Source of the DNA: Candidatus Bathyarchaeota archaeon
Lineage (GTDB): Archaea > Thermoproteota > Bathyarchaeia > Bathyarchaeales > Bathycorpusculaceae
Length of the DNA stretch: 64,000 nucleotides
NCBI GenBank assembly: GCA_003151735.1
Contig: PLYI01000106.1
Coordinates: forward strand, 1 to 64,000
Direction of reading: 5' to 3'
Shown: in pieces, positions 1-64,000 of the stretch
Layout: every line of letters starts with the position of its first letter
Numbering within the stretch: the first letter of the stretch is position 1
Made by a program: the position numbers and the translations under genes
The notes under the pieces: model-generated
Database searches by the model: none
What the model was told of the DNA's origin: nothing
Seen by the model: the letters and a program-made list of their open reading frames with translations, nothing else

Positions 1-6
1 TTAAGC

Positions 7-26
7 CTGTGCAATAAGGCTTTAAT
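7..26 (+). repeat. Direct repeat copy 1, upstream of phage connector gene
   Basis: The stretch CTGTGCAATAAGG followed by TTTAA lies 34 bases before the TTG start of the connector gene. A near copy occurs at 1877-1896 before the tail-tube-like gene. Both lie 35-70 bases before a phage gene, so they may be provirus promoter or regulator sites; that role is inference. Confidence 0.45.
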
Positions 27-60
27 TGTTTACAGTTAGACTCAGCCTGAGGCTAAATTA

Positions 61-675
61 TTGACTGAGCAAGTCGCTACTATCGCAATCGGGCAAACTT
101 TTGTTGATGTTCCCCACGGCTTATCTAGTACGCCAACTGTTGACGACATCGCTGTTATGCCTCATGATAATTTGGGGGGGCGTAGCTGGTGGATCGACAC
201 TATTGGAGCAGCCAATTTCCGCCTAAACATAAGTTCTGCTGATGGTGGATCTGCTCATGAGTTTGGTTGGCGTCTTCTCTCAGAAACCTATGAACCTGCA
301 GTTGGGCGCTATGGGATTTTGGTGACGGTTAAGAATCTTTGTTTGATTGATTTAGCGGAGACTTCTTTTGATGCGCAGTTGGACACGCTGATTAAGGCAG
401 CTGACAACATCATTAATACGACTCTCAAACGTTGCGGCGCTACTGTTCCGTTGGTTGCTCCGGATGATATTATCCATGACATAAGCAATTACCTCGCTGC
501 AGGCTTGTTTAAGCAGAAGGATGTTCCGGATGAGAAAGTGCACAGCTTCTACACGGTTGGCATGAATCTGCTAAAAGAGTATGTTGCATCTAATTATCCG
601 GCTGATGTTGCTCCAGGTGACTCTGTTCCGGTATCTAATCAGTCGTTGGCTTATGGTGTGGGGTTAGCGACTTAG
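61..675 (+). CDS. Phage head-tail connector-like protein with N-terminal beta domain
   Basis: Likely virion protein joining the capsid portal to the tail. The TTG start is supported by GAGG eight bases upstream. Residues about 10-75 (VPHGLSSTP, GRSWWID) resemble the H-type-lectin-like beta sandwich found in phage tail and fibre proteins. Residues about 90-175 (DAQLDTLIKAADNIINTTLKRCG, then a helical segment ending in LLKEYV) look like a gp6/DUF1320-type head-tail connector of helices. The combination is unusual. It is followed directly, with no gap, by a gp10-like gene and then a tail-terminator-like gene, which is the standard order in siphovirus and myovirus head-tail modules. The family call rests on pattern and order only. 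Confidence 0.6.
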   Translation: MTEQVATIAIGQTFVDVPHGLSSTPTVDDIAVMPHDNLGGRSWWIDTIGAANFRLNISSADGGSAHEFGWRLLSETYEPAVGRYGILVTVKNLCLIDLAETSFDAQLDTLIKAADNIINTTLKRCGATVPLVAPDDIIHDISNYLAAGLFKQKDVPDEKVHSFYTVGMNLLKEYVASNYPADVAPGDSVPVSNQSLAYGVGLAT

Positions 676-1116
676 ATGTCGAGTTTTGGATTTACTGTTA
701 AGGTGCAGTATGGGCGTGTGCAAGCGTACCTGAGGGGTTATCCTGCTCGCAGCGCAGAAATTCAACGGATATGGCAAGAGCAAGGCAGCGAAGTAACTGT
801 TGGTTTTATGCAGGGGATTGTTTCTGTGAAAACAGGTTTTCTACGGGACAGTGTCACTAAGGAGTTGACGGCTAAAGGTTTTAATGTTTATCCGACGGCG
901 CCATACGCTAAGTTTGTAGATCAGCCAACAAGGCCGCACCGTATTTTTCCCAGCGGTGCACGTGTTCTTAGGTGGTTTGATGGAGGGCAACCGATTTTTG
1001 CAGCGTATGTTTTTCACCTTGGCACTAAAGGGGCTTTCTTTATCAAGCGTACAGCTGAGGGCATGAAGCAGGCTCTCAAGGAGCTTTATTCTATGATTTG
1101 GAGGGAAAATAATTGA
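676..1116 (+). CDS. HK97 gp10-like tail protein
   Basis: 146 residues, the usual size for HK97-gp10-like proteins, which act in head-tail joining or tail assembly. Visible family features are VKTGFLRDSV in the middle, then APYAKFVDQPTRPH (the typical Y-A-x-F/Y-V-x-x-x-T-x-x-H pattern), a hydrophobic segment, and a C-terminal HLGTKGAFFIKRTAEGM helix. The ATG follows the stop of the connector gene immediately, and its end overlaps the next gene by four bases (TTGA), so the three genes are translationally coupled. Codon use is more T-rich than the neighbouring host genes, in line with a virus origin. Confidence 0.7.
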   Translation: MSSFGFTVKVQYGRVQAYLRGYPARSAEIQRIWQEQGSEVTVGFMQGIVSVKTGFLRDSVTKELTAKGFNVYPTAPYAKFVDQPTRPHRIFPSGARVLRWFDGGQPIFAAYVFHLGTKGAFFIKRTAEGMKQALKELYSMIWRENN

Positions 1117-1529
1117 CTCAAGATGCACCATCCATTAAGGCAGCGATTCTTGGGAAGTTGACTGTGGCAGCGGATCTTTCAGCAGTTAAGAAGTGGTTGA
1201 AAGCTGAGCCTGTTCCGACTCGTTATCCAACGTCGCCTTTTGGGTGGGTTGAGTATAACGGAGGAGTGCGTAAGCCGTCTTCTGGATCAAAAGAAGTAGT
1301 TGACGATTTCTTTGTGGTTTTGGTGGTTAAGAGCGCAGATCCCGACAATAATGAGGATACTGCTATGATGTTGGCTAAGGCCGCGGAGGCTGCCCTTGAA
1401 GCGGATCCTCAGTTGAACAGCACAACTTTTGATAGTTATGTTAGTAATCGGGAGAAACAGAAGGTTTTCGCGTCTGATTACGATATTGTGGCTATTCGTT
1501 TAACTGTTCACACTTGGCGGTATGCTTAG
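1113..1529 (+). CDS. Tail terminator/tail completion-like protein
   Basis: 138 residues starting at TTG in a TTGA overlap with the gp10-like gene. The protein has an alpha-beta layout with IKAAILGKLTVAADL at the start, a central beta hairpin (FFVVLVVKSAD), an alanine-rich helix (TAMMLAKAAEAALEAD) and a final beta strand (IVAIRLTVHTWRY). This resembles the minor tail/terminator proteins that follow gp10 in siphoviruses. The call depends mostly on gene order and size. Confidence 0.5.
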   Translation: MTQDAPSIKAAILGKLTVAADLSAVKKWLKAEPVPTRYPTSPFGWVEYNGGVRKPSSGSKEVVDDFFVVLVVKSADPDNNEDTAMMLAKAAEAALEADPQLNSTTFDSYVSNREKQKVFASDYDIVAIRLTVHTWRYA

Positions 1530-1649
1530 CACAAGTGCGAAGAGAAGTAACCACTGTTTCCGTCATTGTATCAAAAAAATTGGATCAAGACAAGATTGCT
1601 GTTTCTTGCTTGGTCGACTGCATGTGGGAGCTAAAAGAACGACTCTGTA

Positions 1650-1817
1650 TCAGTAGGTCTGATTTTGAGCTTTCTTAACACGCTCTGTCTCGTCATCAGT
1701 AGCTTCTTTTGTTCTTTTAGCATCTTGGTCAGTAGCTTTTTTGATTCGTTCAGCCTCTTGGTCTTTGGCTTTTTTGATTCGTTCAGCTTCTTTTTTATCT
1801 AAATCTATTTGAGTCAT
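1650..1817 (-). CDS. Small hendecad-repeat coiled-coil protein, antisense in the phage block
   Basis: A 55-residue open frame read from ATG at 1817 to TGA at 1650. After MTQIDLDKK it consists of four consecutive 11-residue units: AERIKKAKDQE, AERIKKATDQD, AKRTKEATDDE and TERVKKAQNQT. Eleven-residue periodicity with hydrophobic positions is typical of a right-handed or straight coiled coil. GAGGA lies about ten bases upstream. It sits on the opposite strand between the tail-terminator gene and the tail-tube-like gene. No function is assigned. It could be a phage moron or a regulator; it could also be non-coding, but the protein-level repeat argues for coding. Confidence 0.5.
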   Translation of the reverse strand: MTQIDLDKKEAERIKKAKDQEAERIKKATDQDAKRTKEATDDETERVKKAQNQTY

Positions 1818-1876
1818 AAGGTGGTTTTCCTCATTATACTAAAGTTTTTTAAACTAAAAAGTCTTTAGCTGAGAAA

Positions 1877-1896
1877 CTGTGCAATAAGGGTTTTAA
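1877..1896 (+). repeat. Direct repeat copy 2, upstream of tail-tube-like gene
   Basis: Repeats CTGTGCAATAAGG with a following TTTTAA, as at 7-26. It ends 48 bases before the ATG at 1945. Probably a shared provirus promoter-proximal signal. Confidence 0.45.
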
Positions 1897-1944
1897 GCAT
1901 TTTTTGTAATAACTTGTTTTTATCATCGGAGAGATTAATAAAAA

Positions 1945-2193
1945 ATGTCTACACCTGTACCTGTACTTGGAAGAAATGCTCGCCTCAAACAAGGCACCAC
2001 AGAAATAGGTTATGGAAAAAACATATCTGTGAAAGCCTCAGCGGAAATAATAAAAGATTACAGCATGGACGCTTTGACTCCAGCTGTGTCTGGAGCTGGC
2101 AAACAAACCTTCACTTGGAGCATGGAACGGCTCTTCACCGACGCCACCTACCTTACTGTTGATTACACCGTTGTTCTCAGCCCATACTACTAA
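1945..2193 (+). pseudogene. Truncated phage tail-tube-like gene
   Basis: ATG start with GGAGAG about a dozen bases upstream. The 82 residues (MSTPVPVLGRNARLKQG, KNISVKASAEIIKDYSMD, GKQTFTWSMERLFTDATYL) resemble the N-terminal half of a tail-tube or major tail protein, which are normally 130-200 residues. From about base 2157 the last residues (DYTVVLSPYY) are simply antisense to a recognisable host coding segment on the other strand, so the phage gene is cut there. This marks the right edge of the provirus remnant. Confidence 0.5.
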
Positions 2194-2487
2194 CCTGTGA
2201 AGCGGGATCCCTAACCATAATGTGCTAGAATCGTTATAGACCACGGTTCCTGCGCTGGCTTGGGATTGGAATGTTAAACGAGACATTGCCACTGCATTTG
2301 TCCCGTTTATTATCAGATTAAAATCTCGAATTGGGGTCACTGAGGGCGATGGTGAAGCTGAGGGCGAGGATGTCGGAAAAGGCATGTTGAGGTTGCTAAA
2401 AGCCGCAAAGACCACAACAACTAAGGCAAATATCAGAAGGGCTGCTATTATTAATATTGCTTTTTCATGTTGCTTAATAGTTTGCAT
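2038..2487 (-). pseudogene. Membrane-anchored molybdopterin-binding-like domain protein, 3' part lost
   Basis: Read from ATG at 2487 (GGA six bases upstream). It has a basic start (MQTIKQHEK), one membrane helix (AILIIAALLIFALVVVVF), a Ser/Pro linker, then FNLIINGTNAVAMSRLTF, LWLGIPLHRLVVWAENNGVINS. This resembles the extracellular sulfite-oxidase/molybdopterin-binding-like domains of archaeal surface proteins (W-x-G-I-P-L-x-x-L). The family domain should continue past NNGVINS, but from about 2157 the frame is antisense to the phage tail gene. The host gene therefore appears broken by the provirus junction, and the last 40 or so residues are not native. Confidence 0.5.
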
Positions 2488-2550
2488 TCTTTTCCAATGC
2501 AACATGCCGATGGATGTATTTATATCTCTTTCAAAAATCGAAAATCTCAA

Positions 2551-2852
2551 TCTGTCCTTTTAATTTTCAGATTTGCCGTTATTTGCCCCTCAGTTAATGC
2601 TGCCAAGGTCTAATTCCTAGTGAAATTGCAAATGGAGGATTCAAGGTAATTAAGTATGCAACCCACTCCCTTAAAGTCTAAACGGGGAAGGGAATCGAAC
2701 CTCACCTCAAATGCTTATCCCAACTCTATTTTCAATTGTGATTTTTCTTAACAAAAGATTTTAATAAGAAAGGAGGGATTTTTCGGTATAAATTCGAGTC
2801 TGGGAACGGTAACTCCCGGGCTACCACATCCTATTTGCGTTAAGGTGAATGT
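2551..2852. other. Non-coding stretch with a tRNA T-arm-like scrap
   Basis: No convincing gene. At 2690-2707 the complement reads GGTTCGATTCCC, the consensus of a tRNA T loop, but the flanking bases do not form a five-pair stem and no other tRNA arms are seen. It may be a decayed attachment site near the provirus remnant; nothing else is visible. Confidence 0.25.
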
Positions 2853-2969
2853 ATGGCTGATTTGAAAGGTTGCCCGTTTGGTCAAGAAATAAAAGATGAT
2901 TGCAAAACCTGCGATTATGGTAAAACGAACCATTTTGATAATTCAAGCGGGCAATGCGTTAAGCGCTAA
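2853..2969 (+). CDS. Small four-cysteine protein
   Basis: A 38-residue frame with ATG preceded by AAGGTG at good spacing. The sequence contains GCPFG, then DDCKTCDYG and GQCVKR, giving Cys at 7, 17, 20 and 35. The CxxC plus two further Cys suggest metal binding. Similar orphan mini-proteins occur at 16738 and 25512. Function unknown. Confidence 0.4.
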   Translation: MADLKGCPFGQEIKDDCKTCDYGKTNHFDNSSGQCVKR

Positions 2970-3167
2970 TTACTGCGAAAGTTAGAACCTCGCCCAGGCT
3001 AACACTCCTGAAGTATGAATATAAAGATGCGCCGGATTTCAGTTTTTGTTTTGGTCCATTGGTTTTTTCGATCCGCCGTTGCTTAACCTTGCTATGTCAA
3101 GAGAAAAGGCAAATTCAAGATTGTTTGTATATGAGGTTGAGGATGGAAGCGGCAAAAAATTCAAGCC

Positions 3168-4541
3168 CTATGAAGACAAAAATTCTCGCAGCTCTTTTAT
3201 TTTATGAATCTCAATGGAGTTGCTGGCGTGTTTCATCACGGTTCTCATAGCCGAAGTAAACAAGACAGTTTCTTCATCGGTAACTAACTTCATTTCATTA
3301 AGACGCTTTGCAACTGCGGCTATTTTGTCTTTTTCGTTTCGGTAGTCTATCAGAACAGGATACACACCAAATATGAGTTCCAATTTTTTTTTAACTTTGA
3401 TTTCAGGGGTTACAGCGATTATTTGCTGCGCAATTTTGAATCGTGCTATCATACGGGCAGTGTAGCCTGAACGGGTTAAAGGGATAACCTTGTCAACCGG
3501 CATACTTTGACAAATTTCCTGAATGGCCTTGCTTACTGTGTCAGAAATGTTGATAAACGCTGTATCTTCAACATTGCTTTTAACGGCTTGCTCTGTTTCA
3601 TTCGCTATGCGAGCCATCATCTCAACGGCATCCACCGAGTACTCGCCGACCGCTGTTTCGCCAGAAAGCATAACCGCGTCAGACCCATCCAATATGGCGT
3701 TTGCAACATCGCTAACCTCAGCTCTGGTTGGATTAGGTTGATGAATCATCGATTCAAGCATCTCTGTTGCAGTCACAACTAGTTTTCCCTTTTGATTGCA
3801 TAATTTGATAAGGGATTTCTGAACCAATGGCACTTTTTCAGGTTCGATTTCAACACCTAAATCTCCTCTTGCAATCATTAAGCCACTAGAGGCTTCTAAA
3901 ATCTCCTCAACGTTTCTAACACCCTCAGCGTTCTCAATCTTCGCAATTATTCCCCCTTCAAAACCGTTGATCTGAGAAAGATTCCTTACATCTTCCGCAT
4001 CTCTTGTAAATGAAAGCGCGACGTATTCGACATCGTGTTTTTTTGCAAACTTTACGATTTCCAAATCTTTCTCGGGGAAGGTGGGAACTGAAAGATGCTT
4101 GTTGGGGATGTTGACTCCTTTTCCATCTTCTAGGGCGCCGCTGTTCAAGGCGAGGAGCCGAAGTTTTCGATCCTTTAATTCAATTACTCGTGTTCTAATT
4201 TTTCCATTATCAATGTATACTTCGTCATCGACCTTCATTTCATCGTAGATGTCATGATTAAAACACACTTCTTCGCCGTCGAAGCCTACCTCTAAAATGT
4301 CGCCTTTGCTGAAAACCTTTTGTTGAGACGCCCTAATTCTGATTTCTGGTCCTTTTACGTCAATAATAATTGGAATATCCGCAATTTCCCTCACATTTTC
4401 TATAACTGACTGGTATTGAGCAAGATTTCCATAAGCGGTGTTAATCCTTGCGCCGTTCATGCCCGCTTGAAACATTTTTTCAATCATTTCTTTTGAAGAG
4501 CTGGCTGGACCTAAAGTGCATATAATCTTTGTTTTCTTCAA
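3168..4541 (-). CDS. pyk: Pyruvate kinase
   Basis: Converts phosphoenolpyruvate and ADP to pyruvate and ATP. I choose the TTG at 4541 as start because AAGGAGAG lies eight bases upstream; the frame runs on to an ATG at 4580 without such a site. The 457 residues contain KKTKIICTLGPAS, DVKGPEIRIR, IIAKIENAEG, LMIARGDLGVEI and MLESMIHQPNPTRAEVSDVANA, the barrel active-site blocks, followed by the C-terminal domain. One oddity: the usual N-F-S-H-G block reads NTAYG here, and the Thr of D-T-K-G-P is Val. Ser and Thr at these places help hold the potassium ion in most pyruvate kinases. Transcribed alone. Confidence 0.9.
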   Translation of the reverse strand: MKKTKIICTLGPASSSKEMIEKMFQAGMNGARINTAYGNLAQYQSVIENVREIADIPIIIDVKGPEIRIRASQQKVFSKGDILEVGFDGEEVCFNHDIYDEMKVDDEVYIDNGKIRTRVIELKDRKLRLLALNSGALEDGKGVNIPNKHLSVPTFPEKDLEIVKFAKKHDVEYVALSFTRDAEDVRNLSQINGFEGGIIAKIENAEGVRNVEEILEASSGLMIARGDLGVEIEPEKVPLVQKSLIKLCNQKGKLVVTATEMLESMIHQPNPTRAEVSDVANAILDGSDAVMLSGETAVGEYSVDAVEMMARIANETEQAVKSNVEDTAFINISDTVSKAIQEICQSMPVDKVIPLTRSGYTARMIARFKIAQQIIAVTPEIKVKKKLELIFGVYPVLIDYRNEKDKIAAVAKRLNEMKLVTDEETVLFTSAMRTVMKHASNSIEIHKIKELREFLSS

Positions 4542-4699
4542 TAAGTCAACTCTCCTTGCTGATCCTAGAACACTACACATTCCCAGTTAAGTTTAACGGC
4601 GAGTAATCATGGTTCCTTGAAAATTCGGTTACTATTGCCAAATTTTTGCAGAGGTACTCCTGTTAAATCACTATTGCCTCCACACAAAATGACTTTGTT

Positions 4700-5662
4700 C
4701 TAGTTGGGCATATGCTTCTTCAAAATGTCTATTCTCTTAGATAGCACTGGTAAGATTTTCTCTACTGCAATAAACGCCAACGTCGCGTATGCTATTCCCC
4801 CTAAAACATCCACGAAATAGTGCTCTCCAAGGTAGACTGCGCTAAACCAAGTTCCCACAGGAATTATCACCACTGGAAGTGCTTTCCACTTCCAAATTTT
4901 AAACGCAAAAAGGAAAACTAGCCAAGGTATAGCTGAATGCATACTGGGAAACGCCGCAAACAAGTTCCCGCCTAAAAAGTCAAACAATGTTTTGTAAACA
5001 GGAATTCCCAGGTTAACGTCAACCGAGCTAACTAGGATTCGATGGACTACGGGTCCAGCGTAGGATGAAGTGAATGCTGAGTTAAACTCGTACCATGGAG
5101 GCGCCACCGGGTAAAAGAGGAAAGTTATGAGGGCAGAGTACGTTAGTACGCCAAATGCAACAATGTATTTCCAGTAGTTCTTGGGGCTTTTTTTCCAAAT
5201 GATAAACGCGAATAATGTTGGTACAAAGAAATATATTCCGTAGAAGAAGGCTCCTATGTAATCTAGAGCGGGAAACCTAAAACTCTGTTGGAGAAACAGC
5301 GAAGGAAGTTGACCAAATAATTGTATATCAAAGTTGCGCGGTGCAGAATGAAGATTATACAGGGATATAGTGCCTACGAAACTGTACATGATTTCGTAAG
5401 AGATAAACACTGTAACGAATGGGAGCCAATCCTTCAAGGCACTCCATGTTCGCTTGTTGTAAGAAGCGTAAAACAGGATGCCTAAAACGAGAAATTCTGG
5501 TCCTGGAATAACGCTGTATTCCACGCAGAAAATTGTTAACGCTATAACGTAAATTCCCATAAACAGAAGAGAGAAGAACCGTGAAGAATGATAGTCAAAG
5601 CTCAACTCAAGCTTCAACTTTTCAAGATTGAGCTTTTTGCTCTCTTCTTTCTTTTTTACCAT
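4700..5662 (-). CDS. PAP2-superfamily membrane phosphatase/phosphotransferase
   Basis: A 320-residue polytopic membrane protein with a charged cytoplasmic start (MVKKKEESKKLN) and about seven membrane helices. The PAP2 catalytic blocks are FPSMHSAIPWLVF (S-x-x-H) and YLGEHYFVDVLGG (H-x-x-x-D). The first classical block (K-x6-R-P) is replaced by YPVAPPWYEF, as in the AUR1/inositol phosphotransferase-like PAP2_3 branch. It therefore probably dephosphorylates an isoprenoid or other lipid phosphate, or transfers a polar head group, at the outer membrane face. The substrate cannot be told from sequence. It stands alone, upstream of and divergent from hdrC. Confidence 0.75.
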   Translation of the reverse strand: MVKKKEESKKLNLEKLKLELSFDYHSSRFFSLLFMGIYVIALTIFCVEYSVIPGPEFLVLGILFYASYNKRTWSALKDWLPFVTVFISYEIMYSFVGTISLYNLHSAPRNFDIQLFGQLPSLFLQQSFRFPALDYIGAFFYGIYFFVPTLFAFIIWKKSPKNYWKYIVAFGVLTYSALITFLFYPVAPPWYEFNSAFTSSYAGPVVHRILVSSVDVNLGIPVYKTLFDFLGGNLFAAFPSMHSAIPWLVFLFAFKIWKWKALPVVIIPVGTWFSAVYLGEHYFVDVLGGIAYATLAFIAVEKILPVLSKRIDILKKHMPN

Positions 5663-5913
5663 TACTTGATTGCCAGCTTATCGCAATTACTTCTATAACC
5701 CTTTTTAAATGGTTTTTCCCAATTCACTCACAAATCGTTGATTAACTAAGAAGCCAACTCAACCGCCAACTAAAAAGTATCCTTATTTGTTTTTCTAACA
5801 GAAACATGGAACAATCAATTAAGGTTTGACTGAAACTTTATCTATCTGATATTAGGCTTTCTGAGTTTAAGCACAAGTGTGCTATCTAAAACTAACTGTC
5901 AAGGTTTACACTT

Positions 5914-6477
5914 ATGACTGAGGCAGCAACAACACCCACACAAAGTAAAGAGCAACCCATTAGAGCTTCCGAGCTTGATCCAAAATTCAAGTATGAACTC
6001 CAAAAAATACATGGAAGCGATAGAATCCTGAAATGTTTCCAGTGTGGAACATGCACCTCAGACTGTCCAGTTGCAAGGTACAGCGATTCCTACAGACCAC
6101 GAACGCTTATTCATATGGCGCAATTAGGCCTGAAAGACCGAGTTTTAAACAGCGATACACTGTGGCTTTGCGCCGCCTGCTTCACATGCACCGACCGCTG
6201 CCCACAAGACGTTGAAGTAGCCGCTGTAATCCGCGTTTTTCGCAACCTAGCCGCAGAAAAAGGATGCGTCCCACAAGTCTTCAAAGACCAAGCCGCAAGC
6301 CTACTTGAAACAGGCTACGCCTTCAAAATTCCCGAACTCAGAGTAAAAAAACGTGAATCCCAAGGGCTTCCACCACTGCCAAAAGGCAACCCAGAAAACG
6401 TCAAAAAAACCCTCAAAGGCGTAAAATTTATCGAAAAAATCCAGAAACCCGCAGGAGACAAACAAAATGGGCAATAA
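5914..6477 (+). CDS. hdrC: Heterodisulfide reductase subunit C-like iron-sulfur protein
   Basis: 187 residues with two [4Fe-4S] motifs: C41-x2-C-x2-C-x3-CP and C86-x2-C-x2-C-x3-CP. This is the HdrC electron-transfer fold that passes electrons to HdrB. It overlaps hdrB by 11 bases. No hdrA (FAD subunit), mvh or hdrDE gene is adjacent, so the electron donor is open. In non-methanogenic archaea such HdrBC pairs may act on other disulfides or partner a distant HdrA. A 250-base spacer upstream probably holds the operon promoter. Confidence 0.85.
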   Translation: MTEAATTPTQSKEQPIRASELDPKFKYELQKIHGSDRILKCFQCGTCTSDCPVARYSDSYRPRTLIHMAQLGLKDRVLNSDTLWLCAACFTCTDRCPQDVEVAAVIRVFRNLAAEKGCVPQVFKDQAASLLETGYAFKIPELRVKKRESQGLPPLPKGNPENVKKTLKGVKFIEKIQKPAGDKQNGQ

Positions 6478-7348
6478 ATATCTAATGTTTCTCGGATGCT
6501 CCATTCCATACCGCGTTTCCGCCTACGAAATTTCGGCGCGTAAAGTTCTCGCTAAACTTGGCATCGAACTTGTGGAGATGCCTGAATTCAACTGTTGCGG
6601 CTTACCCTTAGACCCAGTCAGCCATGAAACCATGCTTATCTTAGCCGCGAAGAACTTGGCGTTGGCGGAGCAGCAGGGCTTAAACATTCTTACTTTGTGT
6701 CCTGGCTGCGCTGGAAGCCTCAAGAAAGCTAACAAAATCCTAAAAGAAGACAAAGTGCAAAGAGAACAAATCAACGCTCATCTCAAAGAGGCAGGTTTAG
6801 AGTTTAAGGGAACCATCGAAACTAAGCATCTTCTGCAGCTTCTTAAGGAAGATGTTGGCTTAGAAAAAATCAAATCCTTAGTTGTCAAGCCTCTCACAGG
6901 CCTTAAAGTCGCCGAACACAACGGCTGCCACATCCTAAGACCCAAAGAATACATTGGCTTTGACGATCCCGAAGACCCACAAACACTTAAAATGCTCATC
7001 GAAGCAACTGGCGCAACATGCCTAGACTACCTGGATGAAACAGAATGCTGCGGAGCACCCAGCGTGGGAGTCAGCGATAAAGTTGCTTTGTCGCTTGCAA
7101 GAGACAAATTAAACCACGTAAAACAAGTAGACGCCCAAGCTCTAATCACTATTTGCCCGTTCTGCCACATAATGTACGACACAAACGAGTTGCGCATCGA
7201 AAAATTGTTCAATGAAACCTACGGTATTCCAATTCTGCATTACCCTCAGCTGCTTGGAGTAGCTATGGGTATGTCGTCCGAAGAGTTAGCCTTCAATGAA
7301 CTGCGCGTAAACACATCTAACCTGCTAAAACAGTTAGCCAGCCTCTAG
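6467..7348 (+). CDS. hdrB: Heterodisulfide reductase subunit B-like protein
   Basis: 293 residues with two CCG domains: C11, NCCG (43-44), CPGC (78-81), then NGCHILRP, ECCGAP and CPFCH. In the methanogen enzyme each five-Cys set holds a noncubane [4Fe-4S] cluster that cleaves the CoM-S-S-CoB heterodisulfide. Both full sets are present here, so the catalytic apparatus looks intact. It starts inside the 3' end of hdrC and forms a two-gene operon with it. The natural disulfide is unknown; no methanogenesis gene is in this window. Confidence 0.85.
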   Translation: MGNKYLMFLGCSIPYRVSAYEISARKVLAKLGIELVEMPEFNCCGLPLDPVSHETMLILAAKNLALAEQQGLNILTLCPGCAGSLKKANKILKEDKVQREQINAHLKEAGLEFKGTIETKHLLQLLKEDVGLEKIKSLVVKPLTGLKVAEHNGCHILRPKEYIGFDDPEDPQTLKMLIEATGATCLDYLDETECCGAPSVGVSDKVALSLARDKLNHVKQVDAQALITICPFCHIMYDTNELRIEKLFNETYGIPILHYPQLLGVAMGMSSEELAFNELRVNTSNLLKQLASL

Positions 7349-7432
7349 TTTCGACTTTTAGAAAAACCCTGACATATCAGGGTCAACTCTTATGTAAGTA
7401 CACTAGATACTTTGTTATGGAGCCAAATTCAC

Positions 7433-7792
7433 ATGGAACCGCAAATACCTAAGCCACAACATAAAAGAATAAGGCGCGAGAAAAAAACCATAGAGCACAT
7501 GGTTGAACTTTATTGCAAAGACCACCATGGGACCCACGGCGAAATATGCCGGGAATGCAGAGAATTTAAGGAATATGCGTTTCTGCGGCTTGACAAATGT
7601 CCGTTTCAAGAGAAAAAAAGCACCTGCGGCAAATGCCTTGTCCACTGCTACCGCCCAGACATGAAAGAAAAAGTCAAGATTGTAATGCGTTACTCAGGTC
7701 CACGTATGCTTCTTCATCATCCGAGCCTAGCACTGCATCATGTTTGGGATGGACGCAGAAAACCCCCGACGCTGGGCAAGAAAGCAGCTTAG
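7433..7792 (+). CDS. YgbA-like (nitrous oxide-stimulated promoter family) protein
   Basis: About 119 residues from ATG 7433 (an in-frame ATG at 7412 is also possible). The conserved family blocks are clear: RRIREKKTIEHMVELYC-like N-terminus, DHHGTHGEICRECREFKEYAFLRL, a Cys-rich centre CPFQEKKSTCGKCLVHCY, and VMRYSGPRMLLHHPSLALHH. In enterobacteria ygbA is induced by nitric oxide under NsrR and helps recovery of growth. Here it is monocistronic beside HdrBC, consistent with protecting or repairing iron-sulfur enzymes, which is inference. Confidence 0.8.
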   Translation: MEPQIPKPQHKRIRREKKTIEHMVELYCKDHHGTHGEICRECREFKEYAFLRLDKCPFQEKKSTCGKCLVHCYRPDMKEKVKIVMRYSGPRMLLHHPSLALHHVWDGRRKPPTLGKKAA

Positions 7793-8292
7793 TGGCGAGC
7801 TTCTATTGCCTATTTTGGTCTCTTTTCTTTTGAAAACGTAAGTGGCACTTAGCTTTAGTTTGCCCTTGGAGTAATCAACTTCTTTCACTTCAATTTGGTT
7901 CTTACTTACCCAGTTCACCGTTATTTTTTCTTCCAAATCCTCTTTTTCATAGCAGCCCTTCCAGATCAACTCAAGAGTCTTGTCGTTTATCCAGTCGCCT
8001 ACGTGGGTCATGGGCGTCGCCTTGGGAGGTAACGCTGAAAAGATGCACTTTATCAGTGGCTTGATCAAAACTCCAAAGGTCACTCTCAAAATAATCGTCA
8101 ACGCCTTCGATGTGCATGTCCATTTCCGAGTTTACGCCCAGCAGAGAGGCCATTTCTTTGGCAGTCATTGTTCCACAGCCAGAAAGAACCTTACCGTTGG
8201 ATGTTTTCATAGCTAAACCCACAGCCCACTCGCCAATCAACTGTTTGAGTAACTCTAGCGCTTTGGAATGGTTGTGTATTTTGCTGTGTCAT
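7727..8292 (-). pseudogene. Frameshifted DUF1579-like small protein
   Basis: Reading from ATG 8292 (MTQQNTQPFQ), the coding sense moves into another frame near 8262 (ALELLKQLIGEWAVGLAMKT), then again at a GGG run at 8005-8007 (HDPRR becomes HVGDWINDKTLELIW). Joined, the parts give one soluble beta-barrel-like domain of about 150 residues (LIGEW at the start, GVDDYFESDLWSFDQATDKVHLFSV, HVGDW, then strands), as in proteins with a G-E-W barrel start. Two frameshifts are needed. The 3' end overlaps the ygbA-like gene tail to tail. Confidence 0.55.
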
Positions 8293-8423
8293 AAAACCAA
8301 CCTTAAAAAATCATGCATCCAAGAGACGAATTAAAGTAATAAATGCTTGTGGTTGTTTGTAACAACTGTCAATGTGGTTATATTAATTAGCCAGTTTCCA
8401 GTTAGTTTGTACTGTGATTTGTC

Positions 8424-8903
8424 ATGGCTGGTAAAGCAGTTATAATTATGGGTTCAGATCGGGATTTGGATTTTTCTCGTGAAATCGCGAAATACCTAAA
8501 AATTCTAGGCGTAACCTACGAGTTTCGCGTTGCTTCAGCCCATAAAACTCCTGAAAAAGTGCTTGAAGTAATCAAAGAATTTAACGCGGAAAAAGCGGTT
8601 TACATAACTGTTGCGGGCCGCTCAAACGCACTAAGCGCTTTCATCGATGGAAACACCACAAAACCCGTCATTGCTTGCCCACCTTACAGCGAAAAATTCG
8701 GCGGAGCAGACATTATTTCTTCGCTGCGGGTTCCAAGCGGCATCGGTTCCGTTGTTACGATTGAGCCAGAAGGGGCAGCCATAGCAACTGCAAAGATTCT
8801 CGCGCTGCAAGATCCACAACTTGACGCGAACGTGAAAGCATATCAAGAGGGCAAAAAGAAGGAACTCGACAAAGCTAACGAATCCATAAAAAAACTGAAG
8901 TAG
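8424..8903 (+). CDS. purE: PurE, class II AIR carboxylase type
   Basis: 159 residues with GSDRDL at the N-terminus, SAHKTPEKV and AGRSNALSAFIDGNTTKPVIACPP. The AGRSN, SGNT-like (DGNT) and SSLRVPSGIG blocks match the class II enzymes (as in animal PAICS), which carboxylate AIR directly with carbon dioxide. Class I bacterial PurE has AGGAAHLPGM instead and needs PurK to make N5-CAIR. No purK is adjacent, which agrees. It opens the purine cluster purE, purC, purP, purP, after a spacer of 178 bases that carries a dispersed repeat. Confidence 0.88.
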   Translation: MAGKAVIIMGSDRDLDFSREIAKYLKILGVTYEFRVASAHKTPEKVLEVIKEFNAEKAVYITVAGRSNALSAFIDGNTTKPVIACPPYSEKFGGADIISSLRVPSGIGSVVTIEPEGAAIATAKILALQDPQLDANVKAYQEGKKKELDKANESIKKLK

Positions 8904-8939
8904 CTTTCTTTCAATAGTCAAAACTATTTTTCAACGTAA

Positions 8940-8971
8940 TATTGGCGTCTGAAAACGTCAATATAACCTAC
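8940..8971 (+). repeat. Dispersed 32-nt repeat with small hairpin, copy 1
   Basis: TATTGGC, four variable bases, then GAAAACGTCAAT and a conserved ACCTAC end. A copy with 26 of 32 identical bases is at 55323-55354. ATTGGC can pair with GTCAAT over a ten-base loop. Here it lies 37 bases after purE and before purC, so a role in transcript ending or processing is possible. Confidence 0.45.
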
Positions 8972-9081
8972 ACCCCCCTTTAGGCTCCAAATATGCCCTT
9001 GTCTCTGTTTTTTGAGCAAACGTTAGATAAAGCGATATAAGCACAAAAACAACTAATTACCAAACAATTTGAGGGAACAAA

Positions 9082-10140
9082 ATGGGCAGCGTAAAAGACC
9101 TACAAGTAATCCGGAAACCAACAAAAACAGCCATGGGAGTCGGCAGGTTCCTCTTCTCTGACCGCTATAGCGTTTTTGACTGGGGAGAAATGCCCGACCA
9201 CATCGACGGCAAAGGAACCGCGCTCTGTTTGATGGGTGCTTATTGTTTTGAACAGTTGGAGAAGATTGGGGTTGCGACTCACTACAGAGGATTAGTTAAT
9301 GAAAAGGGCAAAACTGTCAAGGTTGCTGAGTTAAAGCAGCCCTCAAGCATCATGGAAGTGGCTTTAGTTAATGTTTACAAGCCAAAAATAAGCGTAGTCA
9401 AAGGCAAAATTGTGCATGACTACAGCGTTTACAATTCGGCGCTGAAAAACTGCCTCATACCACTCGAAATAATCTACCGCAACGGATTGCCCGAAGGTTC
9501 GTCGGTTTTCAAACGGCTCGCTCAAGGAAAAATTACATTAAAAGACCTTAGCTTAGATCACCAGCCAAAACCAGGCGAAAACCTTGCCAAGCCGATTTTT
9601 GATGTCAGCACTAAGCTGGAAGAAACCGACCGATATCTAACGTGGACTGAAGCTCAGAAAATCGCTGGCTTAACAGACCAAGAACTGGTCGATGTAAAGG
9701 CTGTCCTGTTGAAGGCAGATGAAACCATCACTAAAGCTGCGTCAGATGCGGGTTTGAAGAATGAGGATGGCAAAATCGAGTTAGGTTTTGATGATAAAAG
9801 AAAACTCATGCTCGTTGATGTTTTGGGCACTTTGGATGAATGCCGTTTTACATATGAAGGTGTGCATGTGAGCAAGGAAGTTGCACGGCAATTCTACAAG
9901 AACACAGGCTGGTTTAATGATTTGGAGAAAGCCAAAAAGGAAGCTGAAGCCATGGGAGTTCAAGATTGGAAATCCATGTGTAAGTCGCAGCCTCCAAAAC
10001 TTGACCTTAAACTTAAAACAGTCATCAGCCAGATGTATATGGCTGTGGCAAACGAGATGACTGGCAAAAATTTGTTCGACACACCAAACCTATCTAAAGT
10101 TATTGACAATTACAAGGAGTATATGGGTGAAAAAGCATGA
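9082..10140 (+). CDS. purC: SAICAR synthetase
   Basis: Joins CAIR and aspartate with ATP to give SAICAR. The ATG is preceded by GAGG at good spacing. The N-terminal kinase-like lobe shows FLFSDRYSVFDWGEMPDHIDGKG, then HYRGLV, and IPLEIIYRNGLPEGSSV, the typical E-x-I-x-R-N block. The ATP/aspartate part follows with DVLGTLDECRF and EVARQFYKNTGW. At 352 residues it is longer than the roughly 240-residue bacterial form. The stop overlaps purP by ATGA, so purC and the two purP genes are coupled. Confidence 0.92.
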   Translation: MGSVKDLQVIRKPTKTAMGVGRFLFSDRYSVFDWGEMPDHIDGKGTALCLMGAYCFEQLEKIGVATHYRGLVNEKGKTVKVAELKQPSSIMEVALVNVYKPKISVVKGKIVHDYSVYNSALKNCLIPLEIIYRNGLPEGSSVFKRLAQGKITLKDLSLDHQPKPGENLAKPIFDVSTKLEETDRYLTWTEAQKIAGLTDQELVDVKAVLLKADETITKAASDAGLKNEDGKIELGFDDKRKLMLVDVLGTLDECRFTYEGVHVSKEVARQFYKNTGWFNDLEKAKKEAEAMGVQDWKSMCKSQPPKLDLKLKTVISQMYMAVANEMTGKNLFDTPNLSKVIDNYKEYMGEKA

Positions 10141-11237
10141 CAATGAACAATAAGATTAAGGAAACATTAGGCGATTATGATCAAAAGAGAATTCACATAG
10201 GCGTCTTAGGTTCGCACTCTGCTTTGGAGATTGCTTCGGGCGCTAAACAGGAAGGCTTCAAAACAGTTGTTGTTTGCCAGAACGGGAGAGAAAAAACTTA
10301 CGCCCGCTACTACCGAAACATCTTTGACAAATTCATTTTCTTAGACAAATTCTCAGACATCACCAACCCAGAGATTGTGCGACAACTCACGGAACTAAAT
10401 ACGGTCTTTGTGCCAAACCGCTCCTTTAGCGTATATGCGGGTTACGATGCGATTGAACAAAAATTCGCCGTGCCACTTATGGGCAACAGGTACCTGCTAA
10501 AAACCGAAGAGCGTACTGCCCCAAAAAACCAGCTCTGGCTCCTAAAGGGAGCGGGCATAAAACTTCCCCGCGCCTTCAAGTCCCCAGAAGAAATCGATTG
10601 CCCAGCCATCGTGAAGGTAGCTGAGAAAGGCAGAACAATCGAGCGCGCATTCTTTTACGCTTCAACCCCTGAAGAATACGAGCTGGAAGCCCAAAAACGC
10701 ATCAAAGCCGGCATTATAACCCGTGAAGCCCTCAACCAATCCGTCATTGAAGAATATGTTATTGGCGCCAAATTCAACGCAAACTACTTCTGGTCACCCT
10801 TAACCGACGAAATCGACTTGCTTGGATTTGACCGAAGAATCCAAACAGACCTCGACGGCGTCCTCGACTTGCCAGCAAAGGAACAACTGGAACTCAACAT
10901 ACCCACTCAGAACATAGAAATCGGACACATGGGCGTAACCATGCGAGAGAGCCAACTGGAAAAAATCTTTGAAGCCGCCGAACGCTTCGTGGCAATCTGC
11001 AAAAAAGAGTTCCCGCCAGGAATGATTGGGCTCTTCGCACTCCAAGGAGCAGTAACTAAAGATTTGGAGTTCCGCGTCTTTGACGTTAGCCCCCGTGTTC
11101 CAGGTTGCCCCTGCGTCGAGCCAACCTCGCCCTACATGAAATACAAGTATGGCGTAGAGGTGGGTCCAGGCAAACGGGTTGCTATGGAAATTAAACGTGC
11201 AGTCAGGAAACATAGGCTTGCAGAAGTGGTAACATGA
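10137..11237 (+). CDS. purP: PurP paralogue (FAICAR synthetase family, divergent ATP loop)
   Basis: 366 residues of the archaeal PurP ATP-grasp family: IGVLGSHSALEIASGAKQEG at the N-terminus, then LMGNRYLLKTEERT, FNANYFWSP, MGVTMRESQLEKI and a C-terminal FDVSPRVPG. Canonical PurP makes FAICAR from AICAR, formate and ATP. The glycine-rich loop, GAKGGRGYF in the next gene, here reads AEKGRTIERAFF, so nucleotide binding may differ. Archaea with several PurP copies have been suggested to use one for another late step such as IMP cyclisation; that is only a possibility here. Coupled by ATGA overlaps on both sides. Confidence 0.85.
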   Translation: MTMNNKIKETLGDYDQKRIHIGVLGSHSALEIASGAKQEGFKTVVVCQNGREKTYARYYRNIFDKFIFLDKFSDITNPEIVRQLTELNTVFVPNRSFSVYAGYDAIEQKFAVPLMGNRYLLKTEERTAPKNQLWLLKGAGIKLPRAFKSPEEIDCPAIVKVAEKGRTIERAFFYASTPEEYELEAQKRIKAGIITREALNQSVIEEYVIGAKFNANYFWSPLTDEIDLLGFDRRIQTDLDGVLDLPAKEQLELNIPTQNIEIGHMGVTMRESQLEKIFEAAERFVAICKKEFPPGMIGLFALQGAVTKDLEFRVFDVSPRVPGCPCVEPTSPYMKYKYGVEVGPGKRVAMEIKRAVRKHRLAEVVT

Positions 11238-12319
11238 TAACAGGCGCAGAAGTCGGCAAAATCGTCGGAAAATATGACCAGAGCAAACTGGCAATCGGCA
11301 CGTTGGGCTCGCATAGTTCGCTCAACATTTTCAAAGGCGCCAAAGAGGAAGGTTTCCGAACAGTCTGCATTTGTAAAGAAAAAGACGCAATAATGTACCA
11401 GAAATATCCGCTTGTTGACGAATTAATCATCGTTAAAGACTTCACTGAACTCCTGAATGAAAAAATGCAGGAAAGGCTGCGGAAATTAAACGTCGTTTTG
11501 ATTCCACACGGCTCATTCACCGCGTACCTTAGCACAGAGGAATTAACCGACCGTCTCTATGTGCCCATGTTTGGAAACCGACAGCTGCTCCATTGGGAAG
11601 CCAACCGCAAATCCCAAGAAGAATGGCTACGCCAAGCCGGACTCCGACTGCCCGCAACCTTCAAAACCCCAGAAGATATCGACCGCTTAATCATCGCTAA
11701 ACTTCAAGGCGCCAAAGGCGGCAGAGGCTACTTCCTCGCCAATTCACCGAAGAACTTCCATAAACAATTCAACGAAATGGTCAAACGGGGCATGCTAACA
11801 CAAGATGACTTGCCAAGTATCCACCTCCAAGAGTACGCGTTGGGAGTGAACGTTTACCCAAGTTACTTCAGTTCAATCATAAACGACGACGTGGAAATGC
11901 TCTGCGTTGACCGACGATACGAATCCGCCGTGGATTCTATAGGGAAAATCCCTGCTTGCCAGCAGTTGGAAATCGACATAAACCCAACATACACCGTGGT
12001 AGGCAACTTCCCCATAGTTCTCCGCGAATCCCTGCTGCCAGAAATCATGCGAATGGGCGAAAACGTCCACAAAAAAGCACGCGAACTGGCACCTCCAGGA
12101 ATCATCGGACCCTTCTGCCTTGAAACCGTCATAACTGACGACCTCAAAATCTTCACCTTCGAAATCAGCGCCCGCATCGTGGCAGGCACTAACGTTGGCA
12201 TCGGCACATCACCCTACGCTTACCTGAAATACGGCGAAAACATGTACATGGGCAGGCGCATAGCGATGGAGTTCAAAGAGGCAATCAAACAAAAGCGGCT
12301 ACCAGATATCGTAGCTTAA
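11234..12319 (+). CDS. purP: PurP, formate-dependent FAICAR synthetase
   Basis: 361 residues with the canonical PurP blocks: GTLGSHSSLNIFKGAKEEGF, MFGNRQLLHWEANR, the ATP-grasp loop LQGAKGGRGYFLA, EYALGVNVYPSYFSS, and FEISARIVAGTN near the end. It should catalyse ATP- and formate-dependent formylation of AICAR, the archaeal replacement for PurH transformylase. Last gene of the purE-C-P-P cluster; the following kinase gene converges on it with a gap of four bases. Confidence 0.9.
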   Translation: MITGAEVGKIVGKYDQSKLAIGTLGSHSSLNIFKGAKEEGFRTVCICKEKDAIMYQKYPLVDELIIVKDFTELLNEKMQERLRKLNVVLIPHGSFTAYLSTEELTDRLYVPMFGNRQLLHWEANRKSQEEWLRQAGLRLPATFKTPEDIDRLIIAKLQGAKGGRGYFLANSPKNFHKQFNEMVKRGMLTQDDLPSIHLQEYALGVNVYPSYFSSIINDDVEMLCVDRRYESAVDSIGKIPACQQLEIDINPTYTVVGNFPIVLRESLLPEIMRMGENVHKKARELAPPGIIGPFCLETVITDDLKIFTFEISARIVAGTNVGIGTSPYAYLKYGENMYMGRRIAMEFKEAIKQKRLPDIVA

Positions 12320-12323
12320 ACTA

Positions 12324-13082
12324 TTAAAGGCACATTTCAAGCAAGCCTTCAAAGTTTTTTCTATTTGTATTTTTCTTAAAATTTTTTAAAGCAGCAATTA
12401 ATTCTGATTTTTGCTTTACTCCAAACACTTCGCCCAGCATCTTTGTTGCCCTGCTGTTTCCCATAAAAAGAAACTGGCAAACCGATGTAACATTAATCAC
12501 CTTCCGCACAATGCTTGCGGTTTCAAAGTCAACAATGAAAGTCCTGTTCTCCTTATCCACGATCAAATGTTTAGGCGCCTTGCTTAGTTCGCCATGATCC
12601 AATCCAGCTTCATCCAGACTCCAGCACTGCTCCAAAATGTTAACCAAAACCTTGCGAATAAGCGTTTTATCTCGCTGTGTTTCAAGCCAATCCTCAAGTA
12701 AATCTCCATCAATAAGTTGGGAAAAAAGAAAATTGTTGCTAACAGCAATAAACTTGGGACCAACACCGATTGCGTTGGCTTTCTGCATCATTTCGGCTTC
12801 ATGATTAAAATCTAGGCGGTCCGCATCTATTCTGCGCATTTTCAACGCCACCTTCTGCCCCTTCATGTAAGCAACCACTACAACGCCCACGTAGCCTTTG
12901 CCAAGAACAGGAATGTTGGAAACGTTGGTTTTCCCAACAAACTCAACCGCCGAAACTCCATGCTGCCTTAGTTCCTCTATGCGTTTCTGAATTTCTGTTG
13001 GGTTTGTTCTGGGATAACAAACAATTGATGCGTAAGGTTCCTCAATTAAACTTTCAAGAGGCACTGTTATGGGCGGTTTCAA
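12324..13082 (-). CDS. Archaeal Ser/Thr kinase-like protein (COG2112 type)
   Basis: 252 residues with a small kinase fold: glycine loop LGKGYVGVVVVA, the Lys strand VALKMRR, HEAEMMQKA for the helix-C Glu, catalytic loop HGELSKAPKHLIV and metal site VDFETAS. The usual HRD/DFG read HGE and DFE, as in RIO-like and other archaeal atypical kinases of COG2112. Glu replaces the catalytic-loop Asp, so activity is not certain. It is divergent from the EF-2-like gene (94-base spacer), which hints at, but does not show, a link to translation. Confidence 0.7.
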   Translation of the reverse strand: MKPPITVPLESLIEEPYASIVCYPRTNPTEIQKRIEELRQHGVSAVEFVGKTNVSNIPVLGKGYVGVVVVAYMKGQKVALKMRRIDADRLDFNHEAEMMQKANAIGVGPKFIAVSNNFLFSQLIDGDLLEDWLETQRDKTLIRKVLVNILEQCWSLDEAGLDHGELSKAPKHLIVDKENRTFIVDFETASIVRKVINVTSVCQFLFMGNSRATKMLGEVFGVKQKSELIAALKNFKKNTNRKNFEGLLEMCL

Positions 13083-13176
13083 TTTTTCTTTGTCCTTTGG
13101 GGCAGCAAGCTACATTAACTTTTAAATTTAATAGGAACCTTAGTTCCAACTTAAACTTATCCCAAAGGTTACAGAG

Positions 13177-15300
13177 ATGCCGCGATTCAAACAAATCCAA
13201 GAAATACAACAGTTAACTAGTAGAAAAGAGCAGATCCGAAACATAGGAATCATTGCACACATTGACCACGGCAAAACCACGCTCGCTGACTCGCTGCTGG
13301 CTGGGGCAGGTTTGCTTTCAACGAAGATGGCTGGCATGGCAAGAGTTCTTGATTACCTCGAAGAGGAGCAGAAACGCAAAATCACTATAAAAACCGCCAA
13401 CATCACACTGCTCTACAAAGCCGCAGGCACCCCCTACATCATAAACCTTGTTGACACGCCGGGGCATGTGGATTTCACGGGCAAAGTCACCCGAGCCATA
13501 CGCGTCATCGACGGCGCAGTCGTCGTTGTAGATGCCGTGGAAGAAATTATGGCTCAAACTGAAATTGTAACGCGGCAGGCCCTAGAAGAACGGGTACGCC
13601 CAGTTCTCTTCATCAATAAAGTTGACCGTTTAATCACTGAGTTGCAGTTGAACGAGGAGCAAATCCAAAAAAAACTCGACCAAATCATCAGCCGATTCAA
13701 CGACCTAATCGAAACCTACGCCGAAACACCGTTCAAAAATCAATGGAAAATCGGCGCTTCTCAGGGCAATGTGGCTTTTGGTTCAGCGTTGCATGGCTGG
13801 GGCTTCACCATGAACATGGCAAAGCAGCAGGGCATGAAATTTTCGGATATATCAAAAGCGTATGCTGATGGCCAGCAGATGAAATTGCAAGCGACCTTGC
13901 CGGTTTACCAGGCAGTTTTTGAAATGGTCATCAATATGATTCCGAATCCGCGGCAAGCGCAAGCTTACAGAATCGCGAAAATTTGGGACGGACAAATCGG
14001 CTCCAAGATTGGCAAGGCACTGGTTGAATGCCGCGATGATGCTCCAACCGTAATTTTCGTAACTAACGTGCGCTCTGGCTCAGACGGTGACACCGTTGCC
14101 ACTGGAAGAGTCTTTTCTGGCAAAGCCGCGAAGGGTGATAGGCTGCATCTTGTGGATGCCCTGTCTGAAACTGAGGTTAAGGAAGTCTCCATCGATATGG
14201 GTTCGCTTCGAGAAGAAGTCAGCGAAGTTTCAGCGGGCAGTTTAGCCTCTTTTACTTTGGCTGGAAATGTTAAGGCAGGCGAGTCTCTTGTTGACGTGGC
14301 ACATAAAAACGAGATGGTACCCTTCGAAGGCATAAACTATGTTTCAGAAGCAGTCGTAACCTTAGCAGTTGAACCTAAAAAACCCCAAGACATCCCCCTC
14401 TTGCTTGACGGACTGGAACAGCTTGCACGCGAAGACCCAAACCTCAAAGTCAACGCGGATAAGCAAACGGGCGAATACCTGCTCAGCGGCATGGGCGAGT
14501 TGCATCTGGAAATAGCCATCCACCAGCTAAAGAGTGAATGCGGCATTGACGTTTCGGTTTCTTCGCCACGGGTTGTTTATATGGAAAGTGTCCAGAAAAA
14601 AGGCGTGGTTGCTTTGGCGAAAAGCCCCAACAAGCTGGATAGTTTTTGGCTGCAAGTTATGCCTGAAGCAGAAGAAGCCAGTACATCAATTGTGGAGGAT
14701 TCTGGCAGTGTTCTATCTGTTGATGAACATCGGAACGTGCTTCTGGATTGCAGTGGAAAAACCGAGAAGGCATCAGAAGAGCAGCTGGAAGCAATTATCG
14801 CGGGATTTGAGTATGCTTGCAGGGCGGGTCCACTTTGCGGTGAACCAGTGCGGCATCTGCGAGTTAACTTGGTTGATTTGCAATTAAGCCAAAGCAACGG
14901 TGATAGTTCAGAGGTTATGCGTGGCGTAGGTAAAGCAGTCTTCGGCAGCTTCCTAACCGCTGACCCAGTGCTTCTGGAACCGATTTACAGAATAATCATA
15001 TCTGCCGCAACCGAACTTGCAGGTGAATCCTCAAGAATCCTGAGCACCAGACATGGAAAAGTCACTTTGTTTGAGCAAAAAGGACTCCTGACCGTTATCA
15101 GCGGCTTCATTCCTGTCTGTGAAACATTCGGTTTCTCAAAAGAGTTGCGGTCTGCAACTTCAGGCAGGGCATTTTGGCAAACATTCTTTGACCACTGGGA
15201 AAAGATGCCCCAAAAACAAGCTTCCGAAGTTATTGCTGATTTGCGGCAGCGAAAAGGTCTTGCACCTGAGGTGCCTAAACCAGAGAAATTTATGGAGTAA
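13177..15300 (+). CDS. EF-2-like translational GTPase lacking the diphthamide histidine
   Basis: 707 residues, collinear with archaeal EF-2. G1 is AHIDHGKTTLADSLLAGAG, G3 DTPGHVDF, G4 NKVD, with domain II, III (GMGELHLEIA), IV and V (ETFGFSKELRSATSGRA, RQRKGLAPEVPKP) all present. Two departures stand out. Switch I reads QKRKITIK where EF-2 has Q-x-R-G-I-T-I. At residues about 570-580 the strongly conserved H-R-G-P-x-Q diphthamide loop is absent; the place holds SQSNGDSSEVMRG, followed by a normal LLEPIY. It is therefore probably a paralogue (aEF-2p-like) with another role, beside or instead of normal EF-2. Followed by ogg after six bases. Confidence 0.85.
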   Translation: MPRFKQIQEIQQLTSRKEQIRNIGIIAHIDHGKTTLADSLLAGAGLLSTKMAGMARVLDYLEEEQKRKITIKTANITLLYKAAGTPYIINLVDTPGHVDFTGKVTRAIRVIDGAVVVVDAVEEIMAQTEIVTRQALEERVRPVLFINKVDRLITELQLNEEQIQKKLDQIISRFNDLIETYAETPFKNQWKIGASQGNVAFGSALHGWGFTMNMAKQQGMKFSDISKAYADGQQMKLQATLPVYQAVFEMVINMIPNPRQAQAYRIAKIWDGQIGSKIGKALVECRDDAPTVIFVTNVRSGSDGDTVATGRVFSGKAAKGDRLHLVDALSETEVKEVSIDMGSLREEVSEVSAGSLASFTLAGNVKAGESLVDVAHKNEMVPFEGINYVSEAVVTLAVEPKKPQDIPLLLDGLEQLAREDPNLKVNADKQTGEYLLSGMGELHLEIAIHQLKSECGIDVSVSSPRVVYMESVQKKGVVALAKSPNKLDSFWLQVMPEAEEASTSIVEDSGSVLSVDEHRNVLLDCSGKTEKASEEQLEAIIAGFEYACRAGPLCGEPVRHLRVNLVDLQLSQSNGDSSEVMRGVGKAVFGSFLTADPVLLEPIYRIIISAATELAGESSRILSTRHGKVTLFEQKGLLTVISGFIPVCETFGFSKELRSATSGRAFWQTFFDHWEKMPQKQASEVIADLRQRKGLAPEVPKPEKFME

Positions 15301-15306
15301 TGCGGG

Positions 15307-16167
15307 ATGCGGCTTTATGTTGCTTTCGATTTGGATTTTTCGCTTTGCTGCGGGCAGGTGTTTAGATGGCGGAAAGTTGATGATTGGTGGTATGGGGTTG
15401 TCGGCGAACATGTCGTCAAGATTCGACAATGCGGTGCCGACTTGGAGTTTGAGAGCGTCAGCAAAGACTTTGTGCAACACTATTTTGGCTTAAACGATGA
15501 TTTAACGCAGATTAGCCAATGCGTTGGCAATGACGATTACATTCGGAAAGCTTTGCAGAGGTTTGAGGGGCTGCGGATTGTTCGTCAGGTGCCATGGGAG
15601 TGCCTAATCAGCTTCATCTGCGCTACCTACAAGAGCATAGCCGCCATTGAACTGATGCTGAAGAAACTCTCGGTAAAATTCGGCGAAAAACAAGCTTTTG
15701 ACGGCATTGACTTTTACACTTTCCCAACCGTGGAGAAATTGGCCGATGCAAGCGAAAATGGTTTGAGGGAATGCGGTTTAGGTTACAGGGCTAAGTATGT
15801 GCAGGCTACTGCCCAAAAAATCCATGATGAAAACATAAAGCTTGAGGATTTGAGGAATTTGCCCTACCTAGAAGCCCGAAAAACGCTCTTAGAGTTCTCT
15901 GGGGTTGGCTTGAAAGTGGCGGATTGCGTGCTCCTCTTTTCCCTGGAGAAACTGGAGGCTTTCCCAGTGGATGTATGGGTTAAACGCGTTATGCTAAACC
16001 ACTACGCAGAACAGTTACATGAACCCTTCGTGAAAAAAATGCAAAGCCACGCCTCCCTGTCAAACGGCGAATACCAGAAAATCGGCGATTTCGCCCGAAC
16101 CTACTTCGGAGCATACGCAGGCTACGCCCAAGAATACCTTTACCACTATGAGCGAACAAAACGTTAA
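15307..16167 (+). CDS. ogg: OGG1-type 8-oxoguanine DNA glycosylase
   Basis: 286 residues of the HhH-GPD superfamily with an OGG N-terminal domain: CCGQVFRW (OGG1 has GQSFRW), QVPWECLISFICA (OGG1 DPLECLFSFICSS), then the helix-hairpin-helix FSGVGLKVADCVLLFSL with catalytic Lys, and PVDVWV with the activating Asp. It removes 8-oxoguanine and nicks the strand as a bifunctional lyase. GGAG nine bases before ATG supports the start. It is the second gene after the EF-2-like gene, six bases on, so the two are probably cotranscribed. Confidence 0.88.
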   Translation: MRLYVAFDLDFSLCCGQVFRWRKVDDWWYGVVGEHVVKIRQCGADLEFESVSKDFVQHYFGLNDDLTQISQCVGNDDYIRKALQRFEGLRIVRQVPWECLISFICATYKSIAAIELMLKKLSVKFGEKQAFDGIDFYTFPTVEKLADASENGLRECGLGYRAKYVQATAQKIHDENIKLEDLRNLPYLEARKTLLEFSGVGLKVADCVLLFSLEKLEAFPVDVWVKRVMLNHYAEQLHEPFVKKMQSHASLSNGEYQKIGDFARTYFGAYAGYAQEYLYHYERTKR

Positions 16168-16205
16168 AATGCCGAAAACCAGCATTTGCCTACAGGTGCG
16201 CACTT

Positions 16206-16460
16206 ATGAGTGAGGGCAAAATTGAAGAATTAATAAAACACAAAAGAATTTTCCTAGGACAAACCACAAAAGATTATTCTGCAGGTGGCAACGACATGCT
16301 AGACGACATCGAAGTCTTGCTGAAAGAGGCAAAAGCAGAAATCACCCATAACTTAGAACTAACTAACTGCCTCCGCAAAGACGAAGGGGAACAAGCATGG
16401 CAAAAAGACTGCCTATCTATGTTTAATGCATGGTACGAGAAATGGTTTGGTACACCCTAA
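16206..16460 (+). CDS. Small acidic hypothetical protein
   Basis: 84 residues, mostly helical and acidic, with MLDDIEVLLKEAKAEITHNLELTNCL in the centre and WYEKWFGTP at the end. ATG follows GAGTGAG-type context with weak ribosome site. I do not recognise the family. It lies between ogg and the CAU tRNA. Confidence 0.5.
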   Translation: MSEGKIEELIKHKRIFLGQTTKDYSAGGNDMLDDIEVLLKEAKAEITHNLELTNCLRKDEGEQAWQKDCLSMFNAWYEKWFGTP

Positions 16461-16543
16461 CCCTTGACCGTTTAGTTGGTTGACGGCGAGCGGAAAATGT
16501 TTAAATCTGTTTTGAAACAGCAATATTAAGAGTGCATCTATTT

Positions 16544-16620
16544 GGGCCCGTAGCTCAGATCGGTAGAGCGCCAGACTCATAATCTGTTGGTCAGGTGTTC
16601 AAATCACCTCGGGCCCACCA
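16544..16620 (+). tRNA. tRNA with CAU anticodon (Met elongator or Ile2), CCA encoded
   Basis: Acceptor GGGCCCG (16544-16550) pairs fully with CGGGCCC (16610-16616), followed by A and encoded CCA. The D arm is GCTC/GAGC, anticodon loop CTCATAA, and T arm AGGTG TTCAAAT CACCT. The CAU anticodon may be elongator Met, or tRNA-Ile2 carrying agmatidine; the GGGCCCG acceptor is typical of archaeal tRNA-Ile. No intron. Confidence 0.9.
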
Positions 16621-16737
16621 TCATCCTAAACCGGTTAACGGCTTGGAACTCGGAGCTCACTTATCTGTAAACCATCCTGCAAAGCGAATGCTTATACCTA
16701 CCTCGACTGTACGTGATACGCAGGGAAATGATAGAAC

Positions 16738-16875
16738 ATGACTTTGCCTTTTATCTCTAAGGAAAATTATTTCAATAATGGTTGGGATTGTTCTAAGTGC
16801 GGCAAGATGACTGAGCATCGAAAAGAGGGATCAGGCGCCACCGCTAAATTGACCTGTCTAGTATGCAAGACATAG
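16738..16875 (+). CDS. Small zinc-ribbon-like protein
   Basis: A 45-residue frame from ATG to TAG with CSKCGKMTEHRKEGSG and CLVCKT, two CxxC pairs spaced as in a zinc ribbon. Weak ribosome site. Flanked by about 120 and 215 bases with no other gene. Function unknown. Confidence 0.4.
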   Translation: MTLPFISKENYFNNGWDCSKCGKMTEHRKEGSGATAKLTCLVCKT

Positions 16876-17091
16876 ACTGCACTTATTTGACTGTCATAAG
16901 AATCTTGAGGTGGCAAGTCGATAAAGATTGAACCTTTGCACCAGCCATCCCCATTTCAATTGACCTAGCATTGTGCTATCATCACACGTTTAAGAAGAGC
17001 TTCGACTGAAAAAATTCTTCAAGCAAGATGTTAAATACACAGTTTGCGGCTCATAGGCTCAGCCGTCACTGAAAGTAACAAAAAATAATAG

Positions 17092-17658
17092 TTATTTTAC
17101 GATTTCTCGGATGATTTCGTTAACCGGCATTATCTTAGCGTTGTAGACATAGTCCAAATATTTTAGGTCCTGCTCATGGTCTTCATCTTTGAATGCTTCT
17201 ACTCCGTCTTTAGCGATTATTATCCGGTAACCTCTAAAAAATGCATCCGCAGCCGTATGACGTATGCACATGTTGGTGTGTAAACCGCATAGAACCACCG
17301 TTTTTACACCGTTGCCTTGGTAGAGTCGCCGAAGTAGAGGATCTAAACCTGTCTCGTAGAAGCCGCTGTATGTGCGTTTTTCAACGATGTAGTCTTTTCC
17401 TTCTTCAGGTTTAAGTTCCGCAATAACTTGTGCGCCTTCGGTGCCTTTTATGGCGTGGCTGCCCCATTTGCGGGTGACTTCAATGTCTTGGGGGTAGTGA
17501 GCGTCGATGCTGTATATGACTGGCACAGCGTTTTTGCGTGCGGCAAAAACAAGACGTTGCAGCGGCTCAATTATGTTGCCAACCCTTTTGGTTTTTAGTG
17601 GACCTGTAAAAAAATCGTTTTGTACATCCACAAGGATTACAGCTGGATTGTTAATCAA
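17092..17658 (-). CDS. Nicotinamidase-like isochorismatase-family hydrolase
   Basis: 188 residues. Catalytic triad candidates are Asp in LVDVQNDF, Lys in VEKRTYSGFYET and Cys in HTNMCIRHTAADA. The metal site D-x-H (SIDAHYPQD) and WGSHAIKGTEG match nicotinamidases (PncA), so the likely reaction is nicotinamide to nicotinate in NAD salvage. Other amidases of this fold remain possible. It lies 33 bases after the M24 peptidase gene on the same strand, so the two form an operon with the peptidase first. Confidence 0.8.
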   Translation of the reverse strand: MINNPAVILVDVQNDFFTGPLKTKRVGNIIEPLQRLVFAARKNAVPVIYSIDAHYPQDIEVTRKWGSHAIKGTEGAQVIAELKPEEGKDYIVEKRTYSGFYETGLDPLLRRLYQGNGVKTVVLCGLHTNMCIRHTAADAFFRGYRIIIAKDGVEAFKDEDHEQDLKYLDYVYNAKIMPVNEIIREIVK

Positions 17659-17691
17659 GAAAACACTCTCAACTAGAAAAAGGCAGAGAGC

Positions 17692-18759
17692 CTATTTAGT
17701 TTTATCTAGCAGCAAGTAAGGCGCAACCGTTAGTTTCTCAGCGCCATCCCACGTAACAAGCACAGTATCTTCGATTCTGACTCCACCCAAGCCCGGCACA
17801 TAAATTCCAGGTTCATCCGTCACCACATTGCCGGTGTCCAACACTTCCTTGCTGTCGGGGCTCAAAATGGGTGCTTCATGGACTTCCAAGCCGACGCCGT
17901 GGCCAAGGTTGTGGACAAAAAACTCTCCGAACCCAGCAGCCTCAATCACTTGTCTAGCTGCCATATCTACGTCGCTTGCTAAAACGCCAGGTTTAATGGT
18001 TTCGAGGGCTTTTTGTTGTGCTAACTGGACGGTTGAGTAGATTTTTATCTGTTTTTCCGATGGTTTTCCAGCCATCAAAGTTCGAGTGAGGTCTGAACGA
18101 TAGAACTTGTAGGTTGCGCCCAAATCAACTACCACAAAGTCGCCTTCGCCGAAGGTTTTTTCCAGGTTGCCGCCGTGAGGGAAAGCTGATATAACGCCTG
18201 AAGCCACGATTGTCTCGAAAGCTGTTCCATCTGAACCTGCCTTGCGCATGGCATACTCGATTTCCGCTGCCACTTCCTTCTCTTTTACACCTACCTGAAC
18301 AGTTTCAAAAGCCGTTTTCATGCCGATGTCTGCCAGTTTGCAGGCTTCGCGGATTAGTTGGATTTCTTCTTGCGTTTTGGTTTTGCGGAGTTCACGAATC
18401 AGGCTGCTGGCTGGTTCAAGTTTTTCTTCTCCGCCAACTGCCCTGGCTAGGGTACGCCAACTCTCAACTGGCAATGCGTCTACCGAGAATTTTTTGGCTG
18501 AGGCTTGTTTGGCTATTTTTTCCATGAGGTTCTCGCCCCGTTTTAAAAGTTCCACGCTTACGCTTTTGGCTTCTGCTTTCGCCTGCTCGTAGTTGACTCC
18601 TGAAACATAAAGTACATTTTCGCCTTGCTCGGGAATTAGTAGGGCTGTTGCTCCCGAGAAATTGGTGAAGTAGGTGATGTTGGTTTGGTTGAAGATCAGG
18701 AAGTTGGATGGTTTGCCTTGGTTGGCGGCTGATTGTTTTAGGGCGGTGGTTCGGTTCAA
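17692..18759 (-). CDS. pepQ: Xaa-Pro dipeptidase/aminopeptidase (M24B)
   Basis: 355 residues: a creatinase N-terminal domain and a pita-bread catalytic domain. Metal ligands are visible in VVDLGATYK (Asp), YRSDLTRT (Asp), HNLGHGVGLEVHE (His), TDEPGIYVPG (Glu) and VRIEDTV (Glu). Typical length for archaeal prolidase. It cleaves Xaa-Pro bonds in peptides and works in the cytoplasm. First gene of a two-gene operon with the nicotinamidase-like hydrolase; divergent from the first AOR gene. Confidence 0.88.
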   Translation of the reverse strand: MNRTTALKQSAANQGKPSNFLIFNQTNITYFTNFSGATALLIPEQGENVLYVSGVNYEQAKAEAKSVSVELLKRGENLMEKIAKQASAKKFSVDALPVESWRTLARAVGGEEKLEPASSLIRELRKTKTQEEIQLIREACKLADIGMKTAFETVQVGVKEKEVAAEIEYAMRKAGSDGTAFETIVASGVISAFPHGGNLEKTFGEGDFVVVDLGATYKFYRSDLTRTLMAGKPSEKQIKIYSTVQLAQQKALETIKPGVLASDVDMAARQVIEAAGFGEFFVHNLGHGVGLEVHEAPILSPDSKEVLDTGNVVTDEPGIYVPGLGGVRIEDTVLVTWDGAEKLTVAPYLLLDKTK

Positions 18760-18895
18760 GGTTTTCGCCTCTCTGAACTGGATTGGTTTGGGTTGGTTTA
18801 AGTTTTCGCTTCTTTGGTGGGTTTGGGAGGGCTGTTTATTGCGTTGTGTAATAAAAAACAGGTCGTATTTGATCGTGTTTTTTAAAATGAATCAG

Positions 18896-18911
18896 CCATT
18901 AACTTAATATA
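18896..18911 (+). promoter_or_regulatory. Promoter element shared by the two AOR modules, copy 1
   Basis: CCATTAACTTAATATA, with CTTAATATA as TATA box, 46 bases before the AOR1 ATG. The same 16 bases occur exactly at 23058-23073 before the second AOR gene, and similarity continues downstream (TTTTCA/TCTTCA). Confidence 0.65.
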
Positions 18912-18956
18912 CTTTTCAGCTACCATCTACGTCAACAGATTGAGGGGAAAAAAAGC

Positions 18957-20870
18957 ATGTTTGCTTATGCAGGAAAAATTTTACATGTTAACCTCACAAC
19001 AGGGGAAATGAAATTAGAGCCATTATCAGAGCAGATGGCTAAGGACTACATCGGCGGAATAGGCTTAGGCATCCGCTTATTGTTTGACAATTCAAAACCG
19101 GGCACAGACCCCTTTGATCCAGATAACCCAATTATTTACTTGACTGGTCCACTCAGCGGCACCATGGGGCCAACAGGCGGCAATAGTTACGCTGTTGTAT
19201 CTAAATCTCCCGCCACTGGCGGCATAGGCAATGCTGAAGCCCACGGCTTTTTCGGGCCAGACTTGAAACGTGCAGGCTACGACGCGGTTATAATCACAGG
19301 CAAAGCACCCAAACTATCTTATCTTTGGATTGACGATGACAAAGTCGAAATCCGAAACGGTGAATACCTCAAGAACGCAACAGTTAAAGAAACTGATGAT
19401 AAAATCCGAAGTGAACTCGGCGACTTTTACATCCGTGTTTCCGCAATTGGAGAAGCAGGCGAGAAACTTTGCAGGTTTGCGGCCATAATAAACGATGAGT
19501 TCCGTGCCATTGGAAGAAGCGGTATGGGTGCTGTTATGGGTTCCAAAAACCTCAAGGCAGTCGCTGTCCGAGGTACAAAAGATGTTAACGTAGCAAACCT
19601 TGAAGGATTCAAGGAATTTGTTAAAATGATTTATGAACGCATGAAGGGTCCATCAACTAAGAAATACAAAACTTTAGGTACACCCGAAAACGTTCTGGTC
19701 TTAAACTCTCTTTCAGCCTTGGCAACAAGGAACTGGACAAACGCTTCTTTTGAAGGCGCCAACAAAGTTAGCGGCGAATACTTTAACGAGCATTATGTTA
19801 AGAAAATTGTGGGATGTGCAACTTGCGGTATGCGTTGCGACCACATCGGCGTTGTTCCAGAAGGACCATATAAAGGATCAACTTCAAGGCTTGAGTTCGA
19901 ATGTCTCTGGAGCATGGGACCACTCTGCGGCATTGACAGACTTGATGCAATTATCGAAGCAATGCGCATCGTAAACGAGTACGGCATGGATGGCATATCC
20001 ATCGGAGTTGTAGTTGCATTCGCAATGGATCTGTATGAGCACGGCATAATTACAAAGGAGCAAACTGACGGAATTGATCTTAAATTCGGCAACGCTGAAG
20101 CGCTAATTGCTATTATTCACAAGATTGGTAAACGTGAAGGCTGGCTAGGCAATATTTTGGCTGAAGGCGTTGCGAAAGCTGCTGAATTAATCGGTGGAGA
20201 CGCATACAAGTACGCTTGCCACATTAAAGGCTTAGAACTGCCAGGATACGACCTTCGAACATTGAAGACTGCAGCGTTAGGATTCTCAGTTTCATTCCGA
20301 GGCGCTTGCCACTTAAGAAATGGAGCTTACTCACCTGACGTTAAAGGCAAAGTAAACCGCTTCAAAATCGAGAAAGGCAGAGGCAAAATGATTACTGAAG
20401 AAAGCCTCATGTACAACATCATTGACTCGCTGATTGTCTGCAAGTTTAGCAGAGGCACATATTACGACGGATGGAAAGACCTCACCAACTACTACACACT
20501 AGCAACAGGCATCCCAATTACACCTGAAGAAATGATGAAAGACGGCGATCGAATCGAAAACCTCGCACGACTCTTCAACATCCGCGAAGGCAAAGGCACA
20601 CGCAAATTCGACGATGTCCCATACAAGATAAAGCATTTCCCAGTGCCCGATGAAGGACCAGCTAAAGGAGCCTGCGTTAATGACGAGGAAATGGCAATTG
20701 GATTAGACGATTACTACGCTTCACGAGGTTGGACTGCTGACGGTATCCCAACGGTTGAAAGACTAAACTCGCTTGGGTTAGGCGCCTTAGCCTACATTGC
20801 TGAGGACGCAATGAAAAAAGCTAAAGAAGCCAAGCCTGAAGTTGCAGTAGCAACTGGCGGAGGCAACTAA
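18957..20870 (+). CDS. aor: Tungsten-containing aldehyde:ferredoxin oxidoreductase, copy 1
   Basis: 637 residues, the usual AOR length. The N-terminus MFAYAGKILHVNLTTGE, GPLSGTMGPTGG, SKSPATGGIGNAEAHG and GRSGMGAVMGSKNLKAVAVRG are AOR family blocks that bind the bis-tungstopterin. The [4Fe-4S] motif is CATCGMRCDH (C-x2-C-x3-C), with a fourth Cys late in the chain (IVCKFSRG). It oxidises an aldehyde to the acid with ferredoxin as acceptor. GAGGGG precedes ATG. The polyferredoxin gene starts two bases after its stop. The module is repeated at 23-25 kb. Confidence 0.93.
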   Translation: MFAYAGKILHVNLTTGEMKLEPLSEQMAKDYIGGIGLGIRLLFDNSKPGTDPFDPDNPIIYLTGPLSGTMGPTGGNSYAVVSKSPATGGIGNAEAHGFFGPDLKRAGYDAVIITGKAPKLSYLWIDDDKVEIRNGEYLKNATVKETDDKIRSELGDFYIRVSAIGEAGEKLCRFAAIINDEFRAIGRSGMGAVMGSKNLKAVAVRGTKDVNVANLEGFKEFVKMIYERMKGPSTKKYKTLGTPENVLVLNSLSALATRNWTNASFEGANKVSGEYFNEHYVKKIVGCATCGMRCDHIGVVPEGPYKGSTSRLEFECLWSMGPLCGIDRLDAIIEAMRIVNEYGMDGISIGVVVAFAMDLYEHGIITKEQTDGIDLKFGNAEALIAIIHKIGKREGWLGNILAEGVAKAAELIGGDAYKYACHIKGLELPGYDLRTLKTAALGFSVSFRGACHLRNGAYSPDVKGKVNRFKIEKGRGKMITEESLMYNIIDSLIVCKFSRGTYYDGWKDLTNYYTLATGIPITPEEMMKDGDRIENLARLFNIREGKGTRKFDDVPYKIKHFPVPDEGPAKGACVNDEEMAIGLDDYYASRGWTADGIPTVERLNSLGLGALAYIAEDAMKKAKEAKPEVAVATGGGN

Positions 20871-20871
20871 A

Positions 20872-21384
20872 ATGGTGCGACCCCAAGACAGAAAATTCGT
20901 AACAGCTGACCCCGAAAAATGCATCGGTTGCCTAGTCTGCGAATACGCCTGCAGCATGGTTAACGAGAAAACCTTCAACCCAAACAAATCACGCATACGC
21001 GCAATGCGCATCGGTCCACTAGTGAACCTTGCAATTACCTGCAGGCACTGTGAAGACCCCGCATGCGTAGCAGCTTGCCCAAGAGACGCACTTAAACAGG
21101 AAGAAGACAGCGGCATTATTCGTGTTGACGAAAACGCCTGCAACGGCTGCGGATGGTGCATCAGCGCATGCCAATTCGGAGCAATGAATATGCATCCAGA
21201 AAAGAAAGTCGTGTTCACATGCAACAGCTGCACAGACAACGAAACCAAAGAACCCCAATGCGTCAAATGGTGCCCCGAAGAAGCCTTAACATATGTTACC
21301 GCAGAAACCTTGGCACAGAAGTACCGTCAGAAAGCTGTCAAGAACCTGTTCCAAACAGCAGAAGCCGAAAAAGCAAAATCATAA
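20872..21384 (+). CDS. Polyferredoxin subunit partner of AOR, copy 1
   Basis: 170 residues with four [4Fe-4S] sites of the HycB/DmsB type: CIGCLVCEYAC, CRHCEDPACVAACP, CNGCGWCISAC and CNSC with CVKWCP. It should carry electrons from AOR to other carriers. It begins directly after the AOR stop, so the two are cotranslated. The tail is Lys/Ala-rich. Nearly identical in layout to the copy at 24976. Confidence 0.9.
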   Translation: MVRPQDRKFVTADPEKCIGCLVCEYACSMVNEKTFNPNKSRIRAMRIGPLVNLAITCRHCEDPACVAACPRDALKQEEDSGIIRVDENACNGCGWCISACQFGAMNMHPEKKVVFTCNSCTDNETKEPQCVKWCPEEALTYVTAETLAQKYRQKAVKNLFQTAEAEKAKS

Positions 21385-21646
21385 TAAACCCTGTTTGCGC
21401 TTTTTTTCGCGCTCTCATTTTTAATTTATGTCAAATTGATTTTCAGTCTGCTTTCCCTTCAAATAAGGCGCGGGCGTTTATCGAGTGGTGGCTTAGCTTT
21501 TTCTATAAAGTTTACAGGTGTTCTTCTAAAAAATTAACCTGCATAATTTCTTTTTAAATTGGCTTTTCCATAATTATTATGATTATTTGTTTATTAATAT
21601 AAATAATACTTGGCAACAAACATCGTTGAATAATAGGAGACAAATA

Positions 21647-22132
21647 ATAAAACCCAAAACAAAAATAATTTCAACAATTTTCGTAGTCTTAATAGTAATA
21701 GCCTCAATGTTCGCAGCAACCGCATTAGCGGGAAAACCAACTCCACCACCAACTGGCAGCGCTGTAATTAGTTACAATGTCATTCCAACTACCGGAATTG
21801 TGGACAGCAATAAAGTAAATCTTGGTTCAGTAAGCATAACTGTACCTACAAATGGCAAAGTTCACATTACCCTAACTGGATATGTTTATTTTACTCCTAA
21901 TAGTGCGATGTACTTAGGCTTTGACAATACACCCACAGATTACAATCTGGACTATACACTCGCTAGCGCACCTAACGCAGGCGCAGGAACATCATATTAT
22001 TACAGTTTGTCATCGCAAGCAGTAGTTGACGTTATTGCGGGCACTACAACTTTCTACGCCGTTGCAAGTGGGGGTCAATATGGGGGTACACTATATAATG
22101 TTAAAATGACTGCTGTTTTCTACCCAGCATAA
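21647..22132 (+). CDS. Secreted beta protein with signal peptide, candidate ATA start
   Basis: About 161 residues. KPKTKIISTIFVVLIVIASMF with AATALAG after it is a clear signal peptide, followed by a PTPPP linker and a Tyr/Thr-rich beta domain. The best ribosome site, AGGAG at 21635-21639, lies seven bases before an in-frame ATA at 21647, leaving exactly the lysine-rich start of the signal. In-frame TTG codons at 21626 and 21587 are alternatives but have no ribosome site, and the AGGAG would be inside the gene. There is no in-frame ATG or GTG. A TATA-like TTTTTAAATT lies near 21550. Function unknown; likely a surface protein. Confidence 0.6.
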   Translation: MKPKTKIISTIFVVLIVIASMFAATALAGKPTPPPTGSAVISYNVIPTTGIVDSNKVNLGSVSITVPTNGKVHITLTGYVYFTPNSAMYLGFDNTPTDYNLDYTLASAPNAGAGTSYYYSLSSQAVVDVIAGTTTFYAVASGGQYGGTLYNVKMTAVFYPA

Positions 22133-22188
22133 ACATACTTTGATTTTTAGAAAGATTTTGTTATGTGGCGCAAGCTTACAAATCAGCT

Positions 22189-22467
22189 CTAGCACGCGGG
22201 TCGAAAGTGTATGGGAAACTTTTTTTTGATCGATTTACAGGGGCTTTTTCTTTTTTTGATTCGTTCAATTTGACAGTCCGTTTCTGTTGAGTCGGCTGGG
22301 GTATACCATCGGTCGTAATAGTGGTGGTTGATTTGTTTTTGAGAAACCATCCGCTGCTTTTCCTCCTTGTTTGAGTGCCGATAATGATGCCTAAAGTAAA
22401 ACGGTATCAAAATGCCTGAACCAAAAAGAAGAACCAGGATGGGGCTTAGCCAAAGAATCCAATCCAT
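22189..22467 (-). CDS. Small single-pass membrane protein
   Basis: 92 residues from ATG 22467. One membrane helix (ILWLSPILVLLFGSGILIPFYF) is followed by a basic, His-rich tail (RHHYRHSNKEEKQR) of about 65 residues. A longer frame begins at 22527 but its extra residues are less convincing. Family not recognised. It is divergent-neighbour free, between the secreted protein and moaD. Confidence 0.45.
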   Translation of the reverse strand: MDWILWLSPILVLLFGSGILIPFYFRHHYRHSNKEEKQRMVSQKQINHHYYDRWYTPADSTETDCQIERIKKRKSPCKSIKKKFPIHFRPAC

Positions 22468-22604
22468 CAACGCTAAACAATAAAAAATTCGTAGATAACT
22501 GTGAAGACCCCAGTGTAGAGGAGCCACTTGCGTCTATGAGTTATTTTCATCTATCAAAAGGATTAGGGCTTGCGCTTTTAAGCTGAACTGTGATTCTGGT
22601 TTCT

Positions 22605-22892
22605 TTAGCCGCCTGTCATCAGCGACATCAAAATGACGGTGTCCCTATCTTTGAGGGAAGTTTTTACGCCTTGGAGTTGATCCATCAAGACCCCGTTTAC
22701 CATAGTTACGAAGGTTGGTTTCATTTCTTTTTTGGCTGGGTCGTAGACTTCCTGTTTGAATTGTTGCCCGTAGTCCTCTGCGATTTTGTCAAGCAGCTCC
22801 GATAGTACTGTGCCGTTTGGGAGCGTGAATTCGTCTTGGCTTGTGTTTGTGTAGGATTTTACTAAGCTGATGTAGTGGACTTTGATTTGCAT
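22605..22892 (-). CDS. moaD: MoaD/ThiS-family sulfur carrier
   Basis: 95 residues from ATG 22892 (a longer frame upstream has no family similarity). Ubiquitin-like fold with IKVHYISLVKSYT, TLPNGTVLSELLDKIAEDYG, FVTMVNGVLMD and a C-terminal MTGG. The terminal Gly-Gly is adenylated and thiocarboxylated to give sulfur for the pterin dithiolene. Its place between two tungstopterin AOR modules supports molybdopterin/tungstopterin synthesis. It is divergent from AOR2 with a 227-base spacer. Confidence 0.82.
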   Translation of the reverse strand: MQIKVHYISLVKSYTNTSQDEFTLPNGTVLSELLDKIAEDYGQQFKQEVYDPAKKEMKPTFVTMVNGVLMDQLQGVKTSLKDRDTVILMSLMTGG

Positions 22893-23057
22893 TTTCTGTG
22901 CCTTCTGCTTTGGTTTAGCAGTGTTTTTGGGTTCTGATATTTCTTTTCTCTGTTTAAACAGTTTTTTATCATGAAACTGTCCACTTGAGCGCTGGTTCCA
23001 GTTGCAAATTCGGCATTTACGACTCAAAAATAAGCCATGAATTTGCAAACAAAGAAC

Positions 23058-23073
23058 CCATTAACTTAATATA
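23058..23073 (+). promoter_or_regulatory. Promoter element shared by the two AOR modules, copy 2
   Basis: The identical 16 bases CCATTAACTTAATATA found at 18896. It lies 46 bases before the TTG at 23120, matching the spacing at AOR1 and supporting that TTG as start. Confidence 0.65.
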
Positions 23074-23119
23074 TTCTTCAACAGCACTAAATATTCTAAA
23101 CTCTTGGAGAGAACAAGGT

Positions 23120-24973
23120 TTGCTAGGTTACGCAGGAACAATCTTATTTGTTGATTTAACCACAGGCAAAACTCGCAGGGAAAAACTAAGCGAAGAAGAT
23201 GCCAAAAAATACATCGGCGGCATCGGCCTTGGGATGGAACTCTACTTATCCAACTCAAAAGCAGGCGTTGACCCGCTAGGCGCAGAAAACCCATTTGTAC
23301 TGGCACTTGGCCCAGTTTCAGGAACTATGTTTCCGACAGGTGGAAACGGTCACGCATTCATTTCTAAATCTCCAGAAACAAACGGTGTCGGCGAATCAGT
23401 AAGCCACGGCACATTTGGAGCAGAACTAAAACGTGCAGGATACGACGCCTTAATTTTAACTGGGAAAGCTGAAAAACCAGTTTACCTCTGGATCGACGAT
23501 GACTCTGTTCAGCTGCTTGATGCATCGCAGCTTTGGGGCAAATCACCTGGCGAAACCGAAGACGCCATCAAAAACGAGATGGGCGACTACTATGTTCGAG
23601 TAGCCTCTATCGGTTTAGCAGGCGAAAAACAATCAAGAATCGCATGCATAATAAACGAGAAAACCAGAGCCGCAGGAAGAACCGGGCTTGGCGCAGTCAT
23701 GGGCAGCAAGAACCTCAAAGCCATCGCTGTCAGAGGAACCCACGACATAGTTGTCGCGAAACCTGACGAATTTATGGAGATGGTCAAAGAATTTCATGAA
23801 CGCATGAAAGGCCCAGCCGCACAGAAATACCGCACATTGGGCACACCTGAAAACCTTATGATACAAAACTACCTTTTCTGTATGCCTACACGCAACTACA
23901 ACAATGCTCATTTCGAGAACGCTGAAAAAGTCAGCGGAGAAACCCTCAACGAACAATACATTGCAAAAATCATCGCTTGCAACTCTTGCGCGATGCGGTG
24001 CGAACATGAGGCTCTTATTCGGGAAGGACCCTACAAGGGCACTTTGGCACGAATGGAATATGATAATCTTTGGGCATTAGGACCCAACTGCGGCGTAGAC
24101 AAGCTGGATGCTATTATCAAAGCTGCTGAACTCTGCAACTTCTACGGCTTGGATGCGACAAGCGCAGGGGTAACGGTAGGCTTCGTGATGGACTGCCATG
24201 AAAAAGGCATCTTAACACATGAAGAACTCGGCGGAATAGACGCTCACTTCGGAAAAGCAGACGCATTAATCCAACTTATCGAAAAAATCGGTAAACGCGA
24301 AGGAATCGGCGACGTACTTGCGGACGGAGTGAAAGTTGCTGCAGAAAAAATCGGCAAAGGCTCAATGGAGCTCGCGCAGCAAATTAAAGGGTTAGAAGTC
24401 ACAGGCTACGACTTGCGGTGCCTAAAAACGACCGCGTTGAGCTCTGCTGTTTCATTCCGAGGAGACCATAACCGAAGCGGCGCCTATACCATCGACTTAA
24501 CAGGCAAAGTTGATCGTTTCAAAGCCGAAAAAGGACGCGGCAAACTCGTCAAAGACTCAGAAGACATCTACGCATTAATCGATTCACTAATCATCTGCAA
24601 AAACGCCAAAGGCACCCTCTACAAGGAACTCGTTGACATGGCAAAACTCTACAGCTTAGTTACAGGTACCGAGACGTCCGCGGAGGAACTTAGATTTGCA
24701 GGCGAGCGAATAAACACACTTGCCAAACTCATCAATGTCCGAGAAGGCAAAAGTCGCAAAGACGACACGTTGCCATGGAAAGTTATGAACCTGCCAGTCC
24801 CAGATGACGGACCCTCAAAAGGCGCCGTGGTAACCCAACAAGAACTTGACTTGCTACTAGACGATTATTATCAAGCCCGAGGCTGGAACGTCCAAGGCAT
24901 ACCGACGAAGGCTAAACTCCAAGAATTAGGATTGCAAGATTACCTCAACATAATTGAAGGAAAAGAGGATTAA
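23120..24973 (+). CDS. aor: Tungsten-containing aldehyde:ferredoxin oxidoreductase, copy 2
   Basis: 617 residues when started at TTG 23120. This start is favoured by GGAGAG eight bases upstream, by alignment with AOR1 (MLGYAGTILFVDLTTG against MFAYAGKILHVNLTTG) and by the position of the shared promoter. A frame extends 45 codons further upstream but runs across the promoter. Family blocks are SGTMFPTGGNGHAF, GRTGLGAVMGSKNLKAIAVRG and CNSCAMRCEHEA, with a later Cys in IICKNAKG. The paralogues differ throughout, so the duplication is not recent and substrates may differ. Followed two bases on by its own polyferredoxin. Confidence 0.92.
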   Translation: MLGYAGTILFVDLTTGKTRREKLSEEDAKKYIGGIGLGMELYLSNSKAGVDPLGAENPFVLALGPVSGTMFPTGGNGHAFISKSPETNGVGESVSHGTFGAELKRAGYDALILTGKAEKPVYLWIDDDSVQLLDASQLWGKSPGETEDAIKNEMGDYYVRVASIGLAGEKQSRIACIINEKTRAAGRTGLGAVMGSKNLKAIAVRGTHDIVVAKPDEFMEMVKEFHERMKGPAAQKYRTLGTPENLMIQNYLFCMPTRNYNNAHFENAEKVSGETLNEQYIAKIIACNSCAMRCEHEALIREGPYKGTLARMEYDNLWALGPNCGVDKLDAIIKAAELCNFYGLDATSAGVTVGFVMDCHEKGILTHEELGGIDAHFGKADALIQLIEKIGKREGIGDVLADGVKVAAEKIGKGSMELAQQIKGLEVTGYDLRCLKTTALSSAVSFRGDHNRSGAYTIDLTGKVDRFKAEKGRGKLVKDSEDIYALIDSLIICKNAKGTLYKELVDMAKLYSLVTGTETSAEELRFAGERINTLAKLINVREGKSRKDDTLPWKVMNLPVPDDGPSKGAVVTQQELDLLLDDYYQARGWNVQGIPTKAKLQELGLQDYLNIIEGKED

Positions 24974-24975
24974 AA

Positions 24976-25470
24976 ATGGTCAAAATGCATGAGAGAAAAT
25001 TTGTTTCCGCTGACCCAGAAAAATGCGTCGGCTGCCAAATATGCGAGTACGCCTGCTCATTTACCAAAGAGAAAGCCTTCAACCCGCTTAAATCACGCAT
25101 TCGAGTGGTCAGAGTTAACCAGTTGGCTAACATGGCTGTTACATGCAGACTCTGTGAAGACCCAGCCTGCGTAGCAGCATGTCCCCGAGACGCACTTACA
25201 CAGTCAGAAGACACAGGCAACATCGTGCTGGACAAGGATAAATGCAACGGCTGCGGCTGGTGCATCGAAGCCTGCGACTACGGTGCCATAATGCTGCATC
25301 CAGAAACCAAGGTGGTCTACGTCTGCGATATGTGCAAAGACAAAGCTGACGGACCACAATGCGTCAAATGGTGCCCTGAAGAAGCCATAACTGTCGTTAC
25401 AAGCGACGTGCTAGCACAGAAAGCAAGAATCGGCGTTATCAAAAAACTATTCCAAGAAAACAAAAAATAA
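24976..25470 (+). CDS. Polyferredoxin subunit partner of AOR, copy 2
   Basis: 164 residues with the same four-cluster layout as copy 1: CVGCQICEYAC, CRLCEDPACVAACP, CNGCGWCIEAC and CDMC with CVKWCP. It starts two bases after the AOR2 stop. The pair forms the second half of a duplicated AOR/polyferredoxin module. Confidence 0.9.
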   Translation: MVKMHERKFVSADPEKCVGCQICEYACSFTKEKAFNPLKSRIRVVRVNQLANMAVTCRLCEDPACVAACPRDALTQSEDTGNIVLDKDKCNGCGWCIEACDYGAIMLHPETKVVYVCDMCKDKADGPQCVKWCPEEAITVVTSDVLAQKARIGVIKKLFQENKK

Positions 25471-25511
25471 AGGAGCTTTTTTCAAGCCCACCTTAACTGT
25501 TTTATAAGAAA

Positions 25512-25631
25512 CTACATTCTGCCTGGATGCTCCTCCATGCAATGCGCTTCATAATCCTCTTTAGCATCGTATTCTTGGTTGTCGGTTGGGCACTTGTATT
25601 TGCCGTTAGCTGTCTTTTTCGGTTCAGGCAT
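25512..25631 (-). CDS. Small zinc-finger-like peptide
   Basis: 39 residues from ATG 25631 to TAG. The core KYKCPTDNQEYDAKEDYEAH with CMEEHP following gives Cys14, His30, Cys31 and His35, a C2H2-like arrangement. GGAG lies about twelve bases upstream. Not recognised beyond this; possibly nucleic-acid binding. Confidence 0.45.
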   Translation of the reverse strand: MPEPKKTANGKYKCPTDNQEYDAKEDYEAHCMEEHPGRM

Positions 25632-25867
25632 CTTTTTTTCAGACTCCAAAAAATCCACCTCCAATTAATCTTAATAAAAATCCGTTTTTCCATTCGACTT
25701 ATGTTTCTTAAAGATATGTGACTGTACTAAACCAACCATAAACATTTTTTAGTGCACTTTCGAACCAGAAGACGGCTACTTCGGTCAGTGACAAACCAAT
25801 TTTATATGTGTGCCGTCTGCAAAACCTATTAATAATAAACTGCCGTCAACTTTCGCAGGCGCCAGCA

Positions 25868-26668
25868 TTGCTTGACCAACTAATTATAACAATAATCCTC
25901 GGTTTAATCCAGGGCTTCGCAGAGTGGCTTCCCATCTCCAGCACTGCTCATTTGCGAGTAGCGGAGCATTTTTTAGGGTTCTCTGCTACGCCCCTGTTCA
26001 ACGTGTTCTTGCATGTTGGCACGCTTGGGGTTGTGGTCTTCTATTTCAGGCATGACATCAAAGTAATACTTACATCTTTGGCGCATAGGGATTTTCATTC
26101 GGAATACGGCAGATTTATCCCACTAATCGTAGTCGCATCGATACCCACAGGCATAATTGGCGTGCTCTACGACCTGTACCTAGGCGACCCCTACCAGACA
26201 ATCCTAATTATCGGCGTGACCTTCTTATTCGGTGCCGTACTTCTGTTCTCCTCTAAGTTTGGAAAAGAAACTAAAACCCAAATCTCCTACCGAGAAGCAG
26301 TAGTCATGGGTACAGCTCAGGGAGCAGCAAGTTTTCCAGGGCTTTCAAGAAGCGGCTCAACAATATCCGCTGGGTTGCTGCAAGGCGTTAAACGTGAAAT
26401 GGTTTTCAAATTCTCCTTTTTGCTCTCGATTCCCGCTATTATCGGCGACTTAGCTGTGGAAGCTTACCATGAACGGGGCAGCTTTTCTCAAGGCGTCGGC
26501 GTCAGTTCGCTAGATCTTCTGGTGGGTTTGGTGTTTACGGTGCTTGCAGGCTACTTGGCTATTGTATTGGTTAAAAAACTGGTTTTAAGCAAGAGATTCC
26601 ATTATTTTGCTGCCTACACCTTTGCTCTTGGAATGGCGCTAATAATCTTATCATTACTTGGTTTCTAA
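25868..26668 (+). CDS. uppP: Undecaprenyl-diphosphatase-like (UppP/BacA) protein
   Basis: 266 residues from TTG 25868, which gives the family N-terminus LDQLIITIILGLIQGFAEWLPISSTAHL. The frame runs 20 codons upstream but that part has no similarity. The second signature is FPGLSRSGSTISAGLLQG. About eight membrane helices. It removes one phosphate from a polyprenyl diphosphate; in archaea, which lack murein, this recycles the dolichyl-type carrier for glycan assembly. Stands alone. Confidence 0.88.
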   Translation: MLDQLIITIILGLIQGFAEWLPISSTAHLRVAEHFLGFSATPLFNVFLHVGTLGVVVFYFRHDIKVILTSLAHRDFHSEYGRFIPLIVVASIPTGIIGVLYDLYLGDPYQTILIIGVTFLFGAVLLFSSKFGKETKTQISYREAVVMGTAQGAASFPGLSRSGSTISAGLLQGVKREMVFKFSFLLSIPAIIGDLAVEAYHERGSFSQGVGVSSLDLLVGLVFTVLAGYLAIVLVKKLVLSKRFHYFAAYTFALGMALIILSLLGF

Positions 26669-26711
26669 GCCCGCTGTTTTAAATGTAGCCACCAAATGAG
26701 ATAGAGGTGCC

Positions 26712-27590
26712 CTAATTTGTGAACCATTCACATCTTTTTTGCTCAGTCGAAAAATTTTCGTTCCTAAGTTGCTGCTCTTTTTCAGTTGCTGCTTCCATGG
26801 CGTTTGCAATCGCGTTGGCCCACATTATTTGAAAGTAATTGCATGCCAGTTCAATAAGGACTGAATTATCAGTCATTAACAAAGATGTTTCTGCAGGTGA
26901 TTTGTCAGTTGCTAACAAAATATTTACTTCTTTTTCGTCAAAAATTGCCACTATAGATGAGGGCAGACAATGGACATATCGAACTTCGAAGTTAGGGTGC
27001 GCCATGAGTTTTTGTATGCTTTTTGGGAGAGAAACAACGCTGTTTGGTTGCTGCGTGACTATTTTTACTTTCGCACCATTGTTCATGGCTATGAGGTGTT
27101 CTTCGATTGTTTCAAGAGTGTACGTTAGGAAAAAGGACCATTTTGTCACGATTTTCAGGCTTTCTTTGGAGTTTACAATTTGTTTTTTGGCTCTTATCAG
27201 GCGAGCTTGGAGGTCATTAATGATTATGTACTGAGGTTCTTCTTCTTTTGAGCTGACTCCTTTATTTTCTGCGAAAAATCGTAGAAATTCGGTTGATCCC
27301 TTCTCAAGATGATCGGTTTCTTTTTTCCTGCGTTCAACTAGCATGTTGATGGCTTCTTGAATCGGAATTGCCTCAAACTTTGTGGGTGTGCCTATAAGCT
27401 TCTCAATCAATCCTAAGTTAAGTAACTGAGTTGCTATTCGATAGAGATCTTGTCGGGCAACCCTTGAGGTTTTAGCTATGTCCTTGATAGTGGATTTTCC
27501 TGCTTTAGCTAACACTATGTAGATCTTAGCTTGCAAAACAGTAAGTCCTAGACCCGTCAGTGTCTCAATAGCTTTATCTTGAGCATTCAA
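26712..27590 (-). CDS. TrmB-family transcription regulator
   Basis: 292 residues from TTG 27590. N-terminal winged helix (ALTG-like LTGLGLTVLQAKIYIVLAKAGKSTIKDIAKTSRVARQDLYR), a coiled linker (MLVERRKKETDHLEKG), then a TrmB sugar-binding-like C-terminal domain with KESLKIVTKWSFF and GAKVKIVTQQP. TrmB regulators usually bind sugars and control transport or metabolism. It is divergent from the large surface protein, with a 169-base spacer holding CGTCGGAACACTTCTGACGG near 27680, a possible operator. Confidence 0.82.
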   Translation of the reverse strand: MNAQDKAIETLTGLGLTVLQAKIYIVLAKAGKSTIKDIAKTSRVARQDLYRIATQLLNLGLIEKLIGTPTKFEAIPIQEAINMLVERRKKETDHLEKGSTEFLRFFAENKGVSSKEEEPQYIIINDLQARLIRAKKQIVNSKESLKIVTKWSFFLTYTLETIEEHLIAMNNGAKVKIVTQQPNSVVSLPKSIQKLMAHPNFEVRYVHCLPSSIVAIFDEKEVNILLATDKSPAETSLLMTDNSVLIELACNYFQIMWANAIANAMEAATEKEQQLRNENFSTEQKRCEWFTN

Positions 27591-27759
27591 TAATTTTTTC
27601 CTACTCTTATTCTGATTTAGATAACGTCGTTATAACTCTACTTCATACCATCTTGATACTATAAACATTTCGAATTGAACGTCGGAACACTTCTGACGGC
27701 TCCTTAAGAGTAACAATTCCCCTAGGCTATCAGTTATAGAAAAAAAGGAAAGAGAAAAA

Positions 27760-30591
27760 ATGAAAACCCAAAAAAGCAAAATGGAATTACTGAAAAATAA
27801 AACTGCAGTTATCATGATTACAATATTCTTAATTGTTTCAATGGGATCTTCACTGATGCTGATGCCAAGTGCCAATGCGCATTCACCTGCTTGGCCAATT
27901 CAGCTTCACGCTTTCGCTAATGCTAACCCGCCCATTGCAGGTGTCGGTCAAGCGATTAACATAGGCTTCTGGATGAACACACCTCCACCAACAGCTAACG
28001 GACCATACGGCGACAGATACGGACCTTATTACGTAAACGTTACAAATCCAGACGGAACAACCACAACTCAGGGCCCATACATATCAGATGATACTGGAGG
28101 AACACACTTTGATTACACACCCACCACAATTGGCACATACAAGTTCCAGATGTACTTCAACGGAATGACCCTGACAGGCACGACTAACAACCCAGCAAAC
28201 TCAGTTGGCTTTGCAACTACACAGCAGCAAACTTTCATTGGCGACTATGTTTTACCGGCTGTCAGCAACGTAGCAATCCTTACTGTGCAGCAAGAACCAA
28301 TATCATTACTTCCGAACACTCCGCTTCCAACCACCTACTGGCAGACCCCAGTAAACGGAATGAACGTACTCAACTGGAACAACATAACCGGAGCATGGCT
28401 AGGACTTGGCAGAAACGCTAACCCCATCGGCGCAGAAATGTACAACTTTAGCACAAACTACAACCCATTCACAACAGTTGTCAATTCACCACACGTCATG
28501 TGGACAAGACCTGAATCTTTCGGAGGCGTCGTGGGAGGAGCATTCCCAGGCTCAACTTCTTACGGCTTATACTATCCCTCACCACAATATGAAAGACGAT
28601 ACAACCCAGTAATCATTAACGGCTATCTTATCTACACAGACTTCCCAAGCAGCTCAACTAACCCAACAAGCATACTTGGCGTTGACCTATACACTGGACA
28701 AGTCATATGGACCGACAGCACAGCTAACAATGGTGGCTCAGATGCAGCGCACAGCGCCCTATCAAACGGCAGAGTAACACAAGTGTCATTTGGTCAAGTG
28801 CTCAATTTCGTTGCACCAAACCAGTATGGAGGCATCGGATACTTCTGGACAACCGGCACACCTGACTGGATAACAGCATCACGCGCAGTTAACTCCACAA
28901 CTCCTGGGCTTCACTTCAGCGGATCAACATACAACCTCTTTGACGCAAAAACAGGCGCATACCTCCTCAGCGTTGTCAACGGCACTAACTTAGAAAAAAC
29001 AGTAGATGCTAACGGAGACATAATCGGCTACTACCTAAACAGCACTCTAGGCACACAACGCGTCAACTACAACCAACAAGCTCTCCCAGCAACTTACCAA
29101 CTAGCAACCAATACTAACCGGACAGGAACCGCAACTGCCAGTCCAATGCTGGAAGAGTGGAACTCAACTCTGGCAATCTTAAATAACAACTGGTTCGCTT
29201 CACAAAACGGTTGGTCTTGGAGACCAGCATCATATGGTATTGTTGACTTCCAAGGCGGAGTAGAATGGGCACAGCCAGTAGCAGCAAACTACACTGGACT
29301 AGACTACGGCATAGCAGGACCCTTAGCATTCTGGGCAATCAACAGCAACACCATCATACTCAACACAGGAGTCAACTGGCCAGGCATAGCACTCTCATTC
29401 CAAGTCGGCTGGTCAATCTGGGCAGGATACGATTCAAACACAGGAGAACAACTCTGGATAAGAAACTACACAATGGACCCATTCACATCAGTCAGCCTCA
29501 ACTGCGAATTCCTTGCAGGTGACGGTAACTTCATCACAGAAACCCGAGAAACAGGCAACTTTACCGCATATAACATGAGAACAGGCAACCAAGTCTGGTC
29601 AATTGCAGTTGGAGCTCAAGCTGATACATACAATACTATTGGAGCTTATCAGGGTGCAATTGCTGGTAAAGATCTTTACATGATTGGCTTTGGCGGAGAT
29701 ATATGGTCAATAAACATTGACACGGGCGCTATCAACTGGTACACCAACACCACAGTGCTGCAGGGACCTGCGGGCACTAATACGCCTTATGGTGTTTGGC
29801 CTATTTGGGAGCAAAACGGCATAGGCGTCGCTGACGGCAAGATATTTCTTGAAGAAGGACACGAATACAGTCCACCAACATTCCTTGGAGCAAAGACATT
29901 AGCAGTAAACGCTACTGATGGATCACTTGTATGGGCGATAGATGGCTTTTCCGTTAACGGCTTACCATACATGGCATACGGACAGATAAACATGATTGAC
30001 GGATACAACAATGAAATCGAAGACTTCGGTCAAGGACCATCCGCAACCACAGTATCTGCACCTAGTGTCGGTGTAACAACAGCTACACCAATAACCATTA
30101 CAGGCTCAGTAATGGATATCTCTGCAGGCGCAAAGCAGGAAGAGGTTGCAGCAAACTTCCCCAACGGCTTACCAGCAGTATCTGATGCAAGCATGGAACA
30201 TTTCATGGAAGCTGTCTACATGCAACAGCCAATGCCAAACAACACAACAGGAGTTCCAGTAACCATCAGCGTTATCGACTCTAACGGCAACAACAGGATA
30301 ATCGGCACCACAACATCTGACACCACAGGTCAATTCGGTTTAACTTGGACACCTGATATTTCAGGTAAATACACCGTCACCGCTACATTCGCTGGTTCAG
30401 GAGGATACTACGGATCAAAAGCTCAAACATACTTCACTGCTAGCGAAGCAGCAACACCAGCACCAACAAATGCACCTCCAGCAGGCTTGGCAACAAACGC
30501 TGATCTGATGACATTCATAGTCGGTGGAGTAATCGCTATAATCATTGTTGTAGCGATAGCCACATTGCTGATACTCAGAAAACGACCATAA
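27760..30591 (+). CDS. Large surface protein with beta-propeller-like repeats and C-terminal anchor
   Basis: 943 residues. Signal peptide at about 14-40 (TAVIMITIFLIVSMGSSLML, then ANA), an Ig-like N-terminal domain (YVNVTNPDGTTTTQGPYISDD), then PQQ-type propeller repeats (GVDLYTGQVIWTDS, DSNTGEQLWIRNYT, NMRTGNQVWSIAV, NIDTGAINWYTN, NATDGSLVWAIDG). A second Ig-like domain (GVPVTISVIDSNGNN to KYTVTATFAG), a Pro/Ala linker and a C-terminal membrane helix (FIVGGVIAIIIVVAIATLLIL) with RKRP follow. It is probably displayed on the cell surface. The ligand is not known. AAGGAAAGAG precedes ATG. Divergent from the TrmB gene, which may control it. Confidence 0.78.
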   Translation: MKTQKSKMELLKNKTAVIMITIFLIVSMGSSLMLMPSANAHSPAWPIQLHAFANANPPIAGVGQAINIGFWMNTPPPTANGPYGDRYGPYYVNVTNPDGTTTTQGPYISDDTGGTHFDYTPTTIGTYKFQMYFNGMTLTGTTNNPANSVGFATTQQQTFIGDYVLPAVSNVAILTVQQEPISLLPNTPLPTTYWQTPVNGMNVLNWNNITGAWLGLGRNANPIGAEMYNFSTNYNPFTTVVNSPHVMWTRPESFGGVVGGAFPGSTSYGLYYPSPQYERRYNPVIINGYLIYTDFPSSSTNPTSILGVDLYTGQVIWTDSTANNGGSDAAHSALSNGRVTQVSFGQVLNFVAPNQYGGIGYFWTTGTPDWITASRAVNSTTPGLHFSGSTYNLFDAKTGAYLLSVVNGTNLEKTVDANGDIIGYYLNSTLGTQRVNYNQQALPATYQLATNTNRTGTATASPMLEEWNSTLAILNNNWFASQNGWSWRPASYGIVDFQGGVEWAQPVAANYTGLDYGIAGPLAFWAINSNTIILNTGVNWPGIALSFQVGWSIWAGYDSNTGEQLWIRNYTMDPFTSVSLNCEFLAGDGNFITETRETGNFTAYNMRTGNQVWSIAVGAQADTYNTIGAYQGAIAGKDLYMIGFGGDIWSINIDTGAINWYTNTTVLQGPAGTNTPYGVWPIWEQNGIGVADGKIFLEEGHEYSPPTFLGAKTLAVNATDGSLVWAIDGFSVNGLPYMAYGQINMIDGYNNEIEDFGQGPSATTVSAPSVGVTTATPITITGSVMDISAGAKQEEVAANFPNGLPAVSDASMEHFMEAVYMQQPMPNNTTGVPVTISVIDSNGNNRIIGTTTSDTTGQFGLTWTPDISGKYTVTATFAGSGGYYGSKAQTYFTASEAATPAPTNAPPAGLATNADLMTFIVGGVIAIIIVVAIATLLILRKRP

Positions 30592-30750
30592 AAAAACAAC
30601 ACCCAAAAAAATCAATCCCTTTTTCTTTTTTGTCTTTCAATCTCAAAGCAATAGAAAATGCTATCTTTGGTTTTAAGCAAAAATTTATTATTTCGCTGCC
30701 TAAACGAGGATTCTTTGTTTTTCCGTGTTCTTACTTGTACCCAATGCTGC

Positions 30751-32577
30751 TTAGATGATTTTTTCTAGGTCCACGATGAAGCGATCAAACATCTTCAAGC
30801 CGCCCCTCCAGAAGTCTGGTGCCTCAACGTTTAACCCAACGATTTCGCCGATTTCCGTCGGCGACACACTGCCGCCTGCAGACAAGGCCTTCACCAGATT
30901 GGGCGCAAACGCTTTGCCTTCCTGCAGGTACCGCGTGTAGAGGGCGTAGACGAACATTTGAGCGTAAACATAGGGGTAGTTGTAGAAGCGGTAGTTTGCC
31001 ATGTAATAGTGGGGTTTCATGGTCCATTCAGCTTCCATTTCAGGGAACCATGTGACCGCGTCGGCGTAGATGCGGTCGCGGGATTTGGTCCAGTGGCTGC
31101 AGATTGTTTTGTAATCCAGGAATTCGCCTTGCTCAATGGAAGCGTAGAGTGCTTGCTCAAACCACACTCGCGCAGTGACTTGGAACGCTGTCATCCCAGC
31201 CTCATCCAAAACCATGCAGAGCATTGCTCTGCGTTCAGCATCGGACTTCGCCCCATCCAACAGCAAATCTGTGACCAGCAACTCGCCAAAAATCGAAGCA
31301 GTCTCCGCTACGGATGAGGACACATTCATGTTCAGCAGAGTTTGGCTTCTTGATGCGTACCAGTCATGGGTCGCGTGCCCAAGCTCATGCGCCAACGTAA
31401 AAACATCGCTTAGCGTGCCGTTGAAACTTTGCAGGATGAAGGCAGATTTGCCGTTGTAGTAGCCTGCGCAAAACGCACCGTTACGTTTGCCAAAGCGAGG
31501 CATAGCTTCGATCCGGCGTTTTTGGAACATTTCTTTGACTGCGGTGGCATATTGGGGGTCGAAGCGGTCGTAAGCTGTTGTGACTAGGTTTTGTGCTTCT
31601 TGGAATGTGAATTTAAGTTCTGGCGCATCGGGAAGCGGAGCCACAATGTCGTGGTTTCCTAAAACAGATAGACCCATTAATTTGGCTTTCAATTTGAGGT
31701 AACGCCGATATGCTGAAGAGCCTTCTTCGACTGTTTTAAGCAGATTAGCAATTATGCCTTCTTGAGTATCGTTCGCGATAAGGCTGGATTCCATTGTCGA
31801 CGCGTATTTTCTTCGTTTAGACACTGTTACCCAGTCGTTGCAGATGCTACGGAGCGCCGCTGAGAATACTTCGCCGTCTTTGCCCAGCAGCCCGTAAATG
31901 GCTTTGTTGGCGGATTCTCTTGTAGCTCGGTCACGGTGAGGCAGCAAACCGTTGGCTTCGCCGTAACTGAGCGTCTTTTTTTCTCCTATGACTGTTACTT
32001 CGAAAAGGCGGGTATTAAGCCATTTACTCTGCAGCTCCTCCCACGCGTTCACGCCAAATTGGTCTTTCTCTATAATGATTTGTTCTTCTACTTCGGAGAG
32101 TTGGTGTTCAACACGGCGGTAAACACGTTCCAACGCATGTCTATAATTAGTCAAAGCTGATTCATTGATAATTTGAGGCCTGCTTTTGACCAAAGCACCC
32201 AGCTCAAGCGAGTAAAACGCCAGCTGCTTGCCGATGTTAGCTGAGAGCTTATCAACTCTGTCATTTAACGCTTGCGTCTCCGGCTGAGTCATGTCAGCGG
32301 AGAAAGACAAGCTTGAAAACAGCGCTATGTCGCTGAATTTAGCTTCAAACGCTTCAACATCACGCAAGCACTGCAGTAAACCGTCGGATGATAGGCTGGC
32401 TATTTTGCCTCGGTAAGTCTTCTCAAAAATGTTTGCCATTGCTGCGGCTTCTGAGATGGCTTGCTCTACTTTTGGATCAGTTATGCTTGGGAAGAGCTGG
32501 GTTAAGTCCCATGTAATTTGTTGAGTTATCAAAGTTTTTGCCTCTTCTAGGCTAGTGGTGGCTAGGTTATTTTGCAT
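30751..32577 (-). CDS. pepF: Oligoendopeptidase F-like metallopeptidase (M3B)
   Basis: 608 residues. The zinc site HELGHATHDW is followed about 28 residues later by SVAETASIFGE, supplying the third ligand Glu. The N-terminal helical lid (LTQLFPSITDPKVEQAI, PETQALNDRVDKL) and C-terminal YNYPYVYAQMFVYALY and GGSVSPTEI blocks are typical of PepF. It degrades small peptides in the cytoplasm. Single gene. Confidence 0.92.
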   Translation of the reverse strand: MQNNLATTSLEEAKTLITQQITWDLTQLFPSITDPKVEQAISEAAAMANIFEKTYRGKIASLSSDGLLQCLRDVEAFEAKFSDIALFSSLSFSADMTQPETQALNDRVDKLSANIGKQLAFYSLELGALVKSRPQIINESALTNYRHALERVYRRVEHQLSEVEEQIIIEKDQFGVNAWEELQSKWLNTRLFEVTVIGEKKTLSYGEANGLLPHRDRATRESANKAIYGLLGKDGEVFSAALRSICNDWVTVSKRRKYASTMESSLIANDTQEGIIANLLKTVEEGSSAYRRYLKLKAKLMGLSVLGNHDIVAPLPDAPELKFTFQEAQNLVTTAYDRFDPQYATAVKEMFQKRRIEAMPRFGKRNGAFCAGYYNGKSAFILQSFNGTLSDVFTLAHELGHATHDWYASRSQTLLNMNVSSSVAETASIFGELLVTDLLLDGAKSDAERRAMLCMVLDEAGMTAFQVTARVWFEQALYASIEQGEFLDYKTICSHWTKSRDRIYADAVTWFPEMEAEWTMKPHYYMANYRFYNYPYVYAQMFVYALYTRYLQEGKAFAPNLVKALSAGGSVSPTEIGEIVGLNVEAPDFWRGGLKMFDRFIVDLEKII

Positions 32578-32660
32578 TTTTGTTTTGAGAAGCTCCGCTG
32601 TATGAGAACTATTTCAGTTAACGGCTAAAAAAAATTTTAGATTTGAGCTTGTTGTCTTGG

Positions 32661-32858
32661 TTAAACCAAAATTGACGGTTCCTCAGACAGGGTTTGTTCG
32701 AAGCCTTCAAGGATTAACTTGTTGCCTTTTTTAGCTATGAAGAAGTCGGTTCCGCATATTGGGCAGGGAACAAACTCGTTCTCTCCCACTGCGTCGAACT
32801 CGAATTTTCCGTTGCATTGAGGGCAGATGAAAGTTATCGATGCTATAATTTTCTGCAT
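32661..32858 (-). CDS. Zinc-ribbon domain protein
   Basis: 65 residues from ATG 32858, with GGAGAA six bases upstream; an earlier in-frame codon at 32912 lacks a ribosome site. CPQCNGKFEFDAVGENEFVP and then CPIC make a rubredoxin-like zinc ribbon. Role unknown. Confidence 0.6.
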   Translation of the reverse strand: MQKIIASITFICPQCNGKFEFDAVGENEFVPCPICGTDFFIAKKGNKLILEGFEQTLSEEPSILV

Positions 32859-33100
32859 GGTGTATTCTCCTATTTTTTGTTTTGCAATTAAGCGTAAACG
32901 TAGTTTTGACAACTAGAGAAACAGCTTACTTGTAATATCAATAGAGAATTGGTTGCTGTGTATTATCTCTTTCCATGAAAACCAAGGGTTTGGTTGGTGA
33001 AAAGAAAAGAAATCAAGGCCAGCAACAATAATCAGGCGGTAAGAACACAAATTCTAGATGAGGGTGTATGCCAATTCTCGGATTTGCATGAATCTTGATT

Positions 33101-33352
33101 TTATCTGAGGAATTCTTTTTCAGCAATGTCTACTTGTTTTTCCAGCGTTTCTTTATAGTTTTCTACTTGGAGTTCTTTAAGGTCGTTTTCGCTTGCATTT
33201 AAAATCTTCATCAGTTCTTTATCGCTTAGCTTTACCAGTGTTTCAGCAAGTTCCAAAACGAGCTTGCGGATTTCTAAGAGCTCCAAAGCTATGCCCTTAA
33301 GGGCTCTTTTGTCCTCGTCTGTGAGAACTGTTTTAGCCAACCAAGTCACCAA
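33101..33352 (-). CDS. Small coiled-coil protein, paralogue 1
   Basis: 83 residues, nearly all helical: LTDEDKRALKGIALELLEIRKLVLELAETLVKLSDKELMK. A clear paralogue lies at 33657-33893 (FTDEDKKNLKVIAEELPKLRMVVEELMETVEILSDDKLMK). Both are preceded by the same promoter-like stretch. No known family. Their pairing around an antitoxin-like gene next to a tRNA suggests mobile or defence ancestry, which is inference. Confidence 0.6.
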   Translation of the reverse strand: MVTWLAKTVLTDEDKRALKGIALELLEIRKLVLELAETLVKLSDKELMKILNASENDLKELQVENYKETLEKQVDIAEKEFLR

Positions 33353-33380
33353 GCTAAGTTCTTATTTCATAAGTATAAGG

Positions 33381-33402
33381 TAGTATTAAAATTTCCTAAA
33401 TG
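33381..33402 (-). promoter_or_regulatory. Shared promoter-like element, copy 1
   Basis: On the + strand GTATTAAAATTTCC then TAAA; on the coding strand this gives an AT-rich ATTTTAATAC box about 30 bases before the coiled-coil gene 1. Copy 2 is at 33934-33955. Confidence 0.45.
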
Positions 33403-33471
33403 CTGGTTAGGATTTAAACCAGAGGAAAGGGTTTTAGGTTAAAAGCAAACTTGTCTGATCGAGGGATTTTT

Positions 33472-33654
33472 GTGCCCACAATCAAAGTGGAAGAAGAAAC
33501 GCTGGGATTGCTTAAGAAACTAAGAGAAGAAATGAAAGTCCAAAGCTACAATCAAGTTATAAAAGGATTAATCATAAAAAGGAACTGTTATCCTTCTTCA
33601 ATGTTCGGGTCGAATCCCAAGTTGTCTATTTTTTCAGAATGCGATGAAATGTAA
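33472..33654 (+). CDS. VapB-like antitoxin-type small protein
   Basis: 60 residues from GTG 33472, supported by GAGGG six bases upstream. VPTIKVEEETLGLLKKLREE then SYNQVIKGLI is the pattern of archaeal ribbon-helix-helix antitoxins (beta strand, helix, S-Y-x-x-V-I helix), with a SSMFGSNPKLS tail where such antitoxins contact a toxin. No PIN toxin gene follows; the downstream gene is on the other strand. It could be an orphan antitoxin or plasmid/virus regulator. Confidence 0.55.
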   Translation: MPTIKVEEETLGLLKKLREEMKVQSYNQVIKGLIIKRNCYPSSMFGSNPKLSIFSECDEM

Positions 33655-33656
33655 AT

Positions 33657-33893
33657 TCAAGTACCAAGTTCGTTTTCTTCAAAGCCTAATTCTTTCACCA
33701 TTTCTTCGTAGCTAAGCACTCGATTTTCTTGGACATCTTTTAGGCTTCTATCAATGCTTTTCATCAGTTTATCATCGCTTAGGATTTCTACAGTTTCCAT
33801 AAGTTCTTCGACGACCATTCTGAGTTTAGGCAGTTCTTCAGCTATGACTTTGAGGTTTTTCTTATCCTCATCCGTGAATACAGTTTCAACCAA
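33657..33893 (-). CDS. Small coiled-coil protein, paralogue 2
   Basis: 78 residues, the paralogue of the gene at 33101-33352, with about half the residues the same over the first 45 positions. The C-terminal part (SYEEMVKELGFEENELGT) differs and looks like a short helical tail. It converges on the antitoxin-like gene (two-base gap) and is itself preceded by the shared promoter element. Confidence 0.6.
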   Translation of the reverse strand: MVETVFTDEDKKNLKVIAEELPKLRMVVEELMETVEILSDDKLMKSIDRSLKDVQENRVLSYEEMVKELGFEENELGT

Positions 33894-33933
33894 CCTAAGT
33901 CACCGTAGTATAGTAACAATTCAGTCTATGTTA

Positions 33934-33955
33934 GGTATTAAAATTTCCCTAAAAG
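33934..33955 (-). promoter_or_regulatory. Shared promoter-like element, copy 2
   Basis: + strand GGTATTAAAATTTCCC and TAAA, matching copy 1 at 33381. Lies about 40 bases before the start of coiled-coil gene 2, between it and the tRNA-Leu 3' end. Confidence 0.45.
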
Positions 33956-34016
33956 AGTCGAGATGTTATGGTGCTGAGGGCAGGATTCGAACCTGCGAAC
34001 CCCTGAGGGAAAGGAT

Positions 34017-34050
34017 TTCCCATCTGGGCCTTGCCGGCCAAATGTTAGAT
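34017..34050 (-). other. tRNA-Leu intron 2 (canonical 37/38 position)
   Basis: 34 bases between G37 and A38 of the anticodon loop, the standard archaeal intron site. It contains a GC-rich GGCCGGCAAGGCC stem. Exact edges may shift by a base or two because AT repeats at both ends. Confidence 0.75.
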
Positions 34051-34061
34051 CTTGAGTCCTT

Positions 34062-34089
34062 AGTGGAACACGCAAAATGCGCATTCTTT
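34062..34089 (-). other. tRNA-Leu intron 1 (D arm/anticodon stem junction)
   Basis: 28 bases between nucleotide 26 and the AAGGA anticodon stem. The intron can fold as ATGCGC/GCGTGT around ATTTT, with GTG and CAC at the edges, as expected for a relaxed bulge-helix-bulge. Introns at 25-27 are known in some archaea but are less common. Confidence 0.65.
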
Positions 34090-34213
34090 CACCTTTGACC
34101 TGGCTTGGTTACCTCAGCACATGCTGTGCACAAATCTGGTTGGGTTCGGACTTATTAATCATTTCCCGTCTACCGCAAAAGTAAAAGCGCTGGTTCAACG
34201 ATACATAGAGGCA

Positions 34214-35092
34214 ATGCATACCCAGCATAGAATAATCATAGGCAACAGCCAACAAATGACCGAACTCGACAACGACAGCGTTCAGTTAATGGTGACTTCG
34301 CCGCCTTATCCCATGATAGTTATGTGGGACGAGCTCTTTTGCAAGGCTGACCCCAAAATAGCGGAATTATTTCAGAAATTGGATGCAAACGGGAGCAAAG
34401 AAACTGTGCGGCAAATCTACGATTCAATGCATGATCATTTGGCAAAGGTTTGGCAGGAAACGTACCGGGTTCTCGTCGACGGCGGAATCGCATGTATAAA
34501 CATCGGTGATGCAACTCGAACCGTAAACGGCAGATTCCAACTCTACCCCAACCACTCGCGGATCACTGAGGTTTGCGAAAAAATCGGCTTCATCACTCTC
34601 CCATACATTCTATGGAAAAAACCCACTAATAAACCGGCATACAAGGGCAAAGGCGCCTTCTTAGGCTCAGGATTCCTCCCACCAAACGCCTACGTCACAC
34701 TTGACTGCGAGTTTATTTTACTGTTCAGGAAAGGGAAACTCCGCAAGTTCCCGCCGAAAGATGCTTTGCGTTATGAGAGCGTTTTCACGAAAGTGCAGCG
34801 GGATGAATGGTTCAGCCAAATCTGGGCGTTGAAGGGAACCAGACAAAGTGCAATCGAAATGGAGCGAAGAACCGCTGCTTACCCAGAGGAAATTGCAGAA
34901 CGTCTAATCCGAATGTTCAGCGTTAAAGGCGAAGTTGTACTCGACCCCTTCTTGGGTTCAGGAACCACCGTTAAAGTTGCCATTGAAAATGGGCGCAACA
35001 GCATTGGATACGAAACAGACAAAAACCTCTTGCCCGTAATAACCAAAAAAATAAGTCACCATGCTGCAGATGTCGAAATAATCCATCGTTAA
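34214..35092 (+). CDS. DNA methyltransferase (beta-class, N4-cytosine or N6-adenine)
   Basis: 292 residues from ATG 34214 (HTQHRIIIGNSQQM); the frame is open further upstream but that part overlaps the tRNA promoter. The catalytic motif TSPPYP comes first, and the SAM-binding motif DPFLGSGTT is near the C-terminus, the order of beta-class amino-methyltransferases. SPPY is most common in N4-cytosine enzymes. No usual restriction gene follows, but a mini PD-(D/E)XK protein starts 48 bases downstream. Its place right beside a tRNA is typical of acquired DNA. Confidence 0.82.
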   Translation: MHTQHRIIIGNSQQMTELDNDSVQLMVTSPPYPMIVMWDELFCKADPKIAELFQKLDANGSKETVRQIYDSMHDHLAKVWQETYRVLVDGGIACINIGDATRTVNGRFQLYPNHSRITEVCEKIGFITLPYILWKKPTNKPAYKGKGAFLGSGFLPPNAYVTLDCEFILLFRKGKLRKFPPKDALRYESVFTKVQRDEWFSQIWALKGTRQSAIEMERRTAAYPEEIAERLIRMFSVKGEVVLDPFLGSGTTVKVAIENGRNSIGYETDKNLLPVITKKISHHAADVEIIHR

Positions 35093-35140
35093 TGATTAAT
35101 AACCGTCCCTTCAATAAATGCAGACAAAAGGTCCTACTAA

Positions 35141-35458
35141 TTGAGCAAAAAAACTTCAACCAACAAAAAACCCATGGGATTTGGCAATACTTCCAGAAGG
35201 TTCACCCAATCAGAAAGACGTGCAAGGGGTAGCTTAGTCAAGGACCGTTTTGCATTTGAACAGGCCATGCAAGGGCACGACTGCCAAAAAATTCGGGAAG
35301 GCGGAGATTTTGTGGTTCAGAAGCGGGATTTCTTTGGAGAGAAAGTTGGCGAGGCTACAACTTATGAGGTTAAGACGGTCAACTCTAAGTTAACTGAGGC
35401 GCAGGAAAAAAGGCAGCGGCAACTGGGAAGAAACCGCTACAAAATCGCTAGGTATTAG
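35141..35458 (+). CDS. Mini PD-(D/E)XK nuclease-like protein
   Basis: 105 residues from TTG. A basic start is followed by a helix with Glu40, then GGDFVVQKRD (Asp56), YEVKT (Glu76, Lys78) and LTEAQEKRQRQ (Gln88). The D-x(n)-E-x-K spacing with a following Gln helix is that of the PD-(D/E)XK nuclease core in its smallest form. It lies just after the DNA methylase on the same strand, so the two could form a small restriction-modification pair. Cleavage is a guess from motif only; a non-catalytic DNA-binding role is possible. Confidence 0.5.
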   Translation: MSKKTSTNKKPMGFGNTSRRFTQSERRARGSLVKDRFAFEQAMQGHDCQKIREGGDFVVQKRDFFGEKVGEATTYEVKTVNSKLTEAQEKRQRQLGRNRYKIARY

Positions 35459-35952
35459 CAAGTTAACTTTTGATTGCTTTCGTTGACGCTTGGAATCCCT
35501 AAGAGGGGTAGGTTCTGTATTGGCGTTTTTAGCAACCATTAGCATGTTAAAATTCAGTGTGAACCCAAGAAAGCACTAACCTACTCGGTTTTGTTTTATA
35601 AAAAAGCGTTTTCTTGGGTGTTTCACGTTCGGCTAAATCAAATATACTCTTATTTTCTCGCTGCAGGTGTTTCAATCCGCCCTTTCTTGTTTTGCTTCAA
35701 GCAACCCCGCGCCAAAAAGTTTTTTTCAATCAGATGCTCTATGAATGTTTATTAGAGATTCAGTTTAGCTTCATTATGAATAAAAATGTTTATATGCAAG
35801 GTATACGGCTTGTGTTTGTGCTCTTAGAAAAGTTAGTTGACCCTTTTTCGAGTTGGACCTATCCAGCATCGGAGGAAATGAAAAAGTGAAAACACAATTA
35901 ACCAAAACTCACAATCAGCATTATACCTTAAATTTATGGGAGAACTGAAAAC
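35459..35952. other. Upstream region of the RNA polymerase operon
   Basis: 494 bases without a convincing gene. A long inverted repeat, CCCAAGAAAGC at 35564-35574 with GCGTTTTCTTGGG at 35606-35618, encloses an AT-rich loop. This may end transcripts from the methylase side or regulate rpoB. AT-rich promoter-like sequence with ATAAAAATGTTTATA lies near 35780. An open frame at 35614-35889 has no protein-like character. rpoH, which often precedes rpoB in archaea, is not here. Confidence 0.5.
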
Positions 35953-38900
35953 TTGACTAATGTACAAAAAGAAGATATCCATTATCTTTTGAAAACTTTC
36001 TTCAACGAGAAAGGACTAGTTCGCCAGCACCTTGACAGCTACAACGAATTCATCGACCATGGACTCCAAGAAGTCGTGGATGAAGTAGCTGAAATCCCCA
36101 TTGAAGTTCCAGAGAGCCCCTACAAAGTTAAACTTGGCCAAATCTGGGTGATTGACCCACAATCACGCATTACAGGTCCATACGCTACAGAAGTGGATGG
36201 AACAAAACATGAAATTTATCCAATGGAAGCCAGACTACGCAACTTAGCGTATTCCGCACCCATTGCACTTGAAATGACCCCCGTCGTAGATGGACGTGAA
36301 CAGGACACTGAGCTGGTTTACATCGGAAATATTCCTGTTATGCTTAAGAGCAAACTTTGCTTTCTCAGCCAACTTTCTAAAGAAGAACTTATTGCGGCAG
36401 GAGAAGACCCTGATGACCCAGGCGGATACTTTGTTGTTAACGGATCAGAACGTGTTATAGTCGCAATGGAAGACTTGGCGCCTAACCGCGTTATCGTTGA
36501 CATAGATGAAAAAGGCACCTCGCCAGTTTATCAAGCAAAAATCTTCTCAACAACCGTCGGCTTCCGAGCCCGAATAGAACTTAAACTCAAATCAGACGAC
36601 GCAATCTACGTCACAATGCCAGGAGTCCCCACAGAAATCCCATTCGTCGTTATCATGCGCGCATTAACCATGGAAAAAGACAAAGACATCGCCGAATCAG
36701 TCTCCCTTGACAGCGACACCCAAAGCCAACTGTCCGCTTCATTCGAAAAAGCCATCGGCGTAGACACCCCAAGCGATGCCATACTATTCATCGGCAACCG
36801 CGTTGCCCACGGACAAGTCGAAGAATACCGACTTCAAAAAGCAGAAACCGCCCTAGACAAAAACTTCCTACCACACTTGGGAAGAAGCGATAAAAACCGC
36901 AAAGACAAAGCCATATTCCTAGGAGAAATGGCTTACCGAGTAATCCAACTGAAAACAGGCAGAAGGCAACCAGACGACAAAGACCATTTCAAAAACAAAC
37001 GTCTACGACTTGGTGGTCCATTGCTCGCTGACCTCTTCCGCGTCTCATTCCGCAATTTAACACGAGACATAAAATACCAGCTTGAACGCATCGGAGTTAA
37101 AGGCCCAATCATAACCGTCTCAGCCGCAGTGCGCCCAGGAATCATAACTGAACGTTTTCAGCATGCGTTGGCAACGGGTAACTGGGGCAGAGGCAGAGTC
37201 GGAATCACGCAGCTCCTTGACCGAACAAACTACATCTCAACCCTCAGCCACCTACGCAGGCTACAATCACCACTCAGCAGAAGCCAACCTAACTTCGAAG
37301 CCCGAGACTTACACCCAACCCACTGGGGACGCTTATGCCCCAACGAAACCCCTGAAGGCTCAAACTGCGGGCTCGTAAAAAACCTCGCGTTATCAGCCTC
37401 CATCGCCGTAGGCGTGAACCCAGACAAAATAAAGCAACTGCTCTTTGAAATGGGCACTGTACCAGCATACGAAGCCTCAATTGACCTGCGTATTTCAGGT
37501 GCTAAAGTCTTCGTTGACGGCAACATCATCGGCTACTGCAACAACCCACAGGAAATGGTGCAGTCCTTCCGCCAGAAAAGGCGAGCAGGCGAAATATCCA
37601 CAGAAGCCAACGTAACTTACTTCTCTAAAGCTCAAACTGAAACCGAAGAAGTCCACGCAAACTGCGACGAAGGCAGAGTCAGACGACCACTAATAATCGT
37701 AGAAAACGGCGCTTCAAAAATAGGTTCAAAGCATTTCGAAAAAATCGGACTCGGTGAATGGACTTGGGAGGACCTTGTCAAAAACGGTTTAGTTGAGTAT
37801 TTAGATGCTGAAGAAGAAGAAAATGCTTTCATTGCGCTCACTTTCGACGCAATTGAACCGACAAATACCCATGTGGAAATTGCCACCTTTACAATCCTTG
37901 GAATTTGCGCTTCAACCATTCCATATCCAGAACACAACCAGTCACCAAGAAATTCGTACCAAGCAGCAATGGCTAAACAGGCGCTCGGAGTTTACAGCAC
38001 AAACTTCCATCACCGCGTTGACTCACGATCACACATACTGCACTACCCACAAGTTCCAATGGTTCAAACCGAAAACATGGATGTCATGGGCTACAAACAA
38101 CGCCCAACGGGACAAAACTGCGTTGTCGCTGTGCTCAGCTTTGAAGGCTACAACATGGAAGACGCCATCATCTTCAACAAAGCATCCGTCGAACGCGGCT
38201 TAGCCAGATCAACCTTCTACCGAATCTACGAAGCAGAATGCCGCCAATACCTCGGAGGCTTAAAAGATAAATTCACTGTTCCAGAACCAGGCACCCGCGG
38301 TTACCGAGGCGAACAATATTACCGTTTACTTGAACCTGACGGAATAATCAGCTTAGAATCGCAGGTTGTCGGCGGAGACGTCTTAATTGGCAGAATCAGT
38401 CCACCAAGATTCCTTGAAGAATACAAAGAATTCGAAGTTAAAGGACCCTCAATGCGTGACACATCCGTAGACATGAGACCATCCGAAACAGGAATCGTCG
38501 ATGGCATCTTCATCACAATGTCAGGCGAAGGAAGCCAACTCGTTAAAGTCCGCGTAAGAGACCAAAGAGTTCCAGAATTAGGCGATAAATTCGCCAGTCG
38601 CCATGGACAAAAAGGAGTTATCGGCTTAATCGTTCCCCAAGAAGACTTGCCCTTCACAGACGACGGCATAGTCCCAGACTTAATAATCAATCCACACGCT
38701 ATCCCCTCAAGAATGACCATTGGACAATTCATCGAATCACTCTCAGGCAAAGCAGCATGTGCAAGAGGCAAACCAGGCGACGGAACACCCTTCTCAAACG
38801 AAGGACCAGATGAAGTTCGCAAAAACCTAGTAAAACTAGGCTTCAGCCAAACCGGCAGCGAAGTATTCTACAACGGTACAACAGGCGAAAAATTTGTTGC

Positions 38901-39318
38901 AGACGTCTTCGTTGGAATCGTTTACTACCAGAAACTTCACCACATGGTTGCTGACAAAATCCACGCCAGAGCCCGTGGTCAAGTACAAATGCTTACCCGC
39001 CAGCCAACTGAAGGTCGCGCAAGAGGTGGTGGTCTACGGTTCGGAGAAATGGAACGAGACTGCCTCATTGGACACGGAGCCGCTATGCTGCTAAGAGATA
39101 GGCTGCTGGAAGAATCTGACAAGTACACGCTCTACATCTGCGAGGCTTGTGGTCAAATCGCTTATTTCGATATGAAGCAAAGGCGTTATGTCTGCAAGAT
39201 ATGCGACGAGAAAGCAAAGATTTCACCGGTAATTGTGTCTTACGCTTTCAAACTTCTGCTGCAAGAACTGCAGAGCTTATGCATTACACCAAAATTAAGA
39301 CTAAAGGAGAAGGCATAA
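35953..39318 (+). CDS. rpoB: DNA-directed RNA polymerase subunit B (unsplit)
   Basis: 1121 residues, the whole B subunit in one chain as in most TACK archaea. TTG start with GGGAG ten bases upstream. Blocks seen: RVSFRNLTRDIKYQ, NWGRGRVGITQLLDRTNY, SHLRRLQSPL, HWGRLCPNETPEGSNCGLVKNLAL, YKQRPTGQNCVVAV, GYNMEDAIIFNK, GDKFASRHGQKGVIG, GLRFGEMERDCLIGHGA and the C-terminal zinc site CEACG with CKICD. It forms half of the catalytic cleft. First gene of rpoB-rpoA-rpl30e-nusA; rpoA begins one base after its stop. Confidence 0.97.
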   Translation: MTNVQKEDIHYLLKTFFNEKGLVRQHLDSYNEFIDHGLQEVVDEVAEIPIEVPESPYKVKLGQIWVIDPQSRITGPYATEVDGTKHEIYPMEARLRNLAYSAPIALEMTPVVDGREQDTELVYIGNIPVMLKSKLCFLSQLSKEELIAAGEDPDDPGGYFVVNGSERVIVAMEDLAPNRVIVDIDEKGTSPVYQAKIFSTTVGFRARIELKLKSDDAIYVTMPGVPTEIPFVVIMRALTMEKDKDIAESVSLDSDTQSQLSASFEKAIGVDTPSDAILFIGNRVAHGQVEEYRLQKAETALDKNFLPHLGRSDKNRKDKAIFLGEMAYRVIQLKTGRRQPDDKDHFKNKRLRLGGPLLADLFRVSFRNLTRDIKYQLERIGVKGPIITVSAAVRPGIITERFQHALATGNWGRGRVGITQLLDRTNYISTLSHLRRLQSPLSRSQPNFEARDLHPTHWGRLCPNETPEGSNCGLVKNLALSASIAVGVNPDKIKQLLFEMGTVPAYEASIDLRISGAKVFVDGNIIGYCNNPQEMVQSFRQKRRAGEISTEANVTYFSKAQTETEEVHANCDEGRVRRPLIIVENGASKIGSKHFEKIGLGEWTWEDLVKNGLVEYLDAEEEENAFIALTFDAIEPTNTHVEIATFTILGICASTIPYPEHNQSPRNSYQAAMAKQALGVYSTNFHHRVDSRSHILHYPQVPMVQTENMDVMGYKQRPTGQNCVVAVLSFEGYNMEDAIIFNKASVERGLARSTFYRIYEAECRQYLGGLKDKFTVPEPGTRGYRGEQYYRLLEPDGIISLESQVVGGDVLIGRISPPRFLEEYKEFEVKGPSMRDTSVDMRPSETGIVDGIFITMSGEGSQLVKVRVRDQRVPELGDKFASRHGQKGVIGLIVPQEDLPFTDDGIVPDLIINPHAIPSRMTIGQFIESLSGKAACARGKPGDGTPFSNEGPDEVRKNLVKLGFSQTGSEVFYNGTTGEKFVADVFVGIVYYQKLHHMVADKIHARARGQVQMLTRQPTEGRARGGGLRFGEMERDCLIGHGAAMLLRDRLLEESDKYTLYICEACGQIAYFDMKQRRYVCKICDEKAKISPVIVSYAFKLLLQELQSLCITPKLRLKEKA

Positions 39319-39319
39319 C

Positions 39320-42300
39320 ATGTCACAGGAAGAATTGATACACAAAATAGTGGATGAAATCTCATTCGGCTTAATCTCACCTAAAGATCTGCGTAAACAA
39401 TCAGTCGTGGAAATCCAAACGCCAGACACATATGACGAAGACGGCGCACCAATCACAGCGGGCTTAATGGATGGCAGACTAGGCACTCTTGAACCAAGGC
39501 AACGATGCAAAACCTGCGGCAACACAGCTATTCGCTGCCCAGGACATTTCGGACACATCGAACTTGCCGTACCAATCGTCCACATTGAATTTACCAAAAT
39601 TATTTTTGACCTTCTAAAAGCAACTTGCCGCACTTGCGGTCGCATTCTCCTATCAGAAGATGCTTCTAAAAAGGCACGGCAAAGACTTGAACGCTTCAAC
39701 GAGCTTTTAGGTACAATCCCTGATGAAGTTTACAAAGAAATCTTAACTGACATCAAAGCAAAACAATGCCCCTACTGCGCAGCTGCACAATTCAAAATCA
39801 CCTTCGAGAAACCAACAAAGTTCATCGAGCAAACTGAAGCAGGCTCAGAACCCCTAACGCCCAGCATGATCCGGGAAAGACTTGAACGTGTTTCAGACGA
39901 AGACCTGGAAATTCTGGGTTTCAACCCTAAGGTTGCCCGCCCAGAATGGATGGTTCTGCAGGTTCTACCTGTTCCACCAGTTTACGTTCGTCCCTCAATC
40001 ACTTTGGAATCAGGTATACGCTCAGAAGATGACTTAACCCACAAACTCGTAGACATCATCCGCATTAACCAACGCCTAAAAGAAAACATGGAAGCAGGCG
40101 CACCAACCCTCATCATCCAAGACTTATCTGAACTTTTACAGTACCACGTTACCACATACTTCAACAATGAAGCGTCAGGTATTCCGCCAGCACGTCACCG
40201 CAGCGGAAGAGCCCTAAAAACTCTCTCACAACGGTTGAAAGGCAAAGAAGGACGTTTCAGAAGCAACCTCTCAGGCAAACGCGTCGACTTCTCAGCCCGC
40301 ACCGTTATCTCACCTGACCCTAACCTTGACATAAACGAAGTCGGTGTTCCACAAGACGTCGCCATGCGACTATCTGTTCCCGAAAAGGTAACGGCTTGGA
40401 ACATAGAAGAAATGAAAAAGTTTGTGATTAACGGTCCAGAAAACTATCCAGGTGCTCTCTACATTATCCGCCCAGACGGAAAACGCATCAGACTTGAATT
40501 CGTAGTTGACCGCACAAAAATCGCGGAAGCCGTCGAATTAGGATTCGTAGTTGAACGCCACCTCAAAAACGGCGACATAGCTATCTTTAATCGACAGCCT
40601 TCGCTTCACCGCATGTCCATCATGGCGCACTACGTCAAGGTTTTACCGTATAAGACTTTCCGATTGCACCTTTGTGTTTGTCCGCCTTACAACGCTGACT
40701 TTGATGGCGACGAAATGAACCTGCACGTTCCACAGAGCGAAGAAGCCCGAACCGAAAGCTTGTTGCTTATGCAGGTTCAAGACCAAATTCTCTCGCCCAG
40801 ATTCGGCGGACCAATCATCGGCGCCATCAGAGACTTCATCACAAGCGCTTACTACTTCACCAAAAAAAGCAACTATCTGACCAGAAGCCAAGTCAACAGG
40901 CTGCTAACAACGACAGGATACACTGGGCCAGTACCTGAACCAGAAATCAAAGAGCCAGTGCCCATGTGGTCAGGTAAACAAATCTTCAGTCTTTATCTGC
41001 CAAAAACGCTCAATTACTCTTTGAAAGCTAACATTTGCCAAGGTTGCACCAAGTGCGAAGAAGAAGAATGCAAACACGACGCCTACGTCGTGGTTAAGAA
41101 CGGCCAGTTGATTTCAGGAATTATTGACCGCCGCTCTATCGGTTCTGAGCAGTCGGAGAGTTTACTTCACAGAATAATCAAAGATTACGGCACCCAAGCA
41201 GGACGCAAATTCCTTAACGATATCACTCACCTGCTAAAACTATTCATTTCCATGCGAGGTTTCAGCTACACCTACGACGAACTTGTCCTCTCACCAAAAG
41301 CCCGCAACCGAATGGCAAAGACAATGGATCGCATCCAAAAGAAAATCGACGAACACATCGAAAACTTCCGTAACGGAACCCTCCCACGTTTGCCAGGACA
41401 AACCCTTGAAGAATCCTTCGAAATCTATGTTATGCATGAACTTGCAGTTGCCCGAGATGAATCAGGCAAAATAGCAGACGAAGACTTCACACTGGAAAAC
41501 GCTGGCATCGTCATGACAAGAGCAGGTGCAAGAGGATCAAGCTTAAACATTGGTCAAATGGCAGCTTGCGTTGGGCAACAATCAGTCCGAGGCAAACGTA
41601 TCCTACGAGGCTACGCTGGAAGAGCTCTGCCGCACTTCGTTGATGGCGACCCAAGCCCAAGAGCAAGAGGTTTCGTCTATAACTCTTACCAGTCGGGGCT
41701 TGACGCGATTGAATTCTTCTTCCACGCTATGGGTGGCAGAGAAGGTCTAGTCGACACAGCCGTGCGCACACAACAAAGCGGTTACATGCAAAGACGATTA
41801 ATCAACGCCTTAGAACACATACGCTTAGAATACGACAGCACCGTACGAGACTCTGCTGGAGACATCATCCAATTTAGGTACGGCGAAGACGGTGTAGACC
41901 CAGCCAAAAGTGACCACGGCAAAGCAGTCAACGTCAACCGACTAATCGAACAAATAAAACTCGGCGAAGAAAAAGGCGAATTGGCCTCCGCAGAGCACAT
42001 TAAAAAGCAGCTTAAGAACGTAGAAAACCAGTTAACACCCATCCTGTTAAACCAGCTTAAACAGAACTTTGCAAAGAACAAACTTACCACCAAGAGCGTA
42101 ACGAAAGCGGCAACACAGACAGCTGAACAGTACAAGCGTGCATTGATGGAGCCAGGGGAAGCAGTTGGAATCGTTGCAGCCCAATCAATCGGTGAACCGG
42201 GCACCCAGATGACTCTTAGAACCTTCCATTACGCTGGTGTCAAAGAACAAAACGTCACCTTAGGTTTACCACGACTGATCGAAATCGTTGACGCACGCAG

Positions 42301-43153
42301 AATCCCCTCAACGCCAATCATGACTATCTACCTGAAAGGCGAACATGCAAAGAGCAAAGAAGGCGCAGTTGAAGTTGCCCGTAACATCATTTACACTTCC
42401 GTTGAAAACTTGGCTTCAGCAATCTACGAAGACCCTGTTCGCGAAGAAATAATCGTTGAATTAAACAAACAGATGATGGATGACAGAGCCATAACGATGG
42501 ATGAACTTAAAGATCGGATGGAACTGCAAAACGCAACCGTGACAATAACTGAAACAACAGTTGAGATTAAACCTAAGAAAGCTGAACAACTCAAACGGAT
42601 GTTAGCCAAAATTCCAGGTTACCAAGTTAAAGGTGTCCCAGACATTAAACGTGTCCTTGTCACTGAAGAAAGCGGCGAATGGGTAATACGCACTGACGGC
42701 TCAAACCTGTCTAAAGTCTTAGAAGTCATAGGCGTTGATACTTCACGAACAACCACCAACAACATCCATGAAATCGCTAAAACCCTCGGCGTAGAAGCTT
42801 CAAGAAACGCACTTGTCCACGAAGCAAAAGGTGTTTTGGAAGACCAAGGCTTAGATGTCGACGTAAGACACGTAATGCTCGTTGCAGACATGATGACTAC
42901 AACTGGCGATGTGCAGCAAATCGGCAGACACGGAATCAGCGGCAAAAAAGCCAGTGTCCTCGCGCGCGCCGCATTCGAAATCACTGTACCAAACATTGTT
43001 GAGGCAGCTGTGAAAGGTGAAAGTGATCCTCTCGCTGGTGTAACAGAAAACGTTATAGTTGGGCAATCAATACCAATCGGCACAGGCTTAGTTGAATTGT
43101 ACATGTCCACTTTCGAAACGCAAGAAAAAGATGGAGGAAAAACAGAAGCATGA
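39320..43153 (+). CDS. rpoA: DNA-directed RNA polymerase subunit A, fused A'-A''
   Basis: 1277 residues, with A' and A'' in one chain. In most archaea they are separate genes; unsplit RpoA is known in Thaumarchaeota, Korarchaeota and some relatives. A' part: zinc sites CKTCGNTAIRCPGHFGH and CRTCG, NADFDGDEMNLHVPQ with the three magnesium-binding Asp. A'' part from about residue 930: EPGEAVGIVAAQSIGEPGTQMTLRTFHYAG, LGLPRLIEIVDARR. The junction between them is a charged helical linker (QLKNVENQLTPILLNQLKQ). The stop overlaps rpl30e by ATGA. Confidence 0.97.
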   Translation: MSQEELIHKIVDEISFGLISPKDLRKQSVVEIQTPDTYDEDGAPITAGLMDGRLGTLEPRQRCKTCGNTAIRCPGHFGHIELAVPIVHIEFTKIIFDLLKATCRTCGRILLSEDASKKARQRLERFNELLGTIPDEVYKEILTDIKAKQCPYCAAAQFKITFEKPTKFIEQTEAGSEPLTPSMIRERLERVSDEDLEILGFNPKVARPEWMVLQVLPVPPVYVRPSITLESGIRSEDDLTHKLVDIIRINQRLKENMEAGAPTLIIQDLSELLQYHVTTYFNNEASGIPPARHRSGRALKTLSQRLKGKEGRFRSNLSGKRVDFSARTVISPDPNLDINEVGVPQDVAMRLSVPEKVTAWNIEEMKKFVINGPENYPGALYIIRPDGKRIRLEFVVDRTKIAEAVELGFVVERHLKNGDIAIFNRQPSLHRMSIMAHYVKVLPYKTFRLHLCVCPPYNADFDGDEMNLHVPQSEEARTESLLLMQVQDQILSPRFGGPIIGAIRDFITSAYYFTKKSNYLTRSQVNRLLTTTGYTGPVPEPEIKEPVPMWSGKQIFSLYLPKTLNYSLKANICQGCTKCEEEECKHDAYVVVKNGQLISGIIDRRSIGSEQSESLLHRIIKDYGTQAGRKFLNDITHLLKLFISMRGFSYTYDELVLSPKARNRMAKTMDRIQKKIDEHIENFRNGTLPRLPGQTLEESFEIYVMHELAVARDESGKIADEDFTLENAGIVMTRAGARGSSLNIGQMAACVGQQSVRGKRILRGYAGRALPHFVDGDPSPRARGFVYNSYQSGLDAIEFFFHAMGGREGLVDTAVRTQQSGYMQRRLINALEHIRLEYDSTVRDSAGDIIQFRYGEDGVDPAKSDHGKAVNVNRLIEQIKLGEEKGELASAEHIKKQLKNVENQLTPILLNQLKQNFAKNKLTTKSVTKAATQTAEQYKRALMEPGEAVGIVAAQSIGEPGTQMTLRTFHYAGVKEQNVTLGLPRLIEIVDARRIPSTPIMTIYLKGEHAKSKEGAVEVARNIIYTSVENLASAIYEDPVREEIIVELNKQMMDDRAITMDELKDRMELQNATVTITETTVEIKPKKAEQLKRMLAKIPGYQVKGVPDIKRVLVTEESGEWVIRTDGSNLSKVLEVIGVDTSRTTTNNIHEIAKTLGVEASRNALVHEAKGVLEDQGLDVDVRHVMLVADMMTTTGDVQQIGRHGISGKKASVLARAAFEITVPNIVEAAVKGESDPLAGVTENVIVGQSIPIGTGLVELYMSTFETQEKDGGKTEA

Positions 43154-43467
43154 TAGACATAGATAAAGCATTAGCGTCGGCAGTGAAAACAGGTAAGGTT
43201 TCCTTTGGAACCAATGTTGCATTGCAAAACGCCAAAACAGGCAAAGCTAAGATAATAGTTTTAGCCACAAACTGTCCAAAAGACATAAAAGAACAAATAG
43301 AATACTATGGAGAAATCTCTAAAGTCCCCGTTATAACCTACAAAGGTGGATCAATGGATTTAGCTGAAGTCTGCAAAAAGCTCTTCATTATATCAGCCTT
43401 AAGCATCCGCGAAACAGGGGACTCAGACATTCTCAAAGTAACCGAGGAAACTCAGGTTCAAGAATAA
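43150..43467 (+). CDS. rpl30e: Ribosomal protein L30e
   Basis: 105 residues with the L7Ae/L30e fold: KALASAVKTGKVSFGTNVAL, AKIIVLATNCPKD, YYGEISKVPVITYKG, and a C-terminal ALSI segment. In archaea this gene regularly sits between rpoA and nusA. It binds rRNA kink turns. Starts in an ATGA overlap with rpoA. Confidence 0.92.
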   Translation: MIDIDKALASAVKTGKVSFGTNVALQNAKTGKAKIIVLATNCPKDIKEQIEYYGEISKVPVITYKGGSMDLAEVCKKLFIISALSIRETGDSDILKVTEETQVQE

Positions 43468-43486
43468 AAAAAATGGAGGAAAAAAA

Positions 43487-43924
43487 ATAACAACTGGCAT
43501 AAAAATTACCTGCGACGAAATGCGATACATTGCCTTATTTGAAAGCATCAGCGGCGCCAGCGTAAAAGACTGCATTGTCGACGAAGTAGAGCAGCGAGCA
43601 ATATTCATTGTCAACCAAGGCCAAGTAGGCGTTGCCATCGGCAAGGGCGGACGAAACATCCATACCCTTGAACGAATGACAGGCAAAAAACACGAAATCA
43701 TCGAGTACAGCGAAGATCCAGCAACATTCATGAAAAACGCACTGAAACCCGCAGCAGTCAGAGAGATACGCGTCACCGAAAGAACAGATGGCAAAAAAAT
43801 GGCAGTCATAACCGTAAACCCCAAAGATAAGGGCGTCGCTATAGGTAAGAACGGCAAGAACGCCGAACGTTTGCGCTTTTTGGCAAAACGATATTTCGAC
43901 ATTCAGAACGTCAGCATCTCCTAA
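43487..43924 (+). CDS. nusA: Archaeal NusA-like KH-domain factor, candidate ATA start
   Basis: About 145 residues, the family length, with two KH domains: GQVGVAIGKGGRNIHTLERM and KDKGVAIGKNGKNAERLRFLA. The first in-frame ATG is at 43520, but that would remove the conserved start I-x-x-T-x-x-E-M-R-Y, present here as IKITCDEMRYIALFE. GGAGG at 43475-43479 lies seven bases before an in-frame ATA at 43487, which gives the full protein. Alternatively one A is missing from an eight-A run and the ATG at 43473 is the start. It acts in transcription elongation/termination. After it, the usual rps12-rps7 genes are absent. Confidence 0.88.
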   Translation: MTTGIKITCDEMRYIALFESISGASVKDCIVDEVEQRAIFIVNQGQVGVAIGKGGRNIHTLERMTGKKHEIIEYSEDPATFMKNALKPAAVREIRVTERTDGKKMAVITVNPKDKGVAIGKNGKNAERLRFLAKRYFDIQNVSIS

Positions 43925-44080
43925 GTAGTCCGTAATTGGCTATTAGGCGATGAAAACGTCGCTGATTCATCCTATATTGTTCAACCAAATTCTAATAGTA
44001 CGGAACATGTTGTTCCATTCAGTTCTGACCATCAAAAACGTATGTTGTGATTGTTAGTCAAGAAATTTTTACTAAAATCA

Positions 44081-44096
44081 GTCAATAAACCTTGAC
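44081..44096. promoter_or_regulatory. Palindromic operator-like site GTCAA-N6-TTGAC
   Basis: GTCAATAAACCTTGAC, 50 bases before the ATG of the broken surface-protein gene. A weaker half match lies at 44057-44072. The same palindrome occurs at 51361, 51395 and 54715. Confidence 0.5.
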
Positions 44097-44146
44097 GATA
44101 ATCCTTTAATTGCCTTCCAAGGTTCAGAGGCTAGTGGTGAAAACGG

Positions 44147-45693
44147 ATGAAACATCAAAGTCTCATCATCACTTTTGCTTTTTTGGCATTATTGCTGTGC
44201 AGCGTCTTAACTACAGAAATTACCATGCAACAGGTCGTCGCGCAAACTCAAACATCACCTAGCCAATCGCCGAATCTGCTCACCTCTGACGATTGGTCAA
44301 TGTTTCACACGACCTGAACCACACGGGGACTTCCACATCCACAGTTTCCAACGGCAATCTGCTTTGGACATTTAATACTGGCGACAAAATCCGTTCATCT
44401 CCGTCAGTGGTTGACGGCGTCGTTTACGAGGGCTCAAACGATGGTTACGTCTACGCACTAAACGCAGTTACTGGCGGGGTAATCTGGAAGTATAAAGGCA
44501 CCGGAAGTTCAGTTGAGTCTTCTCCTGCAGTGGCTAATGGCGTTGTTTACGTTGGATACTTGTGGGATGGTCAGAACGGGTGGGTGGTCGCTTTGAATGC
44601 TACCAACGGCGCCTTAATCTGGCGATACGCTACTAACAGCGGAATGGAATAATCTCCAGCGGTTGCTGATGGAGTTGTTTACATTGGCTCATGGTACGGC
44701 TACGTTTACGCCTTAAATGCTGATAGTGGTTCCTTAATCTGGTCTTTCCTTGCGTGCGGTCCAGTTTATTCTTCGCCAGTTGTTGTTAACGGCGTTGCCT
44801 ATGTTGGTTCAGAGAGCAGTTACGTTTATGCATTGAACGCAGCTAATGGCGCCTTAATCTGGACGTTCCATGCAGACAGCCAAGTCTATGCCTCTCCTTC
44901 GGTTGTTGACAACGTGGTATATGTTAACTCTGATAACGGTACTGTTTATGCTTTAAAGGCAAGCGTTGGCTCAGAAATTTGGCAAATTAATATCGGCAGC
45001 GGCACCGACCACGAAGATGGTTCTCCAGATGTGTCAGGCGGCGTTGTTTACGTTGGAGCACGCAATGGCTACTACGCTTTCAATGCAACTGATGGAGCAA
45101 AAATTTGGTTCTTTACTTCTCCGTATTCGCCTCGTCAATTAACTGGTTATTTCTATTCGTCGCCTGCAATTGCTGACAATGTTGTCTACTGCGAATTACC
45201 TGACGGATACATTGCTCGCGTTGAACGCTTTTGACGGCTCCATAATCTGGTCGTACCGCTGTGGAAACTTTATTTTCGCTTCGCCTGCCATCGTCAACGG
45301 TATAGTTTATGTAGGATCATATGACGGCTACATTTACGCTCTAGGTACCCGTCTTCTTTAACGTCAACTCCTACCCCTCAACCGACAGCGGCTCCCTCCC
45401 CAACCCCGACTTCGACACCTACACCCGCACCGACCGCTACTCTTACCCCCGCTCCCACTAGGCAGCCAACTGCAACTCCAAATGTTACATCTGCACCCAC
45501 GCCTGCTCCAACGCCCAATCAAGTCCCAGCTCAATTATCATCAATAACTCAACCGAAGATAGAACCAAAGCTTGCTGCTAATCAGAACGACAACAGCTCG
45601 GCAAACCTGCTTATTCTGGGAGCTATCATCATCTCAGCAATAACTGCGCTGATTTACTTCGTGCAAGTCCTAAGAAAACAGGATACGCAATGA
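44147..45693 (+). pseudogene. Decayed beta-propeller (PQQ-repeat) surface protein
   Basis: Signal peptide (QSLIITFAFLALLLCSVL) at ATG 44147, then at least six PQQ-type repeats of the form SSPxVxxGVVYVGSxxGYVYALNAxxGxxIW, a Thr/Pro-rich stalk and a C-terminal membrane helix (LLILGAIIISAITALIYFV) ending at TGA 45693. Four lesions break it: a frameshift near 44307, an in-frame TAA at 44650 (SGME* where Ser is expected), a frameshift near 45212 and another near 45356. The intact ancestor would be about 510 residues, exported and anchored. An operator-like palindrome lies upstream. Confidence 0.85.
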
Positions 45694-45865
45694 AACAGCC
45701 GCCGTTTTCGCCAATAAAAACTCTACAATGTGAGGTGATCAACCCAGAATATCCAAAAAGAACATAAATAGATTTGCCTGACCAAAAACTGCTCAACCCA
45801 CTTTTTTCTTTTAAACTGCTGTTTTTGTGTAAATCTTATAGCTTGCTTATGCATAAGTTAGCTGT

Positions 45866-47158
45866 ATGGCTGACTTGCACGAAGACGAAATTTACTCAAC
45901 TATGTTCAGTTCGCTAAAGCATCCTGTTAGACGTAAAATTCTTCGAATGCTTGGAAATAAGCCAATGACTTTTATGCAGATGGTTGAGGAACTTGGGGTT
46001 TCAACGCCTCATTTGACTTACCATCTTGAAAACCTGGGTGAACTGATTTCTAAATCAGACGATGGTCAGTATAAGCTATCTGCCTTCGGAGTAGCCACTG
46101 TAAGCGCCATGAAGGATGTAGAAGAAGTTCACGAAAGTGAACCGAAACGTCGTTCAGTGACTTCAAAGTGGAAAGTTGTTTCTGTGGCACTGTTGATTTC
46201 GGTTTTGATTTTGTCAGGGTTAGCTGGTTTAGAATTCTACTCTATTAACCAACTTAACGGCACACAACATTCGCTTTCAGATGAAAACCAGCAGTTGTTA
46301 TCTTGGGGTATAGGCGCAGATAAAGTAGCTAATTTCCTCACGAACCTAACTCAATTTGAAACTAGAAATTACACAATTTCACTGATGGGCGACACATGGC
46401 AGTGGCGAACAGATTTTGGCGGTGTCGCCGAAGAAGTTATACAGTACTCCCTAAAGAGCAGCATAAGCGACCTGAACGTGTATATGCGTTACAGAAATAA
46501 TCACTTCTCAAGGTATGAACTTAACATGATTGAAAGCTCGCCACTCTACACGCAGCTCCAACCCAACGATGTCTTACAGAATGCGAAATATGTACTCTCA
46601 CGGTACAAAACCTATTCCGGGGATTCATACTTAACCAACATGACTGACATTTTAGCCACTGTTGGCACAGTAAGCAACATGAACGTAACTCAGGGCAACA
46701 TCAAATTGCAGATTTCCGTTTCAGGAGATACAGTTACATTTCTCTGGATGTACACTGAAAACGGTATAGATTACCAAGCTAAGGGTTTACAGATGACCTT
46801 CCAAAACAATGTATTAACAATTATGACAGACGGCTATTTCCTATTTACCGTCGGAAGCACTAACATGGGCGTTACTCAACAACAGGCAGTAGACACAGCT
46901 AAAAACTACGTGAAAACATTAACATATACGATTGCGAACAAACCAACTAACGGCTTTGCCGTCATAGACCCGCCGTTGTCTATTCAACTTATCCCCCATC
47001 CAAGAGGCAACTCAGTTTTGCTGATTCCTTATTGGTACATTGAAATGAGCCTTACTCAAACTTATGCAGGGGGCTACAATGAAGTTGCAGTTGGAATCTA
47101 CGCTGATACAGGTCAAGTGGCAGATGTGCAAATGCTAAGCAGCAGCGCCGAAACATAA
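45866..47158 (+). CDS. Membrane-bound winged-helix regulator
   Basis: 430 residues. An ArsR-type winged helix at about 10-85 (LKHPVRRKILRMLGNKPMTFMQMVEELGVSTPHLTYHL) is followed by a basic linker, one membrane helix at about 100-122 (WKVVSVALLISVLILSGLAGL) and a 300-residue outer domain ending in a PepSY-like fold (QQQAVDTAKNYVKTL). The layout is of a one-component regulator that senses outside the cell and binds DNA inside. It follows the broken surface gene, and could control surface-protein genes such as those with the GTCAA palindrome; this link is a guess. Confidence 0.75.
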   Translation: MADLHEDEIYSTMFSSLKHPVRRKILRMLGNKPMTFMQMVEELGVSTPHLTYHLENLGELISKSDDGQYKLSAFGVATVSAMKDVEEVHESEPKRRSVTSKWKVVSVALLISVLILSGLAGLEFYSINQLNGTQHSLSDENQQLLSWGIGADKVANFLTNLTQFETRNYTISLMGDTWQWRTDFGGVAEEVIQYSLKSSISDLNVYMRYRNNHFSRYELNMIESSPLYTQLQPNDVLQNAKYVLSRYKTYSGDSYLTNMTDILATVGTVSNMNVTQGNIKLQISVSGDTVTFLWMYTENGIDYQAKGLQMTFQNNVLTIMTDGYFLFTVGSTNMGVTQQQAVDTAKNYVKTLTYTIANKPTNGFAVIDPPLSIQLIPHPRGNSVLLIPYWYIEMSLTQTYAGGYNEVAVGIYADTGQVADVQMLSSSAET

Positions 47159-47189
47159 CATTTTAAGCCCCAAATTTTGGGGTAACTAA

Positions 47190-47438
47190 TTATCCTGACC
47201 TAGTTTCATACACAACTACACAATCAGATTTTGTCTGCATCACTAAATCGTGCCCTTCCACTATTTTCCGCAGGTTACCCATGCTTTCCTTAGAAAGGTT
47301 TGCCTTAATGTTAATGTGATAACCATTATAGAGTGGATACATAGCTTTTTGTGGTATCAAAGTGATGGTGGCTCCATCTAACCCTGGGCACCTATCCACA
47401 ATCTCCCTAAGCAAGACAGCGATTTCCGCAAACTTCAT
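47190..47438 (-). CDS. Small hypothetical protein
   Basis: 82 residues with alpha-beta character: MKFAEIAVLLREIVDRCPGLDG, ITLIPQKAMYPLYNGYHINIKAN, then LRKIVEGHDLVMQTKSDCVVVYE. It resembles small conserved archaeal proteins of unknown role; I do not recognise a family. It lies tail to tail with the membrane regulator. Confidence 0.5.
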   Translation of the reverse strand: MKFAEIAVLLREIVDRCPGLDGATITLIPQKAMYPLYNGYHINIKANLSKESMGNLRKIVEGHDLVMQTKSDCVVVYETRSG

Positions 47439-47700
47439 AAATTTAACCTGTTAAATATTTGTTATATTGTACATAAAAAGCCTTCACAAAAAAATCTGTG
47501 TTTCCATGTAAAACAGCTGTTTCTTCTCTTAGAAATCGAAAATTTTCATCGCAAATGTAATGGCGCGCGCGTTTCGTGTTCTGCTTGAAACGAATCAATC
47601 ACATTTCTAATCGGGAACATTCAGCATAAAAGTGTCAAATTGTTTTAATAAGACGCTTTTCAATAGTGTGAACGCTTCAAAAACGAGGCAAAGAAGCTTA

Positions 47701-49620
47701 ATGTTAATCCAAGAAGTTATCCTTGAAAATTTCATGAGTTACGAATACGCCAGAGTACCCTTTAAGCAGGGCGTAAACATAATCGGGGGACCAAACGGAG
47801 CAGGAAAATCCTCCCTTTTACTGGCAATCTCGGTTGGTTTGGGTCAAACCTATACAGAACGCTCCCGCAAACTCAGCGACCTAATCCGCTGGGGACAAGA
47901 CCAAGCCAGAGTCACATTAATCCTGGACAACACCAAACAAGGCAACAAACGCCCCGTCTCCAAATACAGCAAAGACCAACTCTTCCTAACCCGCGTTCTA
48001 CGCCGCGACGGAAAATACTTTTTTGAACTCGAAAACCGCGTTGCCAGCAAACAAGACGTTGAGCGACTGCTGGGTAAATTCGGCGTTGACCCAGACAACA
48101 TGTTAATTATCATGCACCAGAACATGGTGGAACAATTCAGCGTACTTAGCAACATAGAAAAACTACGCATGGTTGAAGCAGCCGTGGGACTGGAGCCTTT
48201 CCGCGAAAACATAGTGCAAGCCAAAACCAAACTAACCCGCATCCTAAGCCAGGAAGAATCAGTCAGTAAACTCCTCGAGCAAGCCCAGCAGACACTCAAC
48301 TACTGGCACGAACAATACGAGAAGTATCAAGAGAAAAAGCAGCTACAGCTTAAACGTCGGTTCTTGGACCGTGAACTGGTTTGGGCAGAAGTTGAAAAAC
48401 GCGAAGCCGTAATCAAGGGATTGCAGGTGAATTTTAACAAGAACCAGCAAACTTTGGGCAAGATTGAGGATGAGAGGCAAACGATTATTGGCGAACTTGA
48501 TGGGCAGCAGACCCAGCAGCAAACACTCAGAGGCGAGGCTAAATCAGTTTTTGAGGCGCGTTTGAGCCTTGAACGTGAAATTGCACAGAACGAATCCACT
48601 TTATCGTTAATTGAACAGTTTCTAAGTGAAGCCCAAGCCTTAGAGAGTGCAGTCGCAAACAAGAACCAGTTTAAACTTCTGAGAAGCGAAAACCTCAAAA
48701 AAATGCTTGAAACCTCAAAACAGCAAATTGCCAATGCAAACGACAAAGTTAAAGAAAACCAGAAAAAAATGCTCAACCTCGAAGATTCCACAGAGAAAAT
48801 TTCAGCTGAGACACTGGATAAGCGTGTCACTCTTGGTTTGCTAGAGTTTAAGCGGGCAAACGCCATTGTCGAAATGAAAACCATCGAGAAACAGCTTAAG
48901 GAAGCCGAAGAAAACCTAAACGCAGCAATCCAAAAGGCACATCAATCTGGCGAGCGCATAGCAGTCCTTAAAACCAACGCCGAAATCCAAGATGAAATCG
49001 GCTTAACCAACGGACACTTAGCAGCTCTCGCTGACGTTTCAGAAGATATAGAGCGCCAGTATGAATCGTACTCGAAGCTTTACTTAGAACTTAAAGATAA
49101 AACGCAGTTAGTTGCTGAGAACCGCGAGAAAACCCTTGAGGAAGTCAAAACTCGCATGCAATCCTGGCGCACCGTTATGGAAAATTTGCTTGAACGGGTC
49201 AATATCGAATACCAAAAAATCATGAGCCAAACCCTTGCAACTGGCGAAGTCAAGCTTTCTAGTGCCTTAGATATTGAGACTGCTGGCTTGGAAATTTATG
49301 TTGGGTTTAAGGGTGCAAAACCCGTGGCTTTGGATGCTTACACTCAAAGCGGCGGAGAAAGAACCACCGCTACAATGGGTTTCCTGTTGGCTCTTCAGCA
49401 GCATGTCCGCTCACCCTTCCGAGCAGTCGACGAATACGACATTCACATGGACCCCAAAAACCGCGAAATGATAGCGAAGGTCTTGGTTTCAATCATCAAA
49501 GACGCCAGCGCCCAATACGTGGTGATTACTCCCAGCCAAATTACTTTTGCGCAGCATGACGCCAACGTAATTACCGTGCAGAACCTTGAAGGAAAATCAA
49601 TAGTGCGTGAGGTTGCCTAA
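47701..49620 (+). CDS. Smc5/6-like SMC ATPase, short coiled coil
   Basis: 639 residues from ATG 47701 (the open frame starts earlier at 47632). Walker A is GGPNGAGKSSLLLAISVGLG at 29-48. It is followed by LSDLIRWGQDQARVTLIL and DNMLIIMHQNMVEQFSVLSN, which match Smc6 rather than Rad50 or Smc1-4. The C-terminal signature SGGERTTATMGFLLALQQ starts at 550, Walker B is PFRAVDEYDIHMDPKNRE, then SAQYVVITPSQI; Smc5/Smc6 share SGGER-S-x-S-T, PFR-x-x-DE and QY-x-x-ITP. The two coiled arms are only about 120-150 residues each and no globular hinge or CxxC hook is seen. The stop overlaps the next gene by one base. Confidence 0.82.
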   Translation: MLIQEVILENFMSYEYARVPFKQGVNIIGGPNGAGKSSLLLAISVGLGQTYTERSRKLSDLIRWGQDQARVTLILDNTKQGNKRPVSKYSKDQLFLTRVLRRDGKYFFELENRVASKQDVERLLGKFGVDPDNMLIIMHQNMVEQFSVLSNIEKLRMVEAAVGLEPFRENIVQAKTKLTRILSQEESVSKLLEQAQQTLNYWHEQYEKYQEKKQLQLKRRFLDRELVWAEVEKREAVIKGLQVNFNKNQQTLGKIEDERQTIIGELDGQQTQQQTLRGEAKSVFEARLSLEREIAQNESTLSLIEQFLSEAQALESAVANKNQFKLLRSENLKKMLETSKQQIANANDKVKENQKKMLNLEDSTEKISAETLDKRVTLGLLEFKRANAIVEMKTIEKQLKEAEENLNAAIQKAHQSGERIAVLKTNAEIQDEIGLTNGHLAALADVSEDIERQYESYSKLYLELKDKTQLVAENREKTLEEVKTRMQSWRTVMENLLERVNIEYQKIMSQTLATGEVKLSSALDIETAGLEIYVGFKGAKPVALDAYTQSGGERTTATMGFLLALQQHVRSPFRAVDEYDIHMDPKNREMIAKVLVSIIKDASAQYVVITPSQITFAQHDANVITVQNLEGKSIVREVA

Positions 49621-50447
49621 TGCAATCCGCTAAACACGATAAGAAACTGGGCACAGAAAAGCTCGAAAGAATCATAGCCATGTGCATAGCCATCGAAAAC
49701 CGCACAGTTGAACCTTTTACATTGAACGTTGACGAAATCATAAAGATAGTACACGAGTATTTTCCGAATTGGGCAAACCCAGACGAACTAAAACTCGACG
49801 CAGACGCCCTCCACCACTTAGCCACAGTTATCAAAATGCAGAGCGAATGGGTAAAACAACGTTCAACCTCGCTCTACACTGACCCGTTCCTATTGGAAGA
49901 AAAAATCCGCCAAACCGGCAAAGAAGGCATGGTTGATGCTTTTCTTGGGGCTTGGAGTCCGCTGATTGAGTTTGAGCAACTTAGTCTCCACAGTTTAGCA
50001 CAGGGATTGCTGTATTGGGAAGCGTTGGCTCCTATGGGCGACAGATGGAAAAACATTGACGTCACTGAAGTTGCCATGGGCTCAATCAGCCGCGACGAAC
50101 TTGTTAAGCAGCGGGTTTTAAGCAACCGAGAATTCTCCGAGGAGCTGGAATGTTACTGGCAGGAACTCAAAGTTAAAGTCGCAGAAAAAGGCGCAGGCGG
50201 AAAAATTGCTTATTGGAATTTCATCGGCGCAGACTCATACGAAGAAACCGTTCAACGCGCATTTCTAACCAGCTTCTTGGTAACTTACGGTTATGCGACT
50301 ATGGAGATTGACAGGTTGGAAGAAACCGTCTTCATACTGCCCTTTGATAAACCCAGAAAGGTAGCTTTAACAGAGCAGTCCGCGTCAGTTGCAATCGCCG
50401 TTTCAGTTGAAGTATGGCAAAAATGGAAGCGAGGCGAACAAATTTGA
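49620..50447 (+). CDS. Nse4-like kleisin candidate
   Basis: 275 residues, ATG overlapping the SMC stop (TAATG). The N-terminal half is helical. The last 70 residues, from 206, read TVQRAFLTSFLVTYGYATME, IDRLEETVFILPF, then SVAIAVSVEVWQKWKRG. This follows the Nse4 C-terminal pattern: N-I-F-x-x-S-F-L-x-x-x-G-x-A-x-I, a strand ending in P, a variable gap, then I-x-x-S-x-x-D-W. A kleisin would bridge the SMC head and neck. The match is from memory of the Nse4 family and needs profile search. Overlaps the next gene by TTGA. Confidence 0.6.
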   Translation: MQSAKHDKKLGTEKLERIIAMCIAIENRTVEPFTLNVDEIIKIVHEYFPNWANPDELKLDADALHHLATVIKMQSEWVKQRSTSLYTDPFLLEEKIRQTGKEGMVDAFLGAWSPLIEFEQLSLHSLAQGLLYWEALAPMGDRWKNIDVTEVAMGSISRDELVKQRVLSNREFSEELECYWQELKVKVAEKGAGGKIAYWNFIGADSYEETVQRAFLTSFLVTYGYATMEIDRLEETVFILPFDKPRKVALTEQSASVAIAVSVEVWQKWKRGEQI

Positions 50448-51073
50448 GCAGCAAGAAAAAAGGCGTCTACGCAAGCAAAGTCAAGAAAGCAACCCAGATG
50501 CTCTTCTACAAACGGCACCAGAAGCCCGGCGTGAAAGGCTGGGAACTCCACAAAGCGCTAGGTTCCGATTACCCTAAAGTGCTGGATTTACTAGAGGATT
50601 ATCTTAAGCCGCTGGATTTGCAGGTAAAAACAGTTTTCGAAGAAGAAAAAACTCCTGAGAAACCAACGATTGAGGAGCTGGATAAGGCACGGTTCTTTGT
50701 TGCGCTGTCAAATGGCTCTGTGACTAAGGATAAGTTGATGGGTTGGCGCATAGACGATTTAGCAGGCTTAGCCATTGCAATCTCGTACATAATCAGCAAG
50801 AAGGGGCAGGCTGGACGCAAAGACATGGAGAAACTGCTGGGCGAGAAGATGCCGAACTGGAAGATTGGCTTAAATCTCGACCGCTACATACGCTACGGCT
50901 ACTTAATGCAGGATGATAAGAGACAACTGTTCTTGGATTGGCGAACAAGAGCCGAAGTAGACCAGAAAGCCTTAATCAACATGCTGCTTAACGCGGAAAA
51001 ACAAAAAGAAGAAGCCGCTGAACCGGAGCCAGAAGATGAATCAGAAACCGACGCTGAAGAGGAAGACGCCTAA
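50444..51073 (+). CDS. Nse3/MAGE-like winged-helix (KITE) candidate
   Basis: 209 residues from TTG 50444, in a TTGA overlap with the kleisin-like gene, with GAGG nine bases upstream. A first winged helix (KGWELHKALGSDYPKVLDLLEDYLKPLDLQV) and a second one (LAIAISYIISKKGQAGRKDM, LNLDRYIRYGYL) are followed by FLDWRTRAEVD. The MAGE/Nse3 domain has the same order, closing with a Y-L strand and F-L-W-G-x-R-A-x-x-E. The C-terminal 20 residues are strongly acidic. In Smc5/6, Nse1 and Nse3 are tandem winged-helix proteins that bind the Nse4 kleisin. Third and last gene of the operon. Confidence 0.6.
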   Translation: MSSKKKGVYASKVKKATQMLFYKRHQKPGVKGWELHKALGSDYPKVLDLLEDYLKPLDLQVKTVFEEEKTPEKPTIEELDKARFFVALSNGSVTKDKLMGWRIDDLAGLAIAISYIISKKGQAGRKDMEKLLGEKMPNWKIGLNLDRYIRYGYLMQDDKRQLFLDWRTRAEVDQKALINMLLNAEKQKEEAAEPEPEDESETDAEEEDA

Positions 51074-51142
51074 ATTCTCCTGTACTTCAGCAATTTACAT
51101 TTGTTAACATCGGATTTTCTTGGTGCTTTCTTCTTTGTCGTT

Positions 51143-51310
51143 TTAGTTCTTTGATTTTTTGAAGAAAATAAAGAGTCCCGCGGTAGCCACTGTCACGGAT
51201 GCTAGTGGGGCTGCCACTTGACCTGCTGGCAATGACTCGAAGATAGATACAAGCACTCCTATGGCTATTAGAAAAGCCAGAAGTAAACTTAGAGCCACCC
51301 ACATGTTCAT
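51143..51310 (-). CDS. Small two-helix membrane protein
   Basis: 55 residues from ATG 51310 (GGAG nine bases upstream; a TTG at 51325 is also in frame). Two membrane helices: VALSLLLAFLIAIGVLVSIF and APLASVTVATAGLFIFF, ending KKSKN. Function unknown. Two GTCAA-N6-TTGAC palindromes lie 50 and 84 bases upstream. Confidence 0.55.
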   Translation of the reverse strand: MNMWVALSLLLAFLIAIGVLVSIFESLPAGQVAAPLASVTVATAGLFIFFKKSKN

Positions 51311-51360
51311 GACAATCTGCTCCAAGTTGTGTTCGGTCTTTTGAGTGTAAAAGCGTTTTC

Positions 51361-51376
51361 GTCAAGGTTTCTTGAC
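51361..51376. promoter_or_regulatory. Palindromic operator-like site GTCAA-N6-TTGAC
   Basis: GTCAAGGTTTCTTGAC, 50 bases before the ATG of the small membrane protein. A second copy at 51395-51410 is 34 bases further upstream. Confidence 0.55.
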
Positions 51377-51394
51377 TAACTTGAAAAGTGCTTA

Positions 51395-51410
51395 GTCAAA
51401 CTTTCTTGAC
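51395..51410. promoter_or_regulatory. Palindromic operator-like site GTCAA-N6-TTGAC
   Basis: GTCAAACTTTCTTGAC, identical over 16 bases to the site at 54715 before the NosD-like gene. Confidence 0.55.
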
Positions 51411-51516
51411 TAACTGCAACAGCAGCTTCTATTATGGAAAAAGATTCACGGCTAATCTGAAAGGTATTTTTAAGACGTAAAAAGAAGTGAAAAGCACAGA
51501 AAACACTAAAAAAGGC

Positions 51517-52107
51517 TTAAATTCCATTTCCAATAGTCAATTTTTTAAGCACATGTTTAGTCGCCAACACTGCAACATAACAGTTCACGGCTTCGTCATC
51601 GACAAAAGAAACCAGTTTTAAACCTGAACCATCTAAAACATCCATGAATGCAGTCAGCGGAAAAGACTTCTTGAGCCCAGTCACCACAACCCTGCCATCA
51701 CCCTTGACAACTCGCTTTAGCTCGTTTAGTGTTTTAGGGGGTTTAGGCATGTTCTGAAGCACCGTAAAGGCGAAGACAGCACCGAAAAACCCATCCCTAA
51801 ACGGCAAGTGGTCAGCGTCTGCCTGCAAAACAAAGACATTATCTAAACTCTTCGCTTGTTCTTTAGCTTTAAGCAATAGTTTACGGGAGATATCAATGCT
51901 CGCAACTATGTCTGCTTGAGTTGCGACTTCTTTGAAAAAAAGTCCTGAGCCGCACCCAACATCCAAAACCGCCTTGCCCTCAACACTGACGTTTTCTAAA
52001 GCTTTTTTGTACTTCCTCATCTGCTCCTCTGAATACCGCTCATCATACATTTCCGCAGTCAAATCGTAACGCTGCATTATCCTGCGCTTATCTTTCCAAC
52101 CTGCCAA
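51517..52107 (-). CDS. Class I SAM-dependent methyltransferase
   Basis: 196 residues. Motif I VLDVGCGSGLFF, acidic motif IVASIDISRKLL, FVLQADADHLPFRDGFFGAV and GDGRVVVTGL give a Rossmann methyltransferase of the UbiE/Methyltransf_11 type. The short C-terminus holds a substrate lid (FPLTAFMDVLDGSGLKLVSF). Substrate unknown. Divergent from nucS with a 50-base spacer. Confidence 0.78.
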   Translation of the reverse strand: MAGWKDKRRIMQRYDLTAEMYDERYSEEQMRKYKKALENVSVEGKAVLDVGCGSGLFFKEVATQADIVASIDISRKLLLKAKEQAKSLDNVFVLQADADHLPFRDGFFGAVFAFTVLQNMPKPPKTLNELKRVVKGDGRVVVTGLKKSFPLTAFMDVLDGSGLKLVSFVDDEAVNCYVAVLATKHVLKKLTIGNGI

Positions 52108-52157
52108 TGCCGTGTTCCTTCAAGAAATCTTATGTACCCAATGCCAGACTAAAATAG

Positions 52158-52961
52158 TTGGCGAAAACCAGAATGCAAGAGAACAAAAAACTGGCAGTTC
52201 TAACAGAACCCACATTAGCAGAAGCCGCTGTGCTCATCGAGAAAGCGTTTGCGCAGAGAAGAACCCTCATAGTCGCAGGCAACTGCCATGTGCATTACGT
52301 TGGCAGAGCACGCTCAACGCTGGAACCTGGCGAACGCCTCTTAATCATCAAATCTGACGGCTCCTTGCTTGTTCACCGTCCAGTAGGCTACGAACCTGTC
52401 AATTGGCAACCCGCAGGCAGTATCTTCCACGTCCAAATCAAAGAAGACGGATTAGAGGTTTATGGGGTTCGCCAGAAACCAAGGGAAAGCGTCCGCGTAA
52501 CCTTCGCAGGCATCTACATGGTCTCATCGCTTAACCTCTCCGATTCAGGAGATTTCCTTTTGCATGCGAGCGAAGAAGAGATGCACCGAGCGATTCTTTT
52601 AAAACCTGAACTTCTTGAAGAAGGATTTAAGCCGATTAGCTGGGAGAAAAAAGTTGAACCTGGTTTCGTAGATATCTACGGTGAAGACAAAAACGGCAAA
52701 TTCGTCATAGTTGAAGTTAAACGTAAAACCGCTTCAAAAGAGGCTGCGTTGCAGTTAGCAAAGTATGTTGAGCCCATCAAAGCCAAAGTTAACCGTGAAG
52801 TCCGCGCCGTGTTGGTTGCGCCAAGTCTCGGCAAAGATGTTCAGAGGATGCTAGTGACGCTGGGGTTAGAGTATAAAGCATTAGACCCGAAAGTTTGTGC
52901 TGAAGTGCTTAAGAAATCAGAAAACTCAAAGTTAGAATCATTCTTTAACGACAAAAGTTAA
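52158..52961 (+). CDS. nucS: NucS/EndoMS mismatch endonuclease
   Basis: About 262-267 residues; TTG 52158 or ATG 52173 may be the start (family proteins often begin near ATG 52173). N-terminal dimer/DNA-binding part: RTLIVAGNCHVHYVGRARST, GDRLL-like GERLLIIKSDGSLLVHRP, NWQPAGS. C-terminal RecB-like nuclease: GFVDIYGEDKNGKFVIVEVK (Asp, Glu, Lys of PD-(D/E)XK), then ALQLAKYVE. It cuts both strands at mismatches in archaea and actinobacteria, replacing MutS-MutL. Convergent with the NosD-like gene. Confidence 0.92.
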   Translation: MAKTRMQENKKLAVLTEPTLAEAAVLIEKAFAQRRTLIVAGNCHVHYVGRARSTLEPGERLLIIKSDGSLLVHRPVGYEPVNWQPAGSIFHVQIKEDGLEVYGVRQKPRESVRVTFAGIYMVSSLNLSDSGDFLLHASEEEMHRAILLKPELLEEGFKPISWEKKVEPGFVDIYGEDKNGKFVIVEVKRKTASKEAALQLAKYVEPIKAKVNREVRAVLVAPSLGKDVQRMLVTLGLEYKALDPKVCAEVLKKSENSKLESFFNDKS

Positions 52962-52968
52962 CGCGCTT

Positions 52969-54678
52969 CTATATCCAAGTGTTTGTTGAAGCTGCATGCC
53001 CAGTGTTGGGTCCCATATCCCAAACGTCGGTTGCCCCCATAAACTGGTTGCTGTCGAAAGTGTTATTGTTAAACATGAATATTTCAGCAGCATGCATTTT
53101 GCTTGTTACAACATTGCGGGCTATAAGGTTATTTTCCGCGTTGGATAGTTGGAGTCCAGTTGAGAAATTGTAGATGGTGTTATCCGTTATCTGGTTACCG
53201 AATGATTGGAAGAGGGTTAGTCCATAATAGCTTCGTTCGGTGGCAAACTGGTTGTTTGCGATGGTGTTTTCGTTTGATTGCCGCGTTATGGTGATTCCGC
53301 TTCTACTAAATGTGTTTGATTGCACGAGGTTGCTGGAGGATTGGGTGAGATATATTCCATCTATAACTCCGTTGGTAACTTGAGTGTTATCCTCTATAGT
53401 GGTGTAGTTGGAGAAGTCAAGGTAAATGCTCTTTGGAATGCCATTATCAAAGGGATCTCCTAAGGAGTTGCCAGTTACAGTGCAGCTGCTTGTATTCTCC
53501 AGACTTATGAAATTCGTATCTGCTTGTTCAATGTAATTTTTGTTGACGTCAACGCTGTTGGATGATTCAATTTGGATGCCGTAGTTGCCGTTTGGTGTTA
53601 GGTTGTTGTTTGATACTGTGCAGTTGCTGCTGAATTGTAGCCAGATGGCTCCAGAGGTGGTGTTTGAAACGGTGTTGTTTGTAACTGTTGTGGCGATTGC
53701 GTTGGTTATGTGAATGCCGCCGTACGTGTTGGCTACTTCGAGGTTTTCTACCGTAACATTTTTGCTGTTAACAAGAACTAATGCCCCCAAATCAGGGTAA
53801 GTTGCTGAATCTATAACGAGGTTGCTTTGGCTGATTAAGTAATACACTTTCTTCCCATCAACCCTGTTGGATGAATCCACATTGTTCCTGTAGAAAGCGG
53901 GGTTTTCTCCTGTTACTCCAAAGTTAGCTGCGTTATTGAACATATCATTGTTTCTCAGTGTGTTACCCTCTGAGGATTCAAGCAATATTCCACTCCAGCC
54001 TCCAAAAGCGCTGTTATCAGCGACGACATTGTTTGAGGATGAATCAAGAAGTACTCCATAATTGTTGCCTGAAAAAGTGTTGTTTGTTATCTGATTGTCT
54101 GAGCCGCCATAAACCCAAACGCCCTTGCCGCAGTTCTCCACTGTATTGTTAAAGACCAAGCTGCCATGTACAGTTAACAGATGTATACCTGCTAGCTGCC
54201 CAAGCGAATTGGATGGCGGCGGCGCGTTTTCCACGTTTCGAATTGTGAAGCCATTGATTGTGACGTTGTCGCTGGTTACAAGGAAGGATGGTCCAATGTT
54301 GTTTCCATCCACGATAGTTTGTGTGTTTTGACCCTGCAAGGTTAAGGGCTTATCAACCGTTACGCTTTCGACGTATGTTCCCGGCTTGACAAAAATCACA
54401 TCCCCATTTTGCGCGTGTTCCACAGCTGAACTTATGTTTGGGTAATCATCAGGTACAACTATTGATGCCTTACTGTTTGGCATAGAGTTGTTTTGCACAG
54501 AATTGTTTGGCAGAGAATTGTCATTTTTTGATGAAATGTTGCTACTGGTGCCCGACAGGTTCGGGGTTGTTTTTTGAGTTGTTTTCTGAGTGTTTGTTAC
54601 TGCCCACACCGTTAGAACTGATAGAACGATAATGCAGCACAGTGTTAATGCGAGTATTCGTTTATACAAGGTGCTCAT
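52969..54678 (-). CDS. NosD-like secreted right-handed beta-helix protein
   Basis: 569 residues. Signal sequence YKRILALTLCCIIVLSVLTV, a Ser/Asn-rich linker (PNNSVQNNSMPNSKAS), then VPDDYPNISSAVEHAQNGDV, the usual start of periplasmic copper-binding (NosD/pectate-lyase-like) beta helices. Many parallel-helix turns follow with N-x-x-x-x-N-x-x-G pattern (NNTFSGNNYGVLLDSSSNNVV). No C-terminal membrane anchor is seen. It is probably a surface carbohydrate- or matrix-interacting protein. An operator-like palindrome lies 36 bases upstream. Confidence 0.8.
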   Translation of the reverse strand: MSTLYKRILALTLCCIIVLSVLTVWAVTNTQKTTQKTTPNLSGTSSNISSKNDNSLPNNSVQNNSMPNSKASIVVPDDYPNISSAVEHAQNGDVIFVKPGTYVESVTVDKPLTLQGQNTQTIVDGNNIGPSFLVTSDNVTINGFTIRNVENAPPPSNSLGQLAGIHLLTVHGSLVFNNTVENCGKGVWVYGGSDNQITNNTFSGNNYGVLLDSSSNNVVADNSAFGGWSGILLESSEGNTLRNNDMFNNAANFGVTGENPAFYRNNVDSSNRVDGKKVYYLISQSNLVIDSATYPDLGALVLVNSKNVTVENLEVANTYGGIHITNAIATTVTNNTVSNTTSGAIWLQFSSNCTVSNNNLTPNGNYGIQIESSNSVDVNKNYIEQADTNFISLENTSSCTVTGNSLGDPFDNGIPKSIYLDFSNYTTIEDNTQVTNGVIDGIYLTQSSSNLVQSNTFSRSGITITRQSNENTIANNQFATERSYYGLTLFQSFGNQITDNTIYNFSTGLQLSNAENNLIARNVVTSKMHAAEIFMFNNNTFDSNQFMGATDVWDMGPNTGHAASTNTWI

Positions 54679-54714
54679 CTTGAGTCCAGTCTTTACATCT
54701 AAAAAAGGTTTTTC

Positions 54715-54730
54715 GTCAAACTTTCTTGAC
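54715..54730. promoter_or_regulatory. Palindromic operator-like site GTCAA-N6-TTGAC
   Basis: GTCAAACTTTCTTGAC, 36 bases before the NosD-like ATG, the same 16 bases as at 51395. Confidence 0.55.
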
Positions 54731-54759
54731 TAAGAAAAAAACAGTATTGAGCAGTCCTA

Positions 54760-55149
54760 CTATTTGGGTCTGATGCGCCAAGTCAAGGCACTGTAAACAG
54801 AAATCAACAAAAGAACAACCGCAACCAATGCTTTAAGAACAGTAAATGCTTGAACGGTGGAAACAAGCAAAACTGCCGCTGGAAAAGGTCCTAGCAGGAG
54901 GTAGAAGAAGATGGCAACTGGTAATCCGTAGTTGTATTTGTAGTCTTTTAGGCTTCGTTTCCCAAAGTACAATGCGGCTATTCTGCCTAAGCCATAGGTG
55001 CATTTTTTGCAGTGGTAGCAGGGTCTGAGGCAGCCGAGGAATTTTAAGATGCCGTAGACGCCGATGAGCGCAACAAAAATGAATGTCACTCCAGCGACCA
55101 AGTTAAAGAGCCCCAAACCTATGATGTCCACTACAATCCAGAACGCCAC
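54760..55149 (-). CDS. Four-helix membrane protein with cysteine cluster
   Basis: 129 residues from GTG 55149. Helices IVVDIIGLGLFNLVAGVTF, FVALIGVYGILKFLG, VAIFFYLLLGPFPAAVLLV and VLKALVAVVLLLISVYSAL surround a loop with CLRPCYHCKKCTYG, four Cys that may bind a metal. The frame stays coding-like for 24 codons upstream (TEISETIEFPKTFAILG) to a stop, but has no ATG, GTG or TTG there; the true start could be a rare codon such as ATT at 55221, or GTG 55149. Family not recognised. Confidence 0.55.
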   Translation of the reverse strand: MAFWIVVDIIGLGLFNLVAGVTFIFVALIGVYGILKFLGCLRPCYHCKKCTYGLGRIAALYFGKRSLKDYKYNYGLPVAIFFYLLLGPFPAAVLLVSTVQAFTVLKALVAVVLLLISVYSALTWRIRPK

Positions 55150-55322
55150 GGCAAGGTTACCCAGGATCGCGAAGGTTTTTGGGAACTCTATGGTTTCGCT
55201 GATTTCCGTTTCCCTGTCAATTTATTGTCGGGCGAGGGATAAGAAGTTTCCAGTTTAATCGTTTTCACGGTGGCAAAGACAAAAGCTGCCAGAACACGGC
55301 AAGCTACCAAAATTTAACATGC

Positions 55323-55354
55323 TATTGGCAGCAGAAAACGTCAATGTGACCTAC
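55323..55354 (+). repeat. Dispersed 32-nt repeat with small hairpin, copy 2
   Basis: TATTGGC, four variable bases, GAAAACGTCAAT and ACCTAC, as at 8940-8971. It directly abuts the CTTAGGG/ACTATTTAAT repeat that flanks the integrase cassette. Confidence 0.45.
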
Positions 55355-55379
55355 CCTTAGGGAAAGCACTATTTAATAG
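55352..55379 (+). repeat. Direct repeat flanking integrase cassette, left copy
   Basis: TAC, CTTAGGG, five variable bases, then ACTATTTAAT and G. It matches 57333-57360 at 21 of 28 bases. The two bracket the integrase genes; they may be attachment-site halves or merely two similar promoters with TATTTAAT boxes. Confidence 0.35.
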
Positions 55380-55457
55380 GCAAAAACCAACAGGGGAAAT
55401 TTACTATTTAATCTCACTGTTTAGGGTGTCATTTTCTAAAAACTGGAGTGCTTAAAC

Positions 55458-55628
55458 ATGTTCACTAAACAGCATTTCCAAGCTTTAGCCAAATTGATAA
55501 AAGAATCTGACGCAAACAGCAAATACCAATTAGCGCAAGATATGGCTAAACTCTTTTCTGAGGATAACGAAAAGTTTAACGTGAAAAAGTTCTTTAGTGC
55601 TTGCGGTATAACTCAAGGGAGTGCTTAA
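55458..55628 (+). CDS. Small protein preceding integrase
   Basis: 56 residues from ATG: FTKQHFQALAKLIKESDANS, YQLAQDMAKLFSEDNEKFNV, KKFFSACGITQ. Short helical proteins of this form (M-F-T-K-x-H-F at the start, K-F-x-x-A-C-G at the end) are common in archaeal plasmids and viruses. It is two bases before the integrase N-terminal frame, so they are cotranscribed. Confidence 0.6.
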   Translation: MFTKQHFQALAKLIKESDANSKYQLAQDMAKLFSEDNEKFNVKKFFSACGITQGSA

Positions 55629-55630
55629 AG

Positions 55631-55942
55631 TTGGCTACTAACGCCTTCAAAAAAGATGAATACGTTATTCGTTGGCTAAATGGCTTAAGCGCTAAAACAA
55701 AAGTTACTTACCCTAACCAGTTTGGCGAATGGTTAACTTTCATAGGATTGACTCCCACGGAACAGATTCAAAAACGGATGCATGACTTAACAAGCACTGA
55801 CATTAAAACGCTTCAATTTTTTGAAGATAAATGGAGAGCATATAAAGAATACCTTGAAAGCACAGGCACAAACAGCGATTCTAAAGTTCACGATAAAATC
55901 AAGGTTGTGTCTTCATTCTTCACTAGAAACGGTTGCCTTTAA
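55631..55942 (+). pseudogene. Tyrosine recombinase, N-terminal core-binding part (frameshifted from the rest)
   Basis: 103 residues from TTG 55631 (GGGAG nine bases upstream). ATNAFKKDEYVIRWLNGLSA, TKVTYPNQFGEWLTFIG and KVVSSFFTRNG form the SAM-like core-binding domain of a phage-type integrase. It then goes out of frame: RNG should continue as LPLNLKKGDW, which is found in the next frame from 55933. One base appears to be missing near 55930. Confidence 0.65.
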
Positions 55943-56910
55943 ACCTCAAAAAAGGCGACTGGAAAAGCACTCAAAAGCAAGAAGTCATTGAAAAGAAGTT
56001 CAAGCTAGCCATTGACGACATAAAGAGAATGTACACACATGCTAACCTTAGAGAGAAGTGCTTACTGCTAATCTTAGCCCAATCGGGTTTTAGTGAAACC
56101 GATATTTCAGGGCTTAAGGTTGAACAGATTCAAGGCTTATACGACATGGCTGTTAACGAACACTATGTAATTGAAAAGCCCAGAGACAAAAGCAACCACG
56201 TCCAAGCAACATGTCTTTCTTATGAATTTCTGCATGACCTTAGAGACTTGCTTATGGAAAGAGGGAATCCAACAAACGGCTATATTTTCACGTCTCAAAC
56301 TAAGGAAAAAGGCATAGCAAACATTGACGTGCGAAGAATCAATGAATCGATGAAAGCCCTTTTTGCTAAGACTTTTGGCGAAGAGAAAGGTGCAGAGTTT
56401 GAAACAAGAAGTCTTAGAAGTTTCTACAATAGCGCACTTTTACGGGCTAAGATTCAGCCGCAAGAAGTCAAGGACCTTCTTATGGGTCACAGTCGGGGCG
56501 GAGCTAGGGACAATTACAATTATGACGATGAAACCATAAGGGAAGCTTACATTTCAGCTTTTGAATACCTCTCTATCAATGGCATACAATCAAGGGAAGA
56601 CTTAGCTAAAATCAAGGCTGACATGAACGCTATGATCGGAAAGCAACAGGTACAGATTGAACAGCAAAAAGACTCAATGGAAGAGTTAAATTCAAAAATT
56701 GGAAAGCAAGAAAAAGAAATGGCAGACCAACGACAAATTTTAGATTTAATTTATGGTTCCATCCAAGAGTTTAAAACAGAAAAAACAGAATCAGAGAAAC
56801 GGCAAGATGAAGCCATGAAGGAAATGCCTGATTCCCTTGAACGGCAAAAAACTAACGCTGAAAATTTGAAAAAGATAATTGAAGCCTACGAAAAACAAGC
56901 CAAAAACTAA
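55933..56910 (+). CDS. Tyrosine recombinase catalytic part with coiled-coil tail
   Basis: 325 residues in the frame that begins at TTG 55933. It opens with LPLNLKKGDWKSTQK, then the catalytic domain: AQSGFSETDISGLKVEQI, IEKPRDKSNH, ETRSLRSFYNSALLRA, LLMGHSRGGARDNYNYDDE with His and the likely Tyr nucleophile. The first catalytic Arg block (normally G-x-R-x-S-E) reads GFSETD, so that Arg seems to be absent or supplied elsewhere, as I recall for some archaeal integrases. The last 120 residues are a long coiled coil. It may be expressed alone from TTG or, with frameshifting, as one chain with the upstream part. Confidence 0.75.
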   Translation: MPLNLKKGDWKSTQKQEVIEKKFKLAIDDIKRMYTHANLREKCLLLILAQSGFSETDISGLKVEQIQGLYDMAVNEHYVIEKPRDKSNHVQATCLSYEFLHDLRDLLMERGNPTNGYIFTSQTKEKGIANIDVRRINESMKALFAKTFGEEKGAEFETRSLRSFYNSALLRAKIQPQEVKDLLMGHSRGGARDNYNYDDETIREAYISAFEYLSINGIQSREDLAKIKADMNAMIGKQQVQIEQQKDSMEELNSKIGKQEKEMADQRQILDLIYGSIQEFKTEKTESEKRQDEAMKEMPDSLERQKTNAENLKKIIEAYEKQAKN

Positions 56911-56923
56911 TTTTTTTCTTTTT

Positions 56924-57148
56924 TTATTTTATTATATCTGAACCATTAACAATAAAGTTTTCACCATGATGAATAAAAAACGTGTGGCTACCAACAGTAA
57001 TGTTCCCATCTGCGCCATTCCACTGATACACAGTGCCAACCTTCGTATACGTCGTTTCAGGTGGAGGAACATAAGCAAAACTAAGTAACGCCAAGCAGAC
57101 TGCGATTATTGATATACCCACCACAATAATCAGGTTTTCATGCTTCAC
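56924..57148 (-). CDS. Small membrane-anchored protein
   Basis: 74 residues: one helix (LIIVVGISIIAVCLALLSFAYV) then a short outer beta part (TTYTKVGTVYQWNGADGNIT, VGSHTFFIHHGENFIVNG). Convergent with the integrase gene. It may be cargo of the integrase cassette. No family recognised. Confidence 0.5.
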   Translation of the reverse strand: MKHENLIIVVGISIIAVCLALLSFAYVPPPETTYTKVGTVYQWNGADGNITVGSHTFFIHHGENFIVNGSDIIK

Positions 57149-57802
57149 CTACATTTTCCTCCCACACTTAGGACATAGAAACTTTACACCGCTATATGGC
57201 GGTTTCTGTTAGGTGGTCGTTTGGCTTCAAAGAATGGCTATTTAGAATCATTCTTTGTTTTGGAGCGTTTTTTAGCTACTTTTGGCATACTTTCAAGGTT
57301 AACCATGCCTTATCCATCAAGAAATAGTAGGTTACTCTTAGGGTCCATACTATTTAATCGCATTTCCCCCAGCCGCCAGCCGCATATAAGCCTGTTATAC
57401 TTTTTTTTGGTGCATGGATAAAACGCAAAGGTGTTTTTCGCATTGCTTCGACTCAAAGCCAACCAAAACAAGCCCAAAACAACCTTATTTAACCAAAATA
57501 ACCCCCCCACGGTTTTAATTTTTTGGCTAAAAAGTTCGGCGACCTAGGGTATATTACACGATGTTCAGAAAAAAATTTTATTTAGTGAAAACATATTGAA
57601 TGCAAGATGAATTGAATTTTATATATTAACATCCACACTTGAAGGCGCGCGCGCTCTTAGATGCTTAATCAAACTGTCCGCAATCTTTCATGTATGCCTT
57701 CAAAGAGATTTCTGGGTTTTGGGAAAGTTTAATATGGTTCAGAAGTAAGGTGTTATAATAGAAAGTTGAACTTGTAATTAGCAAAAACTTAGCAAGTTAG
57801 CT
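57149..57802. other. Long non-coding stretch after integrase cassette
   Basis: 654 bases with no convincing gene. It contains the right copy of the 28-nt repeat at 57333, a GC-alternating patch GGCGCGCGCGCTC at 57644, and a minus-strand CPKCGRKM-like scrap at about 57155-57180 without a start codon. Probably remains of the mobile cassette. Confidence 0.45.
57333..57360 (+). repeat. Direct repeat flanking integrase cassette, right copy
   Basis: TACTCTTAGGG, five variable bases, ACTATTTAAT and a final G; 21 of 28 bases as in 55352-55379. Confidence 0.35.
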
Positions 57803-58120
57803 ATGGGTGAGGGGAAATTGAACTTAAAAATATACGCGATCAAAAATGGAAGCCAACAATTCGACCGTATCCAACTAGTAGTAGTCGACCTAGACAAAAG
57901 CAAACGCTACCCACTAAACTTCGTCTGCGTCCTACCACGCTACTTCAGAATACTAGAAAAACGCTCCAGCAAATTCGCCAAGCTTTTTGGAGAAAAAAGC
58001 TTATGCATGGCAAAAAAATTGTTAGTTGACGCTTGGCACAGCGAAGATGACCCTGAAATCAAAACAGTCATAAACAAACGCATAAAAGACATCGATTCAA
58101 AACAGGAATGCCCAACATAA
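57803..58120 (+). CDS. Small hypothetical protein
   Basis: 105 residues with a beta-rich start (LKIYAIKNGSQQFDRIQLVVV, DLDKSKRYPLNFVCVLP) and helical end (KLFGEKSLCMAKKLLVDAW). GGTGAGGGG surrounds the ATG. It looks like a conserved archaeal protein of unknown role. Convergent with apgM, seven bases apart. Confidence 0.55.
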   Translation: MGEGKLNLKIYAIKNGSQQFDRIQLVVVDLDKSKRYPLNFVCVLPRYFRILEKRSSKFAKLFGEKSLCMAKKLLVDAWHSEDDPEIKTVINKRIKDIDSKQECPT

Positions 58121-58127
58121 AAAACCT

Positions 58128-59342
58128 TTATTTTTTGCCTGAATTGAGAAGAAGAGAAATAAGAAAATCATTCTCCACCAACCCGAACGCGCCCTTCTTT
58201 GTAGAGAACTCGTCAAACTTTTTGACGCCGTCAGGTTTTAGGTAAGGCGAAGCAATCGAGAAAGGCACAGGTTCTCTTGAATGGGTGCCCGTTTTTATGG
58301 GTGTTGGATGGTCTGGTAGAATTGCGATTGCGTACGGTTCACTTAATGCATTAAGAATTCTTCCCAGTAGCCGCTTATCTAAATCCTCAATTGTCTTTAC
58401 CTTTAACTTGTAATCTTTGCAGTGTCCAGCTTCATCGGGTGCTTCAACATGCACAAAGACCAAGTCGTTGTTCTTGAGTGCTTTTAGGGCAGCGTCGGCT
58501 TTTCCTTCGTAATTAGTGTTATCTAATCCCGTGGCGCCATTGACATTTATGATTTCCATACCAGCATAGGTTCCAATTCCCTTCACCAAATCAACCGCAG
58601 AAATAACCGCTGACTGCACACCGTACTTTTCTTTAAGCGTTGGCATGGAGGGTTTTTTGCCGCCACCCCAAGGCCAAATCAAATTTCCCGGGCGTTTGCC
58701 AGCTTTTTCCCGGGCAACGTTCACTGGATGAGAACGCAGAACATCCCTGGAGCTCTCAATTAAATCTCTGAGTAACTGTGCGTTTTTTTCTGCTTCGGGG
58801 GATTTAGCTTTTGGTAAAACCTCTGAAACCGCGACTCCCGCGGCGTCGTGAGGTGGAGTGCATTGTATGAGTTCTGGGTTGGGGAAGTTGCGAAGTATCA
58901 GAAAGTGCCTGTAATCCAGCCCTGCATAAAACTCTATTTTGTTGGGTTTCTCGAAGGCTTCCTTGATTGCTGCTATTAGCTTTGATGCTTCTTCGGTGGT
59001 TATGTGTCCAGCCGAATAATCTGCGATTTTGCCGTCTTTTTCAGTTATTAGGTTGCATCGGAAGGCTGCGTCGTTTTCTCCGAGTTTTATGCCTCTTGAC
59101 GGGGCTTCTAAAGGTCCTCTGCCAGTGCAGTAAATCCGTGGGTCATAGCCCAAAACTGAGCAGATAGCCGTTTCGGAGCCGGGGGCCATCTCATCTGGGA
59201 CATTTTTGATTAGGCCGCTTCTTCCTTTAGCAGCTATGGAATCCATGTTTGGTTTGTAGGCTGCTTGAAGCGGGGTTTTGTTTCCCAGTTCCGGCACGGG
59301 GTAATCAGCCATTCCGTCTCCGACAACGAGTATGTACTTCAT
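58128..59342 (-). CDS. apgM: 2,3-bisphosphoglycerate-independent phosphoglycerate mutase, archaeal type
   Basis: 404 residues, the ApgM length. VVGDGMADYPVPELGNKTPL at the start supplies the metal-binding Asp; MAPGSETAICSVLGYDP contains the Ser nucleophile block (PGS-D-V-A-N-x-S-L-L-G-Y-D-P in relatives), then YCTGRGPLEAPSRGI. The phosphatase-fold end has HVEAPDEAGHCKD and PDHPTPIKTGTHSREPVPF with metal-binding Asp and His. It interconverts 3- and 2-phosphoglycerate just above enolase and pyruvate kinase in glycolysis. Confidence 0.95.
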   Translation of the reverse strand: MKYILVVGDGMADYPVPELGNKTPLQAAYKPNMDSIAAKGRSGLIKNVPDEMAPGSETAICSVLGYDPRIYCTGRGPLEAPSRGIKLGENDAAFRCNLITEKDGKIADYSAGHITTEEASKLIAAIKEAFEKPNKIEFYAGLDYRHFLILRNFPNPELIQCTPPHDAAGVAVSEVLPKAKSPEAEKNAQLLRDLIESSRDVLRSHPVNVAREKAGKRPGNLIWPWGGGKKPSMPTLKEKYGVQSAVISAVDLVKGIGTYAGMEIINVNGATGLDNTNYEGKADAALKALKNNDLVFVHVEAPDEAGHCKDYKLKVKTIEDLDKRLLGRILNALSEPYAIAILPDHPTPIKTGTHSREPVPFSIASPYLKPDGVKKFDEFSTKKGAFGLVENDFLISLLLNSGKK

Positions 59343-59577
59343 TTGATTCCTCAGCGGATTTTAAGTAAACTCAACATTATCTTTTCTCAAGGATAACGCA
59401 ACCTTATATTTATCTGCTTACTGCTAATCCCCAAGTACTTAAAATGGCAAGTTTGTAAGCGGCTGTGGTTGTTGTTGTACACCACAAACTTATTTAAGAA
59501 TTCAACCGACTAAAAGATACCGTTCGAGAAAGTAAAGCAATTTCAAACGACCACTTCTCCTAAAACAAAGGAAACCT

Positions 59578-59966
59578 TTAGATTAAAAATATTTCATCAA
59601 AAATTAACGCTAACATCAGGCACGCCAAGTAGGGTATTGAAGCAGCAAACACTTTGAACCCATCCACTTCAGAGGTGGAAATTAGCAAGCCCGATTTTGA
59701 AGAAGAAACATCGCTCCTGCAGCTAAAGCAATCACCGAATAAACGAAGCCCGTTAACCGAAGTAGCGGAAACAGAAATGAAAAAGCAATCGTCAAAATAT
59801 TTAGTGAAAGAACAATTGTTGAAGGCCTTCTTAACCCGACTTTAACAGGCAACATGGGAACTCCAGCGCTTCGGTACTCCCTTATTTTTTTTATAGCTAA
59901 GCCCCAAAGATGCCCCGGAGTCCACAGAAAATCCAGCACAGCAACAAGCGCAGACTTGTTTGCCAC
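59578..59966 (-). pseudogene. Truncated protoheme IX farnesyltransferase (CtaB/UbiA) fragment
   Basis: Only the C-terminal half remains. LDFLWTPGHLWGLAIKKIRE, YRSAGVPMLPVKVGLRR and membrane helices match heme O synthase (FLWTPPHFWALA, DYxxAGIPMLPV). The frame stops at 59682, but after a shift near 59690 it continues as STSEVDGFKVFAASIPYLAC to a TAA at 59578. The N-terminal 140 or so residues, with the first Asp-rich prenyl-diphosphate site, are missing. A dead gene. Confidence 0.75.
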
Positions 59967-60065
59967 TCAGCATACACATAATGTTTATTTGCCCTCAAAT
60001 ACGAATATATTGACCAATAACAAACGAGTATAGTTGGTTTAAAGTCTGTTTTTACTTAAAAGAGC

Positions 60066-60668
60066 ATGATTGCTGTGGAAAGCGAGTATATTCTTCACAT
60101 AAACTATGACGAAATTAAAGTTGAATTAGACAAACTTAACCATGTCGACAGCAAGAAATTGGATTCCATAAAATCATTTGTAACAACTCTTCAAGAAACG
60201 GCATTTAGAGTTGAACCTACCCTTCGTAGAGAAACTTATGATGAAAAAGAACTTTGGGAACTCTACAAGACGCTTACCAGAGAAAAACTGGCTGTTCTTG
60301 ATTTATCGCATGAATGGGACTACCTTGAACAAACTGTTAAGGAAATCAACCCGACGCTGGATTTACTTGTCACAGATGCTATTGAAGAGTTAAAGGATCA
60401 CATTTACATTTTAGCAGAATCTCATCGAGCTCACATTGACATTTTAGAAATTTATAATACACGTAAAATTGAGTTTTTAGCCTTAGTTATAACAGCTGTC
60501 GTTTCTTATGTTGCAGTCTGGGAATTTTTTGTACGCGACCTCATAGTGGGAATAGCTTTTCCTTCCTCTCTGAGTCCAGCCTTAAACTATGTACTCGTCC
60601 TGCTTACGTTAATTCCTGTTTTTGCTATTGTCGGATGGGCTTGGGCTAGACGAAAAAGTTACTTTTAA
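60066..60668 (+). CDS. Coiled-coil protein with two C-terminal membrane helices
   Basis: 200 residues. The first 135 are helical (VELDKLNHVDSKKLDSIKSF, ELYKTLTREKLAVLDLSHEW), leading into HIDILEIYNTRKIEFLALVI and two membrane helices (LVITAVVSYVAVWEF, LVLLTLIPVFAIVGWAWA) with a basic end. The shape resembles CorA-like or RMD1-like proteins, where a helical bundle precedes two membrane segments, but no G-x-N signature is seen. Function unknown. Confidence 0.55.
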   Translation: MIAVESEYILHINYDEIKVELDKLNHVDSKKLDSIKSFVTTLQETAFRVEPTLRRETYDEKELWELYKTLTREKLAVLDLSHEWDYLEQTVKEINPTLDLLVTDAIEELKDHIYILAESHRAHIDILEIYNTRKIEFLALVITAVVSYVAVWEFFVRDLIVGIAFPSSLSPALNYVLVLLTLIPVFAIVGWAWARRKSYF

Positions 60669-60884
60669 AGGATGACCCTAATGATAATTTTTGAGGTTTA
60701 GTGATTATTCTCGCTCCTCCCGAGGCTAAAATCATAGATCGGAATGTCGGAAACTGTTAGACTTGGCTTTGGTGCAGAATTTTTGAATTTTGTTTTGATG
60801 TGGATTGTTGCTAAACAATTCTAATATAGTGTATATTCACTAATAAGATTTAAGAATATAGTGTGGGGAAAATAGGCAAAAACA

Positions 60885-62810
60885 ATTACCGAACAATACC
60901 AGCATGACGCATTTGCCACTGCCGCAGTAATAGATACATCCACCAAAAAACCATTCGAAATCGAAAGCCTACTTGAACTTCAAAAATCCCACCGAATAAA
61001 AACTGACTCCATAGAAAACTTGAAAATACCCCTGGAAGACATCATCCCCATATTGAGAAAAGCCAAAGTAAACCTGCCAGAAGCTTTCTTCAAAGACTTA
61101 GCCTCAAAATTAGGGTTACCTTTTCTCCCATACTCTAAAGTTAAAACGCTATATCAAGAGGAACAAAAAAGTAAACTCATAACCGTTTTGCCTACCCCAT
61201 CATAAGCAAATACCAAGTCATTCCATTGGAGATTAAAGGTTCAGTTATAGATTTAGCTGTTGACAACCCCTTAGACGGCAAAGTTATGGTCACTATTCAA
61301 TATTTGTTTAGTGCCTGGAAGATTAACCTGCGAGTTGTCTCCACAAAGGCAATTGAATGGGCAATCGACAATATTTACCGCGAAATTCACAGAGAACGCG
61401 ATGCTTGATCTCTACAACCGTGCACCTGACCAATCCGCCTATAGAGTACTATACCCCAAACAAAAATACTTCATAATATCAGTAATTGCCGCAATCATTG
61501 TTAGCGCGATTATAAGTTCAACATTAACCATTATGGCTCTGTTTGCTTTAATCAGCATCGGATACTTCATAGTTAATCCCATCAGAATCTACATTTCACT
61601 TAGAGGATTTCGAGGAGCCAGAGCGCTTACAAAAATAACCAAAGAGGAAAATGCTTTGCAACAAAAAACAGCGACCTACCCGTCTACACCATTTTAATCC
61701 CCGTTTTTTCACGAATCAAAAATATTAGCCCAAAACCTGCGAAACATGTACAACCTTAACTATCCAAAAAATAAACTTGACATAAAAATCTTGATGGAAG
61801 AAAAAGACGAAGAAACAATCAATGAAGCCAAACTTCTCGGGTTATTTGGATCGCCCAAAAAAATGGTCAAGGGCATTCCACGCGAGGAATATACTGATTT
61901 CCTTAAACTTTTTGATCCGATTATAGTTCCTTCTGCAAAAATAACAATTAAGCCACGCGCCTGCAACTATGGATTAATACCGGCAAAAGGCGAGCTGATC
62001 GTCATATATGATGCTGAAGACAAACCCGACCCAGATCAACTCAGAAAAGCCGCCATTGTTTTTCTACGTTCAAGCAAGGATATTATCTGTCTACAGTCGA
62101 AGCTTACTATCTATAATGCGGATGAAAACGTTCTAACGAAGTGGTATTCGATTGAATATGCAAATTGGTTTGAGTTTTATTTGCAGGGGCTTGATTGGGT
62201 TGAAGCTCCTATTCCGTTGGGTGGAACAAGTAATCATTTCCGAAAAAAGAGCCTTGACGAGCTCGGACGGTGGGATCCATATAACGTTACTGAAGACGCC
62301 GATATAGGTATAAGATTGGCACGTCAAAAAATGAAAACTGAAATGATAAATAGTTACACCTACGAAGAGGCTCCTGTAGAGGTTAAAAGTTGGATTCGCC
62401 AGAGGTCTCGGTGGTACAAGGGTCACCTTCAAACATACCTTGTTCACAAGCGACATCCGGGGGGACTCTTCAAGGATTTGGGTGTGGAAGGATTCCTAAA
62501 GTTACAGCTAACTTTCGGGGCTGATGTTTTTATTCCCATCATAAATCCAGTACTGTGGATACTTACAGCAGCAAGTTTTCTGTTGCCAATAAATTTAAGC
62601 AGGCTAAATCCAAGTTACTTGCAGTATATCTGTCTCTTCAACTTGGTAGCAGGCAACGCTTCTTACCTGTCAATCTACGTGATATCTTGCGTGAAACTGA
62701 AAAAATACCGTTATGCCCCCTATGCATTGCTGATGCCGCTGTATTGGGTGCTCCATAGCATAGCAAGTTGGAGAGGACTAATTCAGCTGATAAAAAACCC
62801 TTTCTACTAG
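60885..62810 (+). pseudogene. Broken NfrB-like glycosyltransferase (MshEN domain plus GT2)
   Basis: First an MshEN/T2SSE-N domain: FKDLASKLGLPFLPYSKVKT, then after a frameshift at the CCCC run 61195-61198 YQVIPLEIKGSVIDLAVDNP. Next a membrane segment from ATG 61400 (DLYNRAPDQSAYRVLYPKQK), a shift near 61670 (DLPVYTILIPVF) and another near 61711 (FHESKILAQNLRNMY). The rest is a GT2 domain: YDAEDKPDP (DxD), GGTSNHFRKKSL, VTEDADIG, RQRSRWYKG and C-terminal helices. At least three frameshifts, and no ATG, GTG or TTG in frame before 61020. Bacterial NfrB has the same two domain types. The GT2 segment alone (61746-62810) remains open but lacks the start of its domain. Confidence 0.8.
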
Positions 62811-62918
62811 GATAAAACCAGCCACGGCACCTCAAAAATTGCAAAATAAAACCGCTTGCGTCGCTAGAAAACGTAAATTAACTTCTATGATGATGCTCAT
62901 AGCTTGGACGATGAGAAA

Positions 62919-63002
62919 ATCGAGGTACGATGAAGCGGAAGGCGGGGTTAATAATGCTGGAAGCTTGTGAAGACTTTTTCCGCTATTGAGTCCACAACTA
63001 AA
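62919..63002 (+). repeat. 84-bp direct repeat, copy 1
   Basis: Begins ATCGAGGTACGATGAAG and ends CCACAACTAA. Copy 2 starts 110 bases later and differs at only five or six positions. Confidence 0.8.
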
Positions 63003-63028
63003 AGATTTCCTCACTATAAAGTGAGTGT

Positions 63029-63112
63029 ATCGAGGTACGATGAAGTGGAAGGCGGGGTTAATAATGCTGGAAGCTTGTGAAGTCTTTTTCCGCTACCGAG
63101 ACCACAACTAAA
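63029..63112 (+). repeat. 84-bp direct repeat, copy 2
   Basis: Second copy of the 84-bp unit; differences include GAAGTGG for GAAGCGG, GAAGTC for GAAGAC and TACCGAGA for TATTGAGT. The spacers before the two copies are unrelated. Confidence 0.8.
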
Positions 63113-63203
63113 CCTGAATTTTGAATGTTCCAGTTTTGGAACGTTCTGTTCCTTGAGTAGAACTAAATCGCCGTTAGCCCTTAGAGTCAAGCGGTGAAAA
63201 TGG

Positions 63204-64000
63204 ATGCGAAAATGGCTTGAAAAATACGCGGGTTCCACTCGATTTTGGGTTTTAGTGTTAGTTTCCGTTTACCTTGGGTACGCTTTGTACTTTGCAATTT
63301 ATGGATTGCAGTTTAGTCTACAATTGACTTCCGACCACTACGTGTATGGCTTGGTAACTAAGAATCCGTGGTGGTGGATTGTCCTCTACTACGGCAGTGA
63401 AGGCGTCGCAGGCTCTGTGGCAATTGTGCTTCGCGCCTTCGCAGGCATATTCGCTTTCTACGCAGCTTTCCTCTGGTGGAGAGAAAAAGATAGCGCAGTA
63501 CCTGCAATCCGAAAAAATGTGGGCAGAGTCCTGCTTTTGGAAGCTGGATTCTTCTTAGCGTTGATTCCTTCTATAATCGCTGCGTTCGCATACAACCTGA
63601 CCAGCGAGTACCTCTTCTACTTCGACCACACCCCTGAACACATCCTCCTCTATGGCACCGCAATACCCTGCCTAGCAATCGTTCTGGTAGTTCCGCCGCT
63701 ACTGCTGAAGCTGAGGGCAACAATAAAGCGTCAAGCGCCTGTTCAGACCATCGTTAAGTGGAGTTGCCTAACTGGCGTGGCATACCTTTTTGTTGTTTTC
63801 TGGTTTAACTACACGATGCTCTGGGCAGCCACTATGGTACCGTACCCACGCGCATACGAAGTCTACGGATTAAACTTCTTGCTTCAACCCACAAATTTCC
63901 TGAGCTTTAGCGTTACCGTATTTGGGCTCTTCGCATTAGCCGCAACTGCGTTAGCGATCGCTCTGCCAGCAATCAAAAAACCCGTCTCACCACTCAACCT
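63204..64000 (+). CDS. Polytopic membrane protein, cut by window end
   Basis: An open frame of 265 codons from ATG 63204 (GGTG seven to eight bases upstream) that runs off the window. At least six membrane helices: FWVLVLVSVYLGYALYFAIY, AFAGIFAFYAAFLW, LLLEAGFFLALIPSIIAAFA, LAIVLVVPPLLLKL, WSCLTGVAYLFVVFWFNY and SVTVFGLFALAATALAIAL. Two outer loops are aromatic-rich (DHYVYGLVTKNPWWW). No family recognised. Confidence 0.7.
   Translation, partial: MRKWLEKYAGSTRFWVLVLVSVYLGYALYFAIYGLQFSLQLTSDHYVYGLVTKNPWWWIVLYYGSEGVAGSVAIVLRAFAGIFAFYAAFLWWREKDSAVPAIRKNVGRVLLLEAGFFLALIPSIIAAFAYNLTSEYLFYFDHTPEHILLYGTAIPCLAIVLVVPPLLLKLRATIKRQAPVQTIVKWSCLTGVAYLFVVFWFNYTMLWAATMVPYPRAYEVYGLNFLLQPTNFLSFSVTVFGLFALAATALAIALPAIKKPVSPLN

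Follow-up and report, generated by a model that had tools for sequence, protein, structure and literature searches.

A probable SMC-kleisin-KITE operon of Smc5/6 type, with a hingeless SMC, in a Bathyarchaeota genome

In the available text of a review (PMC10512200), SMC complexes are described as dimers held together by the hinge; Smc5/6 is the eukaryotic KITE complex, and Smc-ScpAB and MukBEF/MksBEF/Wadjet are the prokaryotic ones. Divergence of SMC proteins in archaea is described as having yielded a canonical SMC and an SMC5/6-related protein (PMC10003631), and in the accessible parts of two papers a clade of archaeal SMCs called SMC5/6-related (Yoshinaga and Inagaki 2021) groups with Smc5/6 (PMC9389158, PMC10003631). 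In the same sections of PMC10003631, NSE1 and NSE3 are listed as Kite proteins, and little is said to be known of where the remaining eukaryotic partners came from. The published literature searched, as far as its text was available, held no account of kleisin or KITE partners, of an operon or of hinge loss for the SMC5/6-related clade. For canonical archaeal complexes, six ScpA proteins were tested and none bound ScpB, according to the available part of that study (PMC7055376).

The window analyzed here is a stretch of 64,000 nucleotides from a Candidatus Bathyarchaeota archaeon (contig PLYI01000106.1). Three open reading frames at positions 47701-51073, all on the forward (+) strand, as are the features given below, encode an SMC ATPase, a kleisin and a KITE protein, and the operon very likely specifies a Smc5/6-type complex built from these three proteins, an archaeal member of the SMC-kleisin-KITE class. 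The SMC gene (47701..49620, ATG at 47701) encodes 639 aa and the kleisin gene (49620..50447, ATG at 49620) 275 aa. The KITE gene (50414..51073) encodes 219 aa from the ATG at 50414 or 216 aa from the ATG at 50423, ending in an acidic C-terminal tail. A sequence-only reading of this DNA had described overlaps of one and four bases. The first was correct, as the kleisin ATG overlaps the SMC stop by 1 base; the second requires a TTG start at 50444. Since close relatives start gene 3 at positions matching ATG 50414 or 50423 (overlap of 34 or 25 bases), the gene 2/3 overlap is probably longer than 4 bases, the likely start of gene 3 being an ATG that lies 25-34 bases within gene 2. The motifs quoted in that reading, SGGERTTAT, PFRAVDEYDIHMD, QYVVITP, MHQNMVEQF and FLDWRTRAEVD, are all present in the translations.

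The SMC head carries a Walker A motif, GPNGAGKS (residues 30-37, 47788..47811), in which G30, P31, N32, G33, G35, K36 and S37 were invariant in two alignments of 49 sequences. The ABC signature SGGE (residues 550-553) is located at 49348..49359 and the Walker B region FRAVDEYDIHMD (residues 573-584, D577 and E578 invariant in the alignments) at 49417..49452. Following Walker B, an [IVL]TP motif was found in 48/49 and 49/49 family members in the two alignments, versus 0/15 canonical archaeal SMCs, and it is also present in the Smc5 and Smc6 chains matched among solved structures. SGGER-x-x-x-T, originally put forward as specific to Smc5/6, proved a weak mark: it occurs in 27/49 and 30/49 family members in the two alignments, one matched Smc6 chain carries SGGEK instead of SGGER, and the canonical SMC of the window genome has SGGER without the T. 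Once family members had been counted, it was no longer treated as diagnostic.

Searches of solved SMCs with the single SMC sequence of the window returned Smc5 (4.3e-26, 95.1 bits) and Smc6 at the top, the best prokaryotic Smc scoring 8.7e-22 (80.9 bits). With a family profile, Smc6 (237.6 bits) and Smc5 (230.5 bits) came first among the solved SMCs listed, followed by prokaryotic Smc (182), Smc2 (157), Smc3 (133.5), Smc1 (118), Smc4 (116.5) and Rad50 (49). A profile of canonical archaeal SMCs gave the reverse ranking: Smc2 405, Smc3 380.5, Smc4 352, Smc1 338, Smc5 91 and Smc6 78.5 bits. In a tree, family, Smc5 and Smc6 were separated from canonical SMC, Smc2 and one Rad50 (87.5/94), a moderate support from a tree with long branches, a single Rad50 outgroup and only the N-terminal half of Smc2. 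The SMC is an intact ATPase whose head comes closest to eukaryotic Smc5 and Smc6, and the original assignment to the Smc5/6 type held in single-sequence search, reciprocal profiles and tree alike. The family is very probably the published SMC5/6-related archaeal clade. The statement in the sequence-only reading that archaeal relatives of the Smc5/6 ATPases had already been suggested is correct as regards the SMC clade (PMC9389158, available part).

That top similarity among solved SMCs falls on eukaryotic Smc5/6 would also be expected of a gene transferred from a eukaryote and subsequently shrunk. The family, however, forms one group in the tree (99.5/97), nested in neither Smc5 nor Smc6, while an exclusive Smc5+Smc6 group received just 23/60, and its members occur in many archaeal families; such a transfer is extremely improbable. 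A second alternative is that the trio arose by duplication of canonical archaeal SMC-ScpA-ScpB genes and then diverged, without any special kinship with Smc5/6. It can draw on the NCBIfam models best matching the window SMC, which are prokaryotic SMC models (158 and 117 bits, far under their cut-offs), and on a Foldseek search in which Pyrococcus Smc ranked first and Smc6 second for the SMC structure model. Because Pyrococcus Smc was ranked above Smc6, fold alone cannot separate SMC types; the reciprocal profile scores, the [IVL]TP count (49/49 versus 0/15) and the grouping with Smc5 and Smc6 in the tree all set the family apart from canonical SMC.

The SMC differs from those of eukaryotic Smc5/6 by its missing hinge and by arms of about 150 residues. 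In an AlphaFold2 model the protein is predicted to form a coiled-coil hairpin: a first arm, the helix of residues 165-317 (48193..48651), leads to a coil tip, an 11-residue, low-confidence loop (residues 318-328, 48652..48684) at the expected hinge site, and the second arm, the helix of residues 329-416 (48685..48948), is followed by a joint-like break. The tip falls within the least conserved segment of the protein (residues 301-330), and 102/103 full-length members measure 550-700 residues. Absence of a hinge was judged from length, conservation and the model, none of which revealed a hinge domain in the family SMC. The Pfam hinge model was not used as proof: it matched in 3/22 genomes, and a canonical SMC-ScpA-ScpB locus is present in at least 3 of the 19 genomes negative for it (G009, G017, G025), so that this model evidently misses diverged hinges. 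No zinc hook was found in the window SMC, which has no cysteine. The short arms without hinge or zinc hook noticed at the outset are borne out. SMCL-1 of Caenorhabditis is likewise an SMC-like protein without a hinge, but it lacks coils and catalytic residues and is a condensin regulator in the available text (PMC5373644), whereas the archaeal SMC has both and partner genes of its own.

Short length and lack of a hinge are shared with ASRP and RecN, and both ASRPs (ClsN/Sph) and Rad50 are SMC-like ATPases without an SMC hinge. A Rad50/ASRP/RecN-like ATPase adjoining two DNA-binding proteins by chance was accordingly considered, also in view of an NCBIfam ASRP match of 65.8 bits (far under its cut-off of 300) and a zinc-hook-like CDKC in one relative (L155). 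Most ASRPs have a zinc hook (PMC9389158, available part), whereas CxxC is absent from the SMC middle in 102/103 family members, L155 being the exception. Profile scores, with Rad50 reaching 49 bits versus 237 for Smc6, led to the rejection of a head of Rad50/RecN/ASRP type. The conservation of the gene trio, kleisin and KITE identities established independently of the SMC, and Rad50 complexes described as lacking kleisin and KITE (PMC10586767, available part) further oppose this explanation, which is highly improbable.

The kleisin was compared with both eukaryotic and prokaryotic counterparts. Its C-terminal residues 202-269 (50223..50426) resemble Nse4_C (Pfam PF08743); the window protein scored E 3.6e-5 and 24.4 bits, just below the cut-off of 26, and 27.2 bits in a six-frame search. 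Among 48 kleisins, Nse4_C matched 29 (best 3.5e-7) and gave no match in 19 at E 0.1; all other Pfam families matched 1/48 each. Searched against the PDB, the kleisin profile retrieved Nse4 (1.2e-4) and EID3 (1.6e-4), and the originally suggested Nse4-like C-terminus is upheld by these matches. Alignment of the profile with ScpA using hhalign gave 95.2%, E 2.6e-8, over 197 columns and aligned at both ends. Judged by these profiles, gene 2 can be classed as a kleisin homologous to ScpA along its length with an Nse4-type C-terminal domain.

For the KITE protein a structure model (pLDDT 87) was obtained, in which two winged helices are predicted, at residues 13-98 (50450..50707) and 113-174 (50750..50935). 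Foldseek placed MAGE/NSE1/NSE3 PDB structures at ranks 1-7 and MukE at rank 8. Pfam MAGE and SMC_Nse1 matched 12/51 and 9/51 family members, both with a best value of 1.2e-4, other families at most 3/51; the window's own KITE had no MAGE or Nse1 Pfam match. Against solved structures by sequence, the KITE profile yielded nothing convincing (best 0.12, unrelated). On the model, together with Pfam matches in a minority of members, gene 3 is classed as a KITE protein with two winged helices in tandem, its closest counterparts being Nse3/MAGE and Nse1, in agreement with the two winged helices and Nse3/MAGE likeness read from the sequence. Unlike eukaryotic Nse1, the archaeal KITE has no RING domain, and it has no cysteine.

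Kinship of kleisin with ScpA over its length, and a gene order shared with the canonical operon that this genome also carries, favor the duplicate explanation. That operon encodes a hinged SMC of 1183 aa and a ScpB that does not align with gene 3: hhalign of KITE and ScpB profiles found no alignment (0.6%), on which the identity of gene 3 as ScpB was rejected, and ScpB did not appear by name among the 50 fold matches listed for the KITE model. With gene 3 unlike ScpB and nearest to MAGE/Nse1/Nse3, and with the SMC head as above, a mere duplicate is unlikely. The Smc5/6-type assignment is the one preferred for the trio. An SMC head of Rad50, RecN or MukB type together with partners of unrelated fold, named beforehand as the outcome that would speak against it, did not occur.

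At E <= 1e-20, 128/300 genomes of the phylum had SMC homologues, across many archaeal families. The neighborhood check called for earlier showed the trio in order on one strand in 56/61 Thermoproteota loci; of the five exceptions, two were cut by contig ends, two lacked adjacent partners and one had its partners on the opposite strand. As homologues are this frequent and the trio is conserved, its occurrence in the window is not due to chance. In a DNA-pattern scan, 80/80 loci among the matches listed were archaeal by title; gene order was kept in 68/80 of these, and 4/80 had room for adjacent partners without carrying them. The window genome has one family member at E <= 1e-20 and further SMC-like ATPases on contigs C49, C108 and C123. 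ScpA was not found in 20/23 chosen genomes, and these 20 carry the family SMC; three positive controls were found. In lineages without detectable ScpA, the trio may be the sole SMC-kleisin machine.

An operon of SMC, kleisin and KITE also recalls JetABC, and MukBEF and Wadjet are KITE-based SMC complexes, MukE being the next fold match after MAGE/Nse1/Nse3. The ATPase matched PADLOC models, mad3 at 75.8 bits and LmuB at 68.6 bits, as would a defense machine of the Wadjet/Lamassu kind. JetC, however, reached 32 bits only, and kleisin and KITE matched no PADLOC model at E 0.01. Apart from the trio, only two gene clusters turn up in over 6/61 loci; one is an Lhr-type helicase, the other a protein lacking any Pfam match. 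No recurring JetD-like nuclease was recognized beside the trio. The viral-contig scan produced at least 75 loci, and those listed gave weak matches only. A defense function of this kind is very unlikely. Among the viral matches listed, most cover part of the SMC head (best E-value 4e-9), and the longest (L363) spans residues 1-620 with 22% identity at E 3e-5; being partial and weak, they look like general SMC-like ATPases, and a viral or mobile origin was rejected. One recurring gene without Pfam match lies upstream of the trio. NucS was rejected as an operon-linked gene, being near the operon in 2/61 loci only.

The likeness to eukaryotic Smc5/6 thus extends over SMC head, [IVL]TP motif, Nse4-type kleisin C-terminus and MAGE/Nse1-type KITE. 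Eukaryotic Smc5/6, made up of Smc5, Smc6, Nse4, Nse1 and Nse3, has two SMCs and two KITEs, whereas the archaeal operon has one gene of each, from which we infer homodimerization and a 2:1:2 stoichiometry. Two SMC copies would engage their heads around two ATP, with a single kleisin bridging from one copy's neck to the other copy's cap. In yeast Smc5/6, Nse4-Nse3-Nse1 hold DNA against the engaged heads; by analogy, a KITE dimer on the kleisin could do the same here. Because the tips lack a hinge, the dimer would close only at heads and kleisin, or via weak coil or tip contacts. With such tips, the complex would more likely serve repair or untangling as a DNA clamp powered by ATP than form a large closed ring. 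Support for the branching order of the family, Smc5 and Smc6 is just 23/60, so the ancestor-like form suggested in the sequence-only reading is one possibility, and loss of the hinge could instead be derived. A more tentative scenario, less likely than not, takes the complex as an archaeal forerunner of Smc5/6, homodimeric and hingeless, a motor working without tip dimerization and replacing SMC-ScpAB as sole SMC-kleisin machine in several lineages; Smc5/Smc6 and Nse1/Nse3 would have arisen when the single SMC and KITE genes of this operon were duplicated.

An archaeal trio with one gene each offers an immediate candidate for the Smc5/6 core as a whole, and a hingeless trio of this type opens the origin of Smc5/6 to direct testing. 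Its SMC is at the same time a natural test of the purpose of the hinge: if the archaeal complex clamps or extrudes DNA, the hinge would be dispensable for that step. In the archaeal lineages without detectable ScpA, the trio may organize the chromosome alone.

Three genes lie on one strand at positions 47701-51073 of the window. The first encodes an SMC ATPase of 639 aa, in which Walker A, signature and Walker B are all intact, and the second, coding for a 275-aa kleisin, starts at the last base of the stop codon of the first. This 1-base overlap is as described in the sequence-only reading; the 4-base overlap of the kleisin gene with the third gene, encoding a KITE protein, is less likely. 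Because close relatives share start positions equivalent to ATG 50414 or 50423, an overlap of 25 or 34 bases is probably to be preferred to a TTG start.

The SMC protein alone was compared with solved structures, giving Smc5 (4.3e-26) and Smc6 as top matches, followed by prokaryotic Smc (8.7e-22). A family profile of 49 relatives scored highest with Smc6 (237.6 bits), Smc5 (230.5) and a second Smc5 (189), then with prokaryotic Smc (182), Smc2 (157), Smc3 (133.5), Smc1 (118), Smc4 (116.5) and Rad50 (49). For a second profile, built on 15 canonical SMCs (the SMC-ScpA-ScpB type) of this phylum, values were 405 for Smc2, 380.5 for Smc3, 352 for Smc4, 338 for Smc1, 91 for Smc5 and 78.5 for Smc6. 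Prokaryotic SMC models led in NCBIfam, far under their cut-offs, and no Smc5/6 model was among the matches listed. Foldseek with the model of the SMC ranked Pyrococcus Smc first and Smc6 second; fold alone therefore does not settle the SMC type.

An [IVL]TP motif following Walker B was present in 48/49 and 49/49 family members (two alignments) versus 0/15 canonical SMCs. SGGERxxxT, earlier put forward as an Smc5/6 signature, was found in only 27/49 and 30/49 members and is thus not diagnostic. A tree of SMC heads was built from 25 of 46 diverse family members, 16 canonical SMCs including Pyrococcus, three Smc5/6, two Smc2 (both N-terminal half only) and one Rad50. The family together with Smc5 and Smc6 was split from all other sequences with support of 87.5/94 (SH-aLRT/ultrafast bootstrap), and the family itself was monophyletic at 99.5/97; a group of Smc5 and Smc6 excluding the family reached only 23/60. 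In a second tree, with all 46 members and without Rad50, values were 99.8/100 for canonical SMCs plus Smc2, 92.6/94 for the family and 73.9/95 for Smc5 plus Smc6.

The reported lack of a hinge and zinc hook was borne out by protein length, cysteine pattern, model and conservation. Among 103 distinct full-length members in the fetched loci, 102 have 550-700 residues and no mid-protein CxxC. The model (mean pLDDT 85) consists of a helix at 165-317, a low-confidence loop at 318-328 and a helix at 329-416, followed by a joint-like break. The tip of the coil is the least conserved part (mean frequency of the commonest residue 0.25 at 301-330 versus 0.87 at 31-60), a pattern opposite to that expected of a folded hinge, and the spacing between landmarks on the two arms varies from 114 to 231 residues across the 49 members. 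SMC_hinge was absent from the 25 most frequent of the 38 Pfam families matched by these members, which is no proof by itself because this Pfam model also misses diverged canonical hinges. The lone exception (L155:1921-5055) is 1041 aa long with a zinc-hook-like CDKC mid-protein; it falls within the family, paired with the member from locus L120 at 99.1/100 in the head tree, and a search of its genome gave no kleisin of this type.

Pfam Nse4_C was matched by 29 of 48 kleisin members (best 3.5e-7), each other family by one. The window kleisin scored 24.4 (cut-off 26), and 27.2 in a six-frame search; applied to 14 control genomes, that search gave sub-threshold matches in two. Solved structures matched by the kleisin profile were Nse4 (1.2e-4) and EID3 (1.6e-4), then pieces of ScpA at 0.12, one to the N-terminal and two to the C-terminal part. 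The C-terminus is thus Nse4-like, as had been proposed. An alignment of the profile with ScpA from this phylum reached 95.2% (E 2.6e-8, 197 columns), and a contrast alignment with ScpB 0.2%.

Similarly, the KITE model (pLDDT 87) showed the two winged helices and Nse3/MAGE likeness anticipated from sequence. All six fold matches at E <= 0.001 were MAGE, NSE1 or Nse1-Nse3-Nse4 structures, as was the seventh, and the eighth was MukE; TM-scores were modest (0.31-0.51). At a Pfam threshold of 0.5, MAGE was matched by 12/51 and SMC_Nse1 by 9/51 members (best 1.2e-4 each), other families by at most 3/51; the window KITE itself had no match. The sequence profile gave nothing convincing against solved structures (best 0.12). 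The window protein is without cysteine and therefore has no RING. Identity with ScpB was rejected, as the KITE does not align with it.

The SMC family was matched in 128 of 300 genomes of the phylum, from which 60 loci were chosen and analyzed together with the window. Both partners were found in 57 of these 61 loci, in order and on one strand in 56. Partners lie nearby on the opposite strand in L078, contig ends cut L064 and L051, and L075 and L086 have no adjacent partners, the kleisin being ~8 and ~10 kb off, respectively. Scanning one genome per species (84,980 species) with a degenerate DNA pattern for the Walker B region gave at least 119 stretches; the 80 loci returned are all archaeal by title, and in 80/80 the pattern sits in an ORF matching this family. 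Both partners follow downstream in 68 of the 80 listed loci, and the fetched DNA ends in 8. In four (L129, L140, L155, L159) enough DNA was fetched, yet the partners do not directly follow; the L129 and L140 genomes carry a kleisin at another site, and in L159 the kleisin/KITE pair follows at a distance of 4.7 kb. Some genomes occur in both sets, which are not independent. The family was also matched in 27/246 genomes from the phylum to which a Methanophagales genome belongs, and a Hadesarchaea record (L164) carries the trio; the 80 pattern loci listed included no Asgard record.

An Lhr-type helicase gene, mostly converging, was found near the trio in 23/61 loci from 12 family-level groups (L094:8777-11677, the one scanned, matching Pfam WH_Lhr and DEAD_assoc). 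Relatives of a 226-aa gene without Pfam match (L067:9327-10007) occur in 22/61 loci, spread over 15 groups, and in 14 of these loci the gene is divergent and adjoins the SMC gene. No other cluster recurred in more than 6/61 loci, and the window's own operon had neither gene beside it. These recurring neighbours suggest that the trio may be linked to DNA repair. A NucS endonuclease gene (52158-52961) lies ~1.1 kb past the operon, and near the trio in 2/61 loci only. Separately, SMC-like ATPases of ~700 aa with an odd Walker A that relatives keep are encoded in the window's genome (C49:21354-23411) and at L304-L308, where it reads GGxGxGKS.

By analogy with Smc5/6 and Smc-ScpAB, two SMC heads would sandwich ATP, a single kleisin would connect the neck with the cap, and DNA would be kept over the heads by a KITE dimer. 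In Smc5/6, clamping is mostly through Nse3, according to PMC10512200. The hinge is taken as the SMC dimerisation domain in PMC10586767 and PMC10512200. Since arms lacking a hinge would give an open V or a weakly paired rod, a large closed ring is less likely than a clamp. A nematode SMC-like protein is also hingeless, but lacks catalytic residues, according to PMC5373644, whereas the ATPase motifs here are intact. SMC5/6-related archaeal SMCs have been published, clustering with Smc5/6 (support 100/0.99) in PMC9389158; our literature search found no paper on the kleisin/KITE partners or hinge loss of the present family, which may be described elsewhere.

The genome of the window has a separate SMC-ScpA-ScpB operon besides the trio. 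In 121 genomes, a single-sequence ScpA search (1e-5) gave this SMC with ScpA in 41, this SMC only in 18, ScpA only in 24 and neither in 38. An ScpA profile search of 23 chosen genomes found the three controls and none in the other 20, 16 of which had been picked since the single-sequence search gave no ScpA (G039 and G097 of the 18 were left out). At L240 (3-895 and 879-3644), pieces of a trio-type kleisin and KITE adjoin a canonical operon, converging with it. SMC, ScpA and ScpB matches stand in a row in 30/30 ScpA loci (L223-L252, the best 30 of 65 genomes with a match). Archaeal Smc complexes are argued generally to be without a kite subunit in PMC7055376; these rows are relevant to that argument, as is the new KITE gene.
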